64,000 nt of DNA from Thermanaeromonas sp. C210 (GTDB lineage: Bacteria; Bacillota; DSM-521; Neomoorellales; Neomoorellaceae): the NCBI RefSeq assembly GCF_013167955.1, contig NZ_BLWF01000001.1, forward strand, positions 310,001 to 374,000, given 5' to 3'. Shown here piece after piece: positions 1 through 64,000 of this stretch. Below the pieces are notes generated by a model. That model worked only from the letters and a program-made list of their open reading frames with translations, was not told where the DNA came from and made no database searches. Position 1 is the stretch's first letter; every line of letters begins with the position of its first letter. A program made the translations under genes and the position numbers.

Positions 1-336
1 TTCAGCCCAGGCGTAGGGGGTGCGGTGGAGCTGCTGGTTGAAGAGGAAACCCACTCCCCAAAGAAGCCCTGCGGCCACGATCAGGTAGAGGGCCTTCTTT
101 CCCTCTCCTTCCTCTTCTGCGGCCGCCGGCCTTCGCTCGCCCTGCTCCACGAGCCGCACGCCGGGTTCCACCCGGCTAATGGCCTCCTGGGCCGCTGCCG
201 CCAGTTCCGGGGGCAGTTCCACGCTCTGGTCGGCAAAGTTCACGGTTACCCCTTCCAATCCCTTGATTTTACGTAATTCTTGCTCAATCTTGGCGGCGCA
301 ACTGGCGCACTCCAATCCGGCCAGGGTGTAACGCAT
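1..336 (-). CDS. Heavy-metal translocating P1B-type ATPase, N-terminal part (cut by window edge)
   Basis: Reading leftward from an ATG at 334-336 there are 112 open codons to the window edge. Residues 1-70 form a heavy-metal-associated (HMA) domain with the metal-binding pair C10-A-S-C13 inside G-L-E-C-A-S-C, followed by an acidic/basic linker and the first hydrophobic segment (about 82-96). This is the usual N-terminus of CadA/ZntA-like ATPases, which export Zn, Cd or Pb across the membrane at ATP cost. The start follows an AGGTGG ribosome-binding site and lies 18 bases after the NicO gene, so it is the third gene of a cadC-like operon. The ATPase core is outside the window, so metal specificity cannot be read. 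Confidence 0.85.
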   Translation of the reverse strand, partial: MRYTLAGLECASCAAKIEQELRKIKGLEGVTVNFADQSVELPPELAAAAQEAISRVEPGVRLVEQGERRPAAAEEEGEGKKALYLIVAAGLLWGVGFLFNQQLHRTPYAWAE

Positions 337-354
337 TCGTTGTTCCACCTCACA

Positions 355-1032
355 TCATAATAGCAAAGTAATGACGCCGAGCATCGTAATGAGGGCCCCC
401 GATATTAGTTCGCCATACTGCTCCAGCCAGGCGAAGCGGAGGGTTTCCAGACCCCGCACCGAAAGCCAGACGATGCCGACCATGGACAACACGGTCACCA
501 CCACCCAGGCCCCGATGGCGGCTAGGGATGAAAAGACTCCCTGCGTGCTTGCCGCCAGAAAAATGGGAATGGCCTCCCCGCAGGGCCGCACCCCCAGGAT
601 GGCGCCCAGGGTGTAATCCGACCCCGGCCCGTTGGTGTGGGAATGTTCTTTTTTCTGGTAATTGTACCTATGACCAAACCCTTCTGGCAGGTGATCGTAC
701 ATATGACTGTGCTCATGCCGCTGACCCTTTCCGGCCCAACCCCGCCAGAGGAAGTACAGCCCGAGGCCAACCACCACCAGGCCAATCAGCCGCTCCAACC
801 CCCAGGTGATCCTAGCGGCCGCGCTTTCACCGGCCAGGGCAAACACCAGGCCGATAATTACTGTGGAAAAAAGATGGGTGATCGCTCCGGCTCCCGCCAT
901 CACGACCGTCCTGCCGTGGGACATTTGCCTGGCCCTGGCGGTCAGCACGTAGGGCAGCCAGTGGTCCGGGAGGAGAGTATGGGCGGCAGCCGCAGCGGCA
1001 GCGGTACCTACTAGCACGTATGTTGGTACCAT
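355..1032 (-). CDS. NicO/RcnA-like divalent metal exporter, membrane protein
   Basis: This 225-residue protein has about six hydrophobic segments. It starts with a helix carrying H-T-L-L-P-D-H-W, resembling the H-x4-D-H signature of Ni/Co transporters of the NicO/RcnA/NiCoT families. A later helix has G-V-R-P-C-G-E-A, matching the G-x-x-P-C motif. Between the halves (about residues 105-135) is a hydrophilic loop with eight His, as expected for metal handling. The ATG has a GGAGGT site that overlaps the end of the upstream ArsR gene. Position between a CadC-like repressor and a P1B ATPase supports a role in metal efflux. The substrate (Ni, Co, Zn or Cd) cannot be decided. Confidence 0.75.
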   Translation of the reverse strand: MVPTYVLVGTAAAAAAAHTLLPDHWLPYVLTARARQMSHGRTVVMAGAGAITHLFSTVIIGLVFALAGESAAARITWGLERLIGLVVVGLGLYFLWRGWAGKGQRHEHSHMYDHLPEGFGHRYNYQKKEHSHTNGPGSDYTLGAILGVRPCGEAIPIFLAASTQGVFSSLAAIGAWVVVTVLSMVGIVWLSVRGLETLRFAWLEQYGELISGALITMLGVITLLL

Positions 1033-1041
1033 GAATAGAGC

Positions 1042-1410
1042 CTACCTCCCTTCCGCAAAGTGGGCCTGGGCCTCGCGGATCAAGTTTAGGATGTGCTCAT
1101 CGTCCAGGGAATAGTAGACCATCTTGCCCTCCCGGCGGTACTTGACCAGGCGCAAGGCCTTCAACAACCGCAAATGGTGGGAAACGGCGGGCAAACTCAT
1201 ATCCAGGAGTGCGGCCAGGTCACACACGCAGAGTTCCTTGTGGGCTAGCAGATAAAGGATTTTGGTCCTGGTTTCGTCCCCGAGGACCTTAAAAATTTCC
1301 GATAAACCGGCTACTTCCAGTACCCTGCCCTTCAGGTGCTCAAGATGGCCGGAAGGGCAGAAGGTATCACAGAGGTCATTATTAGGGTTGGAAGCACTCC
1401 CTTTATCCAA
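1042..1410 (-). CDS. ArsR/SmtB-family metal-sensing repressor, CadC-like
   Basis: The 122-residue winged-helix repressor has C14 and C18 near its N-terminus and C61-V-C63 in E-L-C-V-C-D at the start of the DNA-binding region. This is the same arrangement as the thiolate Cd/Pb/Zn site of Staphylococcus CadC (two N-terminal Cys plus ELCVC). The recognition helix follows (S-L-P-A-V-S-H-H-L). The start is a TTG at 1408-1410 preceded by an AGGGGTGAT site at good spacing. It is the first gene of the operon with the NicO exporter and P1B ATPase. The 18-bp palindrome just upstream is the likely operator, so autorepression relieved by metal is the expected control. Confidence 0.9.
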   Translation of the reverse strand: MDKGSASNPNNDLCDTFCPSGHLEHLKGRVLEVAGLSEIFKVLGDETRTKILYLLAHKELCVCDLAALLDMSLPAVSHHLRLLKALRLVKYRREGKMVYYSLDDEHILNLIREAQAHFAEGR

Positions 1411-1429
1411 AGGATAATCACCCCTAACG

Positions 1430-1447
1430 ATTAATCAATTGTTTAAT
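1430..1447. promoter_or_regulatory. Probable CadC/ArsR operator palindrome
   Basis: An 18-bp AT-rich palindrome with one mismatched pair (ATTAA-x-CAATTG-x-TTAAT) lies 20 bases upstream of the repressor gene and starts 3 bases past its -10 box. A repressor dimer bound here would cover the transcription start. ArsR-family operators are typically palindromes of this kind. Confidence 0.7.
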
Positions 1448-1450
1448 TAT

Positions 1451-1479
1451 AGTATATTTATTTGCCCCTCCTAAGTCAA
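1451..1479 (-). promoter_or_regulatory. Sigma-A-type promoter of the metal-resistance operon
   Basis: On the minus strand TTGACT (1474-1479) and TATACT (1451-1456) are separated by exactly 17 bases. The promoter reads into the CadC-like gene, and the operator palindrome follows directly downstream. Confidence 0.8.
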
Positions 1480-1505
1480 GCTCAAGGGTTTCTGAGTTAC
1501 CGATA

Positions 1506-2684
1506 CTACACTTTTATCCAGCCCCTCGCTAGAGCCTCATGTAACAATAATCCCACCACAAAGGCGACCCCCATATTCCACATGGCGAAACCTGCCGTGA
1601 CCAGAGTAACGTAAAATTCCTGCCGGCCGGCAGCCTCCGGCCTCGCCGTCAGGGCCAGTTCCGCTCCGGCAAAAAACAAGATCACGCCCAGAATGGCCGG
1701 AGGGAACAACTGCAAAAGAATATTTACCCCGCGATTAAAAAAGATGGCGACGGCAATAACCATAAAGCCCATGATAACCAGGCTGCCACCCGTCCGGGCG
1801 CCAAAACGGACGTGGCCGGCCATCCCTCCCGCACCATGGCACATGGGAACCCCGCCAAAAAGGGGGGCCAGGAGGTTAATTAAGCCGGTGGAAATGGCAA
1901 TCTTACCCTCGGTGATAGGCCGCTGGGGAAAGAGCTCGTTGTTTTCCGCCACAATAGCAATGACAGCATTACCCAGGGTCAAGGGGACCTGGGGTAAGGC
2001 CAGGAGCAACGCACCCTTGACCATCTCGGACCAGGTCCACCGGGCCAGAGTGAATTGCGGCAGGGAGAAACCTATGCCTCTCTTTAAATCCATTAGCAGC
2101 ATAGGATTGACGGCCAGGCTGGTGCCAACCCCTAAGGCCAGCAACAAAAACATCACCGGAAATTTCCGGTTGCCTAGCAAGGCAAAGGTCATAATCAACG
2201 CTATAGCCGCTAAGAAGTAATTTGTAGCCATGGACCGGATGCCTTCCACCATAAAAGTCAAGCCGAGCCCCAGCACGATGCCTTGGACAACCGGCTTTTT
2301 GGCCAGAGCGGCTACCCGGTCAATGATGCCCGTAAGGCCCAGGAATAGCCATACCAAACCCGTGAAAAGCCCGGCGCCCCACACTGCTGCCGGCGTAAAC
2401 TCGCCGGCCTGGGCTACAGAGCCGATACCGATGGCCTTCATGGGTTGAATAGGTATAGGCGTTTTATAATACAAACCGGTAACGATCTTGGCCATACCAA
2501 AGGCAAAAAGAAGGCCGGCAGGGTCCATCTTCAGAATGGTTATGTAGGCCAGGAAAAAAGGGATAAGGGTACCCAGGTCACCGAAAGCCCCGGCCCACTC
2601 CATTAGATCGTAACGATTACCGGTTAAAAAGGAGGCCACTTCTTTTTTTGTGGGTAAATTTGTCTTACTATCTTGAAAACCCAT
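1506..2684 (-). CDS. MOT1/SulP-like molybdate or sulfate transporter
   Basis: This polytopic membrane protein has about ten or more hydrophobic helices and resembles the MFS_MOT1 family of putative molybdate/sulfate transporters. The family pattern is visible near the N-terminus (W-A-G-A-F-G-D-L-G-T-L-I-P) and in a conserved motif (I-P-I-Q-P-M-K-A-I). An open frame extends 11 codons further upstream, but the ATG at 2684 has a GGAGATG site at proper spacing and is preferred, giving 392 residues. It is transcribed alone on the minus strand. Tungstate and molybdate matter in acetogen-type enzymes, but the substrate here is inferred only from family membership. Confidence 0.75.
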   Translation of the reverse strand: MGFQDSKTNLPTKKEVASFLTGNRYDLMEWAGAFGDLGTLIPFFLAYITILKMDPAGLLFAFGMAKIVTGLYYKTPIPIQPMKAIGIGSVAQAGEFTPAAVWGAGLFTGLVWLFLGLTGIIDRVAALAKKPVVQGIVLGLGLTFMVEGIRSMATNYFLAAIALIMTFALLGNRKFPVMFLLLALGVGTSLAVNPMLLMDLKRGIGFSLPQFTLARWTWSEMVKGALLLALPQVPLTLGNAVIAIVAENNELFPQRPITEGKIAISTGLINLLAPLFGGVPMCHGAGGMAGHVRFGARTGGSLVIMGFMVIAVAIFFNRGVNILLQLFPPAILGVILFFAGAELALTARPEAAGRQEFYVTLVTAGFAMWNMGVAFVVGLLLHEALARGWIKV

Positions 2685-2762
2685 TACTAAACATCTCCAA
2701 TAATGCGTTATGGTCAAATAAGCATAGCGCTGTTTAAGAAATTCAGCTACCTTTGCCCCTGC

Positions 2763-3217
2763 TTAAAATCTCTGGATCAGGTAGATACCGGTCACAATCA
2801 AAACCGCCCCGATGCCGCGCCCCGGGGAGAGTTTATATCACCCAGCAGGACAATTGCCAGGATGAGGGCCATTAAGGGGTAAGAAGCTGTTATCGGTACT
2901 ACCGACCAAACCTTGCCTGCCTGCAGGGCATGAAAATAGGCAAAATGTCCCACCACCGAAGCAACCAGCCCTTCGCTCAGAAGGAGTGCCCAGGTACGGG
3001 GTTCTACCTCTTTAAGGCTCCCCAGCCGTGCAGTCGCCAAACCCCACAAAAGTAGCGCGGCGATTACGCCGATAGTGCGGATGAGGAGCGCTGTGAAGGG
3101 ATCGCTCTTCTCCAACCCCAGTTTAGCAAAGATGGGGCCTAATCCCCAAAAAACCATGGCCAGCAATGCCCAGAACAGCCAGTTCGCCTTTTTCCCTCCC
3201 AGTTTAAAGGTAGACAT
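2763..3217 (-). pseudogene. EamA/DMT-family small transporter, frameshifted near its end
   Basis: The first 126 or so codons encode a single EamA (drug/metabolite transporter) domain with four hydrophobic segments and the family motif V-V-P-I-T-A-S-Y-P-L, through L-L-G-D-I. Near 2829-2834 the frame is lost and the direct reading ends early in P-R-G-A-A-S-G-R-F. Shifting by one base restores L-S-P-G-R-G-I-G-A-V-L-I-V-T-G-I-Y-L-I and a stop at 2763-2765, a normal C-terminal helix for this roughly 150-residue family. The simplest reading is a one-base deletion in the AAACTC context, either a real mutation or a sequence error. Confidence 0.75.
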
Positions 3218-3604
3218 ATCGTGTACAAAATTTAACCAACAATATCACAAACCGGCAAACCATTGCTAATATCCACCTCTATCGTACGCCCTGACCCTCC
3301 AGGCCTACGAGGACGACGGAATTAACAATGGCTAACATAGTTAACCCCCTGGTGGTTTTCTACCCAACATTTGCTATTCGCCGGGAGATACGGGAGTTCC
3401 TGCTGAAGGGGACCCGTTCCCATCAAGCGAAAGCACATGCGGCCTCCCGCCCCATTAAAACCCCCGGAGCCTATCAATTATGTTCAAATTTTGCCCTTCC
3501 GGTGTCCGGCTACATGCTTATTATGCCCTCCGCTGGACCCTCCATGCGGCGAAAATCGCGGGAAGAGAGATAAGAGGAAAAGCCCCTTTACCGGGGCTTT
3601 AGCT
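3218..3604. other. Gap between the EamA gene and cotJC
   Basis: No gene is convincing here. An 81-codon open frame at 3328-3573 on the plus strand has no ribosome-binding site and no recognisable composition. The only clear element is the hairpin terminator at the right end (3579-3600). Confidence 0.5.
3579..3600 (-). terminator. Rho-independent terminator of the cotJ operon
   Basis: AAAGCCCC and GGGGCTTT form a perfect 8-bp stem around a 6-base loop, four bases past the cotJC stop on the minus strand. It is followed on that strand by a pyrimidine-rich tail with a T run. Confidence 0.75.
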
Positions 3605-4177
3605 TTAATAATACTTTTTTCTCTGCAGATAATCGTATACCAAATTTAACGTTTCACCGAAACGCTGGAAATGGACGACCTCCCTTTCGCGTAAGAACTT
3701 CAAAGCATCGCTCACATCGGGGTCATCGGAGAGCTGGATGAGGTATTCGTAGGTAGAACGGGCCTTTTGCTCGGCGGCCATATTTTCATAAAGGTCCGTG
3801 ATGGGATCGCCCTTGGACTGGATGTAGGCGGCCGTCCACGGAGCCCCTTCAGCGTTGACAAAATACAGGGCCCGGTCATGGTCGGCATAGTAGCCGTCCA
3901 GCCCGGCTCGCTTAATCTCCTCTAAAGAAGCATCCTTAATCAAGTTATACACCAGGGCGGCAATAATCTCCATGTGAGCCAGTTCTTCCGTGCCGATGTC
4001 CGTTAGTACTGCCTTGGCCTGGGGGATGGGCATGGTGTAGCGTTGGGTCAGATAACGCAGGGAAGCAGCCAATTCTCCATCAGGCCCGCCGTACTGGGTA
4101 ATTATTTCCTTGGCCAAGCGGGGATTGGGCCGTCCTACCCGGATAGGATACTGAAGCTTTTTCTCATAGATCCACAT
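3605..4177 (-). CDS. cotJC: Spore coat protein CotJC, manganese-catalase family
   Basis: The 190-residue protein matches CotJC, a coat-associated ferritin-like di-manganese catalase homologue. The N-terminal W-I-Y-E-K-K-L-Q-Y-P-I motif and the metal-site helices (T-E-E-L-A-H-M-E-I near 64-72 and the E-x6-Y-E-x17-E-x-x-H series later) are present. It is the last gene of a three-gene operon with cotJA and cotJB, all on the minus strand, and is followed by a terminator. In Bacillus the operon is transcribed by sigma-E in the mother cell and the proteins sit in the inner coat. Its presence shows that the organism sporulates. Confidence 0.93.
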   Translation of the reverse strand: MWIYEKKLQYPIRVGRPNPRLAKEIITQYGGPDGELAASLRYLTQRYTMPIPQAKAVLTDIGTEELAHMEIIAALVYNLIKDASLEEIKRAGLDGYYADHDRALYFVNAEGAPWTAAYIQSKGDPITDLYENMAAEQKARSTYEYLIQLSDDPDVSDALKFLREREVVHFQRFGETLNLVYDYLQRKKYY

Positions 4178-4195
4178 AATGTATCGAAGCCTCCT

Positions 4196-4453
4196 CTAAA
4201 ACGTAATCTCCCAGGGCCAGGGGTCATCTATCCAGCGCCAGGCGTCGGGGCTGGGGGTGGTTCCGTAGTTGGTCAAGGGGCCGTACCGGCTTTCATATTG
4301 TTCTTTGAGTTTGGCAAGTTCCTGGGCCGCAGCATTGTACTCCTTCAAAGCGCGGTAGTCCTGGGGATGGGTATCCAGGTAGAGGTTTAGTTCCAGGGCG
4401 GTGAATTCTATGGCCATGATCTGTTTCAAGAGCTGGCGCCGCTCATGTTCCAT
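4196..4453 (-). CDS. cotJB: Spore coat protein CotJB
   Basis: This 85-residue protein matches CotJB: an N-terminal helix (L-L-K-Q-I-M-A-I-E-F-T-A-L-E-L-N-L-Y-L-D), the motif H-P-Q-D-Y-R-A-L, a coiled middle part and the closing W-x-W-I-D-D-P-W-P-W-E. It is required for assembly of the CotJ complex in the coat. An AAAGGAGGT site lies just upstream of the ATG. It sits between cotJA and cotJC with short spacers, as in the standard operon. Confidence 0.92.
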   Translation of the reverse strand: MEHERRQLLKQIMAIEFTALELNLYLDTHPQDYRALKEYNAAAQELAKLKEQYESRYGPLTNYGTTPSPDAWRWIDDPWPWEITF

Positions 4454-4486
4454 AGCCTTTGGACCTCCTTTCCCTCCTCAGGGAGC

Positions 4487-4672
4487 TTAACGCCCCGTGG
4501 GATGATAGGGGAAGTACAGCTCGGGGAAAATGGTGCCCTTGGCCAGGCCCTCCAAGGGGCTCCACCGGGTAGTGTATTTTTGCCAAGGCACGTATGCACG
4601 GGCTAGTTGCCATTCAATACCTTGGACTTGCGGGTCGCTCAAAGGGGAACCCTCCCTTGCCAAGTTTGTCAC
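4487..4672 (-). CDS. cotJA: Spore coat-associated protein CotJA
   Basis: The 61-residue protein ends in the family signature (L-A-R-A-Y-V-P-W-Q-K-Y, then E-G-L-x-x-G-T-I-F-P-E-L-Y-F-P-Y). The start is a GTG at 4670-4672 with an AGGA site five bases ahead. It is the first gene of cotJABC. No convincing sigma-E promoter could be placed in the 200 bases upstream, although sporulation control is expected. Confidence 0.88.
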   Translation of the reverse strand: MTNLAREGSPLSDPQVQGIEWQLARAYVPWQKYTTRWSPLEGLAKGTIFPELYFPYHPTGR

Positions 4673-4790
4673 TTTATCCTATTCATCAAGCTGAGGAAAG
4701 GTTATCTTAGAATGCCAAAATTTATTTCCCCTGGCAGCACGAGGCGAACACCGGCTAAGGATAACTCTTTATCCACTCCTTGCCTTCGGT

Positions 4791-4820
4791 TTCACCAGTA
4801 ACTGTCCTTCAGCATACTAT
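4791..4820 (+). promoter_or_regulatory. Candidate mother-cell sigma promoter for the small YjcZ-like gene
   Basis: CATACTAT (4813-4820) resembles the -10 box of sigma-E/sigma-K promoters (CATA-n3-TA). A CACC element lies about 16 bases upstream, in the place of the sigma-K -35 AC motif. It precedes the small gene at 4867 by about 45 bases. The assignment rests on motif similarity only. Confidence 0.35.
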
Positions 4821-4866
4821 GTTATTAGCATCGAGCTAGTAAGAACGAGGAAAGGAGTGAGCCATA

Positions 4867-4953
4867 GTGGGAGGCTTTGGTGGCTTTTGGGGCAGCCGCT
4901 GGGCGTTTATCCTCTTCCTGATCCTCATCCTCTTGTTCTTCGGCGACAACTAA
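4867..4953 (+). CDS. 28-residue YjcZ-like hydrophobic sporulation protein
   Basis: A GTG start eight bases after an AAAGGAGTG site opens a 28-codon gene: a Gly/Phe/Trp-rich head (G-G-F-G-G-F-W-G-S-R), one hydrophobic helix (A-F-I-L-F-L-I-L-I-L-L-F-F) and a G-D-N tail. This is the layout of the YjcZ/SscA-type small spore proteins. A rho-independent terminator follows 19 bases later, so it is a monocistronic unit. Two damaged relatives with the same helix and tail occur at 56032-56122 and 56175-56268. Function in these proteins is only known as sporulation-associated. Confidence 0.8.
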   Translation: MGGFGGFWGSRWAFILFLILILLFFGDN

Positions 4954-4972
4954 ACCCAACTAAATAACAGCA

Positions 4973-5004
4973 GGGGCCAGGCTTCAACTGGCCCCTAAAA
5001 TTTT
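4973..5004 (+). terminator. Terminator of the small YjcZ-like gene
   Basis: GGGGCCAG and CTGGCCCC form a perfect 8-bp stem around a 7-base loop, followed by TAAAATTTT. Confidence 0.85.
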
Positions 5005-5182
5005 CCCTGCCCCCCTGCAGGAAGATTGGATCAGGACCTACACGATGGTAGACTTTCAAGTGGTCCCTAAAAATTCCGCTTAGCTGCTGAAGGTGCCGGC
5101 AAACTTTCCTAATACCAGTGTATAAGGAGCCCGCCCTCGGGAGAAACTTTAGCCGGACCAATTTGGAGGGAGTTAAGTAAGG

Positions 5183-7072
5183 GTGTTGGTATTCATTGCA
5201 GCAACCCTGGCCCTCCTAACGGGGTCTTACTTCCTGGCTAATCGGCTAGCCCCTAAGTGTCGGGCCGACCGCTGGCTGGCGTGCGGCCTGTTGTTTCTTT
5301 GCGGTCAAGTGCTGATCCTCCTGGTGGCCGGCGCCCTGCTAAAACAGCTTCACCGGGGGGCGGTTTTACTCCTTGCCCTGGCCTGGCTGGGTATAGGTAT
5401 ATGGCAGGCCCTTCTTTCTCCCCTTGAGCAGCGAAACTTGGGGCTAAGTCCCACCGGCGCCATCCATCTTTTAGCCGGTAACCGTCTCCTGCTAGTCGTC
5501 GGTGGCCTGCTCGTCTTCAGCCTATCTTCCCTGGCCATGGGCTGGATTTACCTTCCCCCCTTTGCCTGGGACGAAATTTGGTACCACCTTACTCCTGTAG
5601 CCGCATGGATCAAACAGGGAGCCATTACCCAATTGCCCGAAGCCCTCCTCTGGCAAAACTACGATCCCCACCGGGTGTCTCCCGGTCAACTGGCCCTGGA
5701 TTTCAGTACAGCCTTCAACTGGGCCAATGTTTATCCCCTCAATGCTGAGCTCAGCGCCCTTTGGAATATGGTGCTCCTGAACAGCGATATTCTGGCCGAT
5801 GCAGCCCAGCTCCCCTTTGTGCTGGTGGGAGCCCTGGCCACCTACGGCCTGAGCAGGTCGGCGGGCGCCCGGCCGGACTCTTCTGTCCTCGCAACCATGC
5901 TCTTTTTATTGACGCCTATGATTTTAATCCAGCTGCGGGTGGCCTACGCCGATGCCGCCTTCGGCTCCCTGGTGGCCGCTTCCTTATATGTACTGTTGAG
6001 GTGGCAAAGGGAGCTTAACCTAAGTTATGCCCTTCTCCTGGGAGTAACCTTGGGGCTCATGATGGGCATCAAAGCCCCCGGAATCGCCTTCGCCGGCATC
6101 CTTGGTCTGGCCGCCCTGGGGTACGGGTGGTGGCAATGTCGGTGCGGCCGCTTAACCGGACGTGCCCTCCTTGTCCAGGCCGTAGTGGCCCTGGGGGGCC
6201 TGGTCTCGACCGGCGGCTTCTGGTATCTCCGCACGTGGTGGTTTTACGGCAACCCCGTCTACCCCGTCCAGGTAAAATTCCTCGCCTGGACGCTGCCCGG
6301 CATGGGCGACGTATCCGACCTCTTCATGGCCCATAACACTCCCCCCGCCTACCACCACCGACCACTCGTGCTCAATATTCTTACTTCCTGGTTGGAACTT
6401 GGCGGGGAATCTTATAACTATTATTCCCGAACCCGCGGCCTGGGGCCAGCCTGGGCCGCCCTCGCCCTCCCGGCCCTTGGGGCCTTTGCCTTTTACGCCC
6501 TCCGCCGGCGGCGGCCTGCGGCCCTGTGGATGACCGGTCTTACGGCCTTGCTGCTGTTCGTCCAGCCGGCTCCGTGGTGGCCTCGATACGTCCTATACGT
6601 GGTGCCCGTCGGCCTGGCTGCTCTAGTCTGGGTTTACGAGCGACTGCCGAAGGCGGCACAAACCCTGGCGGCCGCCTTGTTAATCCTCAACCTGGCAGTG
6701 TCCACCACCCTCGCCCTCGGCGAAACCTTGGGGAAACTGCCACTGGCCATGCGCCTGGAGGCACCTCGACGAACCTTTGGCCAGCTTTACTTTCAAGATT
6801 ATGCTTGGGTGGACGAAGTGCCGCCGAGCCGCATAGGCCATACTCCTATGGCCTGGATCTACCCCCTGTACGGCGGATTGCGCCACGAAGTATCCCTGGT
6901 GGATGCCCCGTCTCCTTCCTCCTGGGCGGAAGCCATTCGGCGCCAGTCCCTGGATTTTGTGGTGGTAAAGCCCGATTACGGTCCTTACGCCACCTGGGCC
7001 CGGCACATGCCTGATTTGTTGGAACTCTACCGGAAAGGAGAATACATCCATGTCTACCGGGTCCGGCCCTGA
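5183..7072 (+). CDS. GT-C-type membrane glycosyltransferase (ArnT/PMT-like)
   Basis: This 629-residue protein has about a dozen hydrophobic helices and, after the second or third, an acidic loop with W-D-E-I-W-Y-H-L near residue 132. The D-E pair in the first large loop is the pattern of GT-C glycosyltransferases, which use polyprenyl-phosphate sugars. The second half is membrane-embedded with a short soluble tail (about 540-629). The start is a GTG at 5183 downstream of GGAGGG (spacing long, about 12); a TTG at 5186 is possible. The sugar donor, acceptor and pathway are unknown, and no neighbouring glycan genes help. Confidence 0.7.
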   Translation: MLVFIAATLALLTGSYFLANRLAPKCRADRWLACGLLFLCGQVLILLVAGALLKQLHRGAVLLLALAWLGIGIWQALLSPLEQRNLGLSPTGAIHLLAGNRLLLVVGGLLVFSLSSLAMGWIYLPPFAWDEIWYHLTPVAAWIKQGAITQLPEALLWQNYDPHRVSPGQLALDFSTAFNWANVYPLNAELSALWNMVLLNSDILADAAQLPFVLVGALATYGLSRSAGARPDSSVLATMLFLLTPMILIQLRVAYADAAFGSLVAASLYVLLRWQRELNLSYALLLGVTLGLMMGIKAPGIAFAGILGLAALGYGWWQCRCGRLTGRALLVQAVVALGGLVSTGGFWYLRTWWFYGNPVYPVQVKFLAWTLPGMGDVSDLFMAHNTPPAYHHRPLVLNILTSWLELGGESYNYYSRTRGLGPAWAALALPALGAFAFYALRRRRPAALWMTGLTALLLFVQPAPWWPRYVLYVVPVGLAALVWVYERLPKAAQTLAAALLILNLAVSTTLALGETLGKLPLAMRLEAPRRTFGQLYFQDYAWVDEVPPSRIGHTPMAWIYPLYGGLRHEVSLVDAPSPSSWAEAIRRQSLDFVVVKPDYGPYATWARHMPDLLELYRKGEYIHVYRVRP

Positions 7073-7199
7073 ACTTCCCGGTAAAGACGAGCTGAGCCTG
7101 CCCTGGTGCCTGCTCTATATATTCCTGGCCCTGGTAATTAGCTTCCTTTATTACCGCAACCCGGGCCTCTGGCGCTTAATAGAGAATTTAGGGAAGTAG
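7050..7199 (+). CDS. 49-residue single-helix membrane protein overlapping the GT-C gene
   Basis: An ATG at 7050, nine bases after GGAAAGGAG, opens a 49-codon gene overlapping the last 23 bases of the glycosyltransferase in another frame. It has a polar N-terminus (about 20 residues), one hydrophobic helix (L-Y-I-F-L-A-L-V-I-S-F-L-Y-Y) and a basic tail. The strong ribosome-binding site and overlap suggest translational coupling and a role as a small partner of the glycosyltransferase. I do not recognise a family. Confidence 0.6.
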   Translation: MSTGSGPELPGKDELSLPWCLLYIFLALVISFLYYRNPGLWRLIENLGK

Positions 7200-7218
7200 T
7201 TAGAAGGAGGCCGGGGTC

Positions 7219-7494
7219 TCAGCGTCTTACCCCATAAAAAATCAATCCCACCCCCAAAATGATGATTAACATTTTGGCGAGGGAAATTTTCCCCGCCAAT
7301 CCCCAGAGTCCCAGGGCCATCACCGTAAGCATAACCGTGGGCCCAACCAGGGCCAAGGTGGCATTGATCTTTAAAGCTTCTTCCACGCGGTTCAACTTTA
7401 GCATGAGGATGGCGGCGGTTAGTTCGATCAGACTGGAGACCACCCTCACCGCCGCCATGGCCAAGACATGCTTATCGGGTACCATAATCCACAT
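7219..7494 (-). CDS. yqhV: YqhV-like membrane protein (DUF2619)
   Basis: The 91-residue protein has three hydrophobic helices and family features (L-A-M-A-A-V-R-V-V-S-S-L-I-E-L-T-A-A, then L-A-L-V-G-P-T-V). In Bacillus yqhV lies next to spoIIIA genes and is linked to sporulation, but its biochemical role is unknown. The first ATG has a GGAGGG site 11 bases upstream. The gene is convergent with the glycosyltransferase pair and stands alone here. Confidence 0.8.
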   Translation of the reverse strand: MWIMVPDKHVLAMAAVRVVSSLIELTAAILMLKLNRVEEALKINATLALVGPTVMLTVMALGLWGLAGKISLAKMLIIILGVGLIFYGVRR

Positions 7495-7804
7495 CAGACC
7501 GTTTCCCTCCGTCCCCGAGGTAACCGGAAGAGGAAGCTTCCTAAGGAAGTTTATGAAGAAGGGTGGGGCCCTATGAAAACCGTCGGGCCCCTAGAGATCG
7601 GCGGCCAAACCAAGGCCGCCGCTAAGGTAAGAAGTGAGACTCCCGGAGGGAAGATGGAGGCGGAAGGCTGAACAGGAAACGCCCGGTTGGCCCGGCCTCA
7701 AGCCCCGGCCACCGGGCCACCGACAGGGGAGGCGGGAAGGCCGGCAGGAACACGGCAGCGGTGGAGGTTCTCCCGGTACGTTCTCCGCTATAGATAAAAG
7801 CTAA
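7495..7804. other. GC-rich intergenic region with one hairpin
   Basis: I see no gene. A perfect inverted repeat GGGGCCC / GGGCCCC (7565-7571 and 7585-7591) has no following T run, so it is not a standard terminator. The remaining sequence is purine-rich and GC-rich without ribosome-binding sites or family resemblance. Confidence 0.4.
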
Positions 7805-8260
7805 TCAAGCCTCATCCGGTAGCCGGATGGACCTTATACGGTAACGGAATACGCCACCCGGGGCCTTGACTTCCACTTCATCTCCTACCTTTTTTAACAG
7901 CAACGCCTTGCCCACGGGCGACAAATATGATACAGTACCCTCTTTCACGCTATCATGAAAAGGACTGACAATACGATACTTAAAAATCTTTGGGTCTTGT
8001 TCGCTTAAATCCTCTACTTCTACCTCACTGCCTATAGTGACAAAGGGAACTTTATCACCCGCCGATTGCGACTTGTTCACATTTTTGATAAGTTGTTCGA
8101 TCTGTTTTATATAGCCCTCGATAAGTTTTTCAAACTCGTTACGCTCCTTTGATGGTTTGGGAAAATATTGTTCAATAAGCTTACCCTTGCCTTCCTCAAC
8201 CTCTATTAAGTGCTTAACCAAGTTTTCAAAAGTTGTCGGGGATAGCATTACCCTGGCCAA
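7805..8260 (-). CDS. GreA/GreB-like transcription factor
   Basis: The protein has an N-terminal helical hairpin region (about 20-75) and a C-terminal FKBP-like Gre domain (about 78-150) with the family segments V-T-I-G-S-E-V-E-V, S-P-F-H-D-S and V-S-Y-L-S-P-V-G-K-A-L-L. A frame opens five codons earlier, but its TTG has no site. The TTG at 8258-8260 sits seven bases after GGAGGG and gives 151 residues. Gre factors insert a coiled coil into the RNA polymerase secondary channel. The acidic pair at the hairpin tip that promotes cleavage is not evident here, so this may be a channel-binding paralogue rather than canonical GreA. Confidence 0.75.
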   Translation of the reverse strand: MARVMLSPTTFENLVKHLIEVEEGKGKLIEQYFPKPSKERNEFEKLIEGYIKQIEQLIKNVNKSQSAGDKVPFVTIGSEVEVEDLSEQDPKIFKYRIVSPFHDSVKEGTVSYLSPVGKALLLKKVGDEVEVKAPGGVFRYRIRSIRLPDEA

Positions 8261-8524
8261 TTTGATTCCCTCCAAATTCTACCCATTAAATGGAAACCCG
8301 TATATAAAGCGTAAAGGGCGCTTCGCCTTCTTCGCGAAACACCCTCTATAAAGAGTTTACCACCAATACAATGATTGTCAATAGTGTATGATCTTACCAT
8401 TTTATCCTAGAGAATAAAGTTTATGCCATTTTCCCCGGCCGGAACTGGGTTGAAGGTCGGGAATTGCAGCCTCACCTATAAGCACATACTAAGGAAGAGT
8501 TCCTACTGACCAGGGAGAAGGAAA

Positions 8525-9334
8525 ATGGCCAGCGGTAAGACAGGTATTAGTACCAGGGATTTAGTATTTCTTACCCTCGGTTCGGTGGTCGGGGGTTCTT
8601 TTTTCCTCGGTTCATCCATAGCCATACGGGCGGCCGGGCCCTCTATAATCATTGCCTTCCTTCTGGCGGGAATTCTGGTGTACATCATTCTAACGGCCCT
8701 TTCCGAAATGACTGTGGGCCGGCCTGTATCCGGTTCCTTTCGTACCTACGCGGAAGAATATTTCGGGCCATGGCTGGGCTTCGTCCTGGGTTGGGTATAC
8801 TGGACGGGAATTACCCTGGCCATGTCCAGCGAAGCCACTGCCGCGGCCATTTTTCTCTATACCTGGTTCCCGGAACTGCCCGTAGGCATTGTAGCCTCCT
8901 TAGTCATCGCCGCCGTGACCCTTTTAAATCTCGCCTGGCCGGGTTTGTTTCCCCGCCTGGAAAGCAGCTTGGCAGCCGTTAAGCTTACGGCTCTCATAGG
9001 ATTTGTGGCCACCGCCCTCATCCTTATTCTGGGGCTGCTGCCGACCAGGCCTGCCGTCGGCCTTGGCGCACTCCGGGGGTAAACCCTGTTACCCGGCGGC
9101 CTTGGTGGTATAGCCGGCAGTATGTTGATTGTAATGTTCAGTTATGCCGGTTTTGAGGTACTGGGCCTGGCAGCGCCAGAGGCGCGCGACCCCCTGGCGA
9201 CTATCCCCCGGGCCGTCGTCTGCACCGTAATTTCCGTGGTGGTTCTCTACCTGGCGGTAATCTGTACCCTCCTGCCCCTCGTCCCCACCGGAATCCTTGC
9301 GCCACACGGCCCAGGACCCCACCTCTCGAAATGA
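8525..9334 (+). pseudogene. APC-family amino acid permease, stop-interrupted and truncated
   Basis: From the ATG at 8525 the first 185 codons encode five or so helices of an APC permease, including the early G-S-V-V-G-G-S-F-F motif. An in-frame TAA at 9080-9082 then interrupts. The same frame continues through P-G-G-L-G-G-I-A-G-S, M-F-S-Y-A-G-F-E-V-L-G and R-D-P-L-A-T-I-P-R-A, typical of the family. A GAA-to-TAA change explains the stop. The frame ends at 9334 near helix 8, and roughly the last 170-200 residues are missing before truD. It is a decayed gene, not a functional transporter. Confidence 0.85.
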
Positions 9335-9402
9335 GGAACGGCCCACCTGAGGCCGTCGGCAGTTCCCGGGCATAATACTCTATTCCCCCATACAGCCGGC
9401 CT

Positions 9403-10563
9403 TCACGGCATGATCAATCTTTTAACGAGCATGGTACCGTAACTCCCCCGCGGCAGCTTAAAAGATAGGCGAATCTTTTGTTTGCCTGGGTAGAGTTCAT
9501 CGCTTTCGGCAGGATGGACATGAAGATCTGCGGGAAAGATTATCGCCTTCCGGGGTGTAGACTTGAAATATGCCTGTCGCACCTTGCGGAGGTTAAAACT
9601 GCCGCGCCTTAGGCCCCTTTCCTCCAGGATGGCCGTAAAGTGCCGCTCTGACATGGCATCCGGGAATTCCATGCGGCTGGCGGCCAGGGGCAAGGACAAG
9701 GAATCCAGGTAGACCAGTTGTTTCCTGTCCAGGCGCCGGTAGAAGAGATAAGGCCCGGCCACCCCGGGTACCGCCGTGAGTTCAAGGCCCAGATCTTCTA
9801 AAATCCTCCTTAACAGTTCGTTAAAAAGAAAGCTCTGGTAGGCCGAAAATAGCAGGGAAAGCTCTTCGGCGGGGATTAGGCGCAAGGCCTCCACATAGGC
9901 TTTGGGTTTCTCGGTTAGGAGGCCGAATATCTTCCTTTCCATGGTGGTCTTGGCCCGGGATAGGCAGGTTGCCCAATCTCCCCAATGCTCGCGGAAAAAG
10001 AGCTTGCGCTCCTTGGCCTCCTTCTTCTCTTCGGGGTAAATGCCGGTGAGATAGATCTGCAGGCTCCCGTTGTAGTGTTTCTTGAGCAATCTCTCGGCCA
10101 TTAGTCCCATCTGGCGGTCCATACTCCCGAAGCGTTGGTCGTCATAATAATTGGGGTAGCCGAAACCCCGAACTTCATCAACCCTCCGCATGATGCGGGA
10201 AACCTCTTCCTCGCTGAGGGCGCGAAGGGTGAGGGCAAACTCGTTTCCCTTCAGGAGGTCGGGACCCATGGGCCTATCCATCCATCCGATACTTCGCAGG
10301 GAAAACTTTGCTTCCTCAGTGGTCAGATCAAGGGGATGCCTTACCGTTACATACTGAAAGGTATGGGCATGCCTGTCCTTTAAGCCCCCATAGGAAAAAA
10401 GACGGTAGGGAAGGCCCCGGGCCTTGGCCAGCCTCAGCAAGAGATCGATGGTGTTCCATCCCTTCTTTTCCAGGATGTACACCCGGTAAGGTCCCTTCTC
10501 CCGCAAAGGAAGGCGGGCCAGTTCTTTTACCACGAAATCCTCGGGTAGCACCTTCAGTTTCAT
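9403..10563 (-). CDS. truD: tRNA pseudouridine synthase D (TruD family)
   Basis: This 386-residue protein has the TruD signature G-G-L-K-D-R-H-A, with D63 as the catalytic aspartate that forms the covalent uracil adduct. The N-terminal P-E-D-F-V-V-K-E-L also matches. The TruD insertion domain lies between about 160 and 310. TruD makes pseudouridine-13 in tRNA-Glu and some mRNA sites. An AAGGAG site precedes the ATG. The neighbours (a dead permease and a cupin gene) are unrelated. It is likely monocistronic. Confidence 0.92.
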   Translation of the reverse strand: MKLKVLPEDFVVKELARLPLREKGPYRVYILEKKGWNTIDLLLRLAKARGLPYRLFSYGGLKDRHAHTFQYVTVRHPLDLTTEEAKFSLRSIGWMDRPMGPDLLKGNEFALTLRALSEEEVSRIMRRVDEVRGFGYPNYYDDQRFGSMDRQMGLMAERLLKKHYNGSLQIYLTGIYPEEKKEAKERKLFFREHWGDWATCLSRAKTTMERKIFGLLTEKPKAYVEALRLIPAEELSLLFSAYQSFLFNELLRRILEDLGLELTAVPGVAGPYLFYRRLDRKQLVYLDSLSLPLAASRMEFPDAMSERHFTAILEERGLRRGSFNLRKVRQAYFKSTPRKAIIFPADLHVHPAESDELYPGKQKIRLSFKLPRGSYGTMLVKRLIMP

Positions 10564-10664
10564 GGCCTTGCTCCTTAAGCCTGTTTATCGTCTCCCTTAA
10601 TATGTACCAAAACCGGCTGTCCCTTGCCAAGGCTGGGACCTCCGAAGCAGCACCTCTCATATTC

Positions 10665-10695
10665 ACCTGGCCCGTCCTAAGGCCCCAGGTTTTTT
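10665..10695 (+). terminator. Hairpin followed by a T run ahead of the cupin gene
   Basis: ACCTGG and CCAGGT (10665-10670, 10685-10690) form a stem followed by six T on the plus strand. No plus-strand gene ends before it, so it may terminate a short leader or antisense transcript upstream of the cupin gene. No known riboswitch motif was recognised here. Confidence 0.4.
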
Positions 10696-10772
10696 CCGGC
10701 CTTGTTTTCATTTTCCCTTCCCTGTAAGATAAAAACTGACAGGGATACTCTTTTCCGGGGAGGAGGCTTCGC

Positions 10773-11126
10773 ATGATAAGGAAGGCCCAGGAACTGAAAA
10801 GGGAAGTCATCAAGGGTTTAAGGGGCGGCCAGGGGGAAGTAGAAATAGTTCACCTTCTAGAAGCCGACAAGAACGAGTTCAATGGGAAGGGGAAACTATT
10901 TGCCAAGTTCACCCTTAAGCCAGGGGTCTCCATCGGCTGGCACCAGCATAGCGGCGATTTCGAAGCGTATTATATACTCGGCGGCCGGGGCCTGGTAAAC
11001 GACAACGGGAGAGAAGCCCCGGTGCAGGCAGGAGATATGGTCTTAACAAGAAATGGTGAATATCACTCTATAGTCAACAACGGCGCGGAAGACCTGGTGT
11101 TCATAGCATTAATTTTGCTGGCATAA
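10773..11126 (+). CDS. Small cupin-domain protein
   Basis: The 117-residue protein is a single cupin barrel. Motif 1 (G-W-H-Q-H-S-G-D-F-E-A-Y-Y-I-L-G-G) gives the two His and Glu that bind a divalent metal. Motif 2 (G-D-M-V-L-T-R-N-G-E-Y-H-S-I) gives the third His. The first 30 residues are helical and charged. The ATG follows GGAGGAGG at seven bases and a terminator lies directly after the stop. The substrate is unknown; related stand-alone cupins bind small sugars or act as isomerases. Confidence 0.82.
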   Translation: MIRKAQELKREVIKGLRGGQGEVEIVHLLEADKNEFNGKGKLFAKFTLKPGVSIGWHQHSGDFEAYYILGGRGLVNDNGREAPVQAGDMVLTRNGEYHSIVNNGAEDLVFIALILLA

Positions 11127-11132
11127 AATTTT

Positions 11133-11168
11133 AGGCTCTCTTCCCTTCCGGAAAGAGAGCCTTTTTTT
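11133..11168 (+). terminator. Terminator after the cupin gene
   Basis: AGGCTCTCTT and AAGAGAGCCT form a perfect 10-bp stem, followed by TTTTTT on the plus strand. It lies between the convergent cupin and glmS genes and may also help stop glmS transcripts. Confidence 0.9.
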
Positions 11169-11207
11169 CTGTCAGTCAATATTCCGGGACCAGAACCATT
11201 ACCCCGC

Positions 11208-13031
11208 CTATTCCACCGTCACGCTCTTGGCCAAGTTCCGCGGCTTATCTACCGAACAACCCCGGGCCGCGGCCGTGTAGTAGGCCAGCAACTGCAGGGG
11301 TACCACGGATACCAGAGGAGTCAGCAAGTTATGGAGGCGCGGCAAATAAAGGACGCAGTCGGCTTCTGCGGCCACAGCCCTATTACCCTCCAAGGCCAGG
11401 GCCAGGACCCAAGCCCCCCTGGCCTTAACTTCCCTGATATTGCTCAGCATTTTCTCTACGAGTTCTTCTTGGGTAACCAGGGCCACGACGGGCGTCCCGT
11501 CCTCGATGAGGGCTAAGGGCCCGTGCTTGAGTTCCCCGGCAGGGCAAGCCTCCGCATGTAGGTAGGAGATTTCCTTTAGTTTGAGAGCGCCCTCCAGGGC
11601 TACAGCATAATCCAGTCCACGTCCCAGGAAGAAAGCATGCTCATGGGGCGCAATCCGGGCCGCCAGCTCCCGGAACCGGTCCTCGAGGGCCAAGACCTCC
11701 TCCACCTTGGATGGGGTAACACTCAGTTCCCGGGCCAGTTCGGCCGCCCAGGGAGCCTCTCCCCGGGCCGTACCCAGGTAAAGGGCTAACAGGTAGACGG
11801 CTGCCACCTGGGTAAGATAAGCCTTGGTAGAAGCTACGGCAATTTCGGGGCCTGCCCAGGTGTAAAGCACGTCATCGGCCTCCCGCGCTACCGAGCTACC
11901 CACTACGTTGGTAACGGCCAGAATCCTGGCTCCCAGCCTTCTGGCCTCCCGTAAACCCGCCAGGGTATCCGCCGTCTCTCCCGACTGGCTGATAACCAGG
12001 CCCAGGGTTCCCTCGTCCATAAGGGGCTGCCGGTAGCGCAGTTCCGACGCTACATCGAATTCCACGGGAAGGCGCAGCAGTTTCTCCCACACATATTTGG
12101 CCACCATGCCGGCGTAGGAAGCCGTGCCGCAGGCAATGAGGGCCACCTTCCGGATGGCCTTGGCCTCCTCAGGTGTAAGACGGACTCCATCCAGTTTTAC
12201 CCTTCCACTTGCAGGATCCAACCTTCCGGCCAGGGTGTCCCGCAAGGCCCGGGGCTGCTCGTGGATCTCCTTAAGCATAAAGTGGGGGTAGCCGCCCTTC
12301 TCGGCTGCCTCCAGATCCCAGCTGACGTGAAATACCTGTTTTTGTTTCAAGTGCCCGGTACCGTCCAAAATCCTAGGCCCTTCGGGACTGAGGTAGGCCA
12401 CTTCGCCGTTGTCCAGAATGTAGGTGTTTTTGGTGTAGGGCAGTAAAGCGGGAATATCGGAGGCCAAGAAGGTCTCCTCCCGGCCCAGACCGACGATCAA
12501 GGGGCTATCATAGCGCACCCCTACGATTTCCCGGGGATGATCTTTGCCTATGACGGCCACAGCGTAGGAACCCTTCACGTGGGGCAACATGGCCATGACG
12601 GCCTGGAGCAGGTCGCCCCGATAATAGTGCTCCACCAGGTGGGCCAAGACCTCGGTATCGGTTTCCGAAAGGAAGGTATGTCCTTCGGCCTTCAACCACT
12701 GCCGCAGTTCCTGGTAATTCTCAATAATGCCGTTGTGTACCACAGCAAACCGGCCGCTGCAATCGGGGTGAGGATGGGCGTTGGTATCCGTAGGCCGGCC
12801 GTGGGTGGCCCACCTCGTATGGCCGATGCCCAGTGTCGCGCCGTCGAGGTGCCCGTTTAGACGAGCCTTGAGCTCCGTCAGCCTGCCGGCGCTCTTGGTA
12901 ATCTTGAGGCCGGAAGAGTCTATCACCGCTATCCCGGCCGAATCATAACCGCGGTATTCAAGCCTCTCCAATCCTTGAAGCAAAACGGGTACCGCCTGGC
13001 GGTGGCCCAAATATCCTACAATTCCGCACAT
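11208..13031 (-). CDS. glmS: Glutamine-fructose-6-phosphate aminotransferase
   Basis: The 607-residue enzyme makes glucosamine-6-phosphate from fructose-6-phosphate and glutamine, the first step to UDP-GlcNAc for peptidoglycan. The N-terminal glutaminase domain begins M-C-G-I-V-G-Y with C2 as nucleophile. Two SIS isomerase domains follow, with S-Q-S-G-E-T-A-D-T near residue 350 and C-terminal D-K-P-R-N-L-A-K-S-V-T-V-E. The ATG has a GAGGGAGGT site. The 450-base leader contains a glmS ribozyme, so expression should be switched off by its product. glmM, cdaR and cdaA lie upstream on the same strand. Confidence 0.97.
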   Translation of the reverse strand: MCGIVGYLGHRQAVPVLLQGLERLEYRGYDSAGIAVIDSSGLKITKSAGRLTELKARLNGHLDGATLGIGHTRWATHGRPTDTNAHPHPDCSGRFAVVHNGIIENYQELRQWLKAEGHTFLSETDTEVLAHLVEHYYRGDLLQAVMAMLPHVKGSYAVAVIGKDHPREIVGVRYDSPLIVGLGREETFLASDIPALLPYTKNTYILDNGEVAYLSPEGPRILDGTGHLKQKQVFHVSWDLEAAEKGGYPHFMLKEIHEQPRALRDTLAGRLDPASGRVKLDGVRLTPEEAKAIRKVALIACGTASYAGMVAKYVWEKLLRLPVEFDVASELRYRQPLMDEGTLGLVISQSGETADTLAGLREARRLGARILAVTNVVGSSVAREADDVLYTWAGPEIAVASTKAYLTQVAAVYLLALYLGTARGEAPWAAELARELSVTPSKVEEVLALEDRFRELAARIAPHEHAFFLGRGLDYAVALEGALKLKEISYLHAEACPAGELKHGPLALIEDGTPVVALVTQEELVEKMLSNIREVKARGAWVLALALEGNRAVAAEADCVLYLPRLHNLLTPLVSVVPLQLLAYYTAAARGCSVDKPRNLAKSVTVE

Positions 13032-13189
13032 AAGGGGCTACCTCCCTCTCCCATAAGAAATTTACCCTCCCCCACCGCGACCGCGGAGGTTACTGGGGCT
13101 TTTGTTAGCTGGCAACAATACGCCGGAACCGTCACCGTCCTGGGGGCATAGAAGGCTGATGGAGTCTTAAGGGAGAGAGAGCAGAGGTG

Positions 13190-13440
13190 TTACCCGGCGC
13201 CCTTTGTCCCCGGGATTGCTCCCGGGTTTTGTAGCGCCTTTGACGGTCGTAACCAACCGAGGGGCACCCGCCGAAAACCTCGATAAACCCCTTCCTCGTC
13301 AACCACCAGATCCCCGCAGCCTCCCAAAAGGGCTTTGCCTGACTAAAAGTAGCTCGGCAGGCCGCGTCCCGGAAACAACGTATAGCCGTTGCTCGCCCCG
13401 GATCGGGAGGACGGACTAATCCGCTGGTGGTCCTGGCGCT
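13190..13440 (-). ncRNA. glmS ribozyme-riboswitch
   Basis: In the glmS leader the minus strand begins A-GCGCCAG (cleavage expected between 13440 and 13439). It later shows the conserved core GACGAGG (13294-13300), TTATCGAG and TTCGGCGG, then GGACAAAGG near 13200. Glucosamine-6-phosphate acts as cofactor for self-cleavage, which destabilises the mRNA. The P1 arm (ACCACCAG, 13424-13431, with CTGGTGGT, 13302-13309) is capped by a 114-base extension, so the element is longer than the common form of roughly 150-200 bases. A CCCGGG-AGCAAT-CCCGGG hairpin forms a peripheral arm near 13210-13230. Confidence 0.93.
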
Positions 13441-13485
13441 TGTTTACCCTCCGAACCTCAGTCTCTCCCCCTAGAAGAATTGGCA

Positions 13486-14844
13486 TTAGTCTCCGGTCAT
13501 CACCTCCTTAGAGCCTAGGCGCCGGACGCTCTGCTCCAGGCGCTCCAGGATGGCCCTGAGTTCCTCTTCGTCCGGCCCCTCCGCCATGAGACGTAGAAGG
13601 GGCTCGGTCCCCGAAGGCCGCACCAAAACCCGTCCCCTGTTGGCCAACTGTTCCCTGGCCGCCGCTATTTCGGCCAGCAATTGGGGGTCGTTCATGGCCC
13701 GCTCTTTATCCTCCACGGGAACATTCACCAGCACTTGGGGCAGGCGTGGCAATACCTCGGCCAGTTCTCGGAGGGTAGCACCCCTGGCCACCATCACTTG
13801 TAGGAGCTGCACCCCGGTGATGAGGCCGTCGCCGGTGGTATTATGTTCCAAGAGGATAATGTGGCCCGATTGTTCTCCGCCGAGGGCGGCGCCGGTGCGA
13901 AGCATCTCCTCCAGCACATACCTATCGCCCACCTGGGTCTGGTGGACCACCAGGCCCGCCCCGGTCAACACCTGGTGGAGGCCGTAGTTGCTCATGACGG
14001 TCACCACCACCCGGCCGCCGGGAAGCCTACCCTGTTGGTGAAAGTGAAGGGCTAGGATGGCCATGATGGCATCGCCGTCTACCACCTGCCCTTCGGCGTC
14101 CACAGCAATAACCCGGTCGGCATCCCCATCAAAGGCCAGCCCCACATGGGCTCTAAACTCGCGCACTGCCTCGGCCAAAGCCTGGGGACAGGTAGAGCCG
14201 CATCCCACATTAATATTAGTGCCATCGGGAGCATTGTTCAAGACAAAAACTTCCGCCCCCAGACGCTGGAACACCTCCGGCGCTACCTCGTAGGCCGCCC
14301 CGTGGGCTACGTCAAGGACGACTTTAAGGCCCCTCAATCCCTGCGGGGCCGTGCTGCAAACGTGGGTTATATATTGTTCGGCGGCCTCCACCACCTCCAC
14401 CCGCCCTACAGCAGTGCCCGTCGGCCGGGGAAGGTCGTCCCTTTCCTTAAGCACCAGCCTCTCGATTTCTTCCTCTAGGGAATCGGGAAGCTTAAAACCC
14501 GTCGAGCTAAAAAACTTAATGCCGTTATCGGCCACCGGGTTATGGGAGGCGGAAATTACTACTCCGGCATCGGCTCCTAAAGTGCGCGTCAGCCAGGCTA
14601 CGGCCGGCGTAGGCATAATCCCTACCTTTAGGGCTCGGCCCCCCACCGAGCAGATCCCGGCCACCAGGGCGGCTTCCAACATGTCCCCGGAGACCCTAGT
14701 ATCCCGGCCTACCACTACCCGCGCCCCTCCGCGGCCTTCGGCCAGGACTGCAGCTCCACAGCGGCCCAATCTAAAGGCCAGTTCCGGCGTCAATTCCTCG
14801 TTGGCTATTCCGCGTACTCCGTCGGTACCGAATAATTTACCCAT
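13486..14844 (-). CDS. glmM: Phosphoglucosamine mutase
   Basis: This 452-residue enzyme interconverts glucosamine-6-phosphate and glucosamine-1-phosphate. The sequence starts G-K-L-F-G-T-D-G-V-R-G. S100 in I-S-A-S-H-N-P is the phosphorylated active-site serine, D-G-D-A-D-R binds Mg, and R-P-S-G-T-E-P near the end binds phosphate. An upstream GTG is in frame, but the ATG at 14844 is the family start and has GAAGGGTGA about ten bases ahead. In Bacillus, GlmM also restrains the CdaA cyclase encoded two genes upstream. The order cdaA-cdaR-glmM-glmS is kept. Confidence 0.96.
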   Translation of the reverse strand: MGKLFGTDGVRGIANEELTPELAFRLGRCGAAVLAEGRGGARVVVGRDTRVSGDMLEAALVAGICSVGGRALKVGIMPTPAVAWLTRTLGADAGVVISASHNPVADNGIKFFSSTGFKLPDSLEEEIERLVLKERDDLPRPTGTAVGRVEVVEAAEQYITHVCSTAPQGLRGLKVVLDVAHGAAYEVAPEVFQRLGAEVFVLNNAPDGTNINVGCGSTCPQALAEAVREFRAHVGLAFDGDADRVIAVDAEGQVVDGDAIMAILALHFHQQGRLPGGRVVVTVMSNYGLHQVLTGAGLVVHQTQVGDRYVLEEMLRTGAALGGEQSGHIILLEHNTTGDGLITGVQLLQVMVARGATLRELAEVLPRLPQVLVNVPVEDKERAMNDPQLLAEIAAAREQLANRGRVLVRPSGTEPLLRLMAEGPDEEELRAILERLEQSVRRLGSKEVMTGD

Positions 14845-14883
14845 GCTGGTTAAGCTCACCCTTCACTATCAATTTTGGCAACC

Positions 14884-15807
14884 TTATACCGGCCCTATCT
14901 CCACCACTACTCGTACCAGGGGAAAGTTACCGGTCTGAACTCCCTGGGGAATTTCCAAATTGCTCTCTACTATAATATTCTTGCGGGCTCCCTCGAGGTC
15001 AATGGGGGAAGTGCTCAGGTAATTTAGGTCGGCCAGTACTTCGTAAGGCGCGAAGACTTCCACCACTTCCGGTTCCAGGACCACCCTTTTTACCTCATAG
15101 CCGGGAGCAGGCTCGCCCACCAGCTGGGGCCGGATGGCCACCACTTTGCCGGGCAGATGGCCTACTATAGGTACAAGAACTTCCACGGTATCGGGGTTTA
15201 TCATGAGCCAGCGGCCCAAGGGCCGCCCTTCGTGATCGATGACCTTCACCGGCAGCTGGGCTAGGTAATTTCCCCGGGCCTCGTTGATGTCCACCTCTAC
15301 GTACACTTTGCTTATGCCCTTTAATACATCCTCCGGGCCGGAAACCACTACCTCTGACGGTTTGAGGACCGGTTCTAAAGCCCGATAGCCTCCTGCCGGG
15401 GTACCGTTCAAAGCAACCTGGACCGGAAGCTGGAGGTCCCTAACCTGATCCACCTTGACCTTGACCTGAGGCGGGTTAACCCGCACCAGGGTTACACCCT
15501 CCGGCAGGCTCACCTGGACAGGCAGGATGTTGTCCCCTATCCGGGCAGCCCGCAAGTCCACATAAGCTTTGATATCCCTGGGCAACAGGTTGTTGATGTA
15601 CCCCTTGCGACCTTCCACCCTAACCTGGACCTCAGCAGGCAAGTCGGCCACCACCAATCCTTCGCCCAAATTCTCCGTCTCCAAGGGGATGCGCACTACT
15701 TGCTCCATATTGGGGTTCTGCTCTGCGGTCACATAAAACCATAGGATGAGGGCCAGAACTACGGCTAGCAAGCGATAACCCAGGTTTTCCCGCCAGTTCT
15801 TCAGCAC
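14884..15807 (-). CDS. cdaR: YbbR-domain regulator of diadenylate cyclase, CdaR
   Basis: The 307-residue protein has an N-terminal transmembrane helix (L-L-A-V-V-L-A-L-I-L-W-F-Y-V) followed by E-Q-N-P. About three to four YbbR repeats then lie outside the membrane, each with a P-x-x-V-x-V-x-G pattern. CdaR binds CdaA and tunes c-di-AMP synthesis. The gene begins four bases before the end of the cdaA reading region and is followed by glmM, so all are co-transcribed. The family assignment rests on repeats, topology and gene order. Confidence 0.92.
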   Translation of the reverse strand: MLKNWRENLGYRLLAVVLALILWFYVTAEQNPNMEQVVRIPLETENLGEGLVVADLPAEVQVRVEGRKGYINNLLPRDIKAYVDLRAARIGDNILPVQVSLPEGVTLVRVNPPQVKVKVDQVRDLQLPVQVALNGTPAGGYRALEPVLKPSEVVVSGPEDVLKGISKVYVEVDINEARGNYLAQLPVKVIDHEGRPLGRWLMINPDTVEVLVPIVGHLPGKVVAIRPQLVGEPAPGYEVKRVVLEPEVVEVFAPYEVLADLNYLSTSPIDLEGARKNIIVESNLEIPQGVQTGNFPLVRVVVEIGPV

Positions 15808-15810
15808 AGC

Positions 15811-16701
15811 CTAAGACCTCCACGGCCAAAAGGAGCTGCCATGATTGGATTGGGGCAAAAGCAAACTCTGCAGGAGTTCGCGAAGATTCTTTTCATCCAG
15901 GAAACGGGTCAATTTACCCCCTTCTGCCACGGAAACAGCGCCCGTTTCCTCAGAAACAACGATGACCACCGCATCGGAAATCTCGCTTAAGCCTAAGGCT
16001 GCCCGGTGTCGGGTGCCCAACTGCTTGCTCAAGTAGGGGCTGTCGGAGAGGGGCAAGAAGCAACCGGCAGCGACCACCCGGTCACCCCGGATGATGGCTG
16101 CACCGTCATGGAAGGGGGTGAGGGGTACAAAGAGGTTGATGAGCAATTCGGCGGATATAACCGCATCCACGCGGATGCCGGTCTCAATGTAGTCGTTAAG
16201 GCCCGTCTCCCTCTCCATGACAATGAGGGCACCGGTCTTCCCCTTGGCCAGCACCTGGACCGCCCTTACCACCTCTGTTATGACCCTGGCCATATCCTCG
16301 GTCCCCAACAGCGTAAAGGGCCGGGCAAAAAATTTGCCCCGACCGAGCTGCTCCAGGGCGCGCCTCAACTCAGGTTGGAAAACCACCGGCAGGGCTACCA
16401 CAATCACCAGCCGCAACTGGGTCAAAATCCAGTTAATAACCGTCAGCTGCAGCTTTTCCGCCACCACCGAGGCCACTACCAGCATGGCCAGCCCCTTTAA
16501 CAGCTGTACCGCCCTGGTACCCCGGATCAGGAGGAGAAAGCGATAGATAACATAAGATACGAGGGCGATATCAACGATCAGGCGCAGGACGTCCACAAAG
16601 TTTAGCCGCGAGAGCAAATGGGAAAGGTACCACCCAACACCCGCCAAATTTTCCACCCCGTTATTTACCAGTGCTCTCTTAGTATATGACGGCCAGGTCA
16701 C
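15811..16701 (-). CDS. cdaA: Membrane-bound diadenylate cyclase CdaA
   Basis: The 296-residue protein has three N-terminal membrane helices (about 36-110) and a C-terminal DAC domain that makes c-di-AMP from two ATP. The catalytic D199-G-A motif and R231-H-R motif are both present (F-H-D-G-A-A and G-T-R-H-R-A-A). The chosen start is a GTG at 16701 with a weak AAAGGT site; a GTG 14 codons later is possible and would give a more usual length of about 280. c-di-AMP controls potassium and osmolyte transport. It heads the cdaA-cdaR-glmM-glmS cluster. Confidence 0.95.
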   Translation of the reverse strand: MTWPSYTKRALVNNGVENLAGVGWYLSHLLSRLNFVDVLRLIVDIALVSYVIYRFLLLIRGTRAVQLLKGLAMLVVASVVAEKLQLTVINWILTQLRLVIVVALPVVFQPELRRALEQLGRGKFFARPFTLLGTEDMARVITEVVRAVQVLAKGKTGALIVMERETGLNDYIETGIRVDAVISAELLINLFVPLTPFHDGAAIIRGDRVVAAGCFLPLSDSPYLSKQLGTRHRAALGLSEISDAVVIVVSEETGAVSVAEGGKLTRFLDEKNLRELLQSLLLPQSNHGSSFWPWRS

Positions 16702-16758
16702 TTCATTCGACAGTGACCTTTAAAAACCCTTCTTTTAGTATCTTCCCGTTTTTGCTAG

Positions 16759-16787
16759 TTGCAGCGCATCCACCTCTAAGCTAGAAT
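16759..16787 (+). promoter_or_regulatory. Promoter of the DUF881 gene pair
   Basis: TTGCAG (16759-16764), a 17-base spacer and TAGAAT (16782-16787) lie 18 bases ahead of the first DUF881 start, divergent from cdaA. Confidence 0.6.
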
Positions 16788-16804
16788 AGCTGTAAGGGGA
16801 GGCG

Positions 16805-17542
16805 GTGCCCTTGAGGCGGTTCTATGCTTCGCTAGTCTTCATATGTTTTCTGTCCGGTTTGCTAGTCTCCTGGCAATTTCGTAGCCACATGGCCGGCTCC
16901 GCGGAGACCCAAAAGGACACTGGTCTCGTCGATATCATCAAAGCCCTCGATGATGAAAACACTGCCCTACAGAATCAAATCGGCTCCCTGCGCCAGGAGC
17001 TAGAGGAGACCCAGGAGCAACATACCAGGTACCAGGGACAGCTCAGAGAGATCCAGGATCAAATCGACGAGTTGAAGGTGCTGGCCGGGCTGGTTCCCCT
17101 GGGCGGTCCGGGCATTGTGGTAACCCTGGACGATAATAATGCCGGCGCCCAGCTGGCCAAAACCGGTTCCCCTGCCACTTATAATCCCGAAGATTATATT
17201 ATTCACGACCGGCATATCCTTTACCTGGTCAACGAATTGAAAGCGGCAGGAGCCGAAGGCATAGCCATCAACGGTGAACGCCTGATCACCGGGTCCCACA
17301 TCCGGTGTGTAGGCACCGTCATCCTGGTCAATTCAACCCGCCTGGCTCCCCCCTACGAAATCCAGGCGGTGGGAAACCCGGACCGGTTGGAAGCCGCCGC
17401 TTTGAGGGCTCCGGAGTTTGTCGACCTCAAAAACCGGGACTTTCCTGTCAAGGTGGTCAAAGTCGAGCACCTCGTCCTACCGGCTTATAAAGGTGGCCTC
17501 CCTTCCGACCACATGCGTCCGGTGACGGCAGGAGTGAATTAG
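16805..17542 (+). CDS. DUF881 (YlxW/YlxX-like) protein, first copy
   Basis: The protein of about 245 residues has one N-terminal membrane helix, a coiled coil (about 40-95) and a DUF881 domain. The domain opens with L-G-G-P-G-I-V-V-T-L-D-D and contains E-G-I-A-I-N-G-E-R-L and I-R-C-V-G-T-V-I-L-V-N. In Bacillus the related ylxW/ylxX genes lie in the division/sporulation region, but the function is unknown. The GTG at 16805 is very close to the AGGGGAGG site; a TTG two codons later at 16811 has better spacing. A second DUF881 gene follows after four bases, so the two probably form a membrane-anchored pair. Confidence 0.88.
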   Translation: MPLRRFYASLVFICFLSGLLVSWQFRSHMAGSAETQKDTGLVDIIKALDDENTALQNQIGSLRQELEETQEQHTRYQGQLREIQDQIDELKVLAGLVPLGGPGIVVTLDDNNAGAQLAKTGSPATYNPEDYIIHDRHILYLVNELKAAGAEGIAINGERLITGSHIRCVGTVILVNSTRLAPPYEIQAVGNPDRLEAAALRAPEFVDLKNRDFPVKVVKVEHLVLPAYKGGLPSDHMRPVTAGVN

Positions 17543-17546
17543 AGAT

Positions 17547-18269
17547 ATGTCGAACCGCAAGGGTTGGTGGCAGATCTGCCTGGCTGTGGTCCTGCTGGTT
17601 CTCGGAGTCCTCTTATCGCTGCAGTTCCGCACCCAGCGCCTGCTGGCCAGCTCCCTGGAGTTCCAAAAAACTGAAGATTTGGTGGCCATGTGGAAGAAGT
17701 TGAGCGCCAAGCGCCTTGAGCTCCAGGAAGAAGTAGGCCAGCTGGAAGAGCAGTTGCAGGCCTTGAGCACCGGATACGGACAGAGCGATGAGGCTCAGGC
17801 TGCCCTTACCAAAGAGCTTGTACGCATAAAAAACCACCTCGGCCTTACCCCGGTGAAGGGACCGGGTATCACGGTTACCTTTACCGGCGATGCGCCCCTC
17901 CTGGCCCAGGATCTGGTCGATGTGGTCAATGAACTCTGGGTATCCGGGGCCGAAGCCGTGGCCATAAACGAACACCGGATTACCGCCTCTACTTTTATCG
18001 GCGACAAGGAGGAAGGCCGCAACCTGTACCTCACGGTAAACGGCCAGAAATTGCTGTATCCCATTGTCGTTAAAGCTATTGGCGACCCCCAGACTCTGGA
18101 AAAAGGGCTGACCTTTACCGGCGGCCTGCTCGATAACTTAAGCACCCTCTTCAATATCCGCCCGGACATCAAAAGGCATGAAGAGCTCCAGCTGCCGGCT
18201 TCCGTGCCTTCAGGCTTCAAATATGCCCGCCCGGTTAAAGAGGAACCCAAGGAGGCCACCGGCAAGTAG
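17547..18269 (+). CDS. DUF881 protein, second copy
   Basis: This 240-residue paralogue has the same plan as the preceding gene: a basic N-terminus, one membrane helix (I-C-L-A-V-V-L-L-V-L-G-V-L-L), a coiled coil (about 45-95) and DUF881 with V-K-G-P-G-I-T-V-T-F and E-A-V-A-I-N-E-H-R-I. The spacer to its neighbour is four bases, so they are co-transcribed and possibly translationally coupled. The C-terminal 25 residues are Lys/Pro-rich. No catalytic residues are apparent, and a structural role at the membrane is inferred. Confidence 0.88.
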   Translation: MSNRKGWWQICLAVVLLVLGVLLSLQFRTQRLLASSLEFQKTEDLVAMWKKLSAKRLELQEEVGQLEEQLQALSTGYGQSDEAQAALTKELVRIKNHLGLTPVKGPGITVTFTGDAPLLAQDLVDVVNELWVSGAEAVAINEHRITASTFIGDKEEGRNLYLTVNGQKLLYPIVVKAIGDPQTLEKGLTFTGGLLDNLSTLFNIRPDIKRHEELQLPASVPSGFKYARPVKEEPKEATGK

Positions 18270-18355
18270 ACGCCCCGCCAGAAACTACCGGCAAAGGCCC
18301 ACCCTCTCCTTCCCTTCCCATAAGCCGCCGTCAAGGGCTTGGGCTTACAAAGGAG

Positions 18356-18385
18356 TTGATAACCCTCGCCCTAATCAATTATAAT
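18356..18385 (+). promoter_or_regulatory. Promoter ahead of the K+/H+ antiporter gene
   Basis: TTGATA (18356-18361) and TATAAT (18380-18385) are spaced by 18 bases. The start codon is about 150 bases downstream, leaving room for a leader in which no known riboswitch was recognised. Confidence 0.65.
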
Positions 18386-18542
18386 AAAGATGAGCGGCTT
18401 TGTCTTATTAGTCCCGCCCCTCGCTCTAGGCAATACACTCCCCCTGGTGCGACAATTCCAAAGGCCCCTAGTTCAAGTAGACCCTTACTTGCTTAAGGAA
18501 CCGTTGCCCGAAATTCCGCCACAGAGGGGGACCAAAAAATAG

Positions 18543-19970
18543 ATGATCCTGCTACTGTCCATTTTGCTGCTTCTGGCGACTTTTTCGACCAAACTCACCC
18601 TGCGCGTCGGCGTTCCCGGACTGGTGATTTTTTTGGGTTTGGGAATGCTTTTCGGGAGCGACGGCCTTAACTTAATATACTTCGATGACCCTCTACTGGC
18701 CCAGCGAATAGCCAATATAGCCCTCATCATCATACTTTTTGAAGGCGGCTTTGCCACCAAGAAGGAGGTATTGCAATCAGCCTTTGCGCCCTCCTTTGCC
18801 CTGGCGACGGTGGGTGTCCTCTTTACCGCTGTAGCCCTAGGGCTGGCCACCCACTACATCGTCGGTCTCAGCCTGGAAGCCTCCTTCCTGGTCGGCGCCA
18901 TCGTCTCCTCTACCGATGCGGCAGCAGTATTTTCCATTTTCCGTAATAAAAGCATCCGGCCTAAGTTGGCCACCACCCTGGAAGCCGAGTCGGCCTCCAA
19001 TGATCCCATGGCCATTATCCTGACCATATCTATGCTCGACTATATCCAGAATGCTGATTTCCAAGTGTTTGCCTTTATCGCCCACTTAATCTGGCAGATC
19101 GTTGGTGGCCTGGGTATGGGCTACCTCTTTGGTAGGCTAGGACCCCACCTCTTCAACCGGGCACGCTTGGAATCTGGCGGATTTTACTACGTTCTCGTGT
19201 TAGGGTTCTGCTACTTAAGTTTCGGAGTAGCCGAGGCCATCGGAGCCAACGGCTTCCTCGCCGTATTCATAGCCGGTTACTTGCTGGGGAACAGTGAATT
19301 CGTCTACAAGCAGGGAATAGCCCGCTTCCTGGAAGGTACCTCCACTTTCAGCAACATCATCCTCTTTTTAATGCTGGGGCTGCTGGTCTTTCCTTCGGAA
19401 CTTCCAGCCTTTACCAAGGAAGGGATGCTTATTGCTCTGCTGCTAATGCTGGTGGCGCGACCGGCGGCGGTCTTCTTAACGACCCTCTTCTGGGATTACA
19501 GCCTCAAGGAAAAGATATTTCTCTGTTGGGGGGGTATAAGGGGCGTTGTCCCCATTGTGCTGGCCACTTACCCCGCCGTGGCAGGAGTTGACCATAGCAA
19601 CTACTTCTTTAACATCGTGTTCTTCGTCGTTTTGGTATCGGCCTTAATACAGGGATCGACCCTCGACCTTTTAGCCCACAGGCTCGACTTATTGGTCGGA
19701 ACCAAAAAGACCCCTCCCCATTCCCTGGAGTTAATCTCCACGGAAACTACCAAATGCGAGCTGTTGGAGTTTGAAGTGGAAAAGGGGTCTTCTTTGGTCG
19801 GCAAGCGTTTGGAGTATATTCCTCTGCCCAAGACCACCCTGGTAACCGCCATTGTAAGACATGACGATATAGTAACCCCCCGGGGTGATACGGAGATCCA
19901 GGAGGGCGATATTTTATTCATCCTGACCCACTACGACGATAAAGAGCGCCTCCTGGCCGTCCTGGAGTAG
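18543..19970 (+). CDS. CPA1-type potassium/proton antiporter with TrkA-C domain
   Basis: The 475-residue protein has about 12 hydrophobic helices (residues 1-385) of the Na+(K+)/H+ exchanger superfamily. They include G-A-I-V-S-S-T-D-A-A-A-V-F and E-S-A-S-N-D-P-M-A, the two conserved ion-site segments. The soluble tail (about 400-475) is a TrkA-C/RCK-C domain, as in NhaP2/CvrA-type K+/H+ antiporters. RCK-C domains in Firmicutes can bind c-di-AMP, and cdaA lies 2 kb away, so regulation by c-di-AMP is plausible but inferred. The ATG follows GAGGGGG and is preceded by its own promoter. Confidence 0.88.
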   Translation: MILLLSILLLLATFSTKLTLRVGVPGLVIFLGLGMLFGSDGLNLIYFDDPLLAQRIANIALIIILFEGGFATKKEVLQSAFAPSFALATVGVLFTAVALGLATHYIVGLSLEASFLVGAIVSSTDAAAVFSIFRNKSIRPKLATTLEAESASNDPMAIILTISMLDYIQNADFQVFAFIAHLIWQIVGGLGMGYLFGRLGPHLFNRARLESGGFYYVLVLGFCYLSFGVAEAIGANGFLAVFIAGYLLGNSEFVYKQGIARFLEGTSTFSNIILFLMLGLLVFPSELPAFTKEGMLIALLLMLVARPAAVFLTTLFWDYSLKEKIFLCWGGIRGVVPIVLATYPAVAGVDHSNYFFNIVFFVVLVSALIQGSTLDLLAHRLDLLVGTKKTPPHSLELISTETTKCELLEFEVEKGSSLVGKRLEYIPLPKTTLVTAIVRHDDIVTPRGDTEIQEGDILFILTHYDDKERLLAVLE

Positions 19971-20006
19971 TCCCGCCTCTGTACGGGACGGGCCAGGCCA
20001 GGAGGT

Positions 20007-20029
20007 TATAAAACCCCCGGGCGAAGCCC
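20007..20029 (-). terminator. Candidate terminator of the ilv-leu-cimA operon
   Basis: On the minus strand, eight bases after the cimA stop, GGGC-TTC-GCCC forms a short stem followed by GGGGG and TTTT. The stem is only 4 bp and the T run is displaced, so confidence is low. Confidence 0.4.
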
Positions 20030-20036
20030 TTAAGTC

Positions 20037-21641
20037 TTAAGAAGTTCCTCCGGCAGCGCCCACGGCACCTCCCGCCTCTTCCTCCTGCTGCTTTAAGAGG
20101 GCGTACTCCATGCTGTCCAGTAATGCTTCCCAGCTGGCCTCGATAATATTGGTAGAGACACCCACCGTATTCCAAACGCTCTCCCCGTCGCGGGACTCGA
20201 TGAGCACCCGCACTTTGGCGCTGGTTGCCTCCTTTTCATCGAGAACCCGCACCTTATAGTCCGTGAGGCGCATACGGCGGATGGCGGGGAAGCATTCTTC
20301 CAGGGCCTTGCGCAGGGCATTGTCCAGGGCATTGACCGGGCCGTTGCCTTCCGAAGCCGTATGGATAGTCCGATCTCCCACCCGAAGTTTTATGATGGCT
20401 TCGGCAACGGCGTCCTGGTCGGCCTCCTTTTCCACGAATATGCGGAAATATTCCACCTGGAAGGGTTCCCGGTACTCTCCCCCGGCTTTCCGCACCAGGA
20501 GTTCCAGAGACGCCTCGGCGCCCTCGAACTGGTAACCCTGTCTTTCCAATTCCTTAATGCATTCCACCACACCGCTGGTCTGGCGCCCGTTTAGATGCAC
20601 TCCTAATTCCGAGGCGAAGTAGCGGAGGTTGCTGACCCCTGCCAGCTCCGACACCAGGACGCGCCGCCGGTTGCCCACCTTCTCGGGGGGAATATGTTCG
20701 TAAGTCGAGGCGTCCTTCATGACTGCACTTACGTGGATGCCGCCCTTATGGGCGAAGGCACTGTGGCCCACAAAGGGCTGGTTATTGGGCAAGACCATAT
20801 TGGCGACCTCGCTCACATAGCGCGACACCTCGGTCAGCTCCCGCAGCCTTCCCGGCGGCAGGCACCGGTAACCCAGTTTCAGCTCCAGGTTGGGGATAAC
20901 CGAACACAAATTGGCGTTACCGCAGCGCTCCCCCAGGCCGTTGATAGTTCCCTGTACCTGGCGGCAACCGGCCACCACGCCGGCCAGGGTATTGGCCACG
21001 GCCAGTTCCCCGTCGTTGTGGGTATGGATACCCAGGGGGGCATTGATATACCGGCTTACCTCCTTGACCGCCTCTTCGATTTCGCCCGGCAGGCAACCGC
21101 CGTTGGTATCGCAGAGGACGATCCACGCGGCCCCGGCTCCGGCCGCGGCCTTAAGGCATTCCAGGGCGTAAGCGGGGTTGGCCTTGTAGCCGTCAAAAAA
21201 GTGTTCGGCGTCGTAGACCACTTCCAGGCCCTTGGCCACCAGGAAACCCACCGTTTCCCGAATCATGGCCAGGTTTTCCGCCAGGCTGGTGCCCAGGGCC
21301 TGGGTAACGTGGAGGTCCCAGGTCTTCCCGAAAATGGTGGCCACCTGGACGCCGGACTGCAGGATGGCCAGGAGATTTTCATCCTCTTCTACTCGGCCAC
21401 CAGGTTTGCGCGTGCGGCCAAAGGCCGCAAGTTTGGCGTGGTGCCAGTTCCTGTTCCTGGCCCGCAAGAAAAATTCCATATCCTTGGGGTTGGCCGCCGG
21501 CCATCCCCCTTCGATATAGTCGATGCCAAAGAGGTCCAGCCGGCCGGCAATCTTCAGTTTATCTTCCACCGAGAGGCTGACGCCTTCTCCCTGACTACCG
21601 TCCCGCAAGGTAGTATCGTAAAGATAGACCTTCTGGGTCAT
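20037..21641 (-). CDS. cimA: (R)-citramalate synthase
   Basis: The 534-residue enzyme condenses pyruvate and acetyl-CoA to (R)-citramalate, the entry to threonine-independent isoleucine synthesis. The catalytic D-T-T-L-R-D-G-S-Q-G-E-G near residue 9, H-T-H-N-D for the metal, and a C-terminal LeuA dimer/regulatory domain (about 400-510) are visible. G-S-Q-G-E rather than G-E-Q-S-P separates this CimA type from LeuA. It ends the operon; its product is processed by LeuCD and LeuB encoded upstream. The C-terminus is Ala/Gly-rich and probably disordered. Confidence 0.93.
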   Translation of the reverse strand: MTQKVYLYDTTLRDGSQGEGVSLSVEDKLKIAGRLDLFGIDYIEGGWPAANPKDMEFFLRARNRNWHHAKLAAFGRTRKPGGRVEEDENLLAILQSGVQVATIFGKTWDLHVTQALGTSLAENLAMIRETVGFLVAKGLEVVYDAEHFFDGYKANPAYALECLKAAAGAGAAWIVLCDTNGGCLPGEIEEAVKEVSRYINAPLGIHTHNDGELAVANTLAGVVAGCRQVQGTINGLGERCGNANLCSVIPNLELKLGYRCLPPGRLRELTEVSRYVSEVANMVLPNNQPFVGHSAFAHKGGIHVSAVMKDASTYEHIPPEKVGNRRRVLVSELAGVSNLRYFASELGVHLNGRQTSGVVECIKELERQGYQFEGAEASLELLVRKAGGEYREPFQVEYFRIFVEKEADQDAVAEAIIKLRVGDRTIHTASEGNGPVNALDNALRKALEECFPAIRRMRLTDYKVRVLDEKEATSAKVRVLIESRDGESVWNTVGVSTNIIEASWEALLDSMEYALLKQQEEEAGGAVGAAGGTS

Positions 21642-21644
21642 ACT

Positions 21645-22718
21645 TTATCCCTCTTCCACTTCCTGCCGTACTAAGGTTCCCATTTCTTCTGTATTAACCA
21701 GGGTTTTACCCTCGCTCATAATGTCCGCGGTCCGGAAGCCCTTATCCAGCACCCGGCCCACTGCAGCTTCCACCTCCCGGGCCGCTTCTTCCAGCTTAAA
21801 GGATACCCGCAACATGAGGGCGGCAGAAAGGATGGTGGCTAGGGGATTGGCCTTCTTTTGCCCTGCAATATCCGGGGCAGAGCCGTGGGCCGGTTCGTAG
21901 AGGGCTACCTTCCCCCCGATGCTCGCCGAGGCCAGCATGCCGATGGAGCCGGTCAGCACTGAGGACAGGTCGCTTAAGATATCACCAAAGGTATTTTCCA
22001 TAACCAGGACGTCGAACTGCCGGGGCCACCGTACCAGCTGCATGGCGCAGTTGTCCACGTACATATGGGTTAATTCTACGTCCGGGTATTCCCGGGCCAG
22101 CCGTTCGGCCGTCTCCCGCCAAAGGCGAGAAGTAATGAGCACGTTGGCCTTGTCCACAGAAGTCAATTTCTTACGCCTCTGTCTGGCCAGCTCAAAGCCC
22201 AGCCGGAGGATGCGCTCGATCTCTTCCGTATTATAAATAAGGGTATCCCACGCAACCTCTCCGCTGGGAGTACGTTCCCTCTTTTTCTCGCCAAAATAAA
22301 GCCCGCCGGTAAGCTCCCTCACTACCAGGAGGTCGGTGCCCTCTACAATCTCCCTCCTAAGGGGCGAAGCCTCGGCCAGAGCCGGGAAAAGATAAGCCGG
22401 TCTCAGGTTCGCATACAACCCCAGTCCTTTACGTAAGGCCAGCAGGGCCGCCGTTTCCGGCCGCTCCGCCGGGGGTAGGTTATCCCACCGGGGGCCTCCT
22501 ACCGCCCCTAGGAGGACGGCGTCACTTTCCCTGCACAGTTGCAGGGTTTCCGCCGGCAAGGCAGTTCCGGTGGCATCGATGGCGGCGCCGCCCACCAGCC
22601 CCTCGCGGAAATCAAAATCTACGCCATACTTTTTCCCCACGGCCTTCAGGACCTTTACCGCTTCCGGGACGATTTCCGGCCCTATCCCGTCGCCGGGGAG
22701 CACCGCAATCTTAAACAC
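21645..22718 (-). CDS. leuB: 3-isopropylmalate dehydrogenase
   Basis: This 357-residue NAD-dependent decarboxylating dehydrogenase acts in leucine synthesis and, with citramalate, on 3-methylmalate for isoleucine. It starts [12 protein letters not shown]. The substrate arginines occur around [13 protein letters not shown] and [11 protein letters not shown]. Metal aspartates occur in N-T-F-G-D-I-L-S-D, and E-P[10 protein letters not shown] binds the cofactor. The gene overlaps leuD by eight bases, so translation is coupled. Confidence 0.96.
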
Positions 22719-23214
22719 GCTCCTTCACCTTCCTGGCTACATAGGCCATAAGGCCCCCGGCATCCATGAGTTCTTGCATGAAGCTCGGAAGGGGAAGCAT
22801 GCGGTAAGTCTCGTTCTTAGTCAGGTTGATTATCAAGCCTTTGTCCGGCTCAATAAGGACCTCGTTCCCGCCTTCAATCCCGGCGGCTGCCTCCGGCGCC
22901 TCGAAGATGGGGAGTCCGATGTTAATGGCGTTGCGGTAGAAGATACGGGCAAAGGACGAGGCGATAACGGCGGCTACGCCTGCCGCCTTAATGGCAATGG
23001 GCGCATGTTCCCTTGAACTACCGCAGCCAAAATTCTTACCGGCCACGATGATGTCGCCGGCCTTAACCCGGCCGGGGAAGCCGGGATCGGCATCCTCCAT
23101 GCAGTGTCTGGCCAGCTCGAGGGGGTCGCTGGTATTGAGATAGCGGGCCGGTATAATGGCATCGGTATCTATATCGTGGCCGAACTTATGGCATATTCCT
23201 CGTATGGGCTGCAT
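22711..23214 (-). CDS. leuD: 3-isopropylmalate dehydratase small subunit
   Basis: The 167-residue subunit is of the short LeuD/HACN type common in archaea and thermophilic Clostridia. It has the swivel-domain motif ([13 protein letters not shown]) and [11 protein letters not shown]. It pairs with LeuC to isomerise 2- to 3-isopropylmalate and also citramalate. It lies two bases after leuC and overlaps leuB. Confidence 0.95.
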
Positions 23215-23216
23215 GT

Positions 23217-24479
23217 TTACCGAACCTCCTCAGGCGCCGCAATACGGCCCTTAACGGCGCTGGCAGCCGCCACCGCCGGTCCGGCAAGATACACTTCGCT
23301 CTCCGGATGGCCCATGCGGCCGACAAAATTGCGGTTGGTAGTGGCCACCGCCCTCTCACCCCTGGCCAGGATGCCCATGTGACCGCCGAGGCAGGGTCCA
23401 CAGGTGGGCGTGGAAACGGCCGCTCCGGCTTCGATAAATATGCGAATAAGCCCCTCTTCCAGGGCCTGGGCGTAGATCTTTTGCGTTCCGGGGATGATGA
23501 TCAGCCGCACCTCGGGGTGTACCCTGCGTCCCTTAAGAATGGTGGCCGCAATCCTCAGGTCCTCCATGCGGCCGTTGGTACACGACCCAATTACCACCTG
23601 ATCTATGGGAATTTCCCCTACTTCGCTGATGGGCCGGGTGTTCTCCGGGAGGTGGGGGAAGGCCACTTGAGGTTCGATGCGGCTTACATCGTATTCCCGC
23701 ACCTCGGCATAGCGCGCATCAGGGTCGCTCCGGAAAAGGCGGTAGGGACGCCGGGCCCGTCCCCGGAGGTATTCTTCTGTTTTCTCGTCCACGGGAAAGA
23801 TACCGTTCTTAGCCCCGGCCTCAATGGCCATGTTGGCCATGGTAAAGCGGCCATCCAGGGACAGCTCTGCGATGGCCTCCCCCGTAAATTCCATGGCCAT
23901 ATATCTGGCACCGTCTACCCCTATGTCGCCGATGGTGTAGAGGATAAGGTCCTTGCCCCCTACCCAGGGCCGCAGCTTCCCGTAATAGCGCAGCAGGATG
24001 GTTTCCGGCACCCTAAACCAGCATTCCCCTGTGGCCATGGCCGCGGCCAGATCGGTGGAGCCCACGCCGGTGGCGAAGGCCCCCAGGGCTCCATAGGTAC
24101 AGGTGTGGGAATCGGCGCCGATGACCAAATCCCCGGGCACCACCAGCCCTTCCTCCGGCAGCAGGCAGTGCTCGATCCCCATGCGCCCGACTTCGTAGTA
24201 GTGCTCCAGGCCCTGCTCCCGGGCGAATTCCCGCAGGACTTTAGCCTGCTCGGCCGACTTAATGTCTTTATTGGGGGTAAAATGATCCGGTACCAGCACT
24301 ACCCTCGCCGGGTCGAAGACCCTCTTTACCCCCAGCTGGCGGAACTCCTTGATGGCCAGGGGAGCGGTAATATCGTTGCCCAGGGCCAGGTCGATGCGAG
24401 CGTTAATGAGCTGCCCGGGCTCTACCGCCTCCATCCCCGCATGGGCGGCCAGGATCTTTTCCGTCACCGTCATGCCCAA
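23217..24479 (-). CDS. leuC: 3-isopropylmalate dehydratase large subunit
   Basis: This 420-residue aconitase-family subunit carries the three cluster cysteines: one in the D-S-H-T-C-T-Y-G-A region, one in I-G-S-C-T-N-G-R and the pair in P-T-C-G-P-C-L-G. The length is that of the short (type 2) LeuC family, matching the short LeuD. The start is a TTG at 24479 nine bases after GGGAGG; an ATG two codons later is the alternative but its spacing is long. It is co-transcribed between leuA and leuD. Confidence 0.95.
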
Positions 24480-24485
24480 GGCTGT

Positions 24486-26051
24486 TTACCTCCCTCCGTT
24501 AGTGGCCTCGGAAAGGTACTGCAGGTTCTCTTCCCCTATTTCATACACCAGCTTATTCACGGCATTTATATAGGCCCGGGCGCTGGCCTCCAGGACGTCC
24601 GTGCTGATGCCGCGTCCGATGAAGATCCTTCCCTGGTATTCCACCTTCACCGTTACTTCTCCTACCGCATCCTTGCCGCCGGTAACGGCATTTAAGGAAT
24701 AGGATTTCAAGCACACGGGGATGCGGGTAATTTTATCGATGGCCTTGAAGGCTGCGTCCACCGGGCCTTCCCCGCAGGCCGCTTCCTCCAGGACCCTTCC
24801 GTCCACCTTCAACCCGACGGTGGCCGTGGGCACTACCCGCGTACCGGAGGATATATGCAGGTAGTCCAGGATATACTTTTCCGGTATCCGGCGTACCTCG
24901 TGTTCTACAATGGCCTCCAGGTCCCGGTCCGAAATTTCCTTCTTGCGGTCGGCCAGCTCTTTGAAGCGCTGGAAGGCCTTATCCAGCTCGGCTTCCGTCA
25001 GGGTATAGCCTAGTTCTGCCAGGCGGCTGCGGAGGGCGTGACGCCCGGAATGTTTGCCCAGTACGATGTTGCTCTGGACCAGGCCGATCATGGCCGGGTT
25101 CATGATCTCATAAGTAGTCCGCTCCTTTAACACGCCGTCCTGGTGGATCCCCGACTCGTGGGCAAAGGCGTTCTTGCCCACCACGGCCTTATTGTACTGC
25201 ACGGGCATGCCCGTCAGGCTGCTGACCAGGCGGCTGGTGCGATAGATCTCTTCCGTTACCACCCCAGTACGGCACCCGTAGTAATCGCGGCGGGTAAAGA
25301 GAGCCATGACCAATTCCTCCAGGGCCGTGTTGCCCGCCCGCTCGCCGATGCCGTTAACAGTGCACTCTACCTGGTCGGCGCCGTTTTCTATGGCCGCCAG
25401 GGAATTGGCTACTGCCATCCCCAGGTCGTTATGGCAGTGGACGCTGATGATGGCCTGTTCGATATTAGGCACCCTTTGGCGTATTTGGGCTATAAGCCGA
25501 CCGAACTCCGGGGGGGTAGCATAGCCCACGGTATCGGGAATATTGATCACCGTGGCCCCGGCTTCAATAGCCGTCTGCAGGGCCAGGCACAAGAACTCCA
25601 GGTCGCTCCGCGAAGCATCCTCCGGAGAGAATTCTACGTCCGGGCAGTGCTCCTTGGCGTAAGCCACCCCCCGCCGGATGGCCTCCAGGACTTCCTCCCG
25701 GCTCATGCGGAGCTTATGCTTCATATGGATATCAGAAGTAGCAATAAAGACGTGGAGGCGGGGCCGTGCGGCGTGCTTCACCGCCTCCCAGGCCCGGTCG
25801 ATGTCCCGCTCGTTAACGCGGGCCAGGGCGGCAATGGCGGGCCCCTCTATCTCCTGGGCAACGGCCTTCACCGCCTCGAAGTCCCCCCGGGAGGCAATGG
25901 GGAAACCGGCTTCGATAACATCCACCTTTAACCGGGCCAGTTGCCGGGCGATTTCCAGCTTTTCCTGCACATTGAGGCTCACGCCGGGGGACTGCTCCCC
26001 GTCCCGAAGGGTAGTATCGAAGATATAAATGCGTCGGGTTGTTGTTTCCAT
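24486..26051 (-). CDS. leuA: 2-isopropylmalate synthase
   Basis: The 521-residue enzyme condenses 2-ketoisovalerate with acetyl-CoA, the first committed step to leucine. Visible features are [13 protein letters not shown] (catalytic R16/D17), V-H-C-H-N-D-L-G for the metal, N-G-I-G-E-R-A-G-N, and a C-terminal LeuA allosteric domain (about 385-510) where leucine inhibits. An AGGAGAG site lies seven bases before the ATG. It follows the second acetolactate synthase gene, in the place where many relatives carry ilvC. Confidence 0.96.
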
Positions 26052-26072
26052 TTCCGTCTCTCCTCTTGCTCC

Positions 26073-27743
26073 CTAATCCTCCGGCAAAATCATTTCGTTT
26101 AATCCCGCCCCTGCCGGCACCATGGGATACACCATTTCTTCTTCGCTTATAAGACATTCTATGAGGGTGAGGCGCCCGTTCTGCATGGCTTCCTGCAGAA
26201 CCGGAATAACTTCTTCCTGTTTGGTTATTCTCAGACCTTCTGCGCCGTAGCAGCGGGCCAGGCCAACAAAGTCGGGGTTGCCGCTGAAGCGAACTGCGGT
26301 ATACTTGCCCTCGTAGTAGAAGTGCTGCAGCTGGCGCACCATGGCCAGGCTTTGGTTGTTGAAAAGCAGGATCTTAATGGGCAGGTTCTGCTCTACCGCA
26401 GTGCCCAGTTCAGCCATGCTCATCTGGAAACTCCCATCGCCGGTGATGACCCACACCATAGTGTCCGGCCGGGCCAGTTGGGCCCCTATGGCCGCCGGGA
26501 AGCCATAGCCCATGGTCCCCAGGCCGCAGGACGAAATGAAGGTACGCGGCTTGGTAAAGCCGTAAAAGAGGGCGGCCCACATCTGGTGCTGGCCCACATC
26601 GGTGGTGATGATGGCCTTGCCCCGGGTCATCTCCCCTAATCGCTGTATAACCCACTGGGGACGCACATCTCCCCCGCGGCCGTATGTTAAGGGGTATTCC
26701 TCCCGTAGCTCCTGCAGGCGCTTTAACCAGGCCCCCCGCTTGCCTGGCTGCACCAGGGGCAAGAGGTCCTCCAGGACGGTTCGGGCATCCCCCACCAGGG
26801 GTAAGTCCACGCGGACGTTCTTGCCGATTTCTGCGGGGTCGATATCCACATGGGCTATCTTGGCCTGGGGAGCGAATTTGTCCAGGGCACCGGTCACCCG
26901 ATCGTCAAAACGCACCCCGAGGCCGAAAAGGACGTCGCACTCCATAAAGGCGTGGTTGGCGTAAGGTTTACCGTGCAGGCCCACCATGCCCAAGGACAGG
27001 GGATGATCCTCCGGGAAGGCTCCTAAGCCGGCAAGGGTGGTGGCCACCGGCGCCTGCAGGGTTTCCGCCAGCCGGAGCAAGAGTTCTTCGGCCCCCGAAG
27101 CCACCACTCCCCCTCCCACGAAGATTAACGGCCGCTCGGCTTCCGATAGCATCTTGGCCAAGGCCCTTATCTGCCCGGCATGCCCTTTGTAGGTGGGCTT
27201 GTAGCCCCGGATGTCCACCTTATCCGGGATGGGGGCCTCGCAAGGCGCCTGGGCCACATCCCGCGGGAGATCGATCAGCACCGGCCCCGGCCGGCCCGTA
27301 CGGGCGATATGAAAGGCCTCTTTAACTATGCGGGGGAGCTCCGCCACATCTTTTACCAGGTAGTTGTGCTTGGTGATGGGCATGGTAATCCCCGTAACGT
27401 CCACTTCCTGGAAGGCATCGGTCCCCACCATGGAGGTAGGTACCTGGCCGGTAAAAATTACCACGGCCACCGAATCCATGTACGCCGTAGCGATGCCCGT
27501 CACCAGATTGGTGGCCCCGGGCCCCGAGGTGGCGAAACATACCCCTACCCTGCCGCTGGTCCGGGCATAACCGCTGGCCGCATGTACGGCATTTTGCTCG
27601 TGGCGCACCAGGACGTGTTTAATAGGGCTGTCGGCCAGGGCATGGTACAAAGGCAGCACTGCGCCTCCGGGGTAGCCGAAGACAAGGTCTACTTCTTCTT
27701 CTAATAAAGCTTCGATGACCGCCTGGGCACCCGTTCGCCTCAA
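26073..27743 (-). CDS. ilvB: Acetolactate synthase large subunit, second copy
   Basis: This 556-residue thiamine-diphosphate enzyme has the family order TPP-N (catalytic E49 in R-H-E-Q-N-A), central FAD/ADP domain, and TPP-C with the cofactor motif G-D-G-S-F-Q-M-S and closing N-N. It makes acetolactate or acetohydroxybutyrate. The start is a TTG at 27743 with GGGGGAG about five bases ahead. It lies directly downstream of ilvN and is clearly diverged from the copy at 28302-30005, so it is an old paralogue rather than a fresh duplication. Different 2-ketobutyrate preference or regulation is possible but cannot be read. Confidence 0.95.
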   Translation of the reverse strand: MRRTGAQAVIEALLEEEVDLVFGYPGGAVLPLYHALADSPIKHVLVRHEQNAVHAASGYARTSGRVGVCFATSGPGATNLVTGIATAYMDSVAVVIFTGQVPTSMVGTDAFQEVDVTGITMPITKHNYLVKDVAELPRIVKEAFHIARTGRPGPVLIDLPRDVAQAPCEAPIPDKVDIRGYKPTYKGHAGQIRALAKMLSEAERPLIFVGGGVVASGAEELLLRLAETLQAPVATTLAGLGAFPEDHPLSLGMVGLHGKPYANHAFMECDVLFGLGVRFDDRVTGALDKFAPQAKIAHVDIDPAEIGKNVRVDLPLVGDARTVLEDLLPLVQPGKRGAWLKRLQELREEYPLTYGRGGDVRPQWVIQRLGEMTRGKAIITTDVGQHQMWAALFYGFTKPRTFISSCGLGTMGYGFPAAIGAQLARPDTMVWVITGDGSFQMSMAELGTAVEQNLPIKILLFNNQSLAMVRQLQHFYYEGKYTAVRFSGNPDFVGLARCYGAEGLRITKQEEVIPVLQEAMQNGRLTLIECLISEEEMVYPMVPAGAGLNEMILPED

Positions 27744-27759
27744 GCCTTCTCCCCCCTCT

Positions 27760-28293
27760 TTAACCCGTCTGGCTGACGTTTTCCTGCTCGCCCAGATCGG
27801 CCTCCAGGACCTTGCCCCTGGATCCCCTCACCAGGGCGATCTTGCCCGTCCGGGCCAATTCCCGGATACCGAAGGGCCGCAGGGCGGCCTCGATGGCGTT
27901 GATCTTGTCCTCGTCGCCCGTGGCCTCAACAATCAGGGAATCCCGCGCGATATCCACGATCCTGGCCCGGAAAACCTCCACAATCTGCATGATTTCTCCC
28001 CGCACGTGGGGCTCGGCATTTACCTTGATCAGGATGAGCTCCCGGCCCACATGGGGATCCTGGGTGATGTCGCTCAACTTGATGACATCGATGAGCTTAT
28101 GGAGCTGCTTGCACACCTGCTCTATGGTATGGTCGTCGCCCTCCACCACAATGGTCATCCGCGAGATGGCGGGGTTCTCCGTGGGGCCGACGGCCAGGCT
28201 CTCGATATTATACCCGCGGCGGGCAAAGAGGCCCGCCACTCTGGTCAACACCCCCGGCTTATTTTCCACCAGAACGGCTAAGGTGTGCTTCAT
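27760..28293 (-). CDS. ilvN: Acetolactate synthase regulatory (small) subunit
   Basis: The 177-residue protein has an N-terminal ACT domain (H-T-L-A-V-L-V-E-N-K-P-G-V-L-T-R-V, where valine binds between subunits) and a C-terminal ALS-ss domain (about 85-165). It activates the catalytic subunit and confers valine feedback inhibition. It lies between two large-subunit genes, eight bases after the first, so it could serve both. Confidence 0.95.
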   Translation of the reverse strand: MKHTLAVLVENKPGVLTRVAGLFARRGYNIESLAVGPTENPAISRMTIVVEGDDHTIEQVCKQLHKLIDVIKLSDITQDPHVGRELILIKVNAEPHVRGEIMQIVEVFRARIVDIARDSLIVEATGDEDKINAIEAALRPFGIRELARTGKIALVRGSRGKVLEADLGEQENVSQTG

Positions 28294-28301
28294 GGCTATT
28301 T

Positions 28302-30005
28302 CTACCCCCCTACAATCATTTCCCGGAGATGGGCACCCGGCGGCACCATGGGAAGGACGTTCTCCTCCCGGTCTACCTTTACATCCACCAGGAAGGGCCC
28401 TTCGTGCTCCAGAGCCCTTTCCAGAGCCCCGGTCAGCTGGGAAGCCTCGGTTACCCGCAGGGCCGGGATCCCGTAAGCCCCGGCCAGCTTAACGAAATCG
28501 GGGTTGCCCGCCGCCAAGTCGGAATAAGAATAACGCCCGTCGAAGAAAAACTCCTGCCACTGGCGTACCATGCCCAGGTAACCGTTATCCAGTAGTATGA
28601 TCTTTACCGGTAGCCGGTAAAAGCTTATGGTAGCCAGCTCCTGGGAGTTCATCTGGAAGCTACCGTCACCGGTAATGGCTATTACCGTAGCCTCCGGCCG
28701 GGCCAGCTGGGCTCCCATGGCCGCCGGCACGCCGAACCCCATGGCCCCCAGGCCGCCGGACGAAATGAAGCTGCGCGGCCGTTTTACCCGGTAATACTGG
28801 ACCGCCCACATCTGGTGCTGCCCTACATCCGTGCTCACGATGGCCTCGCCCCCGGTAAGGCGGTGAAGCTCTTCAATAACCAACTGGGGTTTTAGGCCGC
28901 AGTCCCGGTCGTATTGTAAAGGGTGTTCCTCCTGCCACGCCCTGATCCGGTTCCTCCATTCGGGGCGAAGGGCAGGCCGGGGCAAGTTATCCACCAGGGC
29001 CTTGAGGGCCAGACGGGCATCGCCCACAATGGGAATATGAGCGGGAACGTTCTTGCCGATCTCCGCAGCATCGATGTCTATATGAATTATCCTGGCCTTG
29101 GGGGCAAATTTATCCAATCTTCCGGTGACCCGGTCATCGAAGCGCACACCGATACCGATTAAGAGGTCACATTCGCCCACCGCATAATTAGCGGCCACGG
29201 TACCGTGCATGCCCACCATGCCCACGAAAAGGGGATGGTCTTCGGGGAAAGCCCCCTTGCCCATCATGGTGATGATAACCGGGATATCCTGCTTTTCGGC
29301 CAGGATTTTTAATTCTTCATGGGCGCCGGAAGTAATCACCCCGCCCCCGGCGAAGAGGAGGGGCCGCTCCGCCCGGGCAATGGCCCGGGCCGCCTGGAGG
29401 ATCTGCAGGGGGTGGGGTTCGCGACAAACCCTGTAGCCCCGGAGATTTAAGGGGGGTGGATACTTATCCACTACAGTAGTCTGGGTGGTAACATCCTTGG
29501 GTATATCTACAACCACCGGTCCCGGCCGGCCGGTGGTAGCTATATAAAAGGCTTCATGCATGACCCCGGCCAGTTCCCTTACATCCCTGACCAGGAAATT
29601 ATGCTTAGTAATGGGCATAGTTATGCCGGTGATGTCGGCCTCCTGGAAGGAATCGCGCCCGATCATCCCCACGCCCACCTGGCCGGTAAGGACCACAAGG
29701 GGAACAGAATCCATGAAGGCATTGGTAATCCCGGTGATGAGGTTGGTGGCACCCGGTCCGGAAGTGGCAATGCAGACCCCGGGCTTTCCGCTAACCCGGG
29801 CATACCCGTCTGCCGCGTGGACGGCGCCCTGTTCATGGCGGGTTAAGATATGGCGGATATTAGACCTATAGAGTTCGTCATACAGGGGCAGTACTGCTCC
29901 TCCGGGATACCCGAATACAGTATCCACGCCTTCCTCTTGCAAGGCCTTGATGATAATCTGGGAACCCGTCAGTTTGCTTTTCGCACCGCAATCCCCAACT
30001 GCCAT
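28302..30005 (-). CDS. ilvB: Acetolactate synthase large subunit, first copy
   Basis: This 567-residue catalytic subunit has E58 in R-H-E-Q-G-A-V-H-A-A-D-G-Y-A-R and the TPP motif G-D-G-S-F-Q-M-N-S-Q-E-L-A-T. An open frame runs 23 codons further upstream into ilvD, but the ATG at 30005 has GGAGGT just ahead and is the sensible start. It is followed by ilvN in the usual large-small order, so this is probably the primary valine-regulated enzyme. Confidence 0.95.
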   Translation of the reverse strand: MAVGDCGAKSKLTGSQIIIKALQEEGVDTVFGYPGGAVLPLYDELYRSNIRHILTRHEQGAVHAADGYARVSGKPGVCIATSGPGATNLITGITNAFMDSVPLVVLTGQVGVGMIGRDSFQEADITGITMPITKHNFLVRDVRELAGVMHEAFYIATTGRPGPVVVDIPKDVTTQTTVVDKYPPPLNLRGYRVCREPHPLQILQAARAIARAERPLLFAGGGVITSGAHEELKILAEKQDIPVIITMMGKGAFPEDHPLFVGMVGMHGTVAANYAVGECDLLIGIGVRFDDRVTGRLDKFAPKARIIHIDIDAAEIGKNVPAHIPIVGDARLALKALVDNLPRPALRPEWRNRIRAWQEEHPLQYDRDCGLKPQLVIEELHRLTGGEAIVSTDVGQHQMWAVQYYRVKRPRSFISSGGLGAMGFGVPAAMGAQLARPEATVIAITGDGSFQMNSQELATISFYRLPVKIILLDNGYLGMVRQWQEFFFDGRYSYSDLAAGNPDFVKLAGAYGIPALRVTEASQLTGALERALEHEGPFLVDVKVDREENVLPMVPPGAHLREMIVGG

Positions 30006-30018
30006 ACACCTCCGATCC

Positions 30019-31677
30019 TTATTCCAGCACGGCTCCCCGGGCACCGGAAGTAACGTGCCGGGCATAGCGTGCAAGATAACCTGTGCTAATCTTGGGCGCC
30101 GGCGCCTGCCATTCTGCCCGGCGCCGGGCCAGTTCCCCTTCTTCTACCAGCAACTCCAACTTGCGCGCCGGGATGTCGATGGCGATGAGATCGCCTTCCT
30201 TAACCAGGGCCAGGGGCCCTCCGGCCGCTGCTTCAGGGGATACGTGGCCGATGGAGGCTCCCCGGCTGGCACCCGAAAAACGGCCGTCGGTAATGAGAGC
30301 CACCGAGGCATCCAGCCCCATCCCGGCCAGCGCCGAGGTGGGACTCAACATCTCCTGCATGCCCGGGCCGCCCTTGGGGCCTTCGTAACGGATGACAACT
30401 ACATCCCCGGGGCGAATCCTTCCCTCGATGATGGCTTGAAAAGCCTCTTCTTCGCTCTCAAAGACCCGGGCCGGCCCCTTGTGCACCAGCATCTCGGGCA
30501 GCACCGCACCCTTTTTAACCACTGCCCCCTCGGGAGCCAGGTTGCCGTACAGGATGGCCAGCCCTCCATCGGGGCTGTAGGGGTTTTCCAGGGGCCTGAT
30601 GACTTCTTTATTTAAAATCCCCTTCCCGGCGCAATTATCGGCCACCGTGCGTCCCGTCACCGTAAGGCAGCTGCCGTCTAGCAGCCCCGCGCGGCCGAGT
30701 TCGGCCATTACCGCCGGAATCCCCCCGGCCTCGTGGAGATCCTGGATGTGGTGAGGGCCCGCCGGGCTCAACTTACACAACTGTGGTACTTGCCTGCTGA
30801 GCTCATCGAAAACCTTGAGGGGCAAATCCACCCCGGCCTCCCGGGCAATGGCCGGCAGGTGGAGGCAGGTGTTGGTAGAACCTCCCAGGGCCATATCCAC
30901 CGCCACCGCATTGCGGAAGGCGGCTGCAGTCATGATATCCCGGGGCCGGATATTCTTTTCTAACAGGTCCATGATGCGCATACCGGCCTGTTTGGCCAGC
31001 CTGAGGCGTGCCGCGCTAACCGCCGGAACGGTGCCCTGGCCCGGCAGGCCCATGCCCAGGGCTTCTGTTAAACAGTTCATGGTATTGGCCGTATACATCC
31101 CGGCACAAGAGCCACAACCGGGGCAAACGCAATCCTCAAGTTCCGCCAGCTCATCTTCGGTCATCTTGCCGGCCCGCACCATGCCGACGGCTTCGAAGAT
31201 ATTGCTCAGGGAAACATCGCGTCCCTTATACCGCCCGGCCAGCATGGGCCCGCCGCTTATAAAAATGGAAGGTAGGTTGAGGCGGGCTGCGGCCATGAGC
31301 ATGCCGGGAACGATCTTGTCGCAGTTGGTAATAAAGATGAGGGCATCAAAGGGATGGGCCATGGCCATGACTTCCACACTGTCGGCAATGAGCTCCCGGC
31401 TGGCCAGGGAGTATTTCATGCCGGTATGGTTCATGGCAATACCATCGCATACCCCTATGGTAGAAAATTCTAGCGGGGTACCCCCCGCCATCCTCACTCC
31501 GGCTTTAACGGCCTCCGCCACGGTGCGGAGGTGGACATGGCCCGGGGCTAGTTCATTAAAGGAATTAACAATGCCGATGATAGGCCGGGCTACTTCCTCA
31601 TCGGTAAGGCCCATAGCTTTAAATAAAGACCGGTGGGGTGCCCGGGCCAGGCCGGCCTTCATCAAATCGCTCCGCAT
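30019..31677 (-). CDS. ilvD: Dihydroxyacid dehydratase
   Basis: The 552-residue iron-sulfur enzyme makes the 2-keto acids of valine and isoleucine from the dihydroxy acids. Cluster cysteines lie in [11 protein letters not shown] and in [16 protein letters not shown]. The C-terminal half carries G-R-F-S-G-A-S-R-G, which binds substrate and Mg. Only two bases separate its ATG from the ilvE stop, so it is coupled to ilvE. The ketol-acid reductoisomerase that would supply its substrate is not encoded in this window. Confidence 0.96.
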
Positions 31678-31679
31678 CC

Positions 31680-32570
31680 TTAACGCCTCTTTTCCGTAAA
31701 GATCTCCGCGCCTTCGTTCATGGTAAGCTCCCGGAAGCTGTTGATGAGCTTGCGGGTAATGGGGCCCGGTCGGCCGTCCCCTATGGGCCGGTTATCCAGC
31801 TTAACTACAGGAATAACCTCCGCCGCCGTGCCGGTCAGGAAGCACTCATCCGCCGTATAAATATCGTGGCGGGTGAATACCCTCTCTTCGGCCGGAATGC
31901 CCAAGGTCCGGGCTAATTCCATCACCGTATTCCTTGTAATGCCCTCCAGGAGCCCGATGTAGGCAGGAGGGGTATACAAATGACCGTCCTTCACGATAAA
32001 AATGTTGTCCCCCGTGGCCTCCGCCACATAGCCTTCTCTGTTGAGGAGCAGCCCCTCCGGCGCGCCGGCCCGGGTGGCTTCTATCTTGGCCAGGATGTTG
32101 TTGAGATAATTGAGGGACTTGATACGGGGATCTAAGGCGTCGGGAATATTCCGCCGCGTAGCCACCGTCACCAGTTCCAGCCCCCGCTCGTATAATTCCG
32201 CGGGATAAAGCTGGATACCGGAGGCGATACAGAAGACCAAGGGCTTAGGGCATTTGCGGGGATCCAGCCCCAGATCTCCACGGCCGCGGGTGACTACCAG
32301 GCGAATGTAGGCATCGTGCAAGTTGTTCCGCCGGCAGGTTTCCAATACAACGTCCATCATCTCTTCCCGGGTAAGGCCGGGTTCCAAAGCAATATGCCGG
32401 GCGGATTCAAAAAGCCGGATAATATGCTCCTTTAATTTAAAAACCCGGCCATTATACGCCCGGATGCCTTCAAAGACCCCGTCGCCGTAGAGTAAACCGT
32501 GATCGAAAACGGATACCTTAGCCTCTTCTTCGTCTACAAAGCGACCATCTAGGTATATAATTAATCCCAC
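31680..32570 (-). CDS. ilvE: Branched-chain amino acid aminotransferase
   Basis: This 296-residue fold-type IV PLP enzyme transfers amino groups between glutamate and the branched-chain keto acids. It begins I-Y-L-D-G-R-F-V and has G-D-G-V-F-E-G-I-R and the PLP lysine in I-K-S-L-N-Y-L-N-N. Further on are E-A-T-G-D-N-I-F and T-G-T-A-A-E-V-I-P. The start is a GTG with AGGAGGGGAG upstream. It is the first gene of the ten-gene operon and has a sigma-A promoter 75 bases ahead. Confidence 0.95.
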
Positions 32571-32643
32571 TTTATTCTCCCCTCCTACCGTCTAAACCCT
32601 TTCTCCCGGCCGCTCTTGGAGGCGCGAAATATGTTTACGTTTC

Positions 32644-32672
32644 AGTATAAAGAACCTGTTAAAGAGAGTCAA
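32644..32672 (-). promoter_or_regulatory. Promoter of the ilv-leu-cimA operon
   Basis: On the minus strand TTGACT (32667-32672) and TATACT (32644-32649) are 17 bases apart. The transcript would have a leader of only about 65 bases, too short for a T-box. The IS target repeat begins at the first base of the -35 box, so everything upstream of the core promoter has been replaced by the insertion. Confidence 0.8.
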
Positions 32673-32688
32673 GAATTTTTACAGTTGG
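32672..32688. repeat. Left target-site duplication of the IS1202-group element
   Basis: A 17-base direct repeat (AGAATTTTTACAGTTGG) is found identically at 34118-34134 on the other side of the element. The first A may belong to the right terminus of the element, giving 16 bases. Confidence 0.85.
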
Positions 32689-34117
32689 TGTGATCCGTCT
32701 GTGATATTGTCAGGGTGAAATCCATCAGTGAAAATGTCAGTATGAATAGGGCGAGGATTACCTTGTCACAGGCGGAAATGAACCGGGTAATTATTTTACA
32801 AAAAGTTTTAGATGGAGAAGTTTCATTACCGTATGCAGCCCTCATCTTGGGAATTAGCGAACGCCATGCCTATCGCCTTAAGACAAAACTTCAAACCTCG
32901 GGTCCCGCAGGCCTGGCCCATGGAAATCGTGGCCGTAAACCCGCTCATGCTATCCCTGATAATATCCGCCAGGTGGTAGTGCAGCTCGCTCAAACTAAAT
33001 ACAGGGGGTGTAATTATACTTTCTTGAGCGAATTGCTCCGCGAGCATGAAGGTATTTGTTTAAGCCCGGCTTCTGTGGGCCGTATCCTTAAAGCCGCCGG
33101 TATCCTTAGTCCTAGAAAACACCGACCCCATAAACCCCATTGTCGCCGCCCTCGTAAACCGCAATTCGGCATGCTGGTTCAAATTGACGGTAGCCACCAT
33201 GATTGGTTGGAGGGCCCGTGGCCCTTCGCTGGTTTTATTATTGGCCGTCGACGACGCTACCGGTCGTATTCTTTCCGCCCTCTTCTGGCCTGCTGAGGAT
33301 TTCAAGGGTTATTGTCGTCTCTTATACCAACTTATCACTAAGCACGGCATCCCTCTTGCTATTTATTCGGACAGGCATACCCTCTTCTTCTCTCCAAAGG
33401 AGAAGAAAGATCACCTTACTCTGGAGGAGCAATTGCTGGGTGAAAGACGACCTTTAACCCAGTTCGGCCGCATCTTAAGGGACCTTGGTATCCAGCATAT
33501 ACCGGCCTATTCCCCACAGGCTAAAGGCCGCATTGAGCGCTCTTTTGAAACTTTGCAGCAAAGGCTACTTATCGAGCTCCGCCTGGCCGGCGCTTCCTCC
33601 CTTGAAGAGGCTAACGCCCTACTCCCTAAGTTTATTGAGCGTTACAATGAAAAATTCGCCGTTCCCCCAGCTGATACCGCTTCGGCTTTCCGCCCCATCC
33701 CTTCTCATTTGCGCCTGGAATATATCTTCTCCTGGAAGGAATATAGAACCTTAAATCCCGGCTATACTATTCACTTCCAGGGCAAGACTTATAAAGTCTT
33801 AAACCCTAAAGGTGCTCCTTTTATCCCTCTTCGCTCCGTTGTGGAGGTCCTTAAGCCCCTGCACGGTGCTTTGTGTGTCGCTTGGCAGGGCCATTTTTAT
33901 GGCCTTGAGGTATTCCCGGAAAATGCTAAAAGCAATCCTGAAAATAATAGGCCTGCTACAGCTCTAGAAAAAAGTGCGGGCCCTACCCCTTCTCTTCCTC
34001 GTAGGCCCGCTGCAGACCATCCATGGCGTAAACCATGGAAACCTCGCAGGCCAATTATACCACATCCCTGACATTTTCACAGATGTGTTTTACCTGACAT
34101 TTTCATGGATGCTTGAC
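32689..34117 (+). mobile_element. ISNCY/IS1202-group insertion sequence (about 1.43 kb)
   Basis: The element is bounded by 17-base direct repeats. Both ends carry imperfect inverted termini containing two copies of a TGTGAAAATGTCAG-like box: on the left around 32700-32715 and 32727-32741, on the right the same on the opposite strand between 34070 and 34107. These paired boxes are likely transposase sites. It encodes one DDE transposase of the IS1202 type, broken by a frameshift. Long target duplications are known for IS1202 relatives. It sits directly against the -35 box of the ilv operon. Confidence 0.85.
32715..34071 (+). pseudogene. IS1202-group transposase, frameshifted
   Basis: The first frame (from a GTG at 32715, or ATG at 32742) encodes the N-terminal helix-turn-helix domains and the first catalytic Asp in V-Q-I-D-G-S-H-H-D-W-L-E-G. 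The frame is lost at the CCC at 33215-33217. One base removed joins it to the second frame, R-G-P-S-L-V-L-L-L-A-V-D-D-A-T-G-R. That frame continues with Y-S-D-R-H (second Asp) and G-R-I-E-R-S-F (Glu) to a stop at 34071. Relatives are one continuous protein of about 450 residues, so this copy is probably inactive. Confidence 0.85.
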
Positions 34118-34134
34118 AGAATTTTTACAGTTGG
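34118..34134. repeat. Right target-site duplication of the IS1202-group element
   Basis: It is identical to the 17 bases at 32672-32688. Confidence 0.85.
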
Positions 34135-34205
34135 GAGGGAGATTTAGCTCTTCACCATCCCCCTTCACCGGGATACCGGGCTCATCCCTTCGCCCCCCTC
34201 TGCCC

Positions 34206-35024
34206 TCACGGGCTAAATCCCGGGGGTAAAATTCTCTTCAACATGCGCGCGTTTACCACGGCCTGGGCACCGAAGTGATTGTTAAAGGCCACAAACACCC
34301 GCTCGCACTTCCCGGCCAGGAAGGCAATCCGGGGTACCCACTCCGATAGTTCTTCTTCCGTATAAAGGTAATTATAGCGCTCCCATGCCTCTTCATGTCG
34401 CCACCAGGTGGCAGTATTCCGCCCGTGGAACCGCACGTAACCAACGGAAGCCGTAGCCTGGACCGCACCTCCGGGGAGACCATTCAGACCGGGAGTATCC
34501 ACACATACAAAGCCCATGCCGAGGGCGTGCAGAAGCGACGAGGTATCCCTCCCCAACCAGCTCTTGTGACGGAACTCCACCACCACGGGGAGGCCTGTAA
34601 GCCACTCCCGCAGGCTTTGAAGGTACTCCCTGTTTTCACGGTTAGCCTTAAAGGAATAGGGGAACTGGAGGACCAGCGCTCCCAGCCTCCCGCCCGCCGA
34701 AAGGGGTTTTAAAGCCTCCACCATCCTGACCGCCTCTTCCCTCACGGCATCCCCGCGCCGGTGGGTCAGGCCCTGGAAGGCCTTCACGGTAAAGAGGAAG
34801 TGCTCAGGTACTTTTTTGAGCATGCCCTCGAACATTCTAGCCGATGGTAGGTGGTAAAAAGTGGAATTTACTTCGGCAAAGGAGAATTCTTCGGCATAAA
34901 AGGACAGCATCTGGTCCTGCCGGGTACCGGCAGGATAGAAAGGGCCTATCCAGTCCCGGTAACTGTAGCCGGAGGTCCCGATATAGATCTTTGCGTCTTT
35001 CCCTAGGCTTCTTTCGTTCTGCAT
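34206..35024 (-). CDS. DUF72 (YecE-like) family protein
   Basis: The 272-residue protein is a DUF72 TIM-barrel-like family member: I-Y-I-G-T-S-G-Y-S-Y-R-D-W at the start, E-V-N-S-T-F-Y at 52-58, F-T-V-K-A, V-V-E-F-R-H-K-S-W, and a C-terminal F-N-N-H-F-G-A-Q-A. The molecular function of DUF72 is not established. An AAAGGAAGGGGG region precedes the ATG. It lies upstream of the ilv operon on the same strand, but the IS and the separate promoter make co-transcription unlikely. Confidence 0.88.
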   Translation of the reverse strand: MQNERSLGKDAKIYIGTSGYSYRDWIGPFYPAGTRQDQMLSFYAEEFSFAEVNSTFYHLPSARMFEGMLKKVPEHFLFTVKAFQGLTHRRGDAVREEAVRMVEALKPLSAGGRLGALVLQFPYSFKANRENREYLQSLREWLTGLPVVVEFRHKSWLGRDTSSLLHALGMGFVCVDTPGLNGLPGGAVQATASVGYVRFHGRNTATWWRHEEAWERYNYLYTEEELSEWVPRIAFLAGKCERVFVAFNNHFGAQAVVNARMLKRILPPGFSP

Positions 35025-35116
35025 CGCGGTCCCCCTTCCTTTCTTAAAAGGCCGCCAACATCCTTATCCCACTCCGGATAGGATTCAGACCTTAATTATT
35101 TTTGAGCTCCCGACGG

Positions 35117-35157
35117 TTTCTCATTTATGAGAAAGGTTATTGCTTCTATTTTAGAAG
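35117..35157. repeat. Two tandem AT-rich hairpins
   Basis: TTTCTCAT-TT-ATGAGAAA (35117-35134) and CTTCTA-TTT-TAGAAG (35143-35157) are perfect palindromes side by side in the gap between the DUF72 gene and the S24 regulator. The surroundings are GC-rich. They lie downstream of the regulator gene on its strand. There is no proper T run, so they may be operators or a weak terminator. Confidence 0.4.
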
Positions 35158-35305
35158 TTCTCTCCTCAGCAGGGCGAGCAGCGCCCCAGAAACAGCTTAA
35201 GCCCCCTTCAGGAACCCTCAGCTTTAGCTTATCGGGAGAAGACCCTTGGCCGCCCCGGGCTACCCTGCAGGCTGCCACCGAGAAAGGGGGCCCAGGGGTT
35301 TCGCC

Positions 35306-36091
35306 TTATGTCAACGGCGGTGGGGCGGGTTTTTTTATTACGCGCTCTACCACCCCGATGATCTCATCTTCGGGCCCCAGGGGTATATCCGGATATTCTT
35401 TATAGGGGTTGTTGGCTCGGAGGACCCAGCGCCCATCCTGTTCCAGGAGGTGCTTTACAGTGACCTCTTCCCGCCCGAGGAGGGCCACCACAGTATCCCC
35501 CGGTTTGGCCACGGCCTGCCTCCTTACCCACACTACATCTCCGTCATCGATGCCGGCGCCCACCATGCTGTCCCCGCGGACCACCAGGGCATAGTCCACC
35601 GGGACCCCCTCCGGCACCTCCGTATACTCCCCGGTTTCTTCAAGGGCCAGTTTAGGGGGGCCGGCGGGAACCTTCCCCACCAGGGGTACCCTCTTCACCG
35701 ACGTTATGGGCTGCAAAACCTCCAGGGCCCTCAGCCGCTGGGCTTCCTTCCTGGCGGCCAGAAACTGCCGCAAGAAGGTTATTCTCCTCTTGATCTGTTG
35801 CTCCCCTGCCTCTCCTGCCGCCTGTACCTTCTTGAGCTCCTCCTGGATTTCCGCCGCCGTGGGAACGGCCAGGTGGATCAATTCTTCCACATGGGTATCG
35901 AACACCCGGGCCAGAACCACCATATCTTCCAGGGAAGGCGTGCGCGTCCCCTGTTCCCAGGAGTTCACCGTGGAGGTAGCCCTGCCGATGAGGGAGGCCA
36001 GCTTCTCCAAGGACAGTCCGGCAGCCGTCCTCCGGGCGGCCAGGTACCGGCCCAAACGCGATTTCCCGGCGTCTCTCCTCATCCCTCTCAA
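35306..36091 (-). CDS. XRE-type repressor with S24 (LexA-like) autoprotease domain
   Basis: The protein has an N-terminal XRE helix-turn-helix (about 12-70: L-G-R-Y-L-A-A-R-R, A-T-S-T-V-N-S-W-E-Q-G), a coiled linker (80-130) and a C-terminal S24 domain. The S24 serine is in R-G-D-S-M-V-G-A-G-I and the lysine in L-L-G-R-E-E-V-T-V-K-H-L. This is the plan of phage CI-type and ImmR/HdiR repressors that self-cleave with RecA after DNA damage. The start is a TTG at 36091 or, equally likely, an ATG at 36082. It is divergent from the little-finger/DUF6504/DnaE2 cassette and is its obvious regulator. Confidence 0.88.
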   Translation of the reverse strand: MRGMRRDAGKSRLGRYLAARRTAAGLSLEKLASLIGRATSTVNSWEQGTRTPSLEDMVVLARVFDTHVEELIHLAVPTAAEIQEELKKVQAAGEAGEQQIKRRITFLRQFLAARKEAQRLRALEVLQPITSVKRVPLVGKVPAGPPKLALEETGEYTEVPEGVPVDYALVVRGDSMVGAGIDDGDVVWVRRQAVAKPGDTVVALLGREEVTVKHLLEQDGRWVLRANNPYKEYPDIPLGPEDEIIGVVERVIKKPAPPPLT

Positions 36092-36102
36092 TACCTTCCC
36101 CC

Positions 36103-36131
36103 TTGACGTATTTACACAGTTCGTGTAAACT
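36103..36131 (+). promoter_or_regulatory. Cassette promoter with embedded repressor palindrome
   Basis: TTGACG (36103-36108), a 17-base spacer and TAAACT (36126-36131) form a plus-strand promoter. The spacer and -10 are covered by a perfect inverted repeat, TTTACAC-n5-GTGTAAA (36111-36129). A related but looser repeat, TGTGTA-n6-TATACA, lies at 36169-36186 and overlaps a TATAAT on the minus strand. The two would let one repressor control both directions. Binding by the S24 protein is inferred. Confidence 0.6.
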
Positions 36132-36251
36132 TGTTTTTGCCTCCATCTTATCGGCTATAAAATTTAACTGTGTACTTGATTATACATTATTACACGCGTC
36201 GTGGAAATAATTTATTTTAAATTCATCTTTAATTTCTCGGAGGGAATCGTT

Positions 36252-36764
36252 GTGAGGCCCTTCAGTGCCGACATCTACCTGGGAAAAGCCCTCTCCCGCG
36301 AAAGCCTTCTTTCCGCCTGCCGCCTCCTTGCCGAGCGCGTGTCTTTCTGGCTGGAAAAGCAGGGGATCGTATGGCAGTACCTCGTCGTGCGTCTTGACCT
36401 CGAGGGCGAAAGCCTTTCCTTTCCGCGCCGGTTCTCCCGGGCCCAGAACCCCGGGAGCCTGTACTTTCACCTGAAAGGAATTATAAACGATCTCCGGCTC
36501 CCCTCTCCGGTAGAAAAAATCACTATCACCGTAGATGGCCTCCGCCCGGCCCCCGCCCGCCAGCTCTCCTTCTTCGGCGGCCAAGATCCCGCCAGGGAAG
36601 GACGGCTCCGGGAAGCGCTGGCCGCCGCCTCCATGGTTTACCCCGGAGCCGTTATCACCGGCTCCGCCCTCGCCCCCAGCCGCCGGGAAATCATGCTTGC
36701 CTTTTATGATCCGTGGAGGCGATCTTGCCGTGGAGCCAACCAAGCTGAGGGTAGAATGGAATAA
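36252..36764 (+). CDS. Stand-alone Y-family polymerase little-finger domain with clamp-binding motif
   Basis: This 170-residue protein resembles only the C-terminal part of DinB/UmuC/ImuB proteins. It has a little-finger fold (about 12-98: A-C-R-L-L-A-E-R-V-S-F-W-L, L-V-V-R-L-D-L, K-I-T-I-T-V-D-G-L), then Q104-L-S-F-F, which fits the beta-clamp motif QLxLF. The tail is R-R-E-I-M-L-A-F-Y-D-P-W, common at the end of ImuB-like proteins. The palm and fingers domains are absent. The GTG at 36252 has CGGAGGG upstream. It overlaps the next gene by 35 bases. A non-catalytic clamp adaptor for the DnaE2-like polymerase is inferred. Confidence 0.72.
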   Translation: MRPFSADIYLGKALSRESLLSACRLLAERVSFWLEKQGIVWQYLVVRLDLEGESLSFPRRFSRAQNPGSLYFHLKGIINDLRLPSPVEKITITVDGLRPAPARQLSFFGGQDPAREGRLREALAAASMVYPGAVITGSALAPSRREIMLAFYDPWRRSCRGANQAEGRME

Positions 36765-36963
36765 AAAGAGGACGCCGCGCTTTTGCTGGCAGGGTAAATG
36801 GTATACGGTCCAGGCCATGCTGGACAGGTGGAAGGATACAGGGGAATGGTGGAAGGGCGATACGCCGAAATTGTTCCTCCGGCTCCTGGCAGGCCAGGGT
36901 GTCTGGGAGGTTTACCGCGACCTCCAAAGCGGCGAATGGTTTTTATACCGCCGGTACGATTGA
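36730..36963 (+). CDS. Small DUF6504-like protein of translesion cassettes
   Basis: A GTG at 36730, ten bases after GTGGAGGCG, opens a 77-residue gene. The protein is Trp/Tyr/Arg-rich (R-F-C-W-Q-G-K-W-Y-T-V, W-K-D-T-G-E-W-W-K-G, R-V/W-E-V-Y-R-D-L-x-S-G-E-W-F-L-Y-R-R-Y-D), resembling the DUF6504 family found between DinB/ImuB and DnaE2 genes. It overlaps the little-finger gene and is followed by dnaE after 13 bases. Function is unknown. Confidence 0.7.
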   Translation: MEPTKLRVEWNKKRTPRFCWQGKWYTVQAMLDRWKDTGEWWKGDTPKLFLRLLAGQGVWEVYRDLQSGEWFLYRRYD

Positions 36964-36976
36964 GGGAGGGATCTAT

Positions 36977-39900
36977 ATGGGCGGGGCCGATTTTGTACAC
37001 CTGCACGTCCATTCCTGTTTCTCCTTTCTCGACGGCGCTTCCTTCCCGGAAGCCCTGGTGCAGCGGGCCGCCGAGATGGGGATGGCCGCCCTGGCCCTGA
37101 CCGACCATTCCAACGTTTCCGGTGCCCCGCGCTTTTACCGCGCCGCCGCCCAGGCGGGGATCAAACCCATCCAGGGGGCGGAAGTGGTCCTGGAGGGCGG
37201 CTACCACCTGACCCTCCTCGCCACCGGTCCGCAAGGGTATGCCAACCTGTGCCGTCTCCTCACCCGCGCCCATCTTTCCCATCCCCGGGGCCATCCCCGG
37301 TGTTCATGGTCCGATCTCGAGGAACACCGTGAAGGCCTGATAGCCCTCTCCGGGTGCCGCAAGGGAGAGGTGCCGTCCCTCATCCTGGAAAGGAAATACG
37401 CGGCCGCCCGGGAAGCCGCCCTGCGGTATAAGTCCTTGTGGCGTAACTTTTTTTACCTGGAGCTCCAGGATACCCTGCTCCCCGGCAACCGGGCCCTAAA
37501 CCGGGCCCTGGTGGAACTGGGAGAAACCCTGGAGATACCCCTAGTGGCCACTAATAACGTTCACTATGTCCAAAAGGGCAATTTCCCCGTCCATGATATT
37601 CTAACGTGCATACGCCTGGGGATAACCCTGGAAGAAGTTCATCCCCATAGGGCCTTAAACGACGAGAATTACCTCAAGTCCTCCGGGGAAATGGCTGAGC
37701 TCTTCTCCTTCTGCCCCCAGGCCCTGCAGAACACCCTCCGTATAGCCGCAATATGCCGTCCTGTTTTTGACGAGGGGCGAGGGTTGCTGCCCAGATTCCC
37801 CCTGCCGGCCGGGCGGAGCGCTGAAGCCTTCCTGCGGGAGCTGGTCTACCGGGGAGCTGCAGAACGCTACCCACGCCTTACCCCGGAGATCGAAGAAAGA
37901 CTGCAGAAAGAGCTGGGCGTCATATCCCGCCTGGGCTTTGCCGACTACTTCCTCATCACCTGGGACATCGTGAACTACGCCCGCTCCCAGGGAATAAGGT
38001 GCGCAGGCCGGGGTTCCGCCGGGGCCAGCGCCGTGGCCTATTGCCTCGGTCTTACGGAAGTGGACCCCATCAGCCGAAGCCTGGCTTTTGAGCGTTTCAT
38101 GAGCCTGGAGCGGGCCGAAAAGCCCGACATAGACATCGACTTCGACTCCCGCCACCGGGACCTGGTAGCCGCTTACGTTTACCGGAAATACGGTGAAGAA
38201 CACGTAGCCGCCGTAGCCACCTACGTAACCTACCGGGCCCGTTCGGCCGTGAGGGATGTCGGTAAAGTGTTCGGCTATCCACCGGAGGAAATCGATGCCC
38301 TCGCCAAAACCATACCCTATATCCCTGCCGATCAAATTTTGCCGGCCCTAGACCGCTTCCCGGAGCTCCGCCGGGGACCCTGGAAGGAAGAAAAATACCG
38401 GCGGCTGTTTCATTTCTGCGGCCGCCTCGCAGGGCTCCCCCGCCACCTGGGTACCCACCTGGGCGGCCTGGTGGTGGCCGGTCGCCCGGTGGCGGACATC
38501 TCGCCCCTTCAACTGGCGGCCAAAAGAGTAAAAATTTGCCAGTTGGACCGCGATGATGTAGAGGATATCGGACTGGTGAAAATAGACCTCCTTTCCCTTA
38601 AGGCGCTAACCGTGCTGGAGGAGGCTTACAGAGAAATCTCTAAATCCGAACCGGGCTTCGCCTATGAAAAGATTCCCCTCGACGACCGGGCTACCTACCG
38701 CCTCCTCAACGCCGGCCGAACGGTGGGGGTCTTCCAGCTGGAGAGCCCGGCCCAGAGGTCCCTCCAGACCAGGCTCAAGGCCGAAGACATTGAGGATGTC
38801 GTGGCCAGCCTGGCCTTAATACGGCCGGGGCCCATAAAAGGAAATATGGTGGAACCTTTCATCGCCCGGCGTCAGGGCCTTGAGCCGATCTCCTACCTGC
38901 ATCCCTCCCTGCAACCGGTACTAGAAAAAACTTACGGCGTGGTCCTCTTCCAGGAACAGGTCATAGCCATTGCCAGCGAGGTCGCGGGCTTCACGCCCGG
39001 AGAGGCGGATCGTTTGCGCAGGCTCATGACCCATGGGCGGTCGCTGCAGGAGATGCGCGAAATAGGAGAGGAATTCGTGCGGCAGGCCGTGGCAAAGGGT
39101 ATCGAAGAAAAGACGGCTCGGGATATCTTTTCCTGCCTGGAAGGTTATGCCTCCTATGGCTTCTGTGAGGCCCACGCGGCGGCCTTCGCCACCACCGCCT
39201 ACTGGACGGCTTATCTTTCCGCCCATTATCCGGCGTACTTTTTTGCCTCCCTTTTAAATTGCCAGCCCATGGGATATTATTCCCCGGCCACCCTGGCCAA
39301 TGAGGCCCGTACCCGGGGGATAAAGTTCCTGCCGCCCGATGTAAATCTAAGCGGAGACAGGTTTACCGTAGAAGGGGATAAAGCTATACGCATCCCCTTA
39401 AGCCGGGTCAAGGGAATGCGCAAAGAAACCCTGGCCAGAATATTAGAAGCGCGCCGCGCGGCTCCCTTTTCTTCCCTTCCCGATTTTTATCACCGGACCC
39501 GTACGGAAAGGGATACCCTGGAAAACCTGATCCTCTGCGGCGCCTTCGACACCCTGCACCCCAACCGGAAGGCCCTTCTGGCCTGGCTGCCGGAAATAGC
39601 CCGGGATTCTTCCCCGCAGATCACGCTAAACCTAGGGCCGCCTCCGGATACGGCCGATTTTCCCCCGGAAGAAAAACACCTCCTGGAATACGAGGTGCTG
39701 GGCCTGGAAATCGACAAGCACTTCATGGGCTTTTGGCGGGCAAGATTATCGGCAGAAGGGTATATTCCCGTAGGGGAAGCGTTAAAAACCACTCACGGAA
39801 GGTGGGTTAAAGTGGCCGGCTGGCCCGTCAGGCCCCACCGGCCACCTACTAGGAGCGGTAAAACAGTGGTATTTTTTTCCCTGGAAGACGAAACGGGTCT

Positions 39901-40051
39901 ACTGGATGTTACTGTATTCGAAGATATATATCACAAATACGGCCATCTCCTTTTCCGGCCGGAAACGGTGCCCCTTAAAGTAGCAGGGATTATCCAGCGT
40001 AAAGGGGCGGGAGTAACCCTGGTGGCGCGGGAGATCTTCCCCTGCGGGTAG
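36977..40051 (+). CDS. dnaE2: DnaE2-like error-prone DNA polymerase III alpha subunit
   Basis: The 1024-residue C-family polymerase has an N-terminal PHP domain (V-H-L-H-V-H-S, A-L-T-D-H-S). The palm carries the catalytic aspartates in P383-D-I-D-I-D-F, the fingers follow, and G-T-H-L-G-G-L-V-V matches the DnaE2 pattern. A helix-hairpin-helix region (about 800-870) and a C-terminal OB domain (about 930-1020) complete it. The length is nearer DnaE2 (about 1050) than replicative DnaE1. An open frame extends upstream, but the ATG at 36977 has GAGGGAGGG at seven bases. It is the last gene of a putative SOS-induced cassette and probably performs lesion bypass. Confidence 0.88.
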   Translation: MGGADFVHLHVHSCFSFLDGASFPEALVQRAAEMGMAALALTDHSNVSGAPRFYRAAAQAGIKPIQGAEVVLEGGYHLTLLATGPQGYANLCRLLTRAHLSHPRGHPRCSWSDLEEHREGLIALSGCRKGEVPSLILERKYAAAREAALRYKSLWRNFFYLELQDTLLPGNRALNRALVELGETLEIPLVATNNVHYVQKGNFPVHDILTCIRLGITLEEVHPHRALNDENYLKSSGEMAELFSFCPQALQNTLRIAAICRPVFDEGRGLLPRFPLPAGRSAEAFLRELVYRGAAERYPRLTPEIEERLQKELGVISRLGFADYFLITWDIVNYARSQGIRCAGRGSAGASAVAYCLGLTEVDPISRSLAFERFMSLERAEKPDIDIDFDSRHRDLVAAYVYRKYGEEHVAAVATYVTYRARSAVRDVGKVFGYPPEEIDALAKTIPYIPADQILPALDRFPELRRGPWKEEKYRRLFHFCGRLAGLPRHLGTHLGGLVVAGRPVADISPLQLAAKRVKICQLDRDDVEDIGLVKIDLLSLKALTVLEEAYREISKSEPGFAYEKIPLDDRATYRLLNAGRTVGVFQLESPAQRSLQTRLKAEDIEDVVASLALIRPGPIKGNMVEPFIARRQGLEPISYLHPSLQPVLEKTYGVVLFQEQVIAIASEVAGFTPGEADRLRRLMTHGRSLQEMREIGEEFVRQAVAKGIEEKTARDIFSCLEGYASYGFCEAHAAAFATTAYWTAYLSAHYPAYFFASLLNCQPMGYYSPATLANEARTRGIKFLPPDVNLSGDRFTVEGDKAIRIPLSRVKGMRKETLARILEARRAAPFSSLPDFYHRTRTERDTLENLILCGAFDTLHPNRKALLAWLPEIARDSSPQITLNLGPPPDTADFPPEEKHLLEYEVLGLEIDKHFMGFWRARLSAEGYIPVGEALKTTHGRWVKVAGWPVRPHRPPTRSGKTVVFFSLEDETGLLDVTVFEDIYHKYGHLLFRPETVPLKVAGIIQRKGAGVTLVAREIFPCG

Positions 40052-40093
40052 CCGGCAAGAGCCGCCACCCGGTAAGCTGGGTTCCCCCCGGCT

Positions 40094-40113
40094 CGAGTTC
40101 GACAGTTACTAGG
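40094..40113 (+). repeat. Left terminal inverted repeat of the IS1634 element
   Basis: The 20-base terminus pairs with 42008-42027 with a single A/G difference. Confidence 0.88.
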
Positions 40114-40149
40114 TGAATAATAAGCGCAACAGCTTGTTGCGCAAGGGTT

Positions 40150-41880
40150 TCAGGGATCGGCTTTTTGAGCTCGTGTTACTAGGGACTGCTTTTGGCCTTT
40201 TATTTCAACCGCGATTATTTGCGGCGGCTCCTTTATCCCGAGGGCCTTAAAGATATGCTGCTGTGGTGGGGTTGTTTCCGTCCTTTGAAGGACCCTGCCC
40301 TCAGGACCAACAAATTCGCCCAGGTGCATGCGTTCTAGGGTCTGGCGGATGTTCCGCCAGCTATCCTGCACTTTCGTTTCAGCTACCCGGATTAGGAGCA
40401 GCCCTAGCCAGCACAGGAGGACGTGGGCATGGATGCGGTCGCTCAGACGATGATAAATAGGCCGCAGCTCTAGCGACTGCTTCATGGTGCGGAAGGCGTC
40501 TTCTACTTCGAGAAGCTGCTTATATCCCAGGGCTACGTCTTCAGCACTTAAGGTATCGTCAGAGGTTCTTAACAGGTATTTGCCGTCCAGCTTTTCTTCG
40601 GCTTTTACCTTGGCCATATCGACATACGGTTGACCCTTCTTGTCGGTCTTGAGATAGCGGCCATAGGTGGGGTGGGCGATGAGTTGACAACAGGCTTTGG
40701 TATGGGGTTCGCCTTTAAGGTCCCCGATAGCCCTTAGTTCTTCTTTGAGGCGGGCCAGGATTTCCTCACGCTCCAGTCTGTCTTTTTCTGCTTCTTTAGG
40801 GTTGCGTACCAGGATATACCGTACCCTTTTTTCACCGTCGCCGACAATAACTTCTTTAACTTCAAGGTTATCTCTGACGGTTTTGTAACGGCCCGGCCGG
40901 GCCAGGGCCTCTGCCACTGTATCTTTGCCGCCGCGCATCTTTTCACCGGCAATATAATGGCCGCCGGCGCGCTGGAGGTAACGGAGATTATCTTCCGAAG
41001 CAAAACCGCGGTCAACAACGGTGATGACCCGGCCCAGTTGCCAGCCCACCAGGTCCTTTTTGACTTGCTCGATTACCGCCATGTCGGCGGTATTGCCCGG
41101 CCAGACCCAGCAGCGTACCGGTAGGCCTCCCCTCGTGACAGCCAGACCTATTACAGCTTGCGGTAAATCCGGCCGGTGGTCCTTAAAGTTGCCTTTACGG
41201 CGTAAGTGCTGCTTGTTATCTTCAGGATTATCCTCTTCCTCTACTTCAAAGTAGGTTGAGGTGGTATCGAAGTATAAGAGATCGACTTCCAGGTTAAAGA
41301 GGTGGGCCACGGAGAAGAAGATATCCTTTTGCAGTTCTTCAGCAGCTTCCAGTAAGAAGTCCATGGCCCGGTAAAGGTTTTGCACCGGCACCTCCGCAAG
41401 GCCGGGAATGAAAACATCGTGGCTGACCCAATCCTCGGTCTTAAGTTTACTGGCTGGGTTCAAAGCCCGGTTGGCTACCATAGCGAAAATGGCCCGTTCG
41501 ACCGGCGCCTGGAACTTACGTTTGGCCAGCAATCCGGCCAAAACCCGGTTGATACCCAGCCGGTTCCAGAGCTCGTTTAACACCCAGACGCCACCCATAG
41601 GCCGGCTGGAGATGAATTTCAGGGGAGTGCCGCCATTTAACTCTGCCTGGGTGCATAAAGCCTCTTCCGGTCCCAAAAAACGCGTAATACTCTTTACCAG
41701 GCGGACCAGGGCTTCCCGGTCTACCTCCTCTTCACGGCCGAAGTTGTAGAGTACTTTAGCTTTCGGGTAGCCGGCTTTAGGGTCCCAGACGTTGTGGGCC
41801 AGCTGAATATAACGGACAACAGAGCCGTCCTTGTTCTTGCGGGAAACAGTTCGTATGTACATGTCTATATTATAGCCCAT
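40150..41880 (-). CDS. IS1634-family transposase
   Basis: The 576-residue DDE transposase has the N-terminal family start M-Y-I-R-T-V-S-R-K-N-K-D-G-S, the first catalytic Asp in L-L-Y-F-D-T-T-S-T-Y-F, and the second in V-V-D-R-G-F-A-S. The Glu lies in L-L-E-V-E-D-A-F-R-T-M-K, the Y-(2)-R-(3)-E-(6)-K-like region of the IS4 superfamily. The frame starts at ATG 41880, but ATG 41862 corresponds to the usual N-terminus. The gene is uninterrupted, unlike the other transposon genes here. Confidence 0.93.
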   Translation of the reverse strand: MGYNIDMYIRTVSRKNKDGSVVRYIQLAHNVWDPKAGYPKAKVLYNFGREEEVDREALVRLVKSITRFLGPEEALCTQAELNGGTPLKFISSRPMGGVWVLNELWNRLGINRVLAGLLAKRKFQAPVERAIFAMVANRALNPASKLKTEDWVSHDVFIPGLAEVPVQNLYRAMDFLLEAAEELQKDIFFSVAHLFNLEVDLLYFDTTSTYFEVEEEDNPEDNKQHLRRKGNFKDHRPDLPQAVIGLAVTRGGLPVRCWVWPGNTADMAVIEQVKKDLVGWQLGRVITVVDRGFASEDNLRYLQRAGGHYIAGEKMRGGKDTVAEALARPGRYKTVRDNLEVKEVIVGDGEKRVRYILVRNPKEAEKDRLEREEILARLKEELRAIGDLKGEPHTKACCQLIAHPTYGRYLKTDKKGQPYVDMAKVKAEEKLDGKYLLRTSDDTLSAEDVALGYKQLLEVEDAFRTMKQSLELRPIYHRLSDRIHAHVLLCWLGLLLIRVAETKVQDSWRNIRQTLERMHLGEFVGPEGRVLQRTETTPPQQHIFKALGIKEPPQIIAVEIKGQKQSLVTRAQKADP

Positions 41881-42007
41881 GTACTACCTTATCATCAAGG
41901 GATAAACTCTCAATCGTGTGCCTATACAGTTTTTCATTTTTGGACTTCCCCGAAACCGAAAACCCTTGATTTATAAGGCTTCTTCATCTAAAAAGCACCC
42001 ATTTTTG

Positions 42008-42027
42008 CCTAGCAACTGTCGAACTCG
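42008..42027 (-). repeat. Right terminal inverted repeat of the IS1634 element
   Basis: It is the partner of 40094-40113. Confidence 0.88.
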
Positions 42028-42090
42028 GGGGACACCGGAAGGGCAAAAGGATAACCCAGCACTGTCCGCTAAAGCTTGATGATGTGGTAC

Positions 42091-42279
42091 ATGCGCAATA
42101 ATATCGAGATATACATACGAACTGTTTCCCGTAAGAACAAAGACGGCACTTTCGTAGATTACACCCAGCTGGCCCACAATGTTTGGGGCCCGAAGCTAGC
42201 TACCAGAAAGCTAAAGTAATCTTCAGCTTCGGTCGGAGAGAGCAGGTAGACCGGGAGGCCCTGGTCTTTTCTGGGACGG
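42091..42279 (+). pseudogene. N-terminal remnant of a second IS1634-type transposase
   Basis: On the plus strand, opposite to the intact element, an ATG opens I-Y-I-R-T-V-S-R-K-N-K-D-G-T and T-Q-L-A-H-N-V-W, clearly homologous to the intact transposase. One base is lost near 42195. In the next frame Y-Q-K-A-K-V-I-F-S-F-G-R and V-D-R-E-A-L-V continue before similarity ends. Upstream bases (TTGATGAT..GGTA..ATG) also match the intact copy. The rest of the gene is gone. Confidence 0.82.
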
Positions 42280-42329
42280 GAAGAGGCCTATGATCATCTT
42301 TTTCCCGGGCTTCCTTCAGGAGAGCTTAC

Positions 42330-42575
42330 TTAGCTTCTGATTATGAGTAAAGGCTCTTGGATATCGATGGGTTTACTTAAAAAGATATCTGCTCCTGCCT
42401 GGTACGACTGTAGACGATTCTGACGGTCGGCAAAAGCACTGATGACAATTATTTGGGATATTCGCATAGGTAGCATCACCCCTAGATGTTCGCTACCATA
42501 AATCCGTTTTGCCCGAGTAGGTGGATTAGGCGGGTCGGGCTGGACGACTATTATCCGGCCATGGCTATTGATAAC
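42330..42575 (-). pseudogene. Relic of a response-regulator receiver domain
   Basis: On the minus strand an open stretch without a convincing start reads I-I-V-I-S-A-F-A-D-R, then Y-Q-A-G-A-D-I-F-L-S-K-P-I-D-I-Q and a TAA at 42330-42332. This is the end of a CheY-like receiver: the V-I-S-A segment with Ser in place of the switch Thr, and the K-P lysine. The N-terminal part with the phosphorylated Asp is not recognisable. It lies between the IS1634 remnant and the D-aminoacylase and is most likely debris. Confidence 0.5.
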
Positions 42576-42614
42576 TGAGACCGGGAGAGGACACCGGAAA
42601 GCGGAGGCCGTGGG

Positions 42615-44195
42615 CTACAAGATCCGCCCCGGCCTCCTTCCGGTTATTTGTCCCTCCCAGACGGTCACCTCTCCGTTGACGATTACTCCCTTAATGCCGC
42701 GGGGCGGCAGATATGGATGGGTAAAGGTGGCTCTATCGCCGATGGAGGAGGGGTCAAAGAGCACCAAATCGGCAAAGTAGCCTACCCTCACGCACCCGCG
42801 GCCGGCCAGGTGTAACCGCTGGGCCGGGAGGCAAGTCATTTTGGCTACGGATTGCTCCCAGGTCAAGACTTTTTGCTCCCGCACGTAGCGCCCCAGCACC
42901 CGGGGAAAGGTACCGCATAATCTAGGGTGGGCCAGGCTCCCGGAATAAATTCCGTCGCTCCCTATCATAGTTATCGGGTGCGCCAGGATGGCCCCCAGGG
43001 TATCTTCGCTGGCATGATAAGTCTCTATGGCTAAATGACCGCCTTCCGTAGCCAGAAGGTCCAGGAGGGCGTCTTCGGGGCTAATGCCGCGTGCTTGTGC
43101 AATCTGGGCGATGCTGTAACCCGCAAAAGGCCGGTTGAAGGGCTGAGACACGGCATTGATCACTAAGCGGTCGAAGCCCAGGGAGCCAACCATATTGTCC
43201 CACCCGGGTATACCCTTCCGCCACGCTTCTTTGATGGCGGCCCGTAGGGGTTCCCTTTGCAGCCGTTGGGGCAGGGACGTCACTCCTTCCTCCAGGGCCC
43301 AGGGGGGAAGGAGGGAGGCTCCCGTGGTGGAGCCGGCAGTGTAAGGGTAGGTATCCCACGTTACATCCTGCCCCTCTTGCCTGGCCCGGTCGAACATCTC
43401 CAGGGCTTGGGCTATTTTCGGCCAGTTGCGTGGCCCGCAGGCCTTGAGGTGGGAAACATGAACGGGCACTCCGGCCTGCCGGCCTATGGTCAGTGCTTCT
43501 GCCACGGCCTCCAATACTCCATCTGATTCGTCACGGACATGGGAAACGTATATACCTCCGTAACGCCCGACGACTCTGGACAGGTAGATAAGTTCCTCGG
43601 TTGGGGCGTAGCAGCCCGGGGGATACAGTAAGCCTGATGACAAGCCCTTGCAACCCTGTTTCATGGCCCGGGCCACATGCCGGGCCATAGCCTCCAACTC
43701 CTCGGAATTAGCCGCGCGGTTGGCCATTCCCATTACTGCCAGGCGGACGGTGCTGTGGCCAACGTAGGAGACCACGTTTACCGTGGTACCACGTTTCTTA
43801 AGCTCTTCAAAATACCCGGTTGCGTCTTGCGGACAAAGGCCTTCGGGCCAGGTACCCAGGATGGGTGCTACATAGGCCTTGAGCTGGGGTAGGCTGTCCT
43901 CCGTTACGGGAGACAGGGAAAAGCCGCAGTTGCCGATTACTTCAGTAGTGACCCCCTGTAAAACCTTGGGCCGCGCCCAGCCATCTTCCAGTAAAGCCGC
44001 ATCGGCATGGCTGTGAAAATCGATGAAACCGGGACTGATGGCCAGGTCTTGGACGTTAATAACTCGGGCGTCCACCGCATTATCGACCCGTCCTACAAAG
44101 GCGATTTTGTCACCCTCGACTACCACATCGGCCCCAAAAGCAGGACGGCCGGTCCCATCGATCACCGTGCCGTCCTTAATTACCAGGAGTTCCAC
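42615..44195 (-). CDS. N-acyl-D-amino-acid deacylase (D-aminoacylase)
   Basis: This 526-residue amidohydrolase releases D-amino acids from N-acyl or N-carbamoyl-type derivatives. Metal ligands are H61 and H63 (F-I-D-F-H-S-H-A-D) and C90 in I-G-N-C-G-F-S, the bridging cysteine of D-aminoacylases. Further family motifs are Y-V-S-H-V-R-D-E, V-S-H-L-K-A and I-G-S-D-G-I with the catalytic Asp. The length is typical. It ends beside transposon debris. The substrate cannot be refined from context. Confidence 0.88.
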   Translation of the reverse strand: MELLVIKDGTVIDGTGRPAFGADVVVEGDKIAFVGRVDNAVDARVINVQDLAISPGFIDFHSHADAALLEDGWARPKVLQGVTTEVIGNCGFSLSPVTEDSLPQLKAYVAPILGTWPEGLCPQDATGYFEELKKRGTTVNVVSYVGHSTVRLAVMGMANRAANSEELEAMARHVARAMKQGCKGLSSGLLYPPGCYAPTEELIYLSRVVGRYGGIYVSHVRDESDGVLEAVAEALTIGRQAGVPVHVSHLKACGPRNWPKIAQALEMFDRARQEGQDVTWDTYPYTAGSTTGASLLPPWALEEGVTSLPQRLQREPLRAAIKEAWRKGIPGWDNMVGSLGFDRLVINAVSQPFNRPFAGYSIAQIAQARGISPEDALLDLLATEGGHLAIETYHASEDTLGAILAHPITMIGSDGIYSGSLAHPRLCGTFPRVLGRYVREQKVLTWEQSVAKMTCLPAQRLHLAGRGCVRVGYFADLVLFDPSSIGDRATFTHPYLPPRGIKGVIVNGEVTVWEGQITGRRPGRIL

Positions 44196-44236
44196 TTCCT
44201 TTCGCCTCTTCTCTCGGTTATTATTGCCTTCGTGCG

Positions 44237-44267
44237 GACCCCGGGTGGGCAGGCCCCACCCGGGGTC
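44237..44267. terminator. Strong 13-bp hairpin upstream of the D-aminoacylase gene
   Basis: GACCCCGGGTGGG and CCCACCCGGGGTC form a perfect stem around a 5-base loop. No T run follows; on the plus strand it is followed by TATAATATATCTTAAT. It could be a terminator or a transcription-blocking structure between the divergent genes. Confidence 0.55.
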
Positions 44268-44300
44268 TATAATATATCTTAATCCTTAATCCCGCGGACT

Positions 44301-44400
44301 GACAAGGACAGATCCGGTGCAACTCCCGAGACCTGCCTAGCAGGACGGTCCCGTGAACGAGGACCCGGGCCAAGGGTGCAAGGAGGCGAGGTCTTAAGGA
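44301..44400. ncRNA. Candidate structured RNA, part A (strand unresolved)
   Basis: The stretch can form CCTG-n5-CAGG (44332-44344) and GGTCC-n9-GGACC (44347-44365) hairpins. Alternatively, a long-range stem AGACCTGCCT/AGGCGAGGTCT (44329-44338 and 44384-44394) would compete with the first hairpin. Fragments CCGGTGCAACTCC and GAGACCTGCC recall cobalamin-riboswitch boxes, but their order and spacing are wrong for that class. It has no coding potential. A switch controlling the downstream DUF401 gene is possible but speculative. Confidence 0.35.
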
Positions 44401-44432
44401 AAGGGCTGACGTATCGTTACTTTTTGGGGTAG

Positions 44433-44647
44433 AGGCCTGTCTTGGCTTGAAAGCGAGCGACTAAACCCGAGCGGCTGTCAAATTCACGAAGCCGAAAACG
44501 GAGGCGGATCCGAGGCCGCAAGAGCCTTGGGGCCGGCAACTGAGACAGGATATCGAACTTGCCGGGAAGTCCGCTTAAAGCTTTGAGACTGAGTGCCGGT
44601 TTGGCCCGCCAAGGGTTTTTGGAGCGAGCGAAAACCAAGGCAGGCCT
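44433..44647. ncRNA. Candidate structured RNA, part B: 215-base closed structure
   Basis: The ends AGGCCTGTCTTGG (44433-44445) and CCAAGGCAGGCCT (44635-44647) pair over 13 bp. The only deviation is a U-G wobble when read on the plus strand, while the minus strand would have an A-C mismatch there, which favours plus-strand RNA. Inside are hairpins CCGGCAA/TTGCCGG (44533-44539, 44559-44565) and CGGCT/AGCCG (44472-44476, 44490-44494), and a repeated GCGAGCGA. The region lies 120 bases ahead of a membrane protein gene. I do not recognise the class. Confidence 0.4.
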
Positions 44648-44765
44648 AGGCGAGAAAGTGGAGATACACCAGAGGAAAGGGGGCTCCTCTTTGGACGGAG
44701 ATGATCGTATAATAGAGAATATACCACAGGGTCGACAACCTTCAGGATAGAAGAAGGGAGCAGTC

Positions 44766-45965
44766 TTGGAAGGTTTAAAGTTGCTGCTGGTCTTTAGTTT
44801 AATAGTGTTTTTGCTGGTAAGACGGGCACCCTTGGGACCGGTGATGCTGGGAGGAGCCGTCCTCCTGGCGGCCCTTTACGGTACCGGTCCGGCGGCCTTT
44901 TTAGGCATGGTCTGGCGGGCCACGGAAAGCCCGGCCACCTGGGAATTGATATCCGTTCTGGCGTTAATCATGTTGTTAGAGCATTTCCTGGGCCAGGAGG
45001 GGTACCTCCAGAGGATGCTCAGGGGGTTGGAGGGGCTGTTCCGGGACCGACGGGCAATCATAGCCCTTATACCGGCCTTTATAGGGCTGATGCCATCGGC
45101 CGGCGGCGCCCTTTTTTCGGCGCCCCTCGTCGGCCAGGTAGCCTCCGGCAACGGGATAAGCGCCGAGCAGAAGAGCTTTGTAAATTATTACTACCGCCAT
45201 ATCTGGGAGTATTTCCTGCCCCTCTACCCGGGAGTACTCCTGACTTCCGAGCTGAGCGGAGTCCCCCTGCCTCAATTGATAGCTGGCCTGGCGCCCTACG
45301 GCCTTTTGGTCATCCTCCTGGGGTTACCCGCTCTGCTGCGGTTGGCCCCTTTAAGGGAAGGGGAAGTCCCTTCTAACCGGCGGGAGGTGATACGGGAACT
45401 TTTCCTCAGCACCCTGCCCATTTTAGTGGTACTGGGACTGGTATTGGGAGCCCACGTAGGGGTAGCTGCCGCCGTGGGAGCAGTCCTGGTCTGCCTGCTG
45501 GTGTATCACCGGTACACCCCGGCGCGGGTGTACCTTCTCTTGCGGGAAGCCATCTCCGTCAAGACCCTGGTATTAGTGTGGGGGATCATGGTTTTTAAAC
45601 AAGTGCTGGTGGACACCCGGGCGGTGGAGGGTTTGAGTCCTTTATTGGCGGCCCTGCCGGTTCCCCATTTTCTGGTCTTCGGTCTGCTGGGCCTCCTGGT
45701 GGGCATGCTAACGGGGCTCATGGTAGCCTTCGTAGGTATTGTCTTTCCCCTGGTAGCTGCCGCCATGGGAGACCACCTGGGCCTCCCCTTGGTAGTATTT
45801 ATTTTCATTTCCGGGTTTACAGGTACCATGTTAACCCCCCTCCACCTCTGCCTGGCGTTGACGGTGGACTTCTTTAAAGCCGATTTACTAAAAGTGCTCC
45901 GGATGCTGGCCGGCCCGGAAACAGCTCTCATGGCCGTGGCCGTGGTGGCTTATTTTCTGGGGTAA
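44766..45965 (+). CDS. DUF401-family polytopic membrane protein
   Basis: The 399-residue protein has 10-12 hydrophobic helices and the family segment I-P-A-F-I-G-L-M-P-S-A-G-G-A-L-F-S-A-P, which resembles the hairpin motif of ion-transporter-superfamily anion carriers. It also has Y-Y-R-H-I-W-E-Y-F-L-P-L-Y-P. The start is a TTG at 44766 with GGGAG seven bases upstream. It precedes the sulfur cluster by 63 bases on the same strand and could be transcribed with the first TusA gene. Transport of an organic or sulfur anion is inferred only. Confidence 0.8.
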   Translation: MEGLKLLLVFSLIVFLLVRRAPLGPVMLGGAVLLAALYGTGPAAFLGMVWRATESPATWELISVLALIMLLEHFLGQEGYLQRMLRGLEGLFRDRRAIIALIPAFIGLMPSAGGALFSAPLVGQVASGNGISAEQKSFVNYYYRHIWEYFLPLYPGVLLTSELSGVPLPQLIAGLAPYGLLVILLGLPALLRLAPLREGEVPSNRREVIRELFLSTLPILVVLGLVLGAHVGVAAAVGAVLVCLLVYHRYTPARVYLLLREAISVKTLVLVWGIMVFKQVLVDTRAVEGLSPLLAALPVPHFLVFGLLGLLVGMLTGLMVAFVGIVFPLVAAAMGDHLGLPLVVFIFISGFTGTMLTPLHLCLALTVDFFKADLLKVLRMLAGPETALMAVAVVAYFLG

Positions 45966-46028
45966 AGGTAGCGGCGGGCGGCTCCCCCGCCCGCTTAGAC
46001 TCACTTTGAAGACGGGGAGGGAGCGACA

Positions 46029-46256
46029 TTGGCGGAATACTTTATCGACAGCCTAGGGGAGATGTGCCCGGTTCCCAACATCAAAGTGCGGGAGAAGTTA
46101 AAGGAGCTTGAGATGGGAGACGAGATCATCCTGGAAACGGACCACAGTTGCGCCACTACTACCATCATGAACGAAATGCGGCGTAAAGGGTACAAGACCA
46201 AGTTAGAAGAAGTAGATACGGGCATCTGGAGGGTCATCATCCGGCGGGTAAGGTAA
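46029..46256 (+). CDS. TusA/YeeD-family sulfur carrier protein, first copy
   Basis: The 75-residue protein has the CPxP motif at C13 (E-M-C-P-V-P-N-I-K) that carries a persulfide or selenide, and a second conserved cysteine, C41 (D-H-S-C-A). It starts with a TTG downstream of GGGGAGGG. Its stop directly abuts the stop of the convergent LysR gene. It is similar to the second TusA at 47996 (D-S/A-L-G-E-x-C-P-V-P, D-H-S-C-A), so the two are paralogues. It probably passes sulfur or selenium delivered by the YeeE transporter to cytoplasmic acceptors. Confidence 0.9.
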   Translation: MAEYFIDSLGEMCPVPNIKVREKLKELEMGDEIILETDHSCATTTIMNEMRRKGYKTKLEEVDTGIWRVIIRRVR

Positions 46257-47159
46257 CTAGCAGAAGCCCCGGTTGGGCGAGCGGAGAAAATTAACGAAGG
46301 CCTTGGCCAGCTTGCTCTGCACCCGTTCTTTGTAGTAGGCCAGGTAAATCTTCTGGGTAAAGTTTATTCCCTCCAGCCGGAGGGCCAGCAATGTTTTGGT
46401 GTAGAGTTCCTTCCGCAGGGCTAGGCGCGACATGATAGAGATGCCTACCCCCGCCTCCACGGCGGCTTTAATGGAATCCACATTGGCTAGCTCTACTATA
46501 ATGTTGAGCTGAGAAGGGTCGACCTTGACCGACCGGAGGGTTTCTTCAATATCTTGCCGGGTGCCCGAATCCGCTTCCCTCATAATGAGGGGTTGTACCT
46601 TAAATTCCTCCATGGTGAGGGTACTCCGCCCCCGCCAGGGGTCCTTGTTAGGGGCGATGATAACCAGTTCATCGGTAGCCAGCTCCCATTTCACAAAGGG
46701 GCCCTTTAAGTCCTTTCCCTCGATTAGGGCTATATCGACATAGCCCTCCTTTAAGTCGTGCATAATCTGCTTGCGGTTGCCTACTTTAAGTTTAAGCCGC
46801 GCCTCGGGGAATTTTTCCTTAAAGAGCCCGATGCTGCAGGGAACGGCGTAGCTGCCGATAATGGAGGTGGCGCCGATGGTGAGGTTACCGCTCACCGAAG
46901 CCCGGAGGTTTTCTATGTTGCCCTCTAATTGGTCGTAGAGAGTCACAATTCTGCAGGCGTAATCATAAAGCAATTCCCCGGCTTCGGTGAGGGTGACGCC
47001 CCTATTATTGCGCTCGATTAGCTGGACGGCGAAGTGATTTTCCAGGTGCTTAACCTGTTGGGTCACGGCCGGTTGGGTTAGAAAAAGACGCTGGGCCGTT
47101 TCCGATAGGTTCCCCGTTTCGGCGACGACCACAAAAGTCCGCAGGTAGTTGAGGTTCAT
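46257..47159 (-). CDS. LysR-family regulator of the sulfur/selenium cluster
   Basis: This 300-residue LysR regulator has an N-terminal winged helix (L-N-Y-L-R-T-F-V-V-V-A-E-T-G-N-L-S-E-T-A, T-Q-P-A-V-T-Q-Q) and a two-lobed ligand domain (about 90-290). The ligand domain resembles CysL/CbbR-type members (G-N-L-T-I-G-A-T, R-E-A-D-S-G-T-R). It is divergent from the yeeE-tusA-yeeE-flavoprotein genes. A 19-base palindrome sits 16 bases upstream of its start. Such regulators usually control the divergent operon. A sulfur- or selenium-linked co-inducer is inferred from context. Confidence 0.88.
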   Translation of the reverse strand: MNLNYLRTFVVVAETGNLSETAQRLFLTQPAVTQQVKHLENHFAVQLIERNNRGVTLTEAGELLYDYACRIVTLYDQLEGNIENLRASVSGNLTIGATSIIGSYAVPCSIGLFKEKFPEARLKLKVGNRKQIMHDLKEGYVDIALIEGKDLKGPFVKWELATDELVIIAPNKDPWRGRSTLTMEEFKVQPLIMREADSGTRQDIEETLRSVKVDPSQLNIIVELANVDSIKAAVEAGVGISIMSRLALRKELYTKTLLALRLEGINFTQKIYLAYYKERVQSKLAKAFVNFLRSPNRGFC

Positions 47160-47174
47160 CTTCTCCCACTCCGG

Positions 47175-47193
47175 CTATAAGCTACTCTTATAG
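47175..47193. promoter_or_regulatory. LysR-type operator between lysR and yeeE
   Basis: CTATAAG-n5-CTTATAG is a perfect 19-base inverted repeat and contains the T-n11-A pattern typical of LysR binding sites. It lies just ahead of the LysR start and about 100 bases before the first yeeE start. Confidence 0.7.
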
Positions 47194-47290
47194 TAGCATA
47201 AGGAAAGCTAAATTTACAAGGGTGGGAGCGAATGTTATAGTGGTGATAGTGAAGGCCTTCACAAGTTTTATACGAGGCGGAGGTGCAAAA

Positions 47291-47959
47291 ATGTCACAAA
47301 GTGAAGTTTCCCTTCGATCCCGGGTAAGTTCGCGGGCCCGGCCGAAGAAGAGCCAGCTGGCCTACGGGTTGGCCGTCCTGGCTCTGGTGGTGGTGCTGGG
47401 GATCTACTTGGGCAGCCTGAAAATCAGCCTAGCGGCCAAATGGATCATCGGTATTGCCTTTGGCCTGATCCTCCAGCGTTCCCGATTCTGCTTTACCGCT
47501 TCCATGCGCGATCCAGTACTCACCGGAAGCACCTCTTTGGCCCGGGCCGTCCTCATAGCCATCGCCGTGGCCACCGTGGGCTTTGCCGGCTTCCAATTTT
47601 CTGCCTACATGGGCGGCAACCCCATTCCCGGGCTGATCAGCCCTGTGGGCCTCCACACGGTGGTAGGGGCGGTCCTCTTCGGCATCGGCATGGTTATCGC
47701 CGGGGGCTGCGCCTCGGGTACCCTCATGAGGGTAGGCGAGGGTTTCGTAATGCTCATGGTGACCCTGGTATTCTTTGTCGTGGGTTCCGTGCTGGGGGCC
47801 ATACATTTGGGCTGGTGGCAGGGCTTTTCCGTCAAGTCTTCGCCCGCCGTATTTTTGCCCAATGTTTTAGGATGGCCTTTGGCCTTCTTTGGCCAGCTCG
47901 CCCTGTTGGGTGCCTTGTATTGGCTGGCCACTTGGTGGGAATACCGCAAAGTGGAATAA
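47291..47959 (+). CDS. YeeE/TsuA-type thiosulfate/selenium transporter, N-terminal half
   Basis: The 222-residue membrane protein has a basic start (1-20) and about five helices. It carries the first part of a YeeE/YedE (TsuA) transporter: R-S-R-F-C67-F-T and A-G-G-C140-A-S-G-T, where conserved cysteines relay thiosulfate in characterised TsuA. The C-terminal half is encoded separately at 48272-48814, with a TusA gene between. The frame is open 23 codons upstream, but the ATG at 47291 has GGAGGTG and is preferred. It is the first gene downstream of the LysR operator. Confidence 0.88.
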   Translation: MSQSEVSLRSRVSSRARPKKSQLAYGLAVLALVVVLGIYLGSLKISLAAKWIIGIAFGLILQRSRFCFTASMRDPVLTGSTSLARAVLIAIAVATVGFAGFQFSAYMGGNPIPGLISPVGLHTVVGAVLFGIGMVIAGGCASGTLMRVGEGFVMLMVTLVFFVVGSVLGAIHLGWWQGFSVKSSPAVFLPNVLGWPLAFFGQLALLGALYWLATWWEYRKVE

Positions 47960-47995
47960 GAGAAAATACTTTAAAGTTTTGGGAGGTAGATTGAT

Positions 47996-48223
47996 ATGGC
48001 CGAATATGTTTTGGATGCCCTGGGAGAAGCCTGTCCCGTCCCCTTAATCCGCACGGAGAAAAAGATGAAGGAACTCAAGGTGGGGGACATCCTCATCGTC
48101 CAGGTGGATCATAGCTGTGCCATGAAAAATGTGCCCGAATGGGCCCGGAAACAGGGCTACAATGTAGAACTGGAAGAAGTGGAAGAAGGGCGCTGGGATA
48201 TTATAATCGAGAAGACCAAGTAA
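47996..48223 (+). CDS. TusA/YeeD-family sulfur carrier, second copy
   Basis: This 75-residue paralogue of the protein at 46029 has C13 in E-A-C-P-V-P-L-I-R and C41 in D-H-S-C-A. GGGAGGT precedes the ATG. It lies between the two halves of the split YeeE transporter, mirroring the known yeeE-yeeD pairing in which YeeD accepts thiosulfate-derived sulfur from YeeE. It is expected to act at the cytoplasmic face of the transporter. Confidence 0.92.
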   Translation: MAEYVLDALGEACPVPLIRTEKKMKELKVGDILIVQVDHSCAMKNVPEWARKQGYNVELEEVEEGRWDIIIEKTK

Positions 48224-48271
48224 AGTTGGCGGGTAATTCCTAAACTCACCCTTGGGAAAGGAGGCAGAACA

Positions 48272-48814
48272 ATGAGCAGGTACCGGGAAGAGGTGCAAAA
48301 GTTAAAAAACGCTCTTTTGAAGGAGGCTTTACCCTACTGGCTGGGTGGAATTTTGCTGGGCATTTTGAATATCACCCATTTTGTCACCTTCGGGGTGCCG
48401 CTGGGGATTACTACTGCTTTTACCAACTGGGGCGCCTGGATTGCCAAGGCTTTAGGCTTTCACCCGGAAAATTGGGCTTTTTACCAGTCTCCAGCCAATG
48501 CCAAGATGCTGGCCGACGGTTTCCTCAACGACGGCGGTTCTATTATGAACATAGGTATTATCCTGGGAGCCCTTTTAGCTACTTTGCTAGCCTCCCAGTT
48601 CAGGATTAAAAAGATTAAAAACTACAAACAGGTAATTGGGGCAGTCGGCGGCGGAATCTTAATGGGCTACGGCGCCCGGATTGCCTACGGCTGAAACATT
48701 GGGGCACTGTTTAGCGGCACGGCTTCGATGTCGCTTCACGGCTGGGTGTTTATGGTGTTCCTTTTTGTAGGTGCCTTCTTCGGTTCCCGGATCCTCACCA
48801 GATACCTTATTTAG
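48272..48814 (+). CDS. YeeE/TsuA-type transporter, C-terminal half, with probable selenocysteine at an in-frame TGA
   Basis: From the ATG at 48272 (site GGAGG) 140 codons encode four helices ending M-G-Y-G-A-R-I-A-Y-G. A TGA at 48692-48694 follows, then N-I-G-A-L-F-S-G-T-A-S, S-L-H-G-W and a last helix to TAG at 48814, total 180 residues. As I recall the family, G-C-N-I-G-A is conserved here, so the TGA replaces the conserved cysteine. A SECIS-like hairpin begins two bases after it. Selenocysteine at residue 141 is the best reading; a nonsense mutation is the alternative. The protein completes the transporter begun by the gene at 47291. Confidence 0.75.
48695..48730 (+). promoter_or_regulatory. 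SECIS-like hairpin directly after the in-frame TGA
   Basis: CATTGGGGC (48697-48705) pairs with GCTTCGATG (48722-48730) over nine base pairs, three of them G-U. Three more pairs with bulges can form above. They leave an apical loop UUUAGCGG whose distance from the UGA (15 bases) is at the short edge of the bacterial SECIS range. The fold is by eye and unscored. Confidence 0.5.
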
Positions 48815-48885
48815 CAACCGTCAGGCAGCCGGAAGGGTCCCACTGCCTGGGCGATATTTTTTGAGGAGAGGGGAGGCAAGGGTCC

Positions 48886-50124
48886 GTGGGAGAAAAAAGG
48901 ATCGAAGAATATGATGTAGTTATTATCGGCGGGGGCGCAGCCGGGATGACGGCGGCCATTTATACCGGTCGGGCCCGCCTCAAGACTATGTTACTGGAGA
49001 AAACGTTGCTGGGGGGCTTGGCTACTTATACCAACGAGATTGAAAATTACCCCGGCTTTCCCGAGGGCACTACCGGCCAGGGCCTCATGCAGCTTTTCGA
49101 GCAGCAGGCCAAGAAATTTAACGTCAAGATAAAGCTGGCTGAAGTAAAAGAAGTGGACCTGGAAGGGGAGACTAAGGTAGTAAAGACCTTCCGCACTGAC
49201 TACCATGCTAAAGCGGTCATCATAGCTACCGGTGGTAAACCCCGCTTGACAGGCGCCAAGGGGGAAGAAAAATTCCTCTTTGGCAAGGGCATTTCCTTCT
49301 GCGCCACCTGTGACGCGGCCTATTATACAGGCAAAGAAGTCATGGTAGTGGGCAGCGGGGATGCGGCCATCGAAGAAGCCATCTTCCTGACCAAGTTTGC
49401 CAGCAAGGTATATATTTCGGTCATCCACGAGGAGGGCATCATGGACGCCAACAAGGTGGCCCAGGAACAGGCCCTCAAAAATGAGAAAATCCATTTTATA
49501 TGGAATACCATGGTGGATGAATTTGTAGGAGAAGAGACCCTGGAGACGGTCATCCTTAAGAACATCAAGACCGGCGAAAGGCTCCCGGTCAGGGTGGACG
49601 GCTGTTTCCTCTTTATCGGCTATGAGCCGGATACCGCAATCTTCCGCGGCATCTTGGACATGAACGAGCGCGGTTACATCCTTACCGATGAAATGATGCA
49701 GACCAACATTCCCGGCGTGTTTGCGGCGGGCGATGTCCGGGAAAAAATCCTGCGCCAGGTGGCCACGGCCGTGGGGGATGGAGCAGTGGCCGGCTTTATG
49801 GCCGAACGCTATATCGCGGAAACCGACTATTTTAACAGCGAATTCCGGGATGTTCGAGGGCCGCAGTTGGTTTTTTGTTACGATCCCACCGACGCCTGCT
49901 GCCGGAGTTGGATGCCGATTATAGAAGATCTCGTTAAGAGACATCCCCAGATCAAACTCAGCAAAATCGATGTATACAAATCCAAGAGTCTGGCCGAAAG
50001 GTTGGGGGCCAAGGGAGAGCCTTGCGTGGTCCTCATGCAGGACGGCGCTATCGCCCAAGTTTTATCCCTGGAGGGATTATCCCCGGGAATCGTTGAGGAG
50101 CGGATTAAGACTTTATCCGCCTAG
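48886..50124 (+). CDS. Thioredoxin-reductase-like flavoprotein with C-terminal thioredoxin-like domain
   Basis: The first 310 residues are a thioredoxin-reductase fold: FAD motif G15-G-G-A-A-G, redox pair C139-A-T-C142-D and an NAD(P) motif G157-S-G-D-A. The last helix has A-G-D-V-R-E-K. Residues 325-412 form a thioredoxin-like domain in which the usual W-C-x-x-C is replaced by a C331 and the pair C338-C339, with a cis-Pro-like P379. The GTG follows GGGGAGG. As last gene of the cluster it probably reduces the carrier persulfide/selenide or the transporter cysteines. A terminator follows. Confidence 0.85.
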   Translation: MGEKRIEEYDVVIIGGGAAGMTAAIYTGRARLKTMLLEKTLLGGLATYTNEIENYPGFPEGTTGQGLMQLFEQQAKKFNVKIKLAEVKEVDLEGETKVVKTFRTDYHAKAVIIATGGKPRLTGAKGEEKFLFGKGISFCATCDAAYYTGKEVMVVGSGDAAIEEAIFLTKFASKVYISVIHEEGIMDANKVAQEQALKNEKIHFIWNTMVDEFVGEETLETVILKNIKTGERLPVRVDGCFLFIGYEPDTAIFRGILDMNERGYILTDEMMQTNIPGVFAAGDVREKILRQVATAVGDGAVAGFMAERYIAETDYFNSEFRDVRGPQLVFCYDPTDACCRSWMPIIEDLVKRHPQIKLSKIDVYKSKSLAERLGAKGEPCVVLMQDGAIAQVLSLEGLSPGIVEERIKTLSA

Positions 50125-50139
50125 TAATTCATCCTAGGG

Positions 50140-50165
50140 GCCTGGCCGAGCAGCCAGGCTTTTTT
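50140..50165 (+). terminator. Terminator of the sulfur/selenium operon
   Basis: GCCTGGC and GCCAGGC form a 7-bp stem with a 6-base loop, followed by TTTTTT. Confidence 0.9.
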
Positions 50166-50239
50166 CTACTTGGCTATCTTTACCATCGTATAAGCCTTGC
50201 TGGATTGGTTGATTGGGCAGAAAAGGTTGGTTTTAACCA

Positions 50240-51436
50240 TTATCTTGTTGCTCCGGATTTTTCCTCCAGGAAGCGCTCCAGCCGGTCCAGGCCTTCCTTT
50301 ATATTTTCCAGCGAATTGGCATAGGAAATACGCAAATATCCTTCACAATTGCGGCCAAAGTCGATGCCAGGGGTCAGGGCTACCCCCGTCTTTTCTAATA
50401 TTTCCAGGGCAAAGGAGTAAGAGTCCCTTGTGTATTTTTTTACGTTGGCCAGGGCATAAAAAGCTCCGGTGGGTTCTACCTGGGTGGCGATCCCCATGGC
50501 CTTAAGCCTCCCCAGGAGGTAACGACGGCGTGCATCGTAAATCCGGACCATTTCGGCTACGTATTCGTCACATTCCCGCAGGGCGGCAACAGCCGCGGCC
50601 TGCACAAAGGAACCCGCACAGATGAAAAGGTTCTGCTGCAGTTTCTGCAGGGCACGGACGAAGGGAGGCGGGGCGATGACATACCCCAGGCGCCAGCCGG
50701 TCATGGCGTAGAGTTTGGAGAAGCCGTTGATGACAAAGGCGCGGTCGGAGAACTCCAGGATGGTATGCTCCCGGCCTTCGTACACCAGCCCGTGGTATAT
50801 CTCATCCGAAATAATGTAAGGGCCCAGCTCTGAAAGGGCCTTTAAATCGGTCGCGCTAAAGACGGTACCCGTAGGATTGGCGGGGGAATTGACCATGATG
50901 GCTTTGGTTCTAGGGCTTAAATGGGGGCGGATATCTTCGACCCGGTACTTGAAGCCATCTTCTTCCCTCACCGGAACAAAAACCGGCCTACCCTCGGTGT
51001 AACGGACAAAATTGGGATAACAGGCATAATGGGGGTCAGAAAGAATGACTTCGTCCTCTCTTTCCAGAAGCACGCTCAAGGTTAATAACAAAGCCGGTGA
51101 GGTGCCGGAAGTGACCACTATCTGCTCCGGCGATATCTTTACCCCGTATTTCTTGTGGTAGTGACGGGCTATTTCTTCCCTGAGCTCCGGTTTTCCCAGG
51201 CTGTGGGTGTAATGGGTATCACCTTCTTTTAAAGCGCGCCAGGCCGCTTCTTTAATGGGCTCCGGTGTCGGGAAATCGGGTTCCCCGATTTCCAAGTGGA
51301 CGATGTCCGCCCCACGTGCTTCCATTCCCTGGGCTTTTTCCAGGATGTCCATCACAATAAATGGCGGCATTTCCAGGGCTTTACGCGCAATGCCCTTGTC
51401 TTCCTCCTTCAAACCGTCTCCCCCTTCCGGAATCAT
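50240..51436 (-). CDS. PLP-dependent class I aminotransferase
   Basis: This 398-residue fold-type I aminotransferase resembles PatA/AspC-type enzymes. It has H-L-E-I-G-E-P-D-F-P-T-P, S-G-T-S-P-A, N-S-P-A-N-P-T-G, S-D-E-I-Y-H-G-L, the PLP lysine in N-G-F-S-K-L-Y-A-M-T-G-W-R, and a C-terminal R-I-S-Y-A-N. Substrates may be aspartate, aromatic or branched amino acids. The start is ATG 51436 with a GGAG site; an internal TTG nine codons on is possible. AzlCD genes upstream on the same strand hint at branched-chain amino acids. Confidence 0.9.
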   Translation of the reverse strand: MIPEGGDGLKEEDKGIARKALEMPPFIVMDILEKAQGMEARGADIVHLEIGEPDFPTPEPIKEAAWRALKEGDTHYTHSLGKPELREEIARHYHKKYGVKISPEQIVVTSGTSPALLLTLSVLLEREDEVILSDPHYACYPNFVRYTEGRPVFVPVREEDGFKYRVEDIRPHLSPRTKAIMVNSPANPTGTVFSATDLKALSELGPYIISDEIYHGLVYEGREHTILEFSDRAFVINGFSKLYAMTGWRLGYVIAPPPFVRALQKLQQNLFICAGSFVQAAAVAALRECDEYVAEMVRIYDARRRYLLGRLKAMGIATQVEPTGAFYALANVKKYTRDSYSFALEILEKTGVALTPGIDFGRNCEGYLRISYANSLENIKEGLDRLERFLEEKSGATR

Positions 51437-51454
51437 TAGACATAAAACTCCTAC

Positions 51455-51775
51455 CTAGCTCCCCACGTGTTGGAAGACAATCATGGCCAGCATGCCCGAT
51501 AAGATGGTTAGGGCTATACTGTGCGTCTTTAAAGCTACCAGGCTGGTGGGTATGGCTGCCAGGAGGTAGGGATTTCCTGCCAGGGCCAATTTCCCCTCCG
51601 GGAGGAATAAAGCAGGCGCCAGCAGGGCGGCCAGCACGGCCGCAGGGATATAGCCCAGCCAGCGCAAAAATATGTCCGGCAGCCGAACGCGGCTGAGCAG
51701 TACCAGGGGTAACATACGAGGTAGGTAGGTAACTAAGGCCATACCGATAATAACTAGCCAGATGTTTTTATCCAT
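51455..51775 (-). CDS. azlD: AzlD-family branched-chain amino acid export subunit
   Basis: The 106-residue protein has four hydrophobic helices with the family opening (I-I-G-M-A-L-V-T-Y-L-P-R-M-L-P) and F-L-R-W-L-G-Y-I-P-A-A-V-L-A-A-L-L-A-P. AzlD is the small partner of AzlC. The gene overlaps azlC by 22 bases and ends 18 bases before the aminotransferase, so the three form one operon. Confidence 0.93.
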   Translation of the reverse strand: MDKNIWLVIIGMALVTYLPRMLPLVLLSRVRLPDIFLRWLGYIPAAVLAALLAPALFLPEGKLALAGNPYLLAAIPTSLVALKTHSIALTILSGMLAMIVFQHVGS

Positions 51776-52446
51776 GGTTCCAAAGCGACCCCTATGGTAG
51801 CCGCCGCACAGGCGGCCAGGATAATGTTCCAGTTGCCCGGCAAGTGGAGGGCAATGGCAACGGATAAAGATGCGGCGACCCCTGCCACCAGCAGGGTCCT
51901 TTTATCCTTGAGCTGCAGGATAAGTAAGATGATAAACATGGCCGGCAGGGCAAAGTTAAAACCCAAGCGGCCGGGATCTCCGAGGATGTTACCCGTTAAT
52001 CCCCCTAGGAGGGAAGCCAGGACCCAGGAAGAGTGGGAGGCCAGGTGCAGGGCAAAATGATAGAAAAGGCTAGGCTTATGGTGGGCGTAATGGGCCATGG
52101 CCATGGCAAAGGTTTCGTCGGTGATCTCTGCAGAGAGGAGGGCCAGAAGGCCCGGGTGATGGCGGCGGAGATAAGGGGCCAGGGAAGCGCTCATGAGTAG
52201 GTGACGCAGATTAACCAGGAAAACGGTAAAGATTATGGAGGGCGCGGCCGCGCCCCCGGCCAGGAGACTTACGGCGATAAATTGGGCTGAGCCGGCGTAT
52301 ACGAAAAGGGACATAAGCACGGTGTTGAGCAGGTCCAGGCCGGCCTCCCGGGCCAGCACTCCGTAGACGAAGCCCAGGGGCAAATAGCCGAGGACAATGG
52401 GCAAGGCACCCTGCAGGCCTCGTCTGATTTCTTCTCGCCAGTACAC
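51754..52446 (-). CDS. azlC: AzlC-family branched-chain amino acid exporter
   Basis: This 230-residue protein has about six helices and AzlC motifs: L-P-I-V-L-G-Y-L-P-L-G-F-V-Y-G, Y-A-G-S-A-Q-F and L-R-H-L-L-M-S-A-S-L. With AzlD it exports leucine-type amino acids or analogues such as azaleucine. The start is a GTG with GGGAGG upstream. It is the first gene of the azlCD-aminotransferase operon and has its own promoter. Confidence 0.93.
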   Translation of the reverse strand: MYWREEIRRGLQGALPIVLGYLPLGFVYGVLAREAGLDLLNTVLMSLFVYAGSAQFIAVSLLAGGAAAPSIIFTVFLVNLRHLLMSASLAPYLRRHHPGLLALLSAEITDETFAMAMAHYAHHKPSLFYHFALHLASHSSWVLASLLGGLTGNILGDPGRLGFNFALPAMFIILLILQLKDKRTLLVAGVAASLSVAIALHLPGNWNIILAACAAATIGVALEPWIKTSG

Positions 52447-52471
52447 CTCTTCAAGCCTCCCTGCGGCCTAT

Positions 52472-52499
52472 ATTATAATAAGCCCGGGAAGAAAGTCAA
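52472..52499 (-). promoter_or_regulatory. Promoter of the azlCD operon
   Basis: On the minus strand TTGACT (52494-52499) and TATAAT (52472-52477) are separated by 16 bases. The promoter lies about 26 bases upstream of the azlC start. Confidence 0.75.
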
Positions 52500-52570
52500 C
52501 GAAAGGGGTGATGGCGTGGGAACCTTCGGCCGCCGGGAGACGTCCTTATTATTGGAGGTGGTAATGTTAA

Positions 52571-53449
52571 ATGATAAAGAGAATACTTCTTCTCATCTTC
52601 GTTGCCCTGGCGGTGCTGATCTTAACTAGTATCCCTGCTCATGCCCTGGAAGTCGTAGTTCAGGATGAGAAAATCGAATTCGAGGTGGCTCCCCAACTGG
52701 ATAACGGCCGGGCTTTCGTGGCCGTCCGCCCGGTAGCCGCAAAGTTGGGAGCACAGGTGGTCTGGAGCCCCAGCGCGCGGACGGTAACCGTCACCAGGGG
52801 AGATATTAACCTGGTTCTTGCCGTTGGTGGCACTACTGCCTACCTTAACGACCAGCCGGTACAGCTGGAGATACCATCCAGGATCGTGGAAGGCCGTACA
52901 TTAGTACCGGTAAGAATTTTGGCAGAACTACTGGGGGAAAACATCATATGGGATGCAAGCGAGCAGGGCATTTACATAGGGGACCGGGAGCTTCCCTTTG
53001 AGGTCTTAAAAGGTAGTGAGTGGGTGACTCCGGAACCGGTTCAGGGCCAATGGCACCTCTCTGTTGACCTGCCCTATCAGGACTTTGCCGTTATCCAGTC
53101 CCCGGAGGTGAAATTGAGCAAACCTCCGCAGCAAACGGTCTTACCGCCGCCCCAAACAGACTACGAGAAATATCTGGTCCTCTGGGCCTACCTCGGTGAA
53201 GCTCCAACGGGGGGCTATAGCATACATTTCAGCAGCATTCTTCGCCAAGGGGACATCCTTTTGGTGAAGGTTCACCGGGTTTCTCCCGGGCCCGGCCAAA
53301 TCGTTACAGAGGCCTTTACTTATCCGGAAGCGGCCGCTCGTATTGAGCGGGGACTGGTGTCGGGTGTTTCCGGCGGCAGGTTGACCGTCCGCTTCGTGGA
53401 CCAGGATGAAAATCTATTAAAGGAATTAGTGTGCCAGATTAAGGAATAG
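52571..53449 (+). CDS. Exported protein with copper-amine-oxidase-N (stalk) repeats and PrcB-like C-terminus
   Basis: The 292-residue protein begins with a signal peptide (M-I-K-R-I-L-L-L-I-F-V, cleavage after A-H-A). Two stalk-domain halves follow (about 28-140: F-V-A-V-R-P-V-A-A-K-L-G, R-T-L-V-P-V-R-I-L-A-E-L-L-G), a fold common in Clostridial surface proteins. Residues 195-290 resemble PrcB-C (W-A-Y-L-G-E-A-P-T-G-G-Y-S-I-H), an inhibitor-like domain of dentilisin complexes. The ATG has GGAGGTGG. It is likely a cell-surface protein; its target is unknown. Confidence 0.8.
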   Translation: MIKRILLLIFVALAVLILTSIPAHALEVVVQDEKIEFEVAPQLDNGRAFVAVRPVAAKLGAQVVWSPSARTVTVTRGDINLVLAVGGTTAYLNDQPVQLEIPSRIVEGRTLVPVRILAELLGENIIWDASEQGIYIGDRELPFEVLKGSEWVTPEPVQGQWHLSVDLPYQDFAVIQSPEVKLSKPPQQTVLPPPQTDYEKYLVLWAYLGEAPTGGYSIHFSSILRQGDILLVKVHRVSPGPGQIVTEAFTYPEAAARIERGLVSGVSGGRLTVRFVDQDENLLKELVCQIKE

Positions 53450-53671
53450 CAGGCGTGGACCGGTACCGTGGTAAGGCGGTAACAGTTTTAAGGTTTATTA
53501 CTAGGGAACTGCTTTTAGGGCTTGCTCCGGCAATGCGGGGTAGGCCCTAAGCGTATATGGGTACCCCTTGGAGGCCTAAAGGTTTCTTTTTCTCCCTCCA
53601 GCCTAGAGGGCTGGCGGTCCCGGTACCGGTCCAGATAGCGGCTTTGCTCTACTTTATTGCCCTTCTGCGCC

Positions 53672-54436
53672 CTAAAGTCCCAGGCGGGCCTTGAGGGGGC
53701 CGGCCTGGTTGCGGCTGACCGGCACCTCGCTGTGTTGCTTATCGGACAGGATTAAAGTATAAGTGCCGTTAAAAAAGGGGACGATCTCTTTGACCTTGGT
53801 AAGGTTAACGATATAACAGCGGTGGGTCCGGAAAAAGATTTTCGGGTCCAGGCGCGTTAACAGCTCCTTCAGGGTAAACCGGCTGGCATAATGTTCGGCA
53901 AAGGTCTTCAGATAAACGCCGTCGTCCTGAGTGTAGGCGTAGTACAGCTCATCCTGGTCCAAGAGCAGGGTCTTGCCGTCCTTCTCCACGGGGATGCGGT
54001 TCAAGGTGGCCTCGACTCTTTGAGGGGATGGAGCTTCTTTAGCTGGTGCCTGGGGCGGGCCCTGGCCTTGTTCCAGCAGCCTGCGGACTTTATCCAAGGC
54101 CTGGCGCAGGCGCCGCGGTTCAAAGGGCTTCAACAAGTAATCCACCGCGTTTACCTCAAAGGCCTGCAAGGCATACTCTTCATAAGCCGTTACGAAGATA
54201 ACCAGAGGTGGGTTGGGCCTTCCCTGGATGGCCCGCGAAAGCTCCAGGCCGTTCATGCCCGGCATGTTGATGTCCAGGAAGACTACCGTGTAGTCCAACG
54301 CGCTTATTAGGCTTAAGGCCTCCTTGGCATTGGTGGCTTCGCCCACAATTTCTACGTCTTTAAATTCTTGAAGCATAAAGCGCAGCTCCTGCCGCGCGGG
54401 ATATTCGTCATCGACGATTAAAGCCTTCAGCTTCAT
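53672..54436 (-). CDS. lytT: LytTR-family response regulator
   Basis: The 254-residue regulator has a receiver domain (V-D-D-E-Y-P-A-R, phospho-Asp near 55 in V-V-F-L-D-I-N-M-P-G-M-N-G, Lys in L-L-K-P-F-E) and a Pro/Ala linker. The LytTR DNA-binding domain (about 150-250) has F-F-R-T-H-R-C-Y-I-V-N-L. It lies 13 bases after the LytS-like kinase gene on the same strand, a standard pair. Targets are not evident; in relatives such pairs sense carbon sources such as pyruvate or envelope stress. Confidence 0.92.
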   Translation of the reverse strand: MKLKALIVDDEYPARQELRFMLQEFKDVEIVGEATNAKEALSLISALDYTVVFLDINMPGMNGLELSRAIQGRPNPPLVIFVTAYEEYALQAFEVNAVDYLLKPFEPRRLRQALDKVRRLLEQGQGPPQAPAKEAPSPQRVEATLNRIPVEKDGKTLLLDQDELYYAYTQDDGVYLKTFAEHYASRFTLKELLTRLDPKIFFRTHRCYIVNLTKVKEIVPFFNGTYTLILSDKQHSEVPVSRNQAGPLKARLGL

Positions 54437-54449
54437 GATTGTTCACCCC

Positions 54450-55811
54450 TTAGCTGGAATTCGCTGCGCGGTTTGGGGCAAGGAGGGCTTCCCTCGGATC
54501 TTCTGCCGCTTTGGGCAATTGGATGACAGGGACGCGCAAGTATACTTCGGTCCCTTTGTTTACCTCGCTTTTCAGTTTTAACCCGTACTCTGGACCGTAA
54601 AGGCTCTGGAACCGCAGGTTAACATTGCTAAGGCCCACACCGTTGCCCGAACCACAGCCCGGCTTAAGCACCTGGGACAGTCTTTCGGGGGAAATGCCCA
54701 CCCCGTTATCACTCACCGTAATGTGCAGTTCCCCACCCCGCAAGCGGGCCGTGATCTTGACCAACCCCGGTCCGTCTTTAGGCATGAGGCCGTGGTTAAC
54801 GGCGTTTTCTACCAGGGGTTGCAGGCTGAGTACCGGGAGGTGGTAATCGAGCAGTTCGGGAGGTACGTCCTGGATATAGCGAAATTTGTTGCCGAAGCGG
54901 GCCTTCTCCAGGGTAAGGTAATTGCGAACGTAGGCCAGCTCTTCCCTCAAGCTTGTAAAGCTGCTGCGCCGGTTGAGAGTCTGGCGGAAGAGGCCGGCCA
55001 GGCGCACCAAAAGGCGTCGCGCCCGCTCAGGATTGGTACGCACGAAGTTAATTATGGTATTGAGGGTGTTGAAGAAAAAATGAGGATTGATCTGGGCGTT
55101 CAGAGCTTCCAGCCGCGCCTCTACCAGCAGTTCACGCTGTCGATCCAGTTCTGCCAGCTCTATCTGGAGGCTTAACAGCTCCGCCAGGCCGATGGCCAGG
55201 CGTATAACATGGGGAGGGAGCGTACCCTCTTGAGTCTGGTAGAGTTTAAGGGCCCCCACTATTTCGCCGCGGCATTTTAAGGGGACGATGACTGCCGAAG
55301 CCAGGGGACATTCGCAATAATGGTAACGAGGGCAATTAAGGCCCCGGGTAGTATGAACGACCTTGTAGCGGCCCGTCGCCAGGACCTCTTTAGTGGCCTC
55401 GGTCAGGATGCGCTCGCCCGGGGGGTGCTTTTCACAGCCGGCACCCAGGAAGGCCAGCACCCTTTCCCGGTCGGTAATGGCTACAGCCCCTACTTCGGCA
55501 ATGTTCTGGATGATTTCCGCCGTTTTGGCGGCCGTAGCCTCGTTAAGGCCCCGCCGCAGGTAGGGCAGGGTCTGGTGGGCGATCTGGAAGGTAGGGTCCA
55601 CCGGAGGTTCCCCGACCGGTGCGGCCTTTTCCTCTAGAGCGCTGAGGCAGGGCGGAATGAGGTAGCGCAACAGGATAGTTACGGCCACCCCGTTTATCCC
55701 GGCAAAAATAAGGGCGGCAGGCACCCATGGAGTTTTAAGCCAAAGGGAGACCCCCAGGGTTTCGCTTATGGTTAAGGCCAGCGCACCGGCAATGAACACC
55801 AGGGGATGCAT
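54450..55811 (-). CDS. lytS: LytS-like sensor histidine kinase with GAF domain
   Basis: This 453-residue kinase has two N-terminal membrane helices rather than the longer 5TM-LYT region of full LytS. A GAF-like domain follows (about 90-220) with Cys/His-rich C-P-R-Y-H-Y-C-E-C-P. The His-kinase core has Q-I-N-P-H-F-F-F-N-T-L-N-T near 245 and a HATPase domain (about 330-440: L-V-E-N-A-V-N-H-G, D-N-G-V-G-I). The clustered Cys/His in the GAF suggests a metal or cofactor site. It is paired with the LytTR regulator. Confidence 0.9.
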   Translation of the reverse strand: MHPLVFIAGALALTISETLGVSLWLKTPWVPAALIFAGINGVAVTILLRYLIPPCLSALEEKAAPVGEPPVDPTFQIAHQTLPYLRRGLNEATAAKTAEIIQNIAEVGAVAITDRERVLAFLGAGCEKHPPGERILTEATKEVLATGRYKVVHTTRGLNCPRYHYCECPLASAVIVPLKCRGEIVGALKLYQTQEGTLPPHVIRLAIGLAELLSLQIELAELDRQRELLVEARLEALNAQINPHFFFNTLNTIINFVRTNPERARRLLVRLAGLFRQTLNRRSSFTSLREELAYVRNYLTLEKARFGNKFRYIQDVPPELLDYHLPVLSLQPLVENAVNHGLMPKDGPGLVKITARLRGGELHITVSDNGVGISPERLSQVLKPGCGSGNGVGLSNVNLRFQSLYGPEYGLKLKSEVNKGTEVYLRVPVIQLPKAAEDPREALLAPNRAANSS

Positions 55812-55988
55812 ATAGATTCCTCCGCAGGATATTAAAAAATTATGAAAACAGCATCCATTATCTTGTAATTATATGCTACAACCGCCGGCCCATTCTGTCA
55901 ACAAACTTTACTTGTTCCGTCCCCTGCCGGGGAGGAATGAACCGAAGGGAGTGGGAAAGACGGTAACCATCCCCTGGACGGGTGAATA

Positions 55989-55997
55989 CATACAGTA
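55989..55997 (+). promoter_or_regulatory. Sporulation-sigma -10-like element
   Basis: CATACAGTA fits the -10 of sigma-E (CATACA-n-T) and sigma-K (CATA-n3-TA) promoters and lies 35 bases ahead of the YjcZ-like frameshifted gene. No clear -35 was found. Confidence 0.35.
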
Positions 55998-56031
55998 GGT
56001 TAAATACTAACTGGGAATGGAGGAGTAGCAT

Positions 56032-56122
56032 ATGGTCTACACCAGTTTAGGATTCTTGCGCGGCAGGTTCGCCTTTATCCTTGTTCCTGATCCTGATACT
56101 TCTCTTCTTCGGAGACGATTAA
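56032..56122 (+). pseudogene. YjcZ-like small protein gene, frameshifted copy
   Basis: An ATG after GGAGGAG opens T-S-L-G-F-L-R-G-R-F-A-F-I-L, then an extra C near 56081 shifts the frame. With it removed the sequence continues F-L-I-L-I-L-L-F-F-G-D-D and stops at 56122. This is nearly the same helix and tail as the intact gene at 4867. Comparison of the three copies (ATCCTC, ATC-C-TTG, ATCTTG) identifies the inserted base. Read directly, translation runs into unrelated sequence to 56158. It may be a real decay event or a sequence error. Confidence 0.75.
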
Positions 56123-56174
56123 TGGGGCCGGCTTCTTTCCCGAGCGGGATTAAACTTTGAATAAGGGGGCTTCT

Positions 56175-56268
56175 CTAGGGGCGGAGGACTTTTCGGACTG
56201 GGCTTTTTGGCGGCAGGTTTGCTTTTATCTTGTTCCTGATCCTCATTTTGCTCTTCTTTGACAGTTAG
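56175..56268 (+). pseudogene. YjcZ-like gene fragment, third copy
   Basis: G-G-L-F-G-L-G-F in one frame and F-G-G-R-F-A-F-I-L-F-L-I-L-I-L-L-F-F-D-S in another are joined across a T run (56203-56207). No start codon or ribosome-binding site precedes it. It is the second damaged relative of the 4867 gene, immediately behind the first, suggesting an old tandem duplication. A terminator follows at 56313. Confidence 0.6.
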
Positions 56269-56312
56269 TTTACAGGCACTTCCTTTGGGGTTCCTAGGGG
56301 AGCCGAACAAGG

Positions 56313-56364
56313 AACAGCCCTTCTACCGCTGCTCTTATGGGAGAAGGGCTGTTGCCTTTTGTTT
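56313..56364 (+). terminator. Terminator between the small-gene copies and acs
   Basis: AACAGCCCTTCT and AGAAGGGCTGTT form a perfect 12-bp stem with a 17-base loop, followed by GCCTTTTGTTTT on the plus strand. It also separates this unit from the convergent acs gene. Confidence 0.85.
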
Positions 56365-56424
56365 TAGCCTTAAGTTTGTAGAAGGGTCCTGTAGCGGTCG
56401 GTAGGGCGGGCGGCCCTCATACTT

Positions 56425-58368
56425 CTAGGCTTCTTCTCCATACGCCTTTCTAAGATGTTCTACCGTTCCAGGGTCGGCCAGGGTGGAAACATCACCGAGA
56501 GCCCGGCCTTCGGCAATGTCCCTGAGCAGGCGGCGCATGATTTTACCGCTGCGGGTCTTGGGGAGTTCGGAGGTGAAAAAGATTTCTTCCGGACGGGCCA
56601 GGGCTCCAATTATGTTTACGACGTGGTTTTTAAGCTCCTGGGCCAAGTCTGGTGAAGGGGAAACCCCTTCTTTGAGGGTCACAAAGGCCACTATACCCTG
56701 GCCCTTAATGGGGTGGGAACGGCTGATGACCGCGGCTTCGGCCACTGCCTGGTGATCCACCAGGGCGCTCTCCACCTCCATGGTGCCCAGGCGGTGCCCG
56801 GAAACATTAATTACGTCGTCTACTCGGCCCAAGATCCAAAAGTAGCCGTCGGCATCCTTCCGGGCTCCGTCGCCGGTAAAATAGCAACCCGGGATGCGGG
56901 ACCAGTACTGGCTGACATAGCGATCCGGATCACCGTAGATGGTACGCATCATGGCGGGCCAGGGCTTCTTGATAACTAGGTAGCCGCCCTGGTTGGGGGG
57001 TACCGGGTTACCTTTTTCATCCACGACGTCGGCTTTAATGCCCGGGAAGGGCCTGGTGGCTGAACCGGGCTTTAAAGGCGTTTCCCCGGGGAGGGGGCTT
57101 ATCAGGATCATGCCGGTTTCGGTCTGCCACCAAGTATCCACAATGGGGCAACGCTGTCGGCCGATGTGGGTGTAATACCACATCCAGGCTTCCGGGTTGA
57201 TAGGTTCGCCCACGGTTCCCAGCAGACGTAAAGAGGACAAGTCGTGGCGGGCGGGATGGCTGGTACCCCAGCGCATGAATGCCCGTATGGCAGTGGGGGC
57301 GGTGTAGAAAATGGTGACTCCGAACTTTTCTATGATCTGCCAGAAGCGGTCCGGCCGGGGATAATCCGGGGCACCTTCGTACATGAGGACGGTGGCGCCG
57401 TTTGCCAGGGGTCCGTAGACCACGTAGCTGTGGCCGGTGATCCAGCCGATGTCGGCGGTGCACCAGTAGACGTCCTCATCCTTTAAATCTAGAATATAGC
57501 GAGCCGTTGTGGCTACCCCCACCAGATAGCCACCCGTAGTATGAACCACCCCTTTAGGTTTCCCGGTGGTGCCGCTGGTATGCAGGATGAAAAGGGGATC
57601 CTCGGCTTCCATGTGCTCCGGCTCCAGGTAGAGGGGCGCGGTGGCCATCAGCTCATGCCACCACAGATCGCGCCCGGGTTGCATATTTACGGGCTGTCCG
57701 GTACGCTTGGCCACTACCACCCTTTCGATGCTGGGGGTGGATTGGAGGGCGGCATCGGCGTTTTCTTTAAGGGGCACTACCTGACCGCGCCGGAACCCGC
57801 CATCCGCGGTTATTAACACGCGGGAGCCGATATCGTTGATGCGCTCCTGGAGGGCATGGGCACTGAAACCGGCGAAGACCACGTTGTGCACGGCGCCTAT
57901 GCGGGTACAAGCAAGCATGGCAATGGGCAGCTCGGGAATCATGGGAAGATACAGGGTCACGCGGTCACCCCGCCGTACCCCTAGGGAGCGCAGGACGGCG
58001 GCAAACTTGTTTACTTCTCGGTAGAGGTCGCGGTAGGTCAGGACGCAGAAGTCACCCGGCTCCCCTTCCCAGATTAGGGCTGCTTTGTTGCGCCGCCAAG
58101 AAGTTAAGTGCCGGTCCAGACAATTAAAAGATACGTTGAGGGTGCCACCGCTAAACCACCAGGCCCGGGGATAATCCCACTCCAGTACCTTGTCCCAGGG
58201 CTTAAACCACGTTAGGGAGGAAGCGGCCGCGGCCCAGAATTCTTCGGTATCTTTAAGTTCAAAAAGCTTCGACCGGGAGGTGTTGGCCTGCCGGGCAAAA
58301 TCCTCCGGCGGGTGAAACAACCGGTTTTCCCGCAGCAGGGCTTCCAGGGTCTTCCCTTCCTGCTTCAT
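56425..58368 (-). CDS. acs: Acetyl-CoA synthetase (AMP-forming)
   Basis: The 647-residue enzyme activates acetate to acetyl-CoA via acetyl-AMP. It has the AMP-binding P-loop ([14 protein letters not shown]), D-T-W-W-Q-T-E-T-G with the acetate-pocket Trp, and Y-F-T-G-D-G-A. The C-terminal lysine is in [11 protein letters not shown], the residue acetylated for control in relatives. An open frame extends 43 codons further, but the ATG at 58368 follows AAAGGAGG and is the family start. It is monocistronic on the minus strand. Confidence 0.96.
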
Positions 58369-58761
58369 GGAGTCGCCTCCTTTGTAGATATATATGAGAT
58401 GATTAAAAATTGCAATAAGAGTATATGAATAACAATAGTTACATCTCCTTTTCGGGGCCAAGGAGGGAGCAGTCTCGAAGGTGCTCCTGGGGCCCATACG
58501 TATTTACTGGTTATCATAGCAAGCCCCCCGAAGGATGAAAAGTTTTTGGCCGTTAAAAGTAGATTTGGAGGGGTTGAAGGGCATTTTTACCCTCCCAGCG
58601 GTGGCTGGAAGGTATTCGACTCTTTTTGCCGAAAAGAGATAAAAGGTGTGCATAAGGCTAGAGGAAAGTGAGGTATAATGGAAGGTAATGGCAGACCGGT
58701 CCTGATATGGCGAGCGCACGATAAAACATAAGAAATCCGGCTCCATAGGAGGACGTAAGAA
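58369..58761. other. Divergent control region between acs and acpS
   Basis: No gene is supported. An AT-rich stretch upstream of acs (58380-58440) may hold its promoter. A GGAGCA-n10-TGCTCC hairpin lies near 58468-58489. A TATAAT at 58674-58679, without a clear -35, is a candidate start of the acpS operon about 80 bases before its ATG. Confidence 0.4.
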
Positions 58762-59133
58762 ATGCCCCTCGTCGGCATAGATATTATAGAGATTGAGCGC
58801 ATCGAGAAGGCCCTAGACCGACACCCCCGCTTCCTACACCGGGTCTTTACCTCCCGGGAACAGGCCTACTGCGGGGGCCGGAGGCGTCCGGGGGCGTCGC
58901 TGGCTGCACGCTGGGCGGCCAAGGAGGCGGTGTTTAAGGTCCTGGGCTTGGGATGGGGTCAACTGAGGTGGAAGGATGTCGAGATTATCGTCGATGAGCG
59001 CGGCCGACCCCAGGTGGTGCTCCACGGACGGGTAGCAGAAGTCGCTCGGGAAAAGGGGATTGCGGGCATCGACGTGAGCCTTTCCCATCACGGCAGTATG
59101 GCGGTAGCCGTCGCCATAGCGGACAGGAGGTGA
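58762..59133 (+). CDS. acpS: Holo-[acyl-carrier-protein] synthase
   Basis: The 123-residue enzyme transfers phosphopantetheine from CoA to ACP. Mg ligands are D7 in G-I-D-I-I-E and E55 in W-A-A-K-E-A-V-F-K, and the C-terminal S-L-S-H-H motif is present. GGAGGACG precedes the ATG. It heads the conserved Firmicute cluster acpS-nnr-alr-ndoAI-ndoA, seven bases before nnr. Confidence 0.96.
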   Translation: MPLVGIDIIEIERIEKALDRHPRFLHRVFTSREQAYCGGRRRPGASLAARWAAKEAVFKVLGLGWGQLRWKDVEIIVDERGRPQVVLHGRVAEVAREKGIAGIDVSLSHHGSMAVAVAIADRR

Positions 59134-59140
59134 TCGAGGT

Positions 59141-60694
59141 ATGTACCTGGTGACCGCGGCGGAAATGGGAGAAATCGACCGCTCGGCGAGCCGGGAGTAT
59201 TTTATCCCCAGCATTGTCCTCATGGAAAACGCAGGGCTGCGGGTGGTGGAATCCATCCGCCGTTATTTTGGCGGCACGGCTCGGGGCAAGCGGGTGCTGA
59301 TCTTTGCCGGCAAGGGCAACAACGGAGGAGACGGGGTGGTGGTGGCCCGCCACCTCCACAACGAAGGCGCCGAAGTAAAGGTCTTCCTGCTGGCCCGTCC
59401 AGAAGAGTTGCGGGGCGATCCCCGCACCAATCTGGAAATTTATCAGAAAATGGGGGGTAAAGTTTTTCCCCTCCTGGAGCAAAACCACTTGCAGAGGGCC
59501 GACATCGCCCTGCTATATGCCGATCTGGTGGTAGATGCCATTTTCGGTACGGGCTTCAAGGGAGCTGCCCTGGGGGTAGCCGGTGAAGTTATTCAATTGA
59601 TTAATCGGGCGGCCAAGCCTGTAGTGGCCGTGGACCTCCCCTCGGGCCTGGAAGCCGATACGGGCCGCAGTCACGGCCCTTGCATCCGGGCCACGTGGAC
59701 GGTGACCTTTGCCCTGCCAAAGTTGGGCCTGGCCCTAGAACCCGGAGCCACCCTGGCCGGCAGGGTAGAAATAGCCGACATCGGTATTCCCCGGCATCTC
59801 ATTGAGAGCCGGGGATTGAAAGTACGCTTGCTTACCCCCGATTGGTGTCGCGAGCACTTAAAACCCCGGGATTCCACAGCCCATAAAGGTTCTTTCGGCC
59901 ATGTTCTGGTAGTGGGCGGCTGCCGAGGCATGACGGGAGCCCCTATTCTTACGGCTATGGGCGCCTTGCGGGCCGGGGCCGGGCTGGTGACGGCGGCCGT
60001 ACCCCGGAGCTGTCAGGGGACGGTGGCGGCCGGGGCGGCGGAAATTATGACCAGGGGCTTGCCGGAAACGCCGGAAGGGGCCGTGAGCCGGGAGGCCCTG
60101 CCTCTTATTCTGGAAATGCTGGAACGGTGTCGGGTGCTGGCCATTGGCCCCGGCCTATCTCGGGACCCCTCCGCCAGCCTTTTGGTCCGGGAACTCCTCC
60201 CCCAGGTGCGTTGTCCGGTGGTGGTGGACGCCGACGCCCTGAATGCCCTGGCTGATGATGCTCGGTGGCTATGGGAAGCCAAAGGGGAGGTGGTCTTGAC
60301 GCCACATCCCGGTGAGATGGCTCGGTTGCAGGGGACTACGGCGGCCAGGGTTCAGGAAGACCGTCTGGCCACGGCTGCCCGGGCCGCCCAGGAATGGCGG
60401 GCTGTGGTGGTGCTGAAGGGAGCCCGGACGATCATCGCCTGTCCGGCAGGAGATACCTATGTTAACCCTACCGGTAATCCGGGCATGGCCACGGCGGGCA
60501 GCGGGGATGTGTTAACCGGTGTTATTGCCGGGTTGATAGCTCAAGGACTGACCTCTGGTACGGCCGCCGCCGTGGGAGTTTTCCTCCACGGCTCAGCCGG
60601 TGACGAGGCGGCCCGCGTGAAAGGACACCGGGGCCTGGTGGCCGGCGACCTGCTGGATTGTCTGCCGTCGGTACTCGCCAAACTCGAAGCTTAG
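59141..60694 (+). CDS. nnr: Bifunctional NAD(P)H-hydrate repair enzyme (epimerase + dehydratase)
   Basis: This 517-residue fusion repairs hydrated NAD(P)H. The N-terminal YjeF-N epimerase (about 1-215) shows F-A-G-K-G-N-N-G-G-D-G and V-V-D-A-I-F-G-T-G. The C-terminal ribokinase-like dehydratase (about 225-515) shows G-S-F-G-H-V-L-V-V-G-G, L-T-P-H-P-G-E-M, and N-P-T-G-N-P-G-M-A-T-A-G-S-G-D-V-L-T-G, with the catalytic Asp in G-S-G-D. The gene starts seven bases after acpS and ends 22 bases before alr. Confidence 0.96.
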   Translation: MYLVTAAEMGEIDRSASREYFIPSIVLMENAGLRVVESIRRYFGGTARGKRVLIFAGKGNNGGDGVVVARHLHNEGAEVKVFLLARPEELRGDPRTNLEIYQKMGGKVFPLLEQNHLQRADIALLYADLVVDAIFGTGFKGAALGVAGEVIQLINRAAKPVVAVDLPSGLEADTGRSHGPCIRATWTVTFALPKLGLALEPGATLAGRVEIADIGIPRHLIESRGLKVRLLTPDWCREHLKPRDSTAHKGSFGHVLVVGGCRGMTGAPILTAMGALRAGAGLVTAAVPRSCQGTVAAGAAEIMTRGLPETPEGAVSREALPLILEMLERCRVLAIGPGLSRDPSASLLVRELLPQVRCPVVVDADALNALADDARWLWEAKGEVVLTPHPGEMARLQGTTAARVQEDRLATAARAAQEWRAVVVLKGARTIIACPAGDTYVNPTGNPGMATAGSGDVLTGVIAGLIAQGLTSGTAAAVGVFLHGSAGDEAARVKGHRGLVAGDLLDCLPSVLAKLEA

Positions 60695-60716
60695 AAATTG
60701 GAGGGTGTTAAGCACC

Positions 60717-61850
60717 ATGTCGAGGCCGGTGTGGGCCGAAATCGATCTTAGAGCTATAGCCCATAATACGCGGCAGCTAAAGAACCTGCTGGCTCCCCGG
60801 ACAGAACTCATGGCCGTTGTCAAAGCCAACGCCTACGGGCACGGGGCCGTGCCCGTGGCCCGGACGGCTCTGGCCAATGGTGCTTCTTGGCTGGGTGTCG
60901 CCACCGTAGACGAAGCTGTAGAGCTGCGCCGGGCCGGTGTGGGGGCTCCAATCCTCATATTGGGTTATTTGTCTTTAGAGGATGCTCCTATAATAGTTAA
61001 AGAGGATATTTCTCAGACCGTATTTAATCTGGAGCAAGCCCGGGCCCTTTCCCGGGCGGCCTCAGCCGCGGGACGGACGGCCAAGATCCACCTGAAAATC
61101 GATACGGGTATGGGGCGCCTGGGAGTTTTCCCCGAGGAGGCCCTAGAGGTAGCGCGGGCCATATGCGGGCTACCGGGGGTAGTCCTGGAGGGCATTTTTA
61201 CCCACTTTGCCAATGCCGATGCCCTAGACAAAACCTACACCTGGCAGCAGCTCAAGACCTTCGAGCGCATTCTGCAGGAATTAGAACGGGCAGGAATAAA
61301 CATTCCGTGGAAACATGCGGCCAATAGCGGCGCCATCCTGGACCTGCCGGCCACCCATTTCAACCTGGTAAGGGCGGGGATTAGCCTGTACGGCCACTAT
61401 CCCTCGGAGGAAGTGGATAGGGGCAGATTGGAGCTGCAGCCGGCCATGGCTTTTAAGACCCGGGTAATCCTGGTCAAGGAAGTACCGCCGGGCAGCTATA
61501 TAAGCTATGGCTGCACCTACTGTGCCCCGCGGCCCACCAGAGTAGCCACCCTGCCCGTAGGATACGCCGACGGCTTCTCGCGCCTGTTATCCAACCGGGG
61601 AGAAGTATTGGTGCGGGGTCGGCGGGCACCGGTCATCGGCCGGGTATGCATGGATTACTGTATGATAGATGTAACTGCTATACCCGGAGTGCAGGTAGGT
61701 GATGAAGTGGTCCTTTTCGGCCGCCAGGGAGAAGCGGTTCTGCCGGCCGAGGAGGTTGCCGGCCGGCTGGGGACTGTTAACTACGAGGTCTTGTGTATGG
61801 TGTCCCATAGGGTGCCGCGGGTCTATTTATACGAAGAAACCCGAAGTTAG
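60717..61850 (+). CDS. alr: Alanine racemase
   Basis: The 377-residue fold-type III PLP enzyme makes D-alanine for the cell wall. The PLP lysine is K36 in V-V-K-A-N-A-Y-G-H-G. The opposite catalytic Tyr lies in S-Y-I-S-Y-G-C-T-Y, and G-R-V-C-M-D follows. An earlier GTG is in frame, but the ATG at 60717 has GGAGGGTG at the right distance. It is placed between nnr and the ndoAI-ndoA toxin-antitoxin pair as in Bacillus. Confidence 0.96.
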   Translation: MSRPVWAEIDLRAIAHNTRQLKNLLAPRTELMAVVKANAYGHGAVPVARTALANGASWLGVATVDEAVELRRAGVGAPILILGYLSLEDAPIIVKEDISQTVFNLEQARALSRAASAAGRTAKIHLKIDTGMGRLGVFPEEALEVARAICGLPGVVLEGIFTHFANADALDKTYTWQQLKTFERILQELERAGINIPWKHAANSGAILDLPATHFNLVRAGISLYGHYPSEEVDRGRLELQPAMAFKTRVILVKEVPPGSYISYGCTYCAPRPTRVATLPVGYADGFSRLLSNRGEVLVRGRRAPVIGRVCMDYCMIDVTAIPGVQVGDEVVLFGRQGEAVLPAEEVAGRLGTVNYEVLCMVSHRVPRVYLYEETRS

Positions 61851-61987
61851 CAGTCTTCTCGGCAGGATCCTCAGCCGCGCAATAAAGATGGGGGTTCTTT
61901 TCCCGGACGGGCGCGGTTAGAGGGAGGAAGGGGCGCCGGCCTTCTGAGACTCCTTCAGGGCGGTGGTGCCCTTAGGCAGGAAACGAC

Positions 61988-62016
61988 TTGCTGTGGCAGG
62001 AGTTTACTGCTATAAT
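61988..62016 (+). promoter_or_regulatory. Promoter of the ndoAI-ndoA operon
   Basis: TTGCTG (61988-61993), a 17-base spacer and TATAAT (62011-62016) lie about 40 bases ahead of the antitoxin start. Confidence 0.65.
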
Positions 62017-62057
62017 GGGTTATAGCTTGTTTGCAATATTTCGAGGAGGTGCCTTCC

Positions 62058-62333
62058 TTGCCGGGCGTCAGACGCATCATGATAAGCCTTCCCGAAAGCC
62101 TGCTAGCCGAGGTGGACGGATTAGCCAACCAGGAAAAGCGCAACCGGAGTGAGTTTATTCGCGAGGCGATGAAACTGTATATAGCCGAACGTAGACGGCG
62201 GGCCATCCGGGAGCAGATGAAGCGCGGATACCAGGAAATGGCTCAAATTAATTTATCCCTGGCTAAGGAACACTATGCTGTAGAGGAGGAAGTGCAAAAC
62301 TACTACGAGACCAAATTGGCGGAGTGCAAGTAA
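62058..62333 (+). CDS. ndoAI: EndoAI antitoxin (MazE-type, ribbon-helix-helix)
   Basis: The protein of about 91 residues has an N-terminal ribbon-helix-helix ([25 protein letters not shown]) that binds DNA and a C-terminal acidic tail that occupies the toxin. It aligns with Bacillus NdoAI (R-R-G-Y-x-E-M-A-x-I-N-L). The TTG at 62058, six bases after GAGGAGGTG, is preferred over a TTG nine codons upstream. One base separates its stop from the toxin ATG, giving coupled translation. Confidence 0.92.
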
Positions 62334-62334
62334 C

Positions 62335-62685
62335 ATGCTGGTTCGACGCGGGGATATTTTCTATGCACAATTAAACCCGGTAGTGGGTTCGGAGCAGGGG
62401 GGTACCCGGCCGGTGCTCATTATCCAGAATGACATCGGTAATCAATATAGCCCCACGACCATCGTAGCTGCCATTACCTCCCAGATAAACAAGGCCAAGC
62501 TGCCTACCCATGTGGAGATAAGCGCCGCCCAGAGCGGCCTGGAGCGGGATTCGGTAATATTGACGGAACAGATTCGTACTATTGATAAGAGCCGCCTGAG
62601 ACAAAAGGTGGCTTTTCTGGACGATGAGATTATGGAGAAGGTAAATAGGGCCCTCGAAATCAGCCTGGGCCTGACGGAAATATGA
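62335..62685 (+). CDS. ndoA: EndoA toxin, MazF-type mRNA interferase
   Basis: This 116-residue endoribonuclease closely matches Bacillus EndoA, which cleaves at UACAU. It shows [26 protein letters not shown] with the catalytic Arg, and the Thr/Ser region [17 protein letters not shown] follows. Each element of the alr-ndoAI-ndoA order is kept. A terminator follows 40 bases later. Confidence 0.95.
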
Positions 62686-62725
62686 ACTGAGCCGGGAAGC
62701 CCGGCTTAGGGAAAGGGGGAAGAGT

Positions 62726-62756
62726 CTACCTGCCTGCGCAGGTAGGCTTTTGTTTT
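62726..62756 (+). terminator. Terminator after ndoA
   Basis: CTACCTGC and GCAGGTAG form a perfect 8-bp stem with a 4-base loop, followed by GCTTTTGTTTT. A second GC-rich hairpin (AGCCGGG/CCCGGCT) lies 20 bases earlier. Confidence 0.88.
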
Positions 62757-62802
62757 CAGCCCTTCTGGCGGCCTGAAAGGGACAGGGGGAGGGGGGCACC
62801 CC

Positions 62803-63528
62803 ATGGCGCCGGTGATCGGGGTGACTTGCGACGGTGACCTAGAGAACAGGCGGTTTTTCTTGAACCGCGCCTATATCGAGGCGGTGAGCTGCGCCGGGGG
62901 TATACCCTTAATCCTGCCCCCCGGCCCCGTAGATTTGGTGGACCGGTATTTAAGCATAATAGATGGGCTGCTCTTAACAGGGGGTGGCGATATCGATCCT
63001 GCCTTTTTCGGCCAGGAGCCCAGGGAAGGCCTGGGCCGGGTCTTCCCCGAGAGGGACGAGTTCGAGCTCGCCCTTACCCGGAGAGCCCTAGAGCGGGGGA
63101 TGCCCATTCTGGCCCTCTGCCGGGGTATGCAGACCTTAAACGTCGCGGCCGGAGGTACCCTTTACCAGGACATAGCCCGCGAGGTGCCGGGCTGCTGGCA
63201 GCACAGCCAGCGGAAACCGCGTTCCCATCCCCACCACACCATTGAGATTTTGCCGGAAACCTTGTTAGCCGCCATTCTGGGACCCAGGGCCCGGGTGAAC
63301 AGTATGCACCACCAGGCCGTCCGGGATCCCGGCGAGGGCCTACGGGTCAGCGCCCGGGCGGGTGATGGCATTATAGAGGCCCTGGAGGGTACAAGAGGGT
63401 CCTTCGTCTTGGGGGTGCAATGGCATCCCGAAGAACTGATAACCCGGTGTCCCGAGCAGCGACAACTTTTTCAACATTTCATTTCTGCAGCAGATATTTC
63501 CACCCCCTGCAGGAATCCAGGCTACTAA
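62803..63528 (+). CDS. Class C26 gamma-glutamyl amidohydrolase (PuuD-like)
   Basis: The 241-residue class I glutamine-amidotransferase-like hydrolase has the nucleophile C106 in I-L-A-L-C-R-G-M-Q and the catalytic His-Glu in G-V-Q-W-H-P-E-E. It also has L-L-T-G-G-G-D-I-D-P near 60. Relatives cleave gamma-glutamyl-GABA or related isopeptides. The ATG at 62803 follows GGGGGAGGGGGG. No polyamine genes are nearby, so the substrate remains open. Confidence 0.9.
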   Translation: MAPVIGVTCDGDLENRRFFLNRAYIEAVSCAGGIPLILPPGPVDLVDRYLSIIDGLLLTGGGDIDPAFFGQEPREGLGRVFPERDEFELALTRRALERGMPILALCRGMQTLNVAAGGTLYQDIAREVPGCWQHSQRKPRSHPHHTIEILPETLLAAILGPRARVNSMHHQAVRDPGEGLRVSARAGDGIIEALEGTRGSFVLGVQWHPEELITRCPEQRQLFQHFISAADISTPCRNPGY

Positions 63529-63587
63529 AGTCGAATGAAAGAAGAAAATAAGATCAGGTAGTTTACCGATCTCCCGGGAGGCCGGCT

Positions 63588-63977
63588 ATGGATAAGCCAC
63601 CTAGGTTACTGGTGGTGGATGATGAACCAGGGGTTCGCCTGCTGCTGGAACTCCTCTTTAAAGATGAGGGGTTCCAGGTGGCGGTAGCCGCTAACGGTTT
63701 GCAGGCCATCCAGCAGGTCAATGCCTTCCAGCCCGACGTAGTGATCATGGATGTTAAAATGCCCCTCATGGATGGGCTGGAGGCTTTACCCCACATTAAG
63801 GCTTCCTCGCCCACCACCAAGGTTATCATCGTAACCGCCTATTTGGGGGCGGCCAACGAAAAAGAGTTGTGGGAACGCGGCGCCAGCGGTTTCCTGTTGA
63901 AACCCTTTGACCTGGAAGAAATCAAGGCCGAGGTGCGCCGGGTTATGTACCTAGAGACCCAGGCTTACGGAACTTGA
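63588..63977 (+). CDS. Single-domain response regulator, Spo0F/CheY-like
   Basis: The 129-residue receiver domain has the acidic pair D11-D12, phospho-acceptor D55 (V-V-I-M-D-V-K-M-P), T83 in I-V-T-A-Y and K105 in L-L-K-P-F-D. Without an output domain it should relay phosphate, as Spo0F does in the sporulation phosphorelay. The I-V-T-A-Y-L-G rather than chemotaxis features and the spore-forming context favour Spo0F. GGGAGG lies just ahead of the ATG. Its right-hand neighbours are outside the window. Confidence 0.88.
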   Translation: MDKPPRLLVVDDEPGVRLLLELLFKDEGFQVAVAANGLQAIQQVNAFQPDVVIMDVKMPLMDGLEALPHIKASSPTTKVIIVTAYLGAANEKELWERGASGFLLKPFDLEEIKAEVRRVMYLETQAYGT

Positions 63978-64000
63978 GGGGCAGGGAGAGCTATGCGTTA

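Follow-up and report, generated by a model that had tools for sequence, protein, structure and literature searches.

A predicted selenocysteine in place of the first relay cysteine of a split YeeE/YedE-type transporter from Thermanaeromonas sp. C210

Transporters of the YeeE/YedE type (PF04143, Sulf_transp) have been described as single chains and as split proteins. TsuA (YeeE) of Spirochaeta thermophila, with its partner TsuB (YeeD), is the family member with solved structures found here (PDB 6leo, 8k1r), and a hydrogen-bond relay has been proposed for its cargo, thiosulfate. The relay runs over C293, C91 and C22 as first to third residues, and a cysteine of YeeD is the fourth (PMC11073785). 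Both C91 and C293 were described as indispensable (PMC11582611). In PmpA and PmpB, the YeeE halves are two short proteins that match both halves of the family and carry cysteines at the C91 and C293 positions (PMC11582611). A YeeE/YedE family of selenoproteins, represented by WP_012471001.1, has already been listed in two reviews (PMC13188914; PMC9312934), the newer of which gives its motif as GUxSG (PMC13188914).

A transporter of this type is encoded in the window analysed here, a stretch of 64,000 nucleotides from Thermanaeromonas sp. C210 to which all coordinates refer unless stated otherwise. Its two halves are separate genes. YeeE_N (47291..47959, + strand) matches positions 1-153 of the Sulf_transp profile (E 8.1e-30; 104.9 bits), and the read-through product of YeeE_C (48272..48814, + strand) matches positions 164-309 (E 6.8e-36; 124.8 bits), both exceeding the PF04143 gathering score of 27. 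TusA2, a TusA-like carrier (47996..48223, + strand; Pfam TusA, E 2.7e-24) with the cysteine of its CPVP motif (Cys13) encoded at 48032-48034, lies between the halves. The next gene (48886..50124, + strand) encodes a thioredoxin-reductase-like flavoprotein (Pyr_redox_2, E 4.9e-52; CATC at 49300-49311), to which a degenerate thioredoxin domain (Thioredoxin, E 4.4e-7) is fused. This protein scores 349.1 bits with TIGR01292, just over the cut-off of 343.45, and its thioredoxin domain is without CxxC. Divergent from the operon is a LysR regulator (46257..47159, - strand), which is adjoined by TusA1, another TusA-like carrier with a CPVP motif (46029..46256, + strand; Pfam TusA, E 3.8e-15) that is present in most module-bearing loci. 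The operon is preceded by a promoter-like sequence (TTTACA, 17 nt, TATAGT; 47213..47241, + strand) that agrees with the consensus at 10 of 12 positions, which is near chance frequency for the region. It is followed by a terminator-like hairpin (50136..50163, + strand), an 11-pair stem and a T-rich tail that match the consensus only. Elsewhere in the window, a glmS riboswitch/ribozyme was detected on the minus strand (13185-13451; 100.7 bits).

The YeeE_C frame begins with ATG at 48272 behind a strong ribosome-binding site (AAAGGAGG), contains a TGA at 48692-48694 and ends with TAG at 48812-48814. It is a single frame throughout, and the 39 codons between TGA and TAG are free of further stops. 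Read through, it encodes a 180-aa protein with the sequence GARIAYG-U-NIGALFSGTASMSLHGW...YLI-stop, whereas annotation by the standard code truncates YeeE_C at residue 140 and thereby hides the protein. The interruption had been described in the same way in an earlier note on this DNA, made from the letters alone, which also proposed that selenocysteine (Sec) replaces the transport cysteine. The comparison with TsuA agrees with that proposal. With phmmer, an ungapped alignment of residues 91-175 of YeeE_C to residues 243-327 of TsuA was obtained, in which Sec141 falls on Cys293, the first relay cysteine. When YeeE_N was compared with 6leo by phmmer, Cys67 fell on C22 and Cys140 on C91, and the codon is TGC at both positions (47489-47491 and 47708-47710 respectively). 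The C22-type cysteine is present in all loci compared except one (G027). Since the C91 and C22 equivalents remain cysteines, only the outermost relay residue appears to have been exchanged for Sec. The predicted structure of the YeeE_C half by itself has low confidence (mean pLDDT 65.6, weak around residue 141), and the position of Sec is therefore taken from the alignment.

The UGA at 48692 is almost certainly decoded as Sec, as judged from four independent lines of sequence evidence: the decoding machinery, the conservation of the codon, selection downstream of it and an RNA footprint. The source genome assembly (19 contigs, 99.4% complete) contains selA (617 bits, cut-off 268), selB (379 bits, cut-off 242), selD (411 bits) and a tRNA-Sec with anticodon UCA. 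Its selD, too, contains a single in-frame TGA (L125; G000:C3:102936-103868), so that SelD is probably also a selenoprotein. The UGA might alternatively be read as another amino acid, through a tRNA-Cys with a UCA anticodon, as Trp or by general reassignment, and insertion of Cys would indeed restore function because the homologous residue is Cys. However, the canonical tRNA-Sec is present together with selA, selB and selD, and such read-through would need no SelB-type hairpin. A mechanical count also speaks against such read-through: among 40 long open frames of the window, six still end with TGA. Decoding as an amino acid other than Sec is thus very improbable.

When 398 genomes of the phylum were scanned, the same TGA in YeeE_C was found in ten of them, from two families. 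Six of these loci are in Moorellaceae, namely the source genome and five others with 81-85% identity to it. The remaining four, with 65-67% identity to the source locus, are in a second family, which we infer to be the one including Thermosediminibacter. All ten TGA genomes contain selA, and the genomes with Cys are a mixture of selA-positive and selA-negative. The Sec141 column holds Cys or TGA in every one of the 41 rows of the alignment (A3). Cys stands opposite the TGA in all other YeeE/YedE homologues examined, encoded by TGC or TGT in those read, which include G057 and G263 of the second family and G350 and G309 of the sister family; G411 and G414 likewise have no stop at this codon. Two other matches to GGNTGAAAYATHGGNGC in the phylum that were examined in a readable frame (L160, L163) were not YeeE, and the remaining matches were about as frequent as those to a reversed control pattern.

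Within families, pN/pS over all codons downstream of the TGA is 0.09-0.19, close to the 0.07-0.16 found upstream, and the synonymous sites have diverged well. Such values are not expected of a dead 3' part and indicate purifying selection. These data bear on the possibility that the TGA is a nonsense mutation that leaves a pseudogene or a protein of 140 aa only. The standard code does end the frame at 48694, but the codon is kept in ten genomes, no later stop follows, the downstream part is under purifying selection rather than degraded in the orthologues, and both a SECIS footprint and the Sec machinery are present. A pseudogene was rejected because of conservation and selection, and a nonsense mutation, which the earlier note had also considered unlikely, is hardly credible. 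Three features by which bacterial selenoproteins are recognized in sequence data are present here: a conserved TGA with Cys elsewhere, a SECIS-type hairpin downstream and, in the genome, the machinery for Sec decoding.

The RNA element that likely serves as SECIS is a hairpin at 48713..48735 (+ strand; AGCGGCACG-GCTT-CG(A)TGTCGCT), which begins 19 nt 3' of the TGA and has 9 bp with one bulged A. Between the two families, synonymous codon identity reaches 90% at codons +6 to +17, against 37% upstream of the TGA and 36% at codons +18 to +40, and the former stretch ranks first among 175 sliding windows. Every one of the ten TGA loci has the hairpin intact, while the Cys loci have between one and three of the nine pairs broken. 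Folding of the source sequence gave -10.2 kcal/mol (z -2.6 against shuffles), or -16.3 kcal/mol (z -3.0) with flanks. Because the hairpin is invariant among the TGA loci, there are no compensatory changes, and the support for pairing comes from synonymous constraint and from decay in the Cys loci, not from covariation. A different hairpin, also of 9 bp but beginning only two bases 3' of the TGA (48697-48705 paired with 48722-48730), had been put forward previously. It can form in the source sequence, but it is not the conserved one: its 5' arm varies synonymously (identity 0.47 at codons +1 to +5) and its pairs break in several of the other TGA genomes, and it was rejected as the SECIS. The two hairpins are mutually exclusive because both use 48722-48730. 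SECIS-like structures in Cys homologues have been reported previously (PMC1794560). One is found here in G350 (L176, around 5835-5894, minus strand), where the codon is TGC and one pair is broken but the footprint is kept, with a synonymous identity to Moorellaceae of 0.875 compared with 0.35 upstream. This hairpin is likely a relic SECIS from which Sec was recently lost; selA is still present in the genome.

The G350 relic also bears on the history of the codon. When a tree was built from both halves without the Sec column, two changes sufficed under plain parsimony, which allows two independent gains of Sec. The footprint, identical in the two families, and the G350 relic speak against two gains, and a single gain followed by about three losses is the preferred scenario. 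That the identity is due to a recent transfer of the entire segment from one family to the other was rejected, as synonymous identity flanking the footprint is only 0.36-0.37.

All six TGA loci of Moorellaceae share the order TusA1, LysR (opposite strand), YeeE_N, TusA2, YeeE_C and flavoprotein, which the second family and several Cys loci also show with small rearrangements. Within the module, conservation is highest for TusA2 (93-99% identity among Moorellaceae and 71-80% in most of the other families). In the flavoprotein, the TGA loci have one conserved cysteine in CYDPTD. Two genomes with Cys, G263 (L174) and G057 (L175), are without TusA2 and have at most a 23-24% match to the flavoprotein; TusA1, LysR and both transporter halves are kept.

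From the residue equivalence, the Sec codon, the SECIS-type constraint and the operon, all of them read from the sequence, we infer the substrate, direction, chemistry and role of the reductase as follows. SelB and tRNA-Sec would decode the UGA at 48692 under the direction of the hairpin at 48713-48735, and YeeE_C and YeeE_N would together form one YeeE/YedE-type channel. The imported cargo would most likely be thiosulfate, polysulfide, sulfane sulfur or a similar sulfur species. It would be contacted first by the selenol of Sec141, handed over to Cys140 and Cys67 of YeeE_N, and delivered by YeeE_N to Cys13 of TusA2. The flavoprotein encoded next probably gives the reducing power for stripping the sulfur. 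Taken as a whole, this model of a Sec-containing channel with hairpin-directed decoding and import of sulfur species is considered likely.

For the cargo itself, an imported sulfur species is favoured with moderate confidence. TsuA, the family member with known structures, carries thiosulfate. A fused Cys-type YeeE paralogue occurs in many Moorellaceae, and in the genomes read it stands beside a molybdopterin reductase, a neighbour that also favours sulfur. In G013 (L185 5641-10825), the genes next to this paralogue encode, besides the molybdopterin reductase, a ferredoxin subunit and a subunit of the cytochrome b561 type, and a LysR gene of NF040786 lies on the other strand. The closest match of the G013 reductase is thiosulfate reductase PhsA, with a score below the model cut-off. 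Finally, a Cys form of the module occurs in G309, G363 and G042, genomes in which no true selA was found.

A transporter with Sec could instead move selenium, as selenide, selenosulfate or organic selenium, so that Sec-dependent uptake or export would be controlled by a selenium-responsive LysR. YedE has been proposed as a selenium transporter from its co-occurrence with SelD (PMC5322559), although selenium transport was not clearly affected when yedE was deleted in Methanococcus (PMC11097638). The best NCBIfam match of both halves is likewise YedE/FdhT (NF033796), a model of selenium metabolism, but the scores of 101.5 and 112.5 bits, each half being scored alone, are far under its cut-off of 350. 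The LysR protein scores 269.2 bits with NF040786 (LysR_Sec_metab) and exceeds the cut-off of 250 by a small margin. Among its orthologues, which score 253-271 bits, are a regulator from a genome negative for selA and another that adjoins the PhsA-like reductase, so that the selenium specificity of LysR is uncertain. The persistence of the Cys module in the three genomes named above also speaks against selenium, which is regarded as a rather unlikely cargo.

With a sulfur species as the preferred cargo, the chemistry of the first relay step can be considered. At neutral pH a selenol is mostly in the ionised form, and for this reason nucleophilic exchange with sulfane sulfur would fit it better than the donation of hydrogen bonds. 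Sec may then act as a nucleophile that forms a transient selenenyl-sulfide with the cargo, which would be passed by exchange to the cysteines and to TusA. Such covalent group translocation, which differs from the hydrogen-bond relay proposed for TsuA, is suggested as a tentative possibility. Import would then also depend on the selenium supply, since termination at the UGA removes the last helix. The natural Sec/Cys pairs are available for testing hydrogen bonds against covalent exchange in the YeeE relay.

To our knowledge, Sec is known mainly from redox enzymes, and its use as a transport residue has so far been an entry in a list. Here, in a relay with a solved Cys homologue, exactly one Cys was exchanged for Sec, apparently once, and Sec was lost again in sister lineages. 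No other report of such a Sec transporter was found in the literature searched, which covered a minority of subscription papers. YeeE_C was not listed in the 2006 selenoproteome of Moorella thermoacetica (PMC1794560). The single-contig genomes G005 and G013, of a genus (g5) that includes Moorella-named records (L011, L012), contain the fused Cys paralogue only, which would explain this absence if M. thermoacetica resembles them.

Among the described systems, TsuA and TsuB share with this locus the PF04143 family, representation of the C293, C91 and C22 positions and a TusA-type partner in the operon. Unlike TsuA, the transporter consists of two half-proteins rather than one chain, with Sec in place of C293, and the halves stay far below the cut-offs of both TsuA models (54.5 and 78.1 bits against 400 for NF052577; 45.9 and 59.4 bits against 645 for NF041049). 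The division into halves is shared with PmpA and PmpB, but here the halves are longer, a TusA gene lies in between and the PmpA-like half carries Sec. The FdhT/YedE model, although the best match, has its two halves in the opposite order. The source genome also encodes a separate fused YeeE-type protein in the FdhT order, with the PPCNVGG half first (L184; G000:C1:480723-481193), which is followed by a TusA-like gene and forms an FdhTU-like pair. The listed selenoprotein WP_012471001.1 belongs to the same Pfam family and also has one Sec in a YeeE/YedE protein (PMC13188914). Compared by its printed motif only, GUxSG fits the GCASG site of the first half (C91), whereas here GCASG keeps its Cys and Sec lies in GUNIG at the C293 site. 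Thus, the Sec site is apparently new for a selenoprotein family that is already known, and it lies in a split transporter whose relay mechanism is clear.
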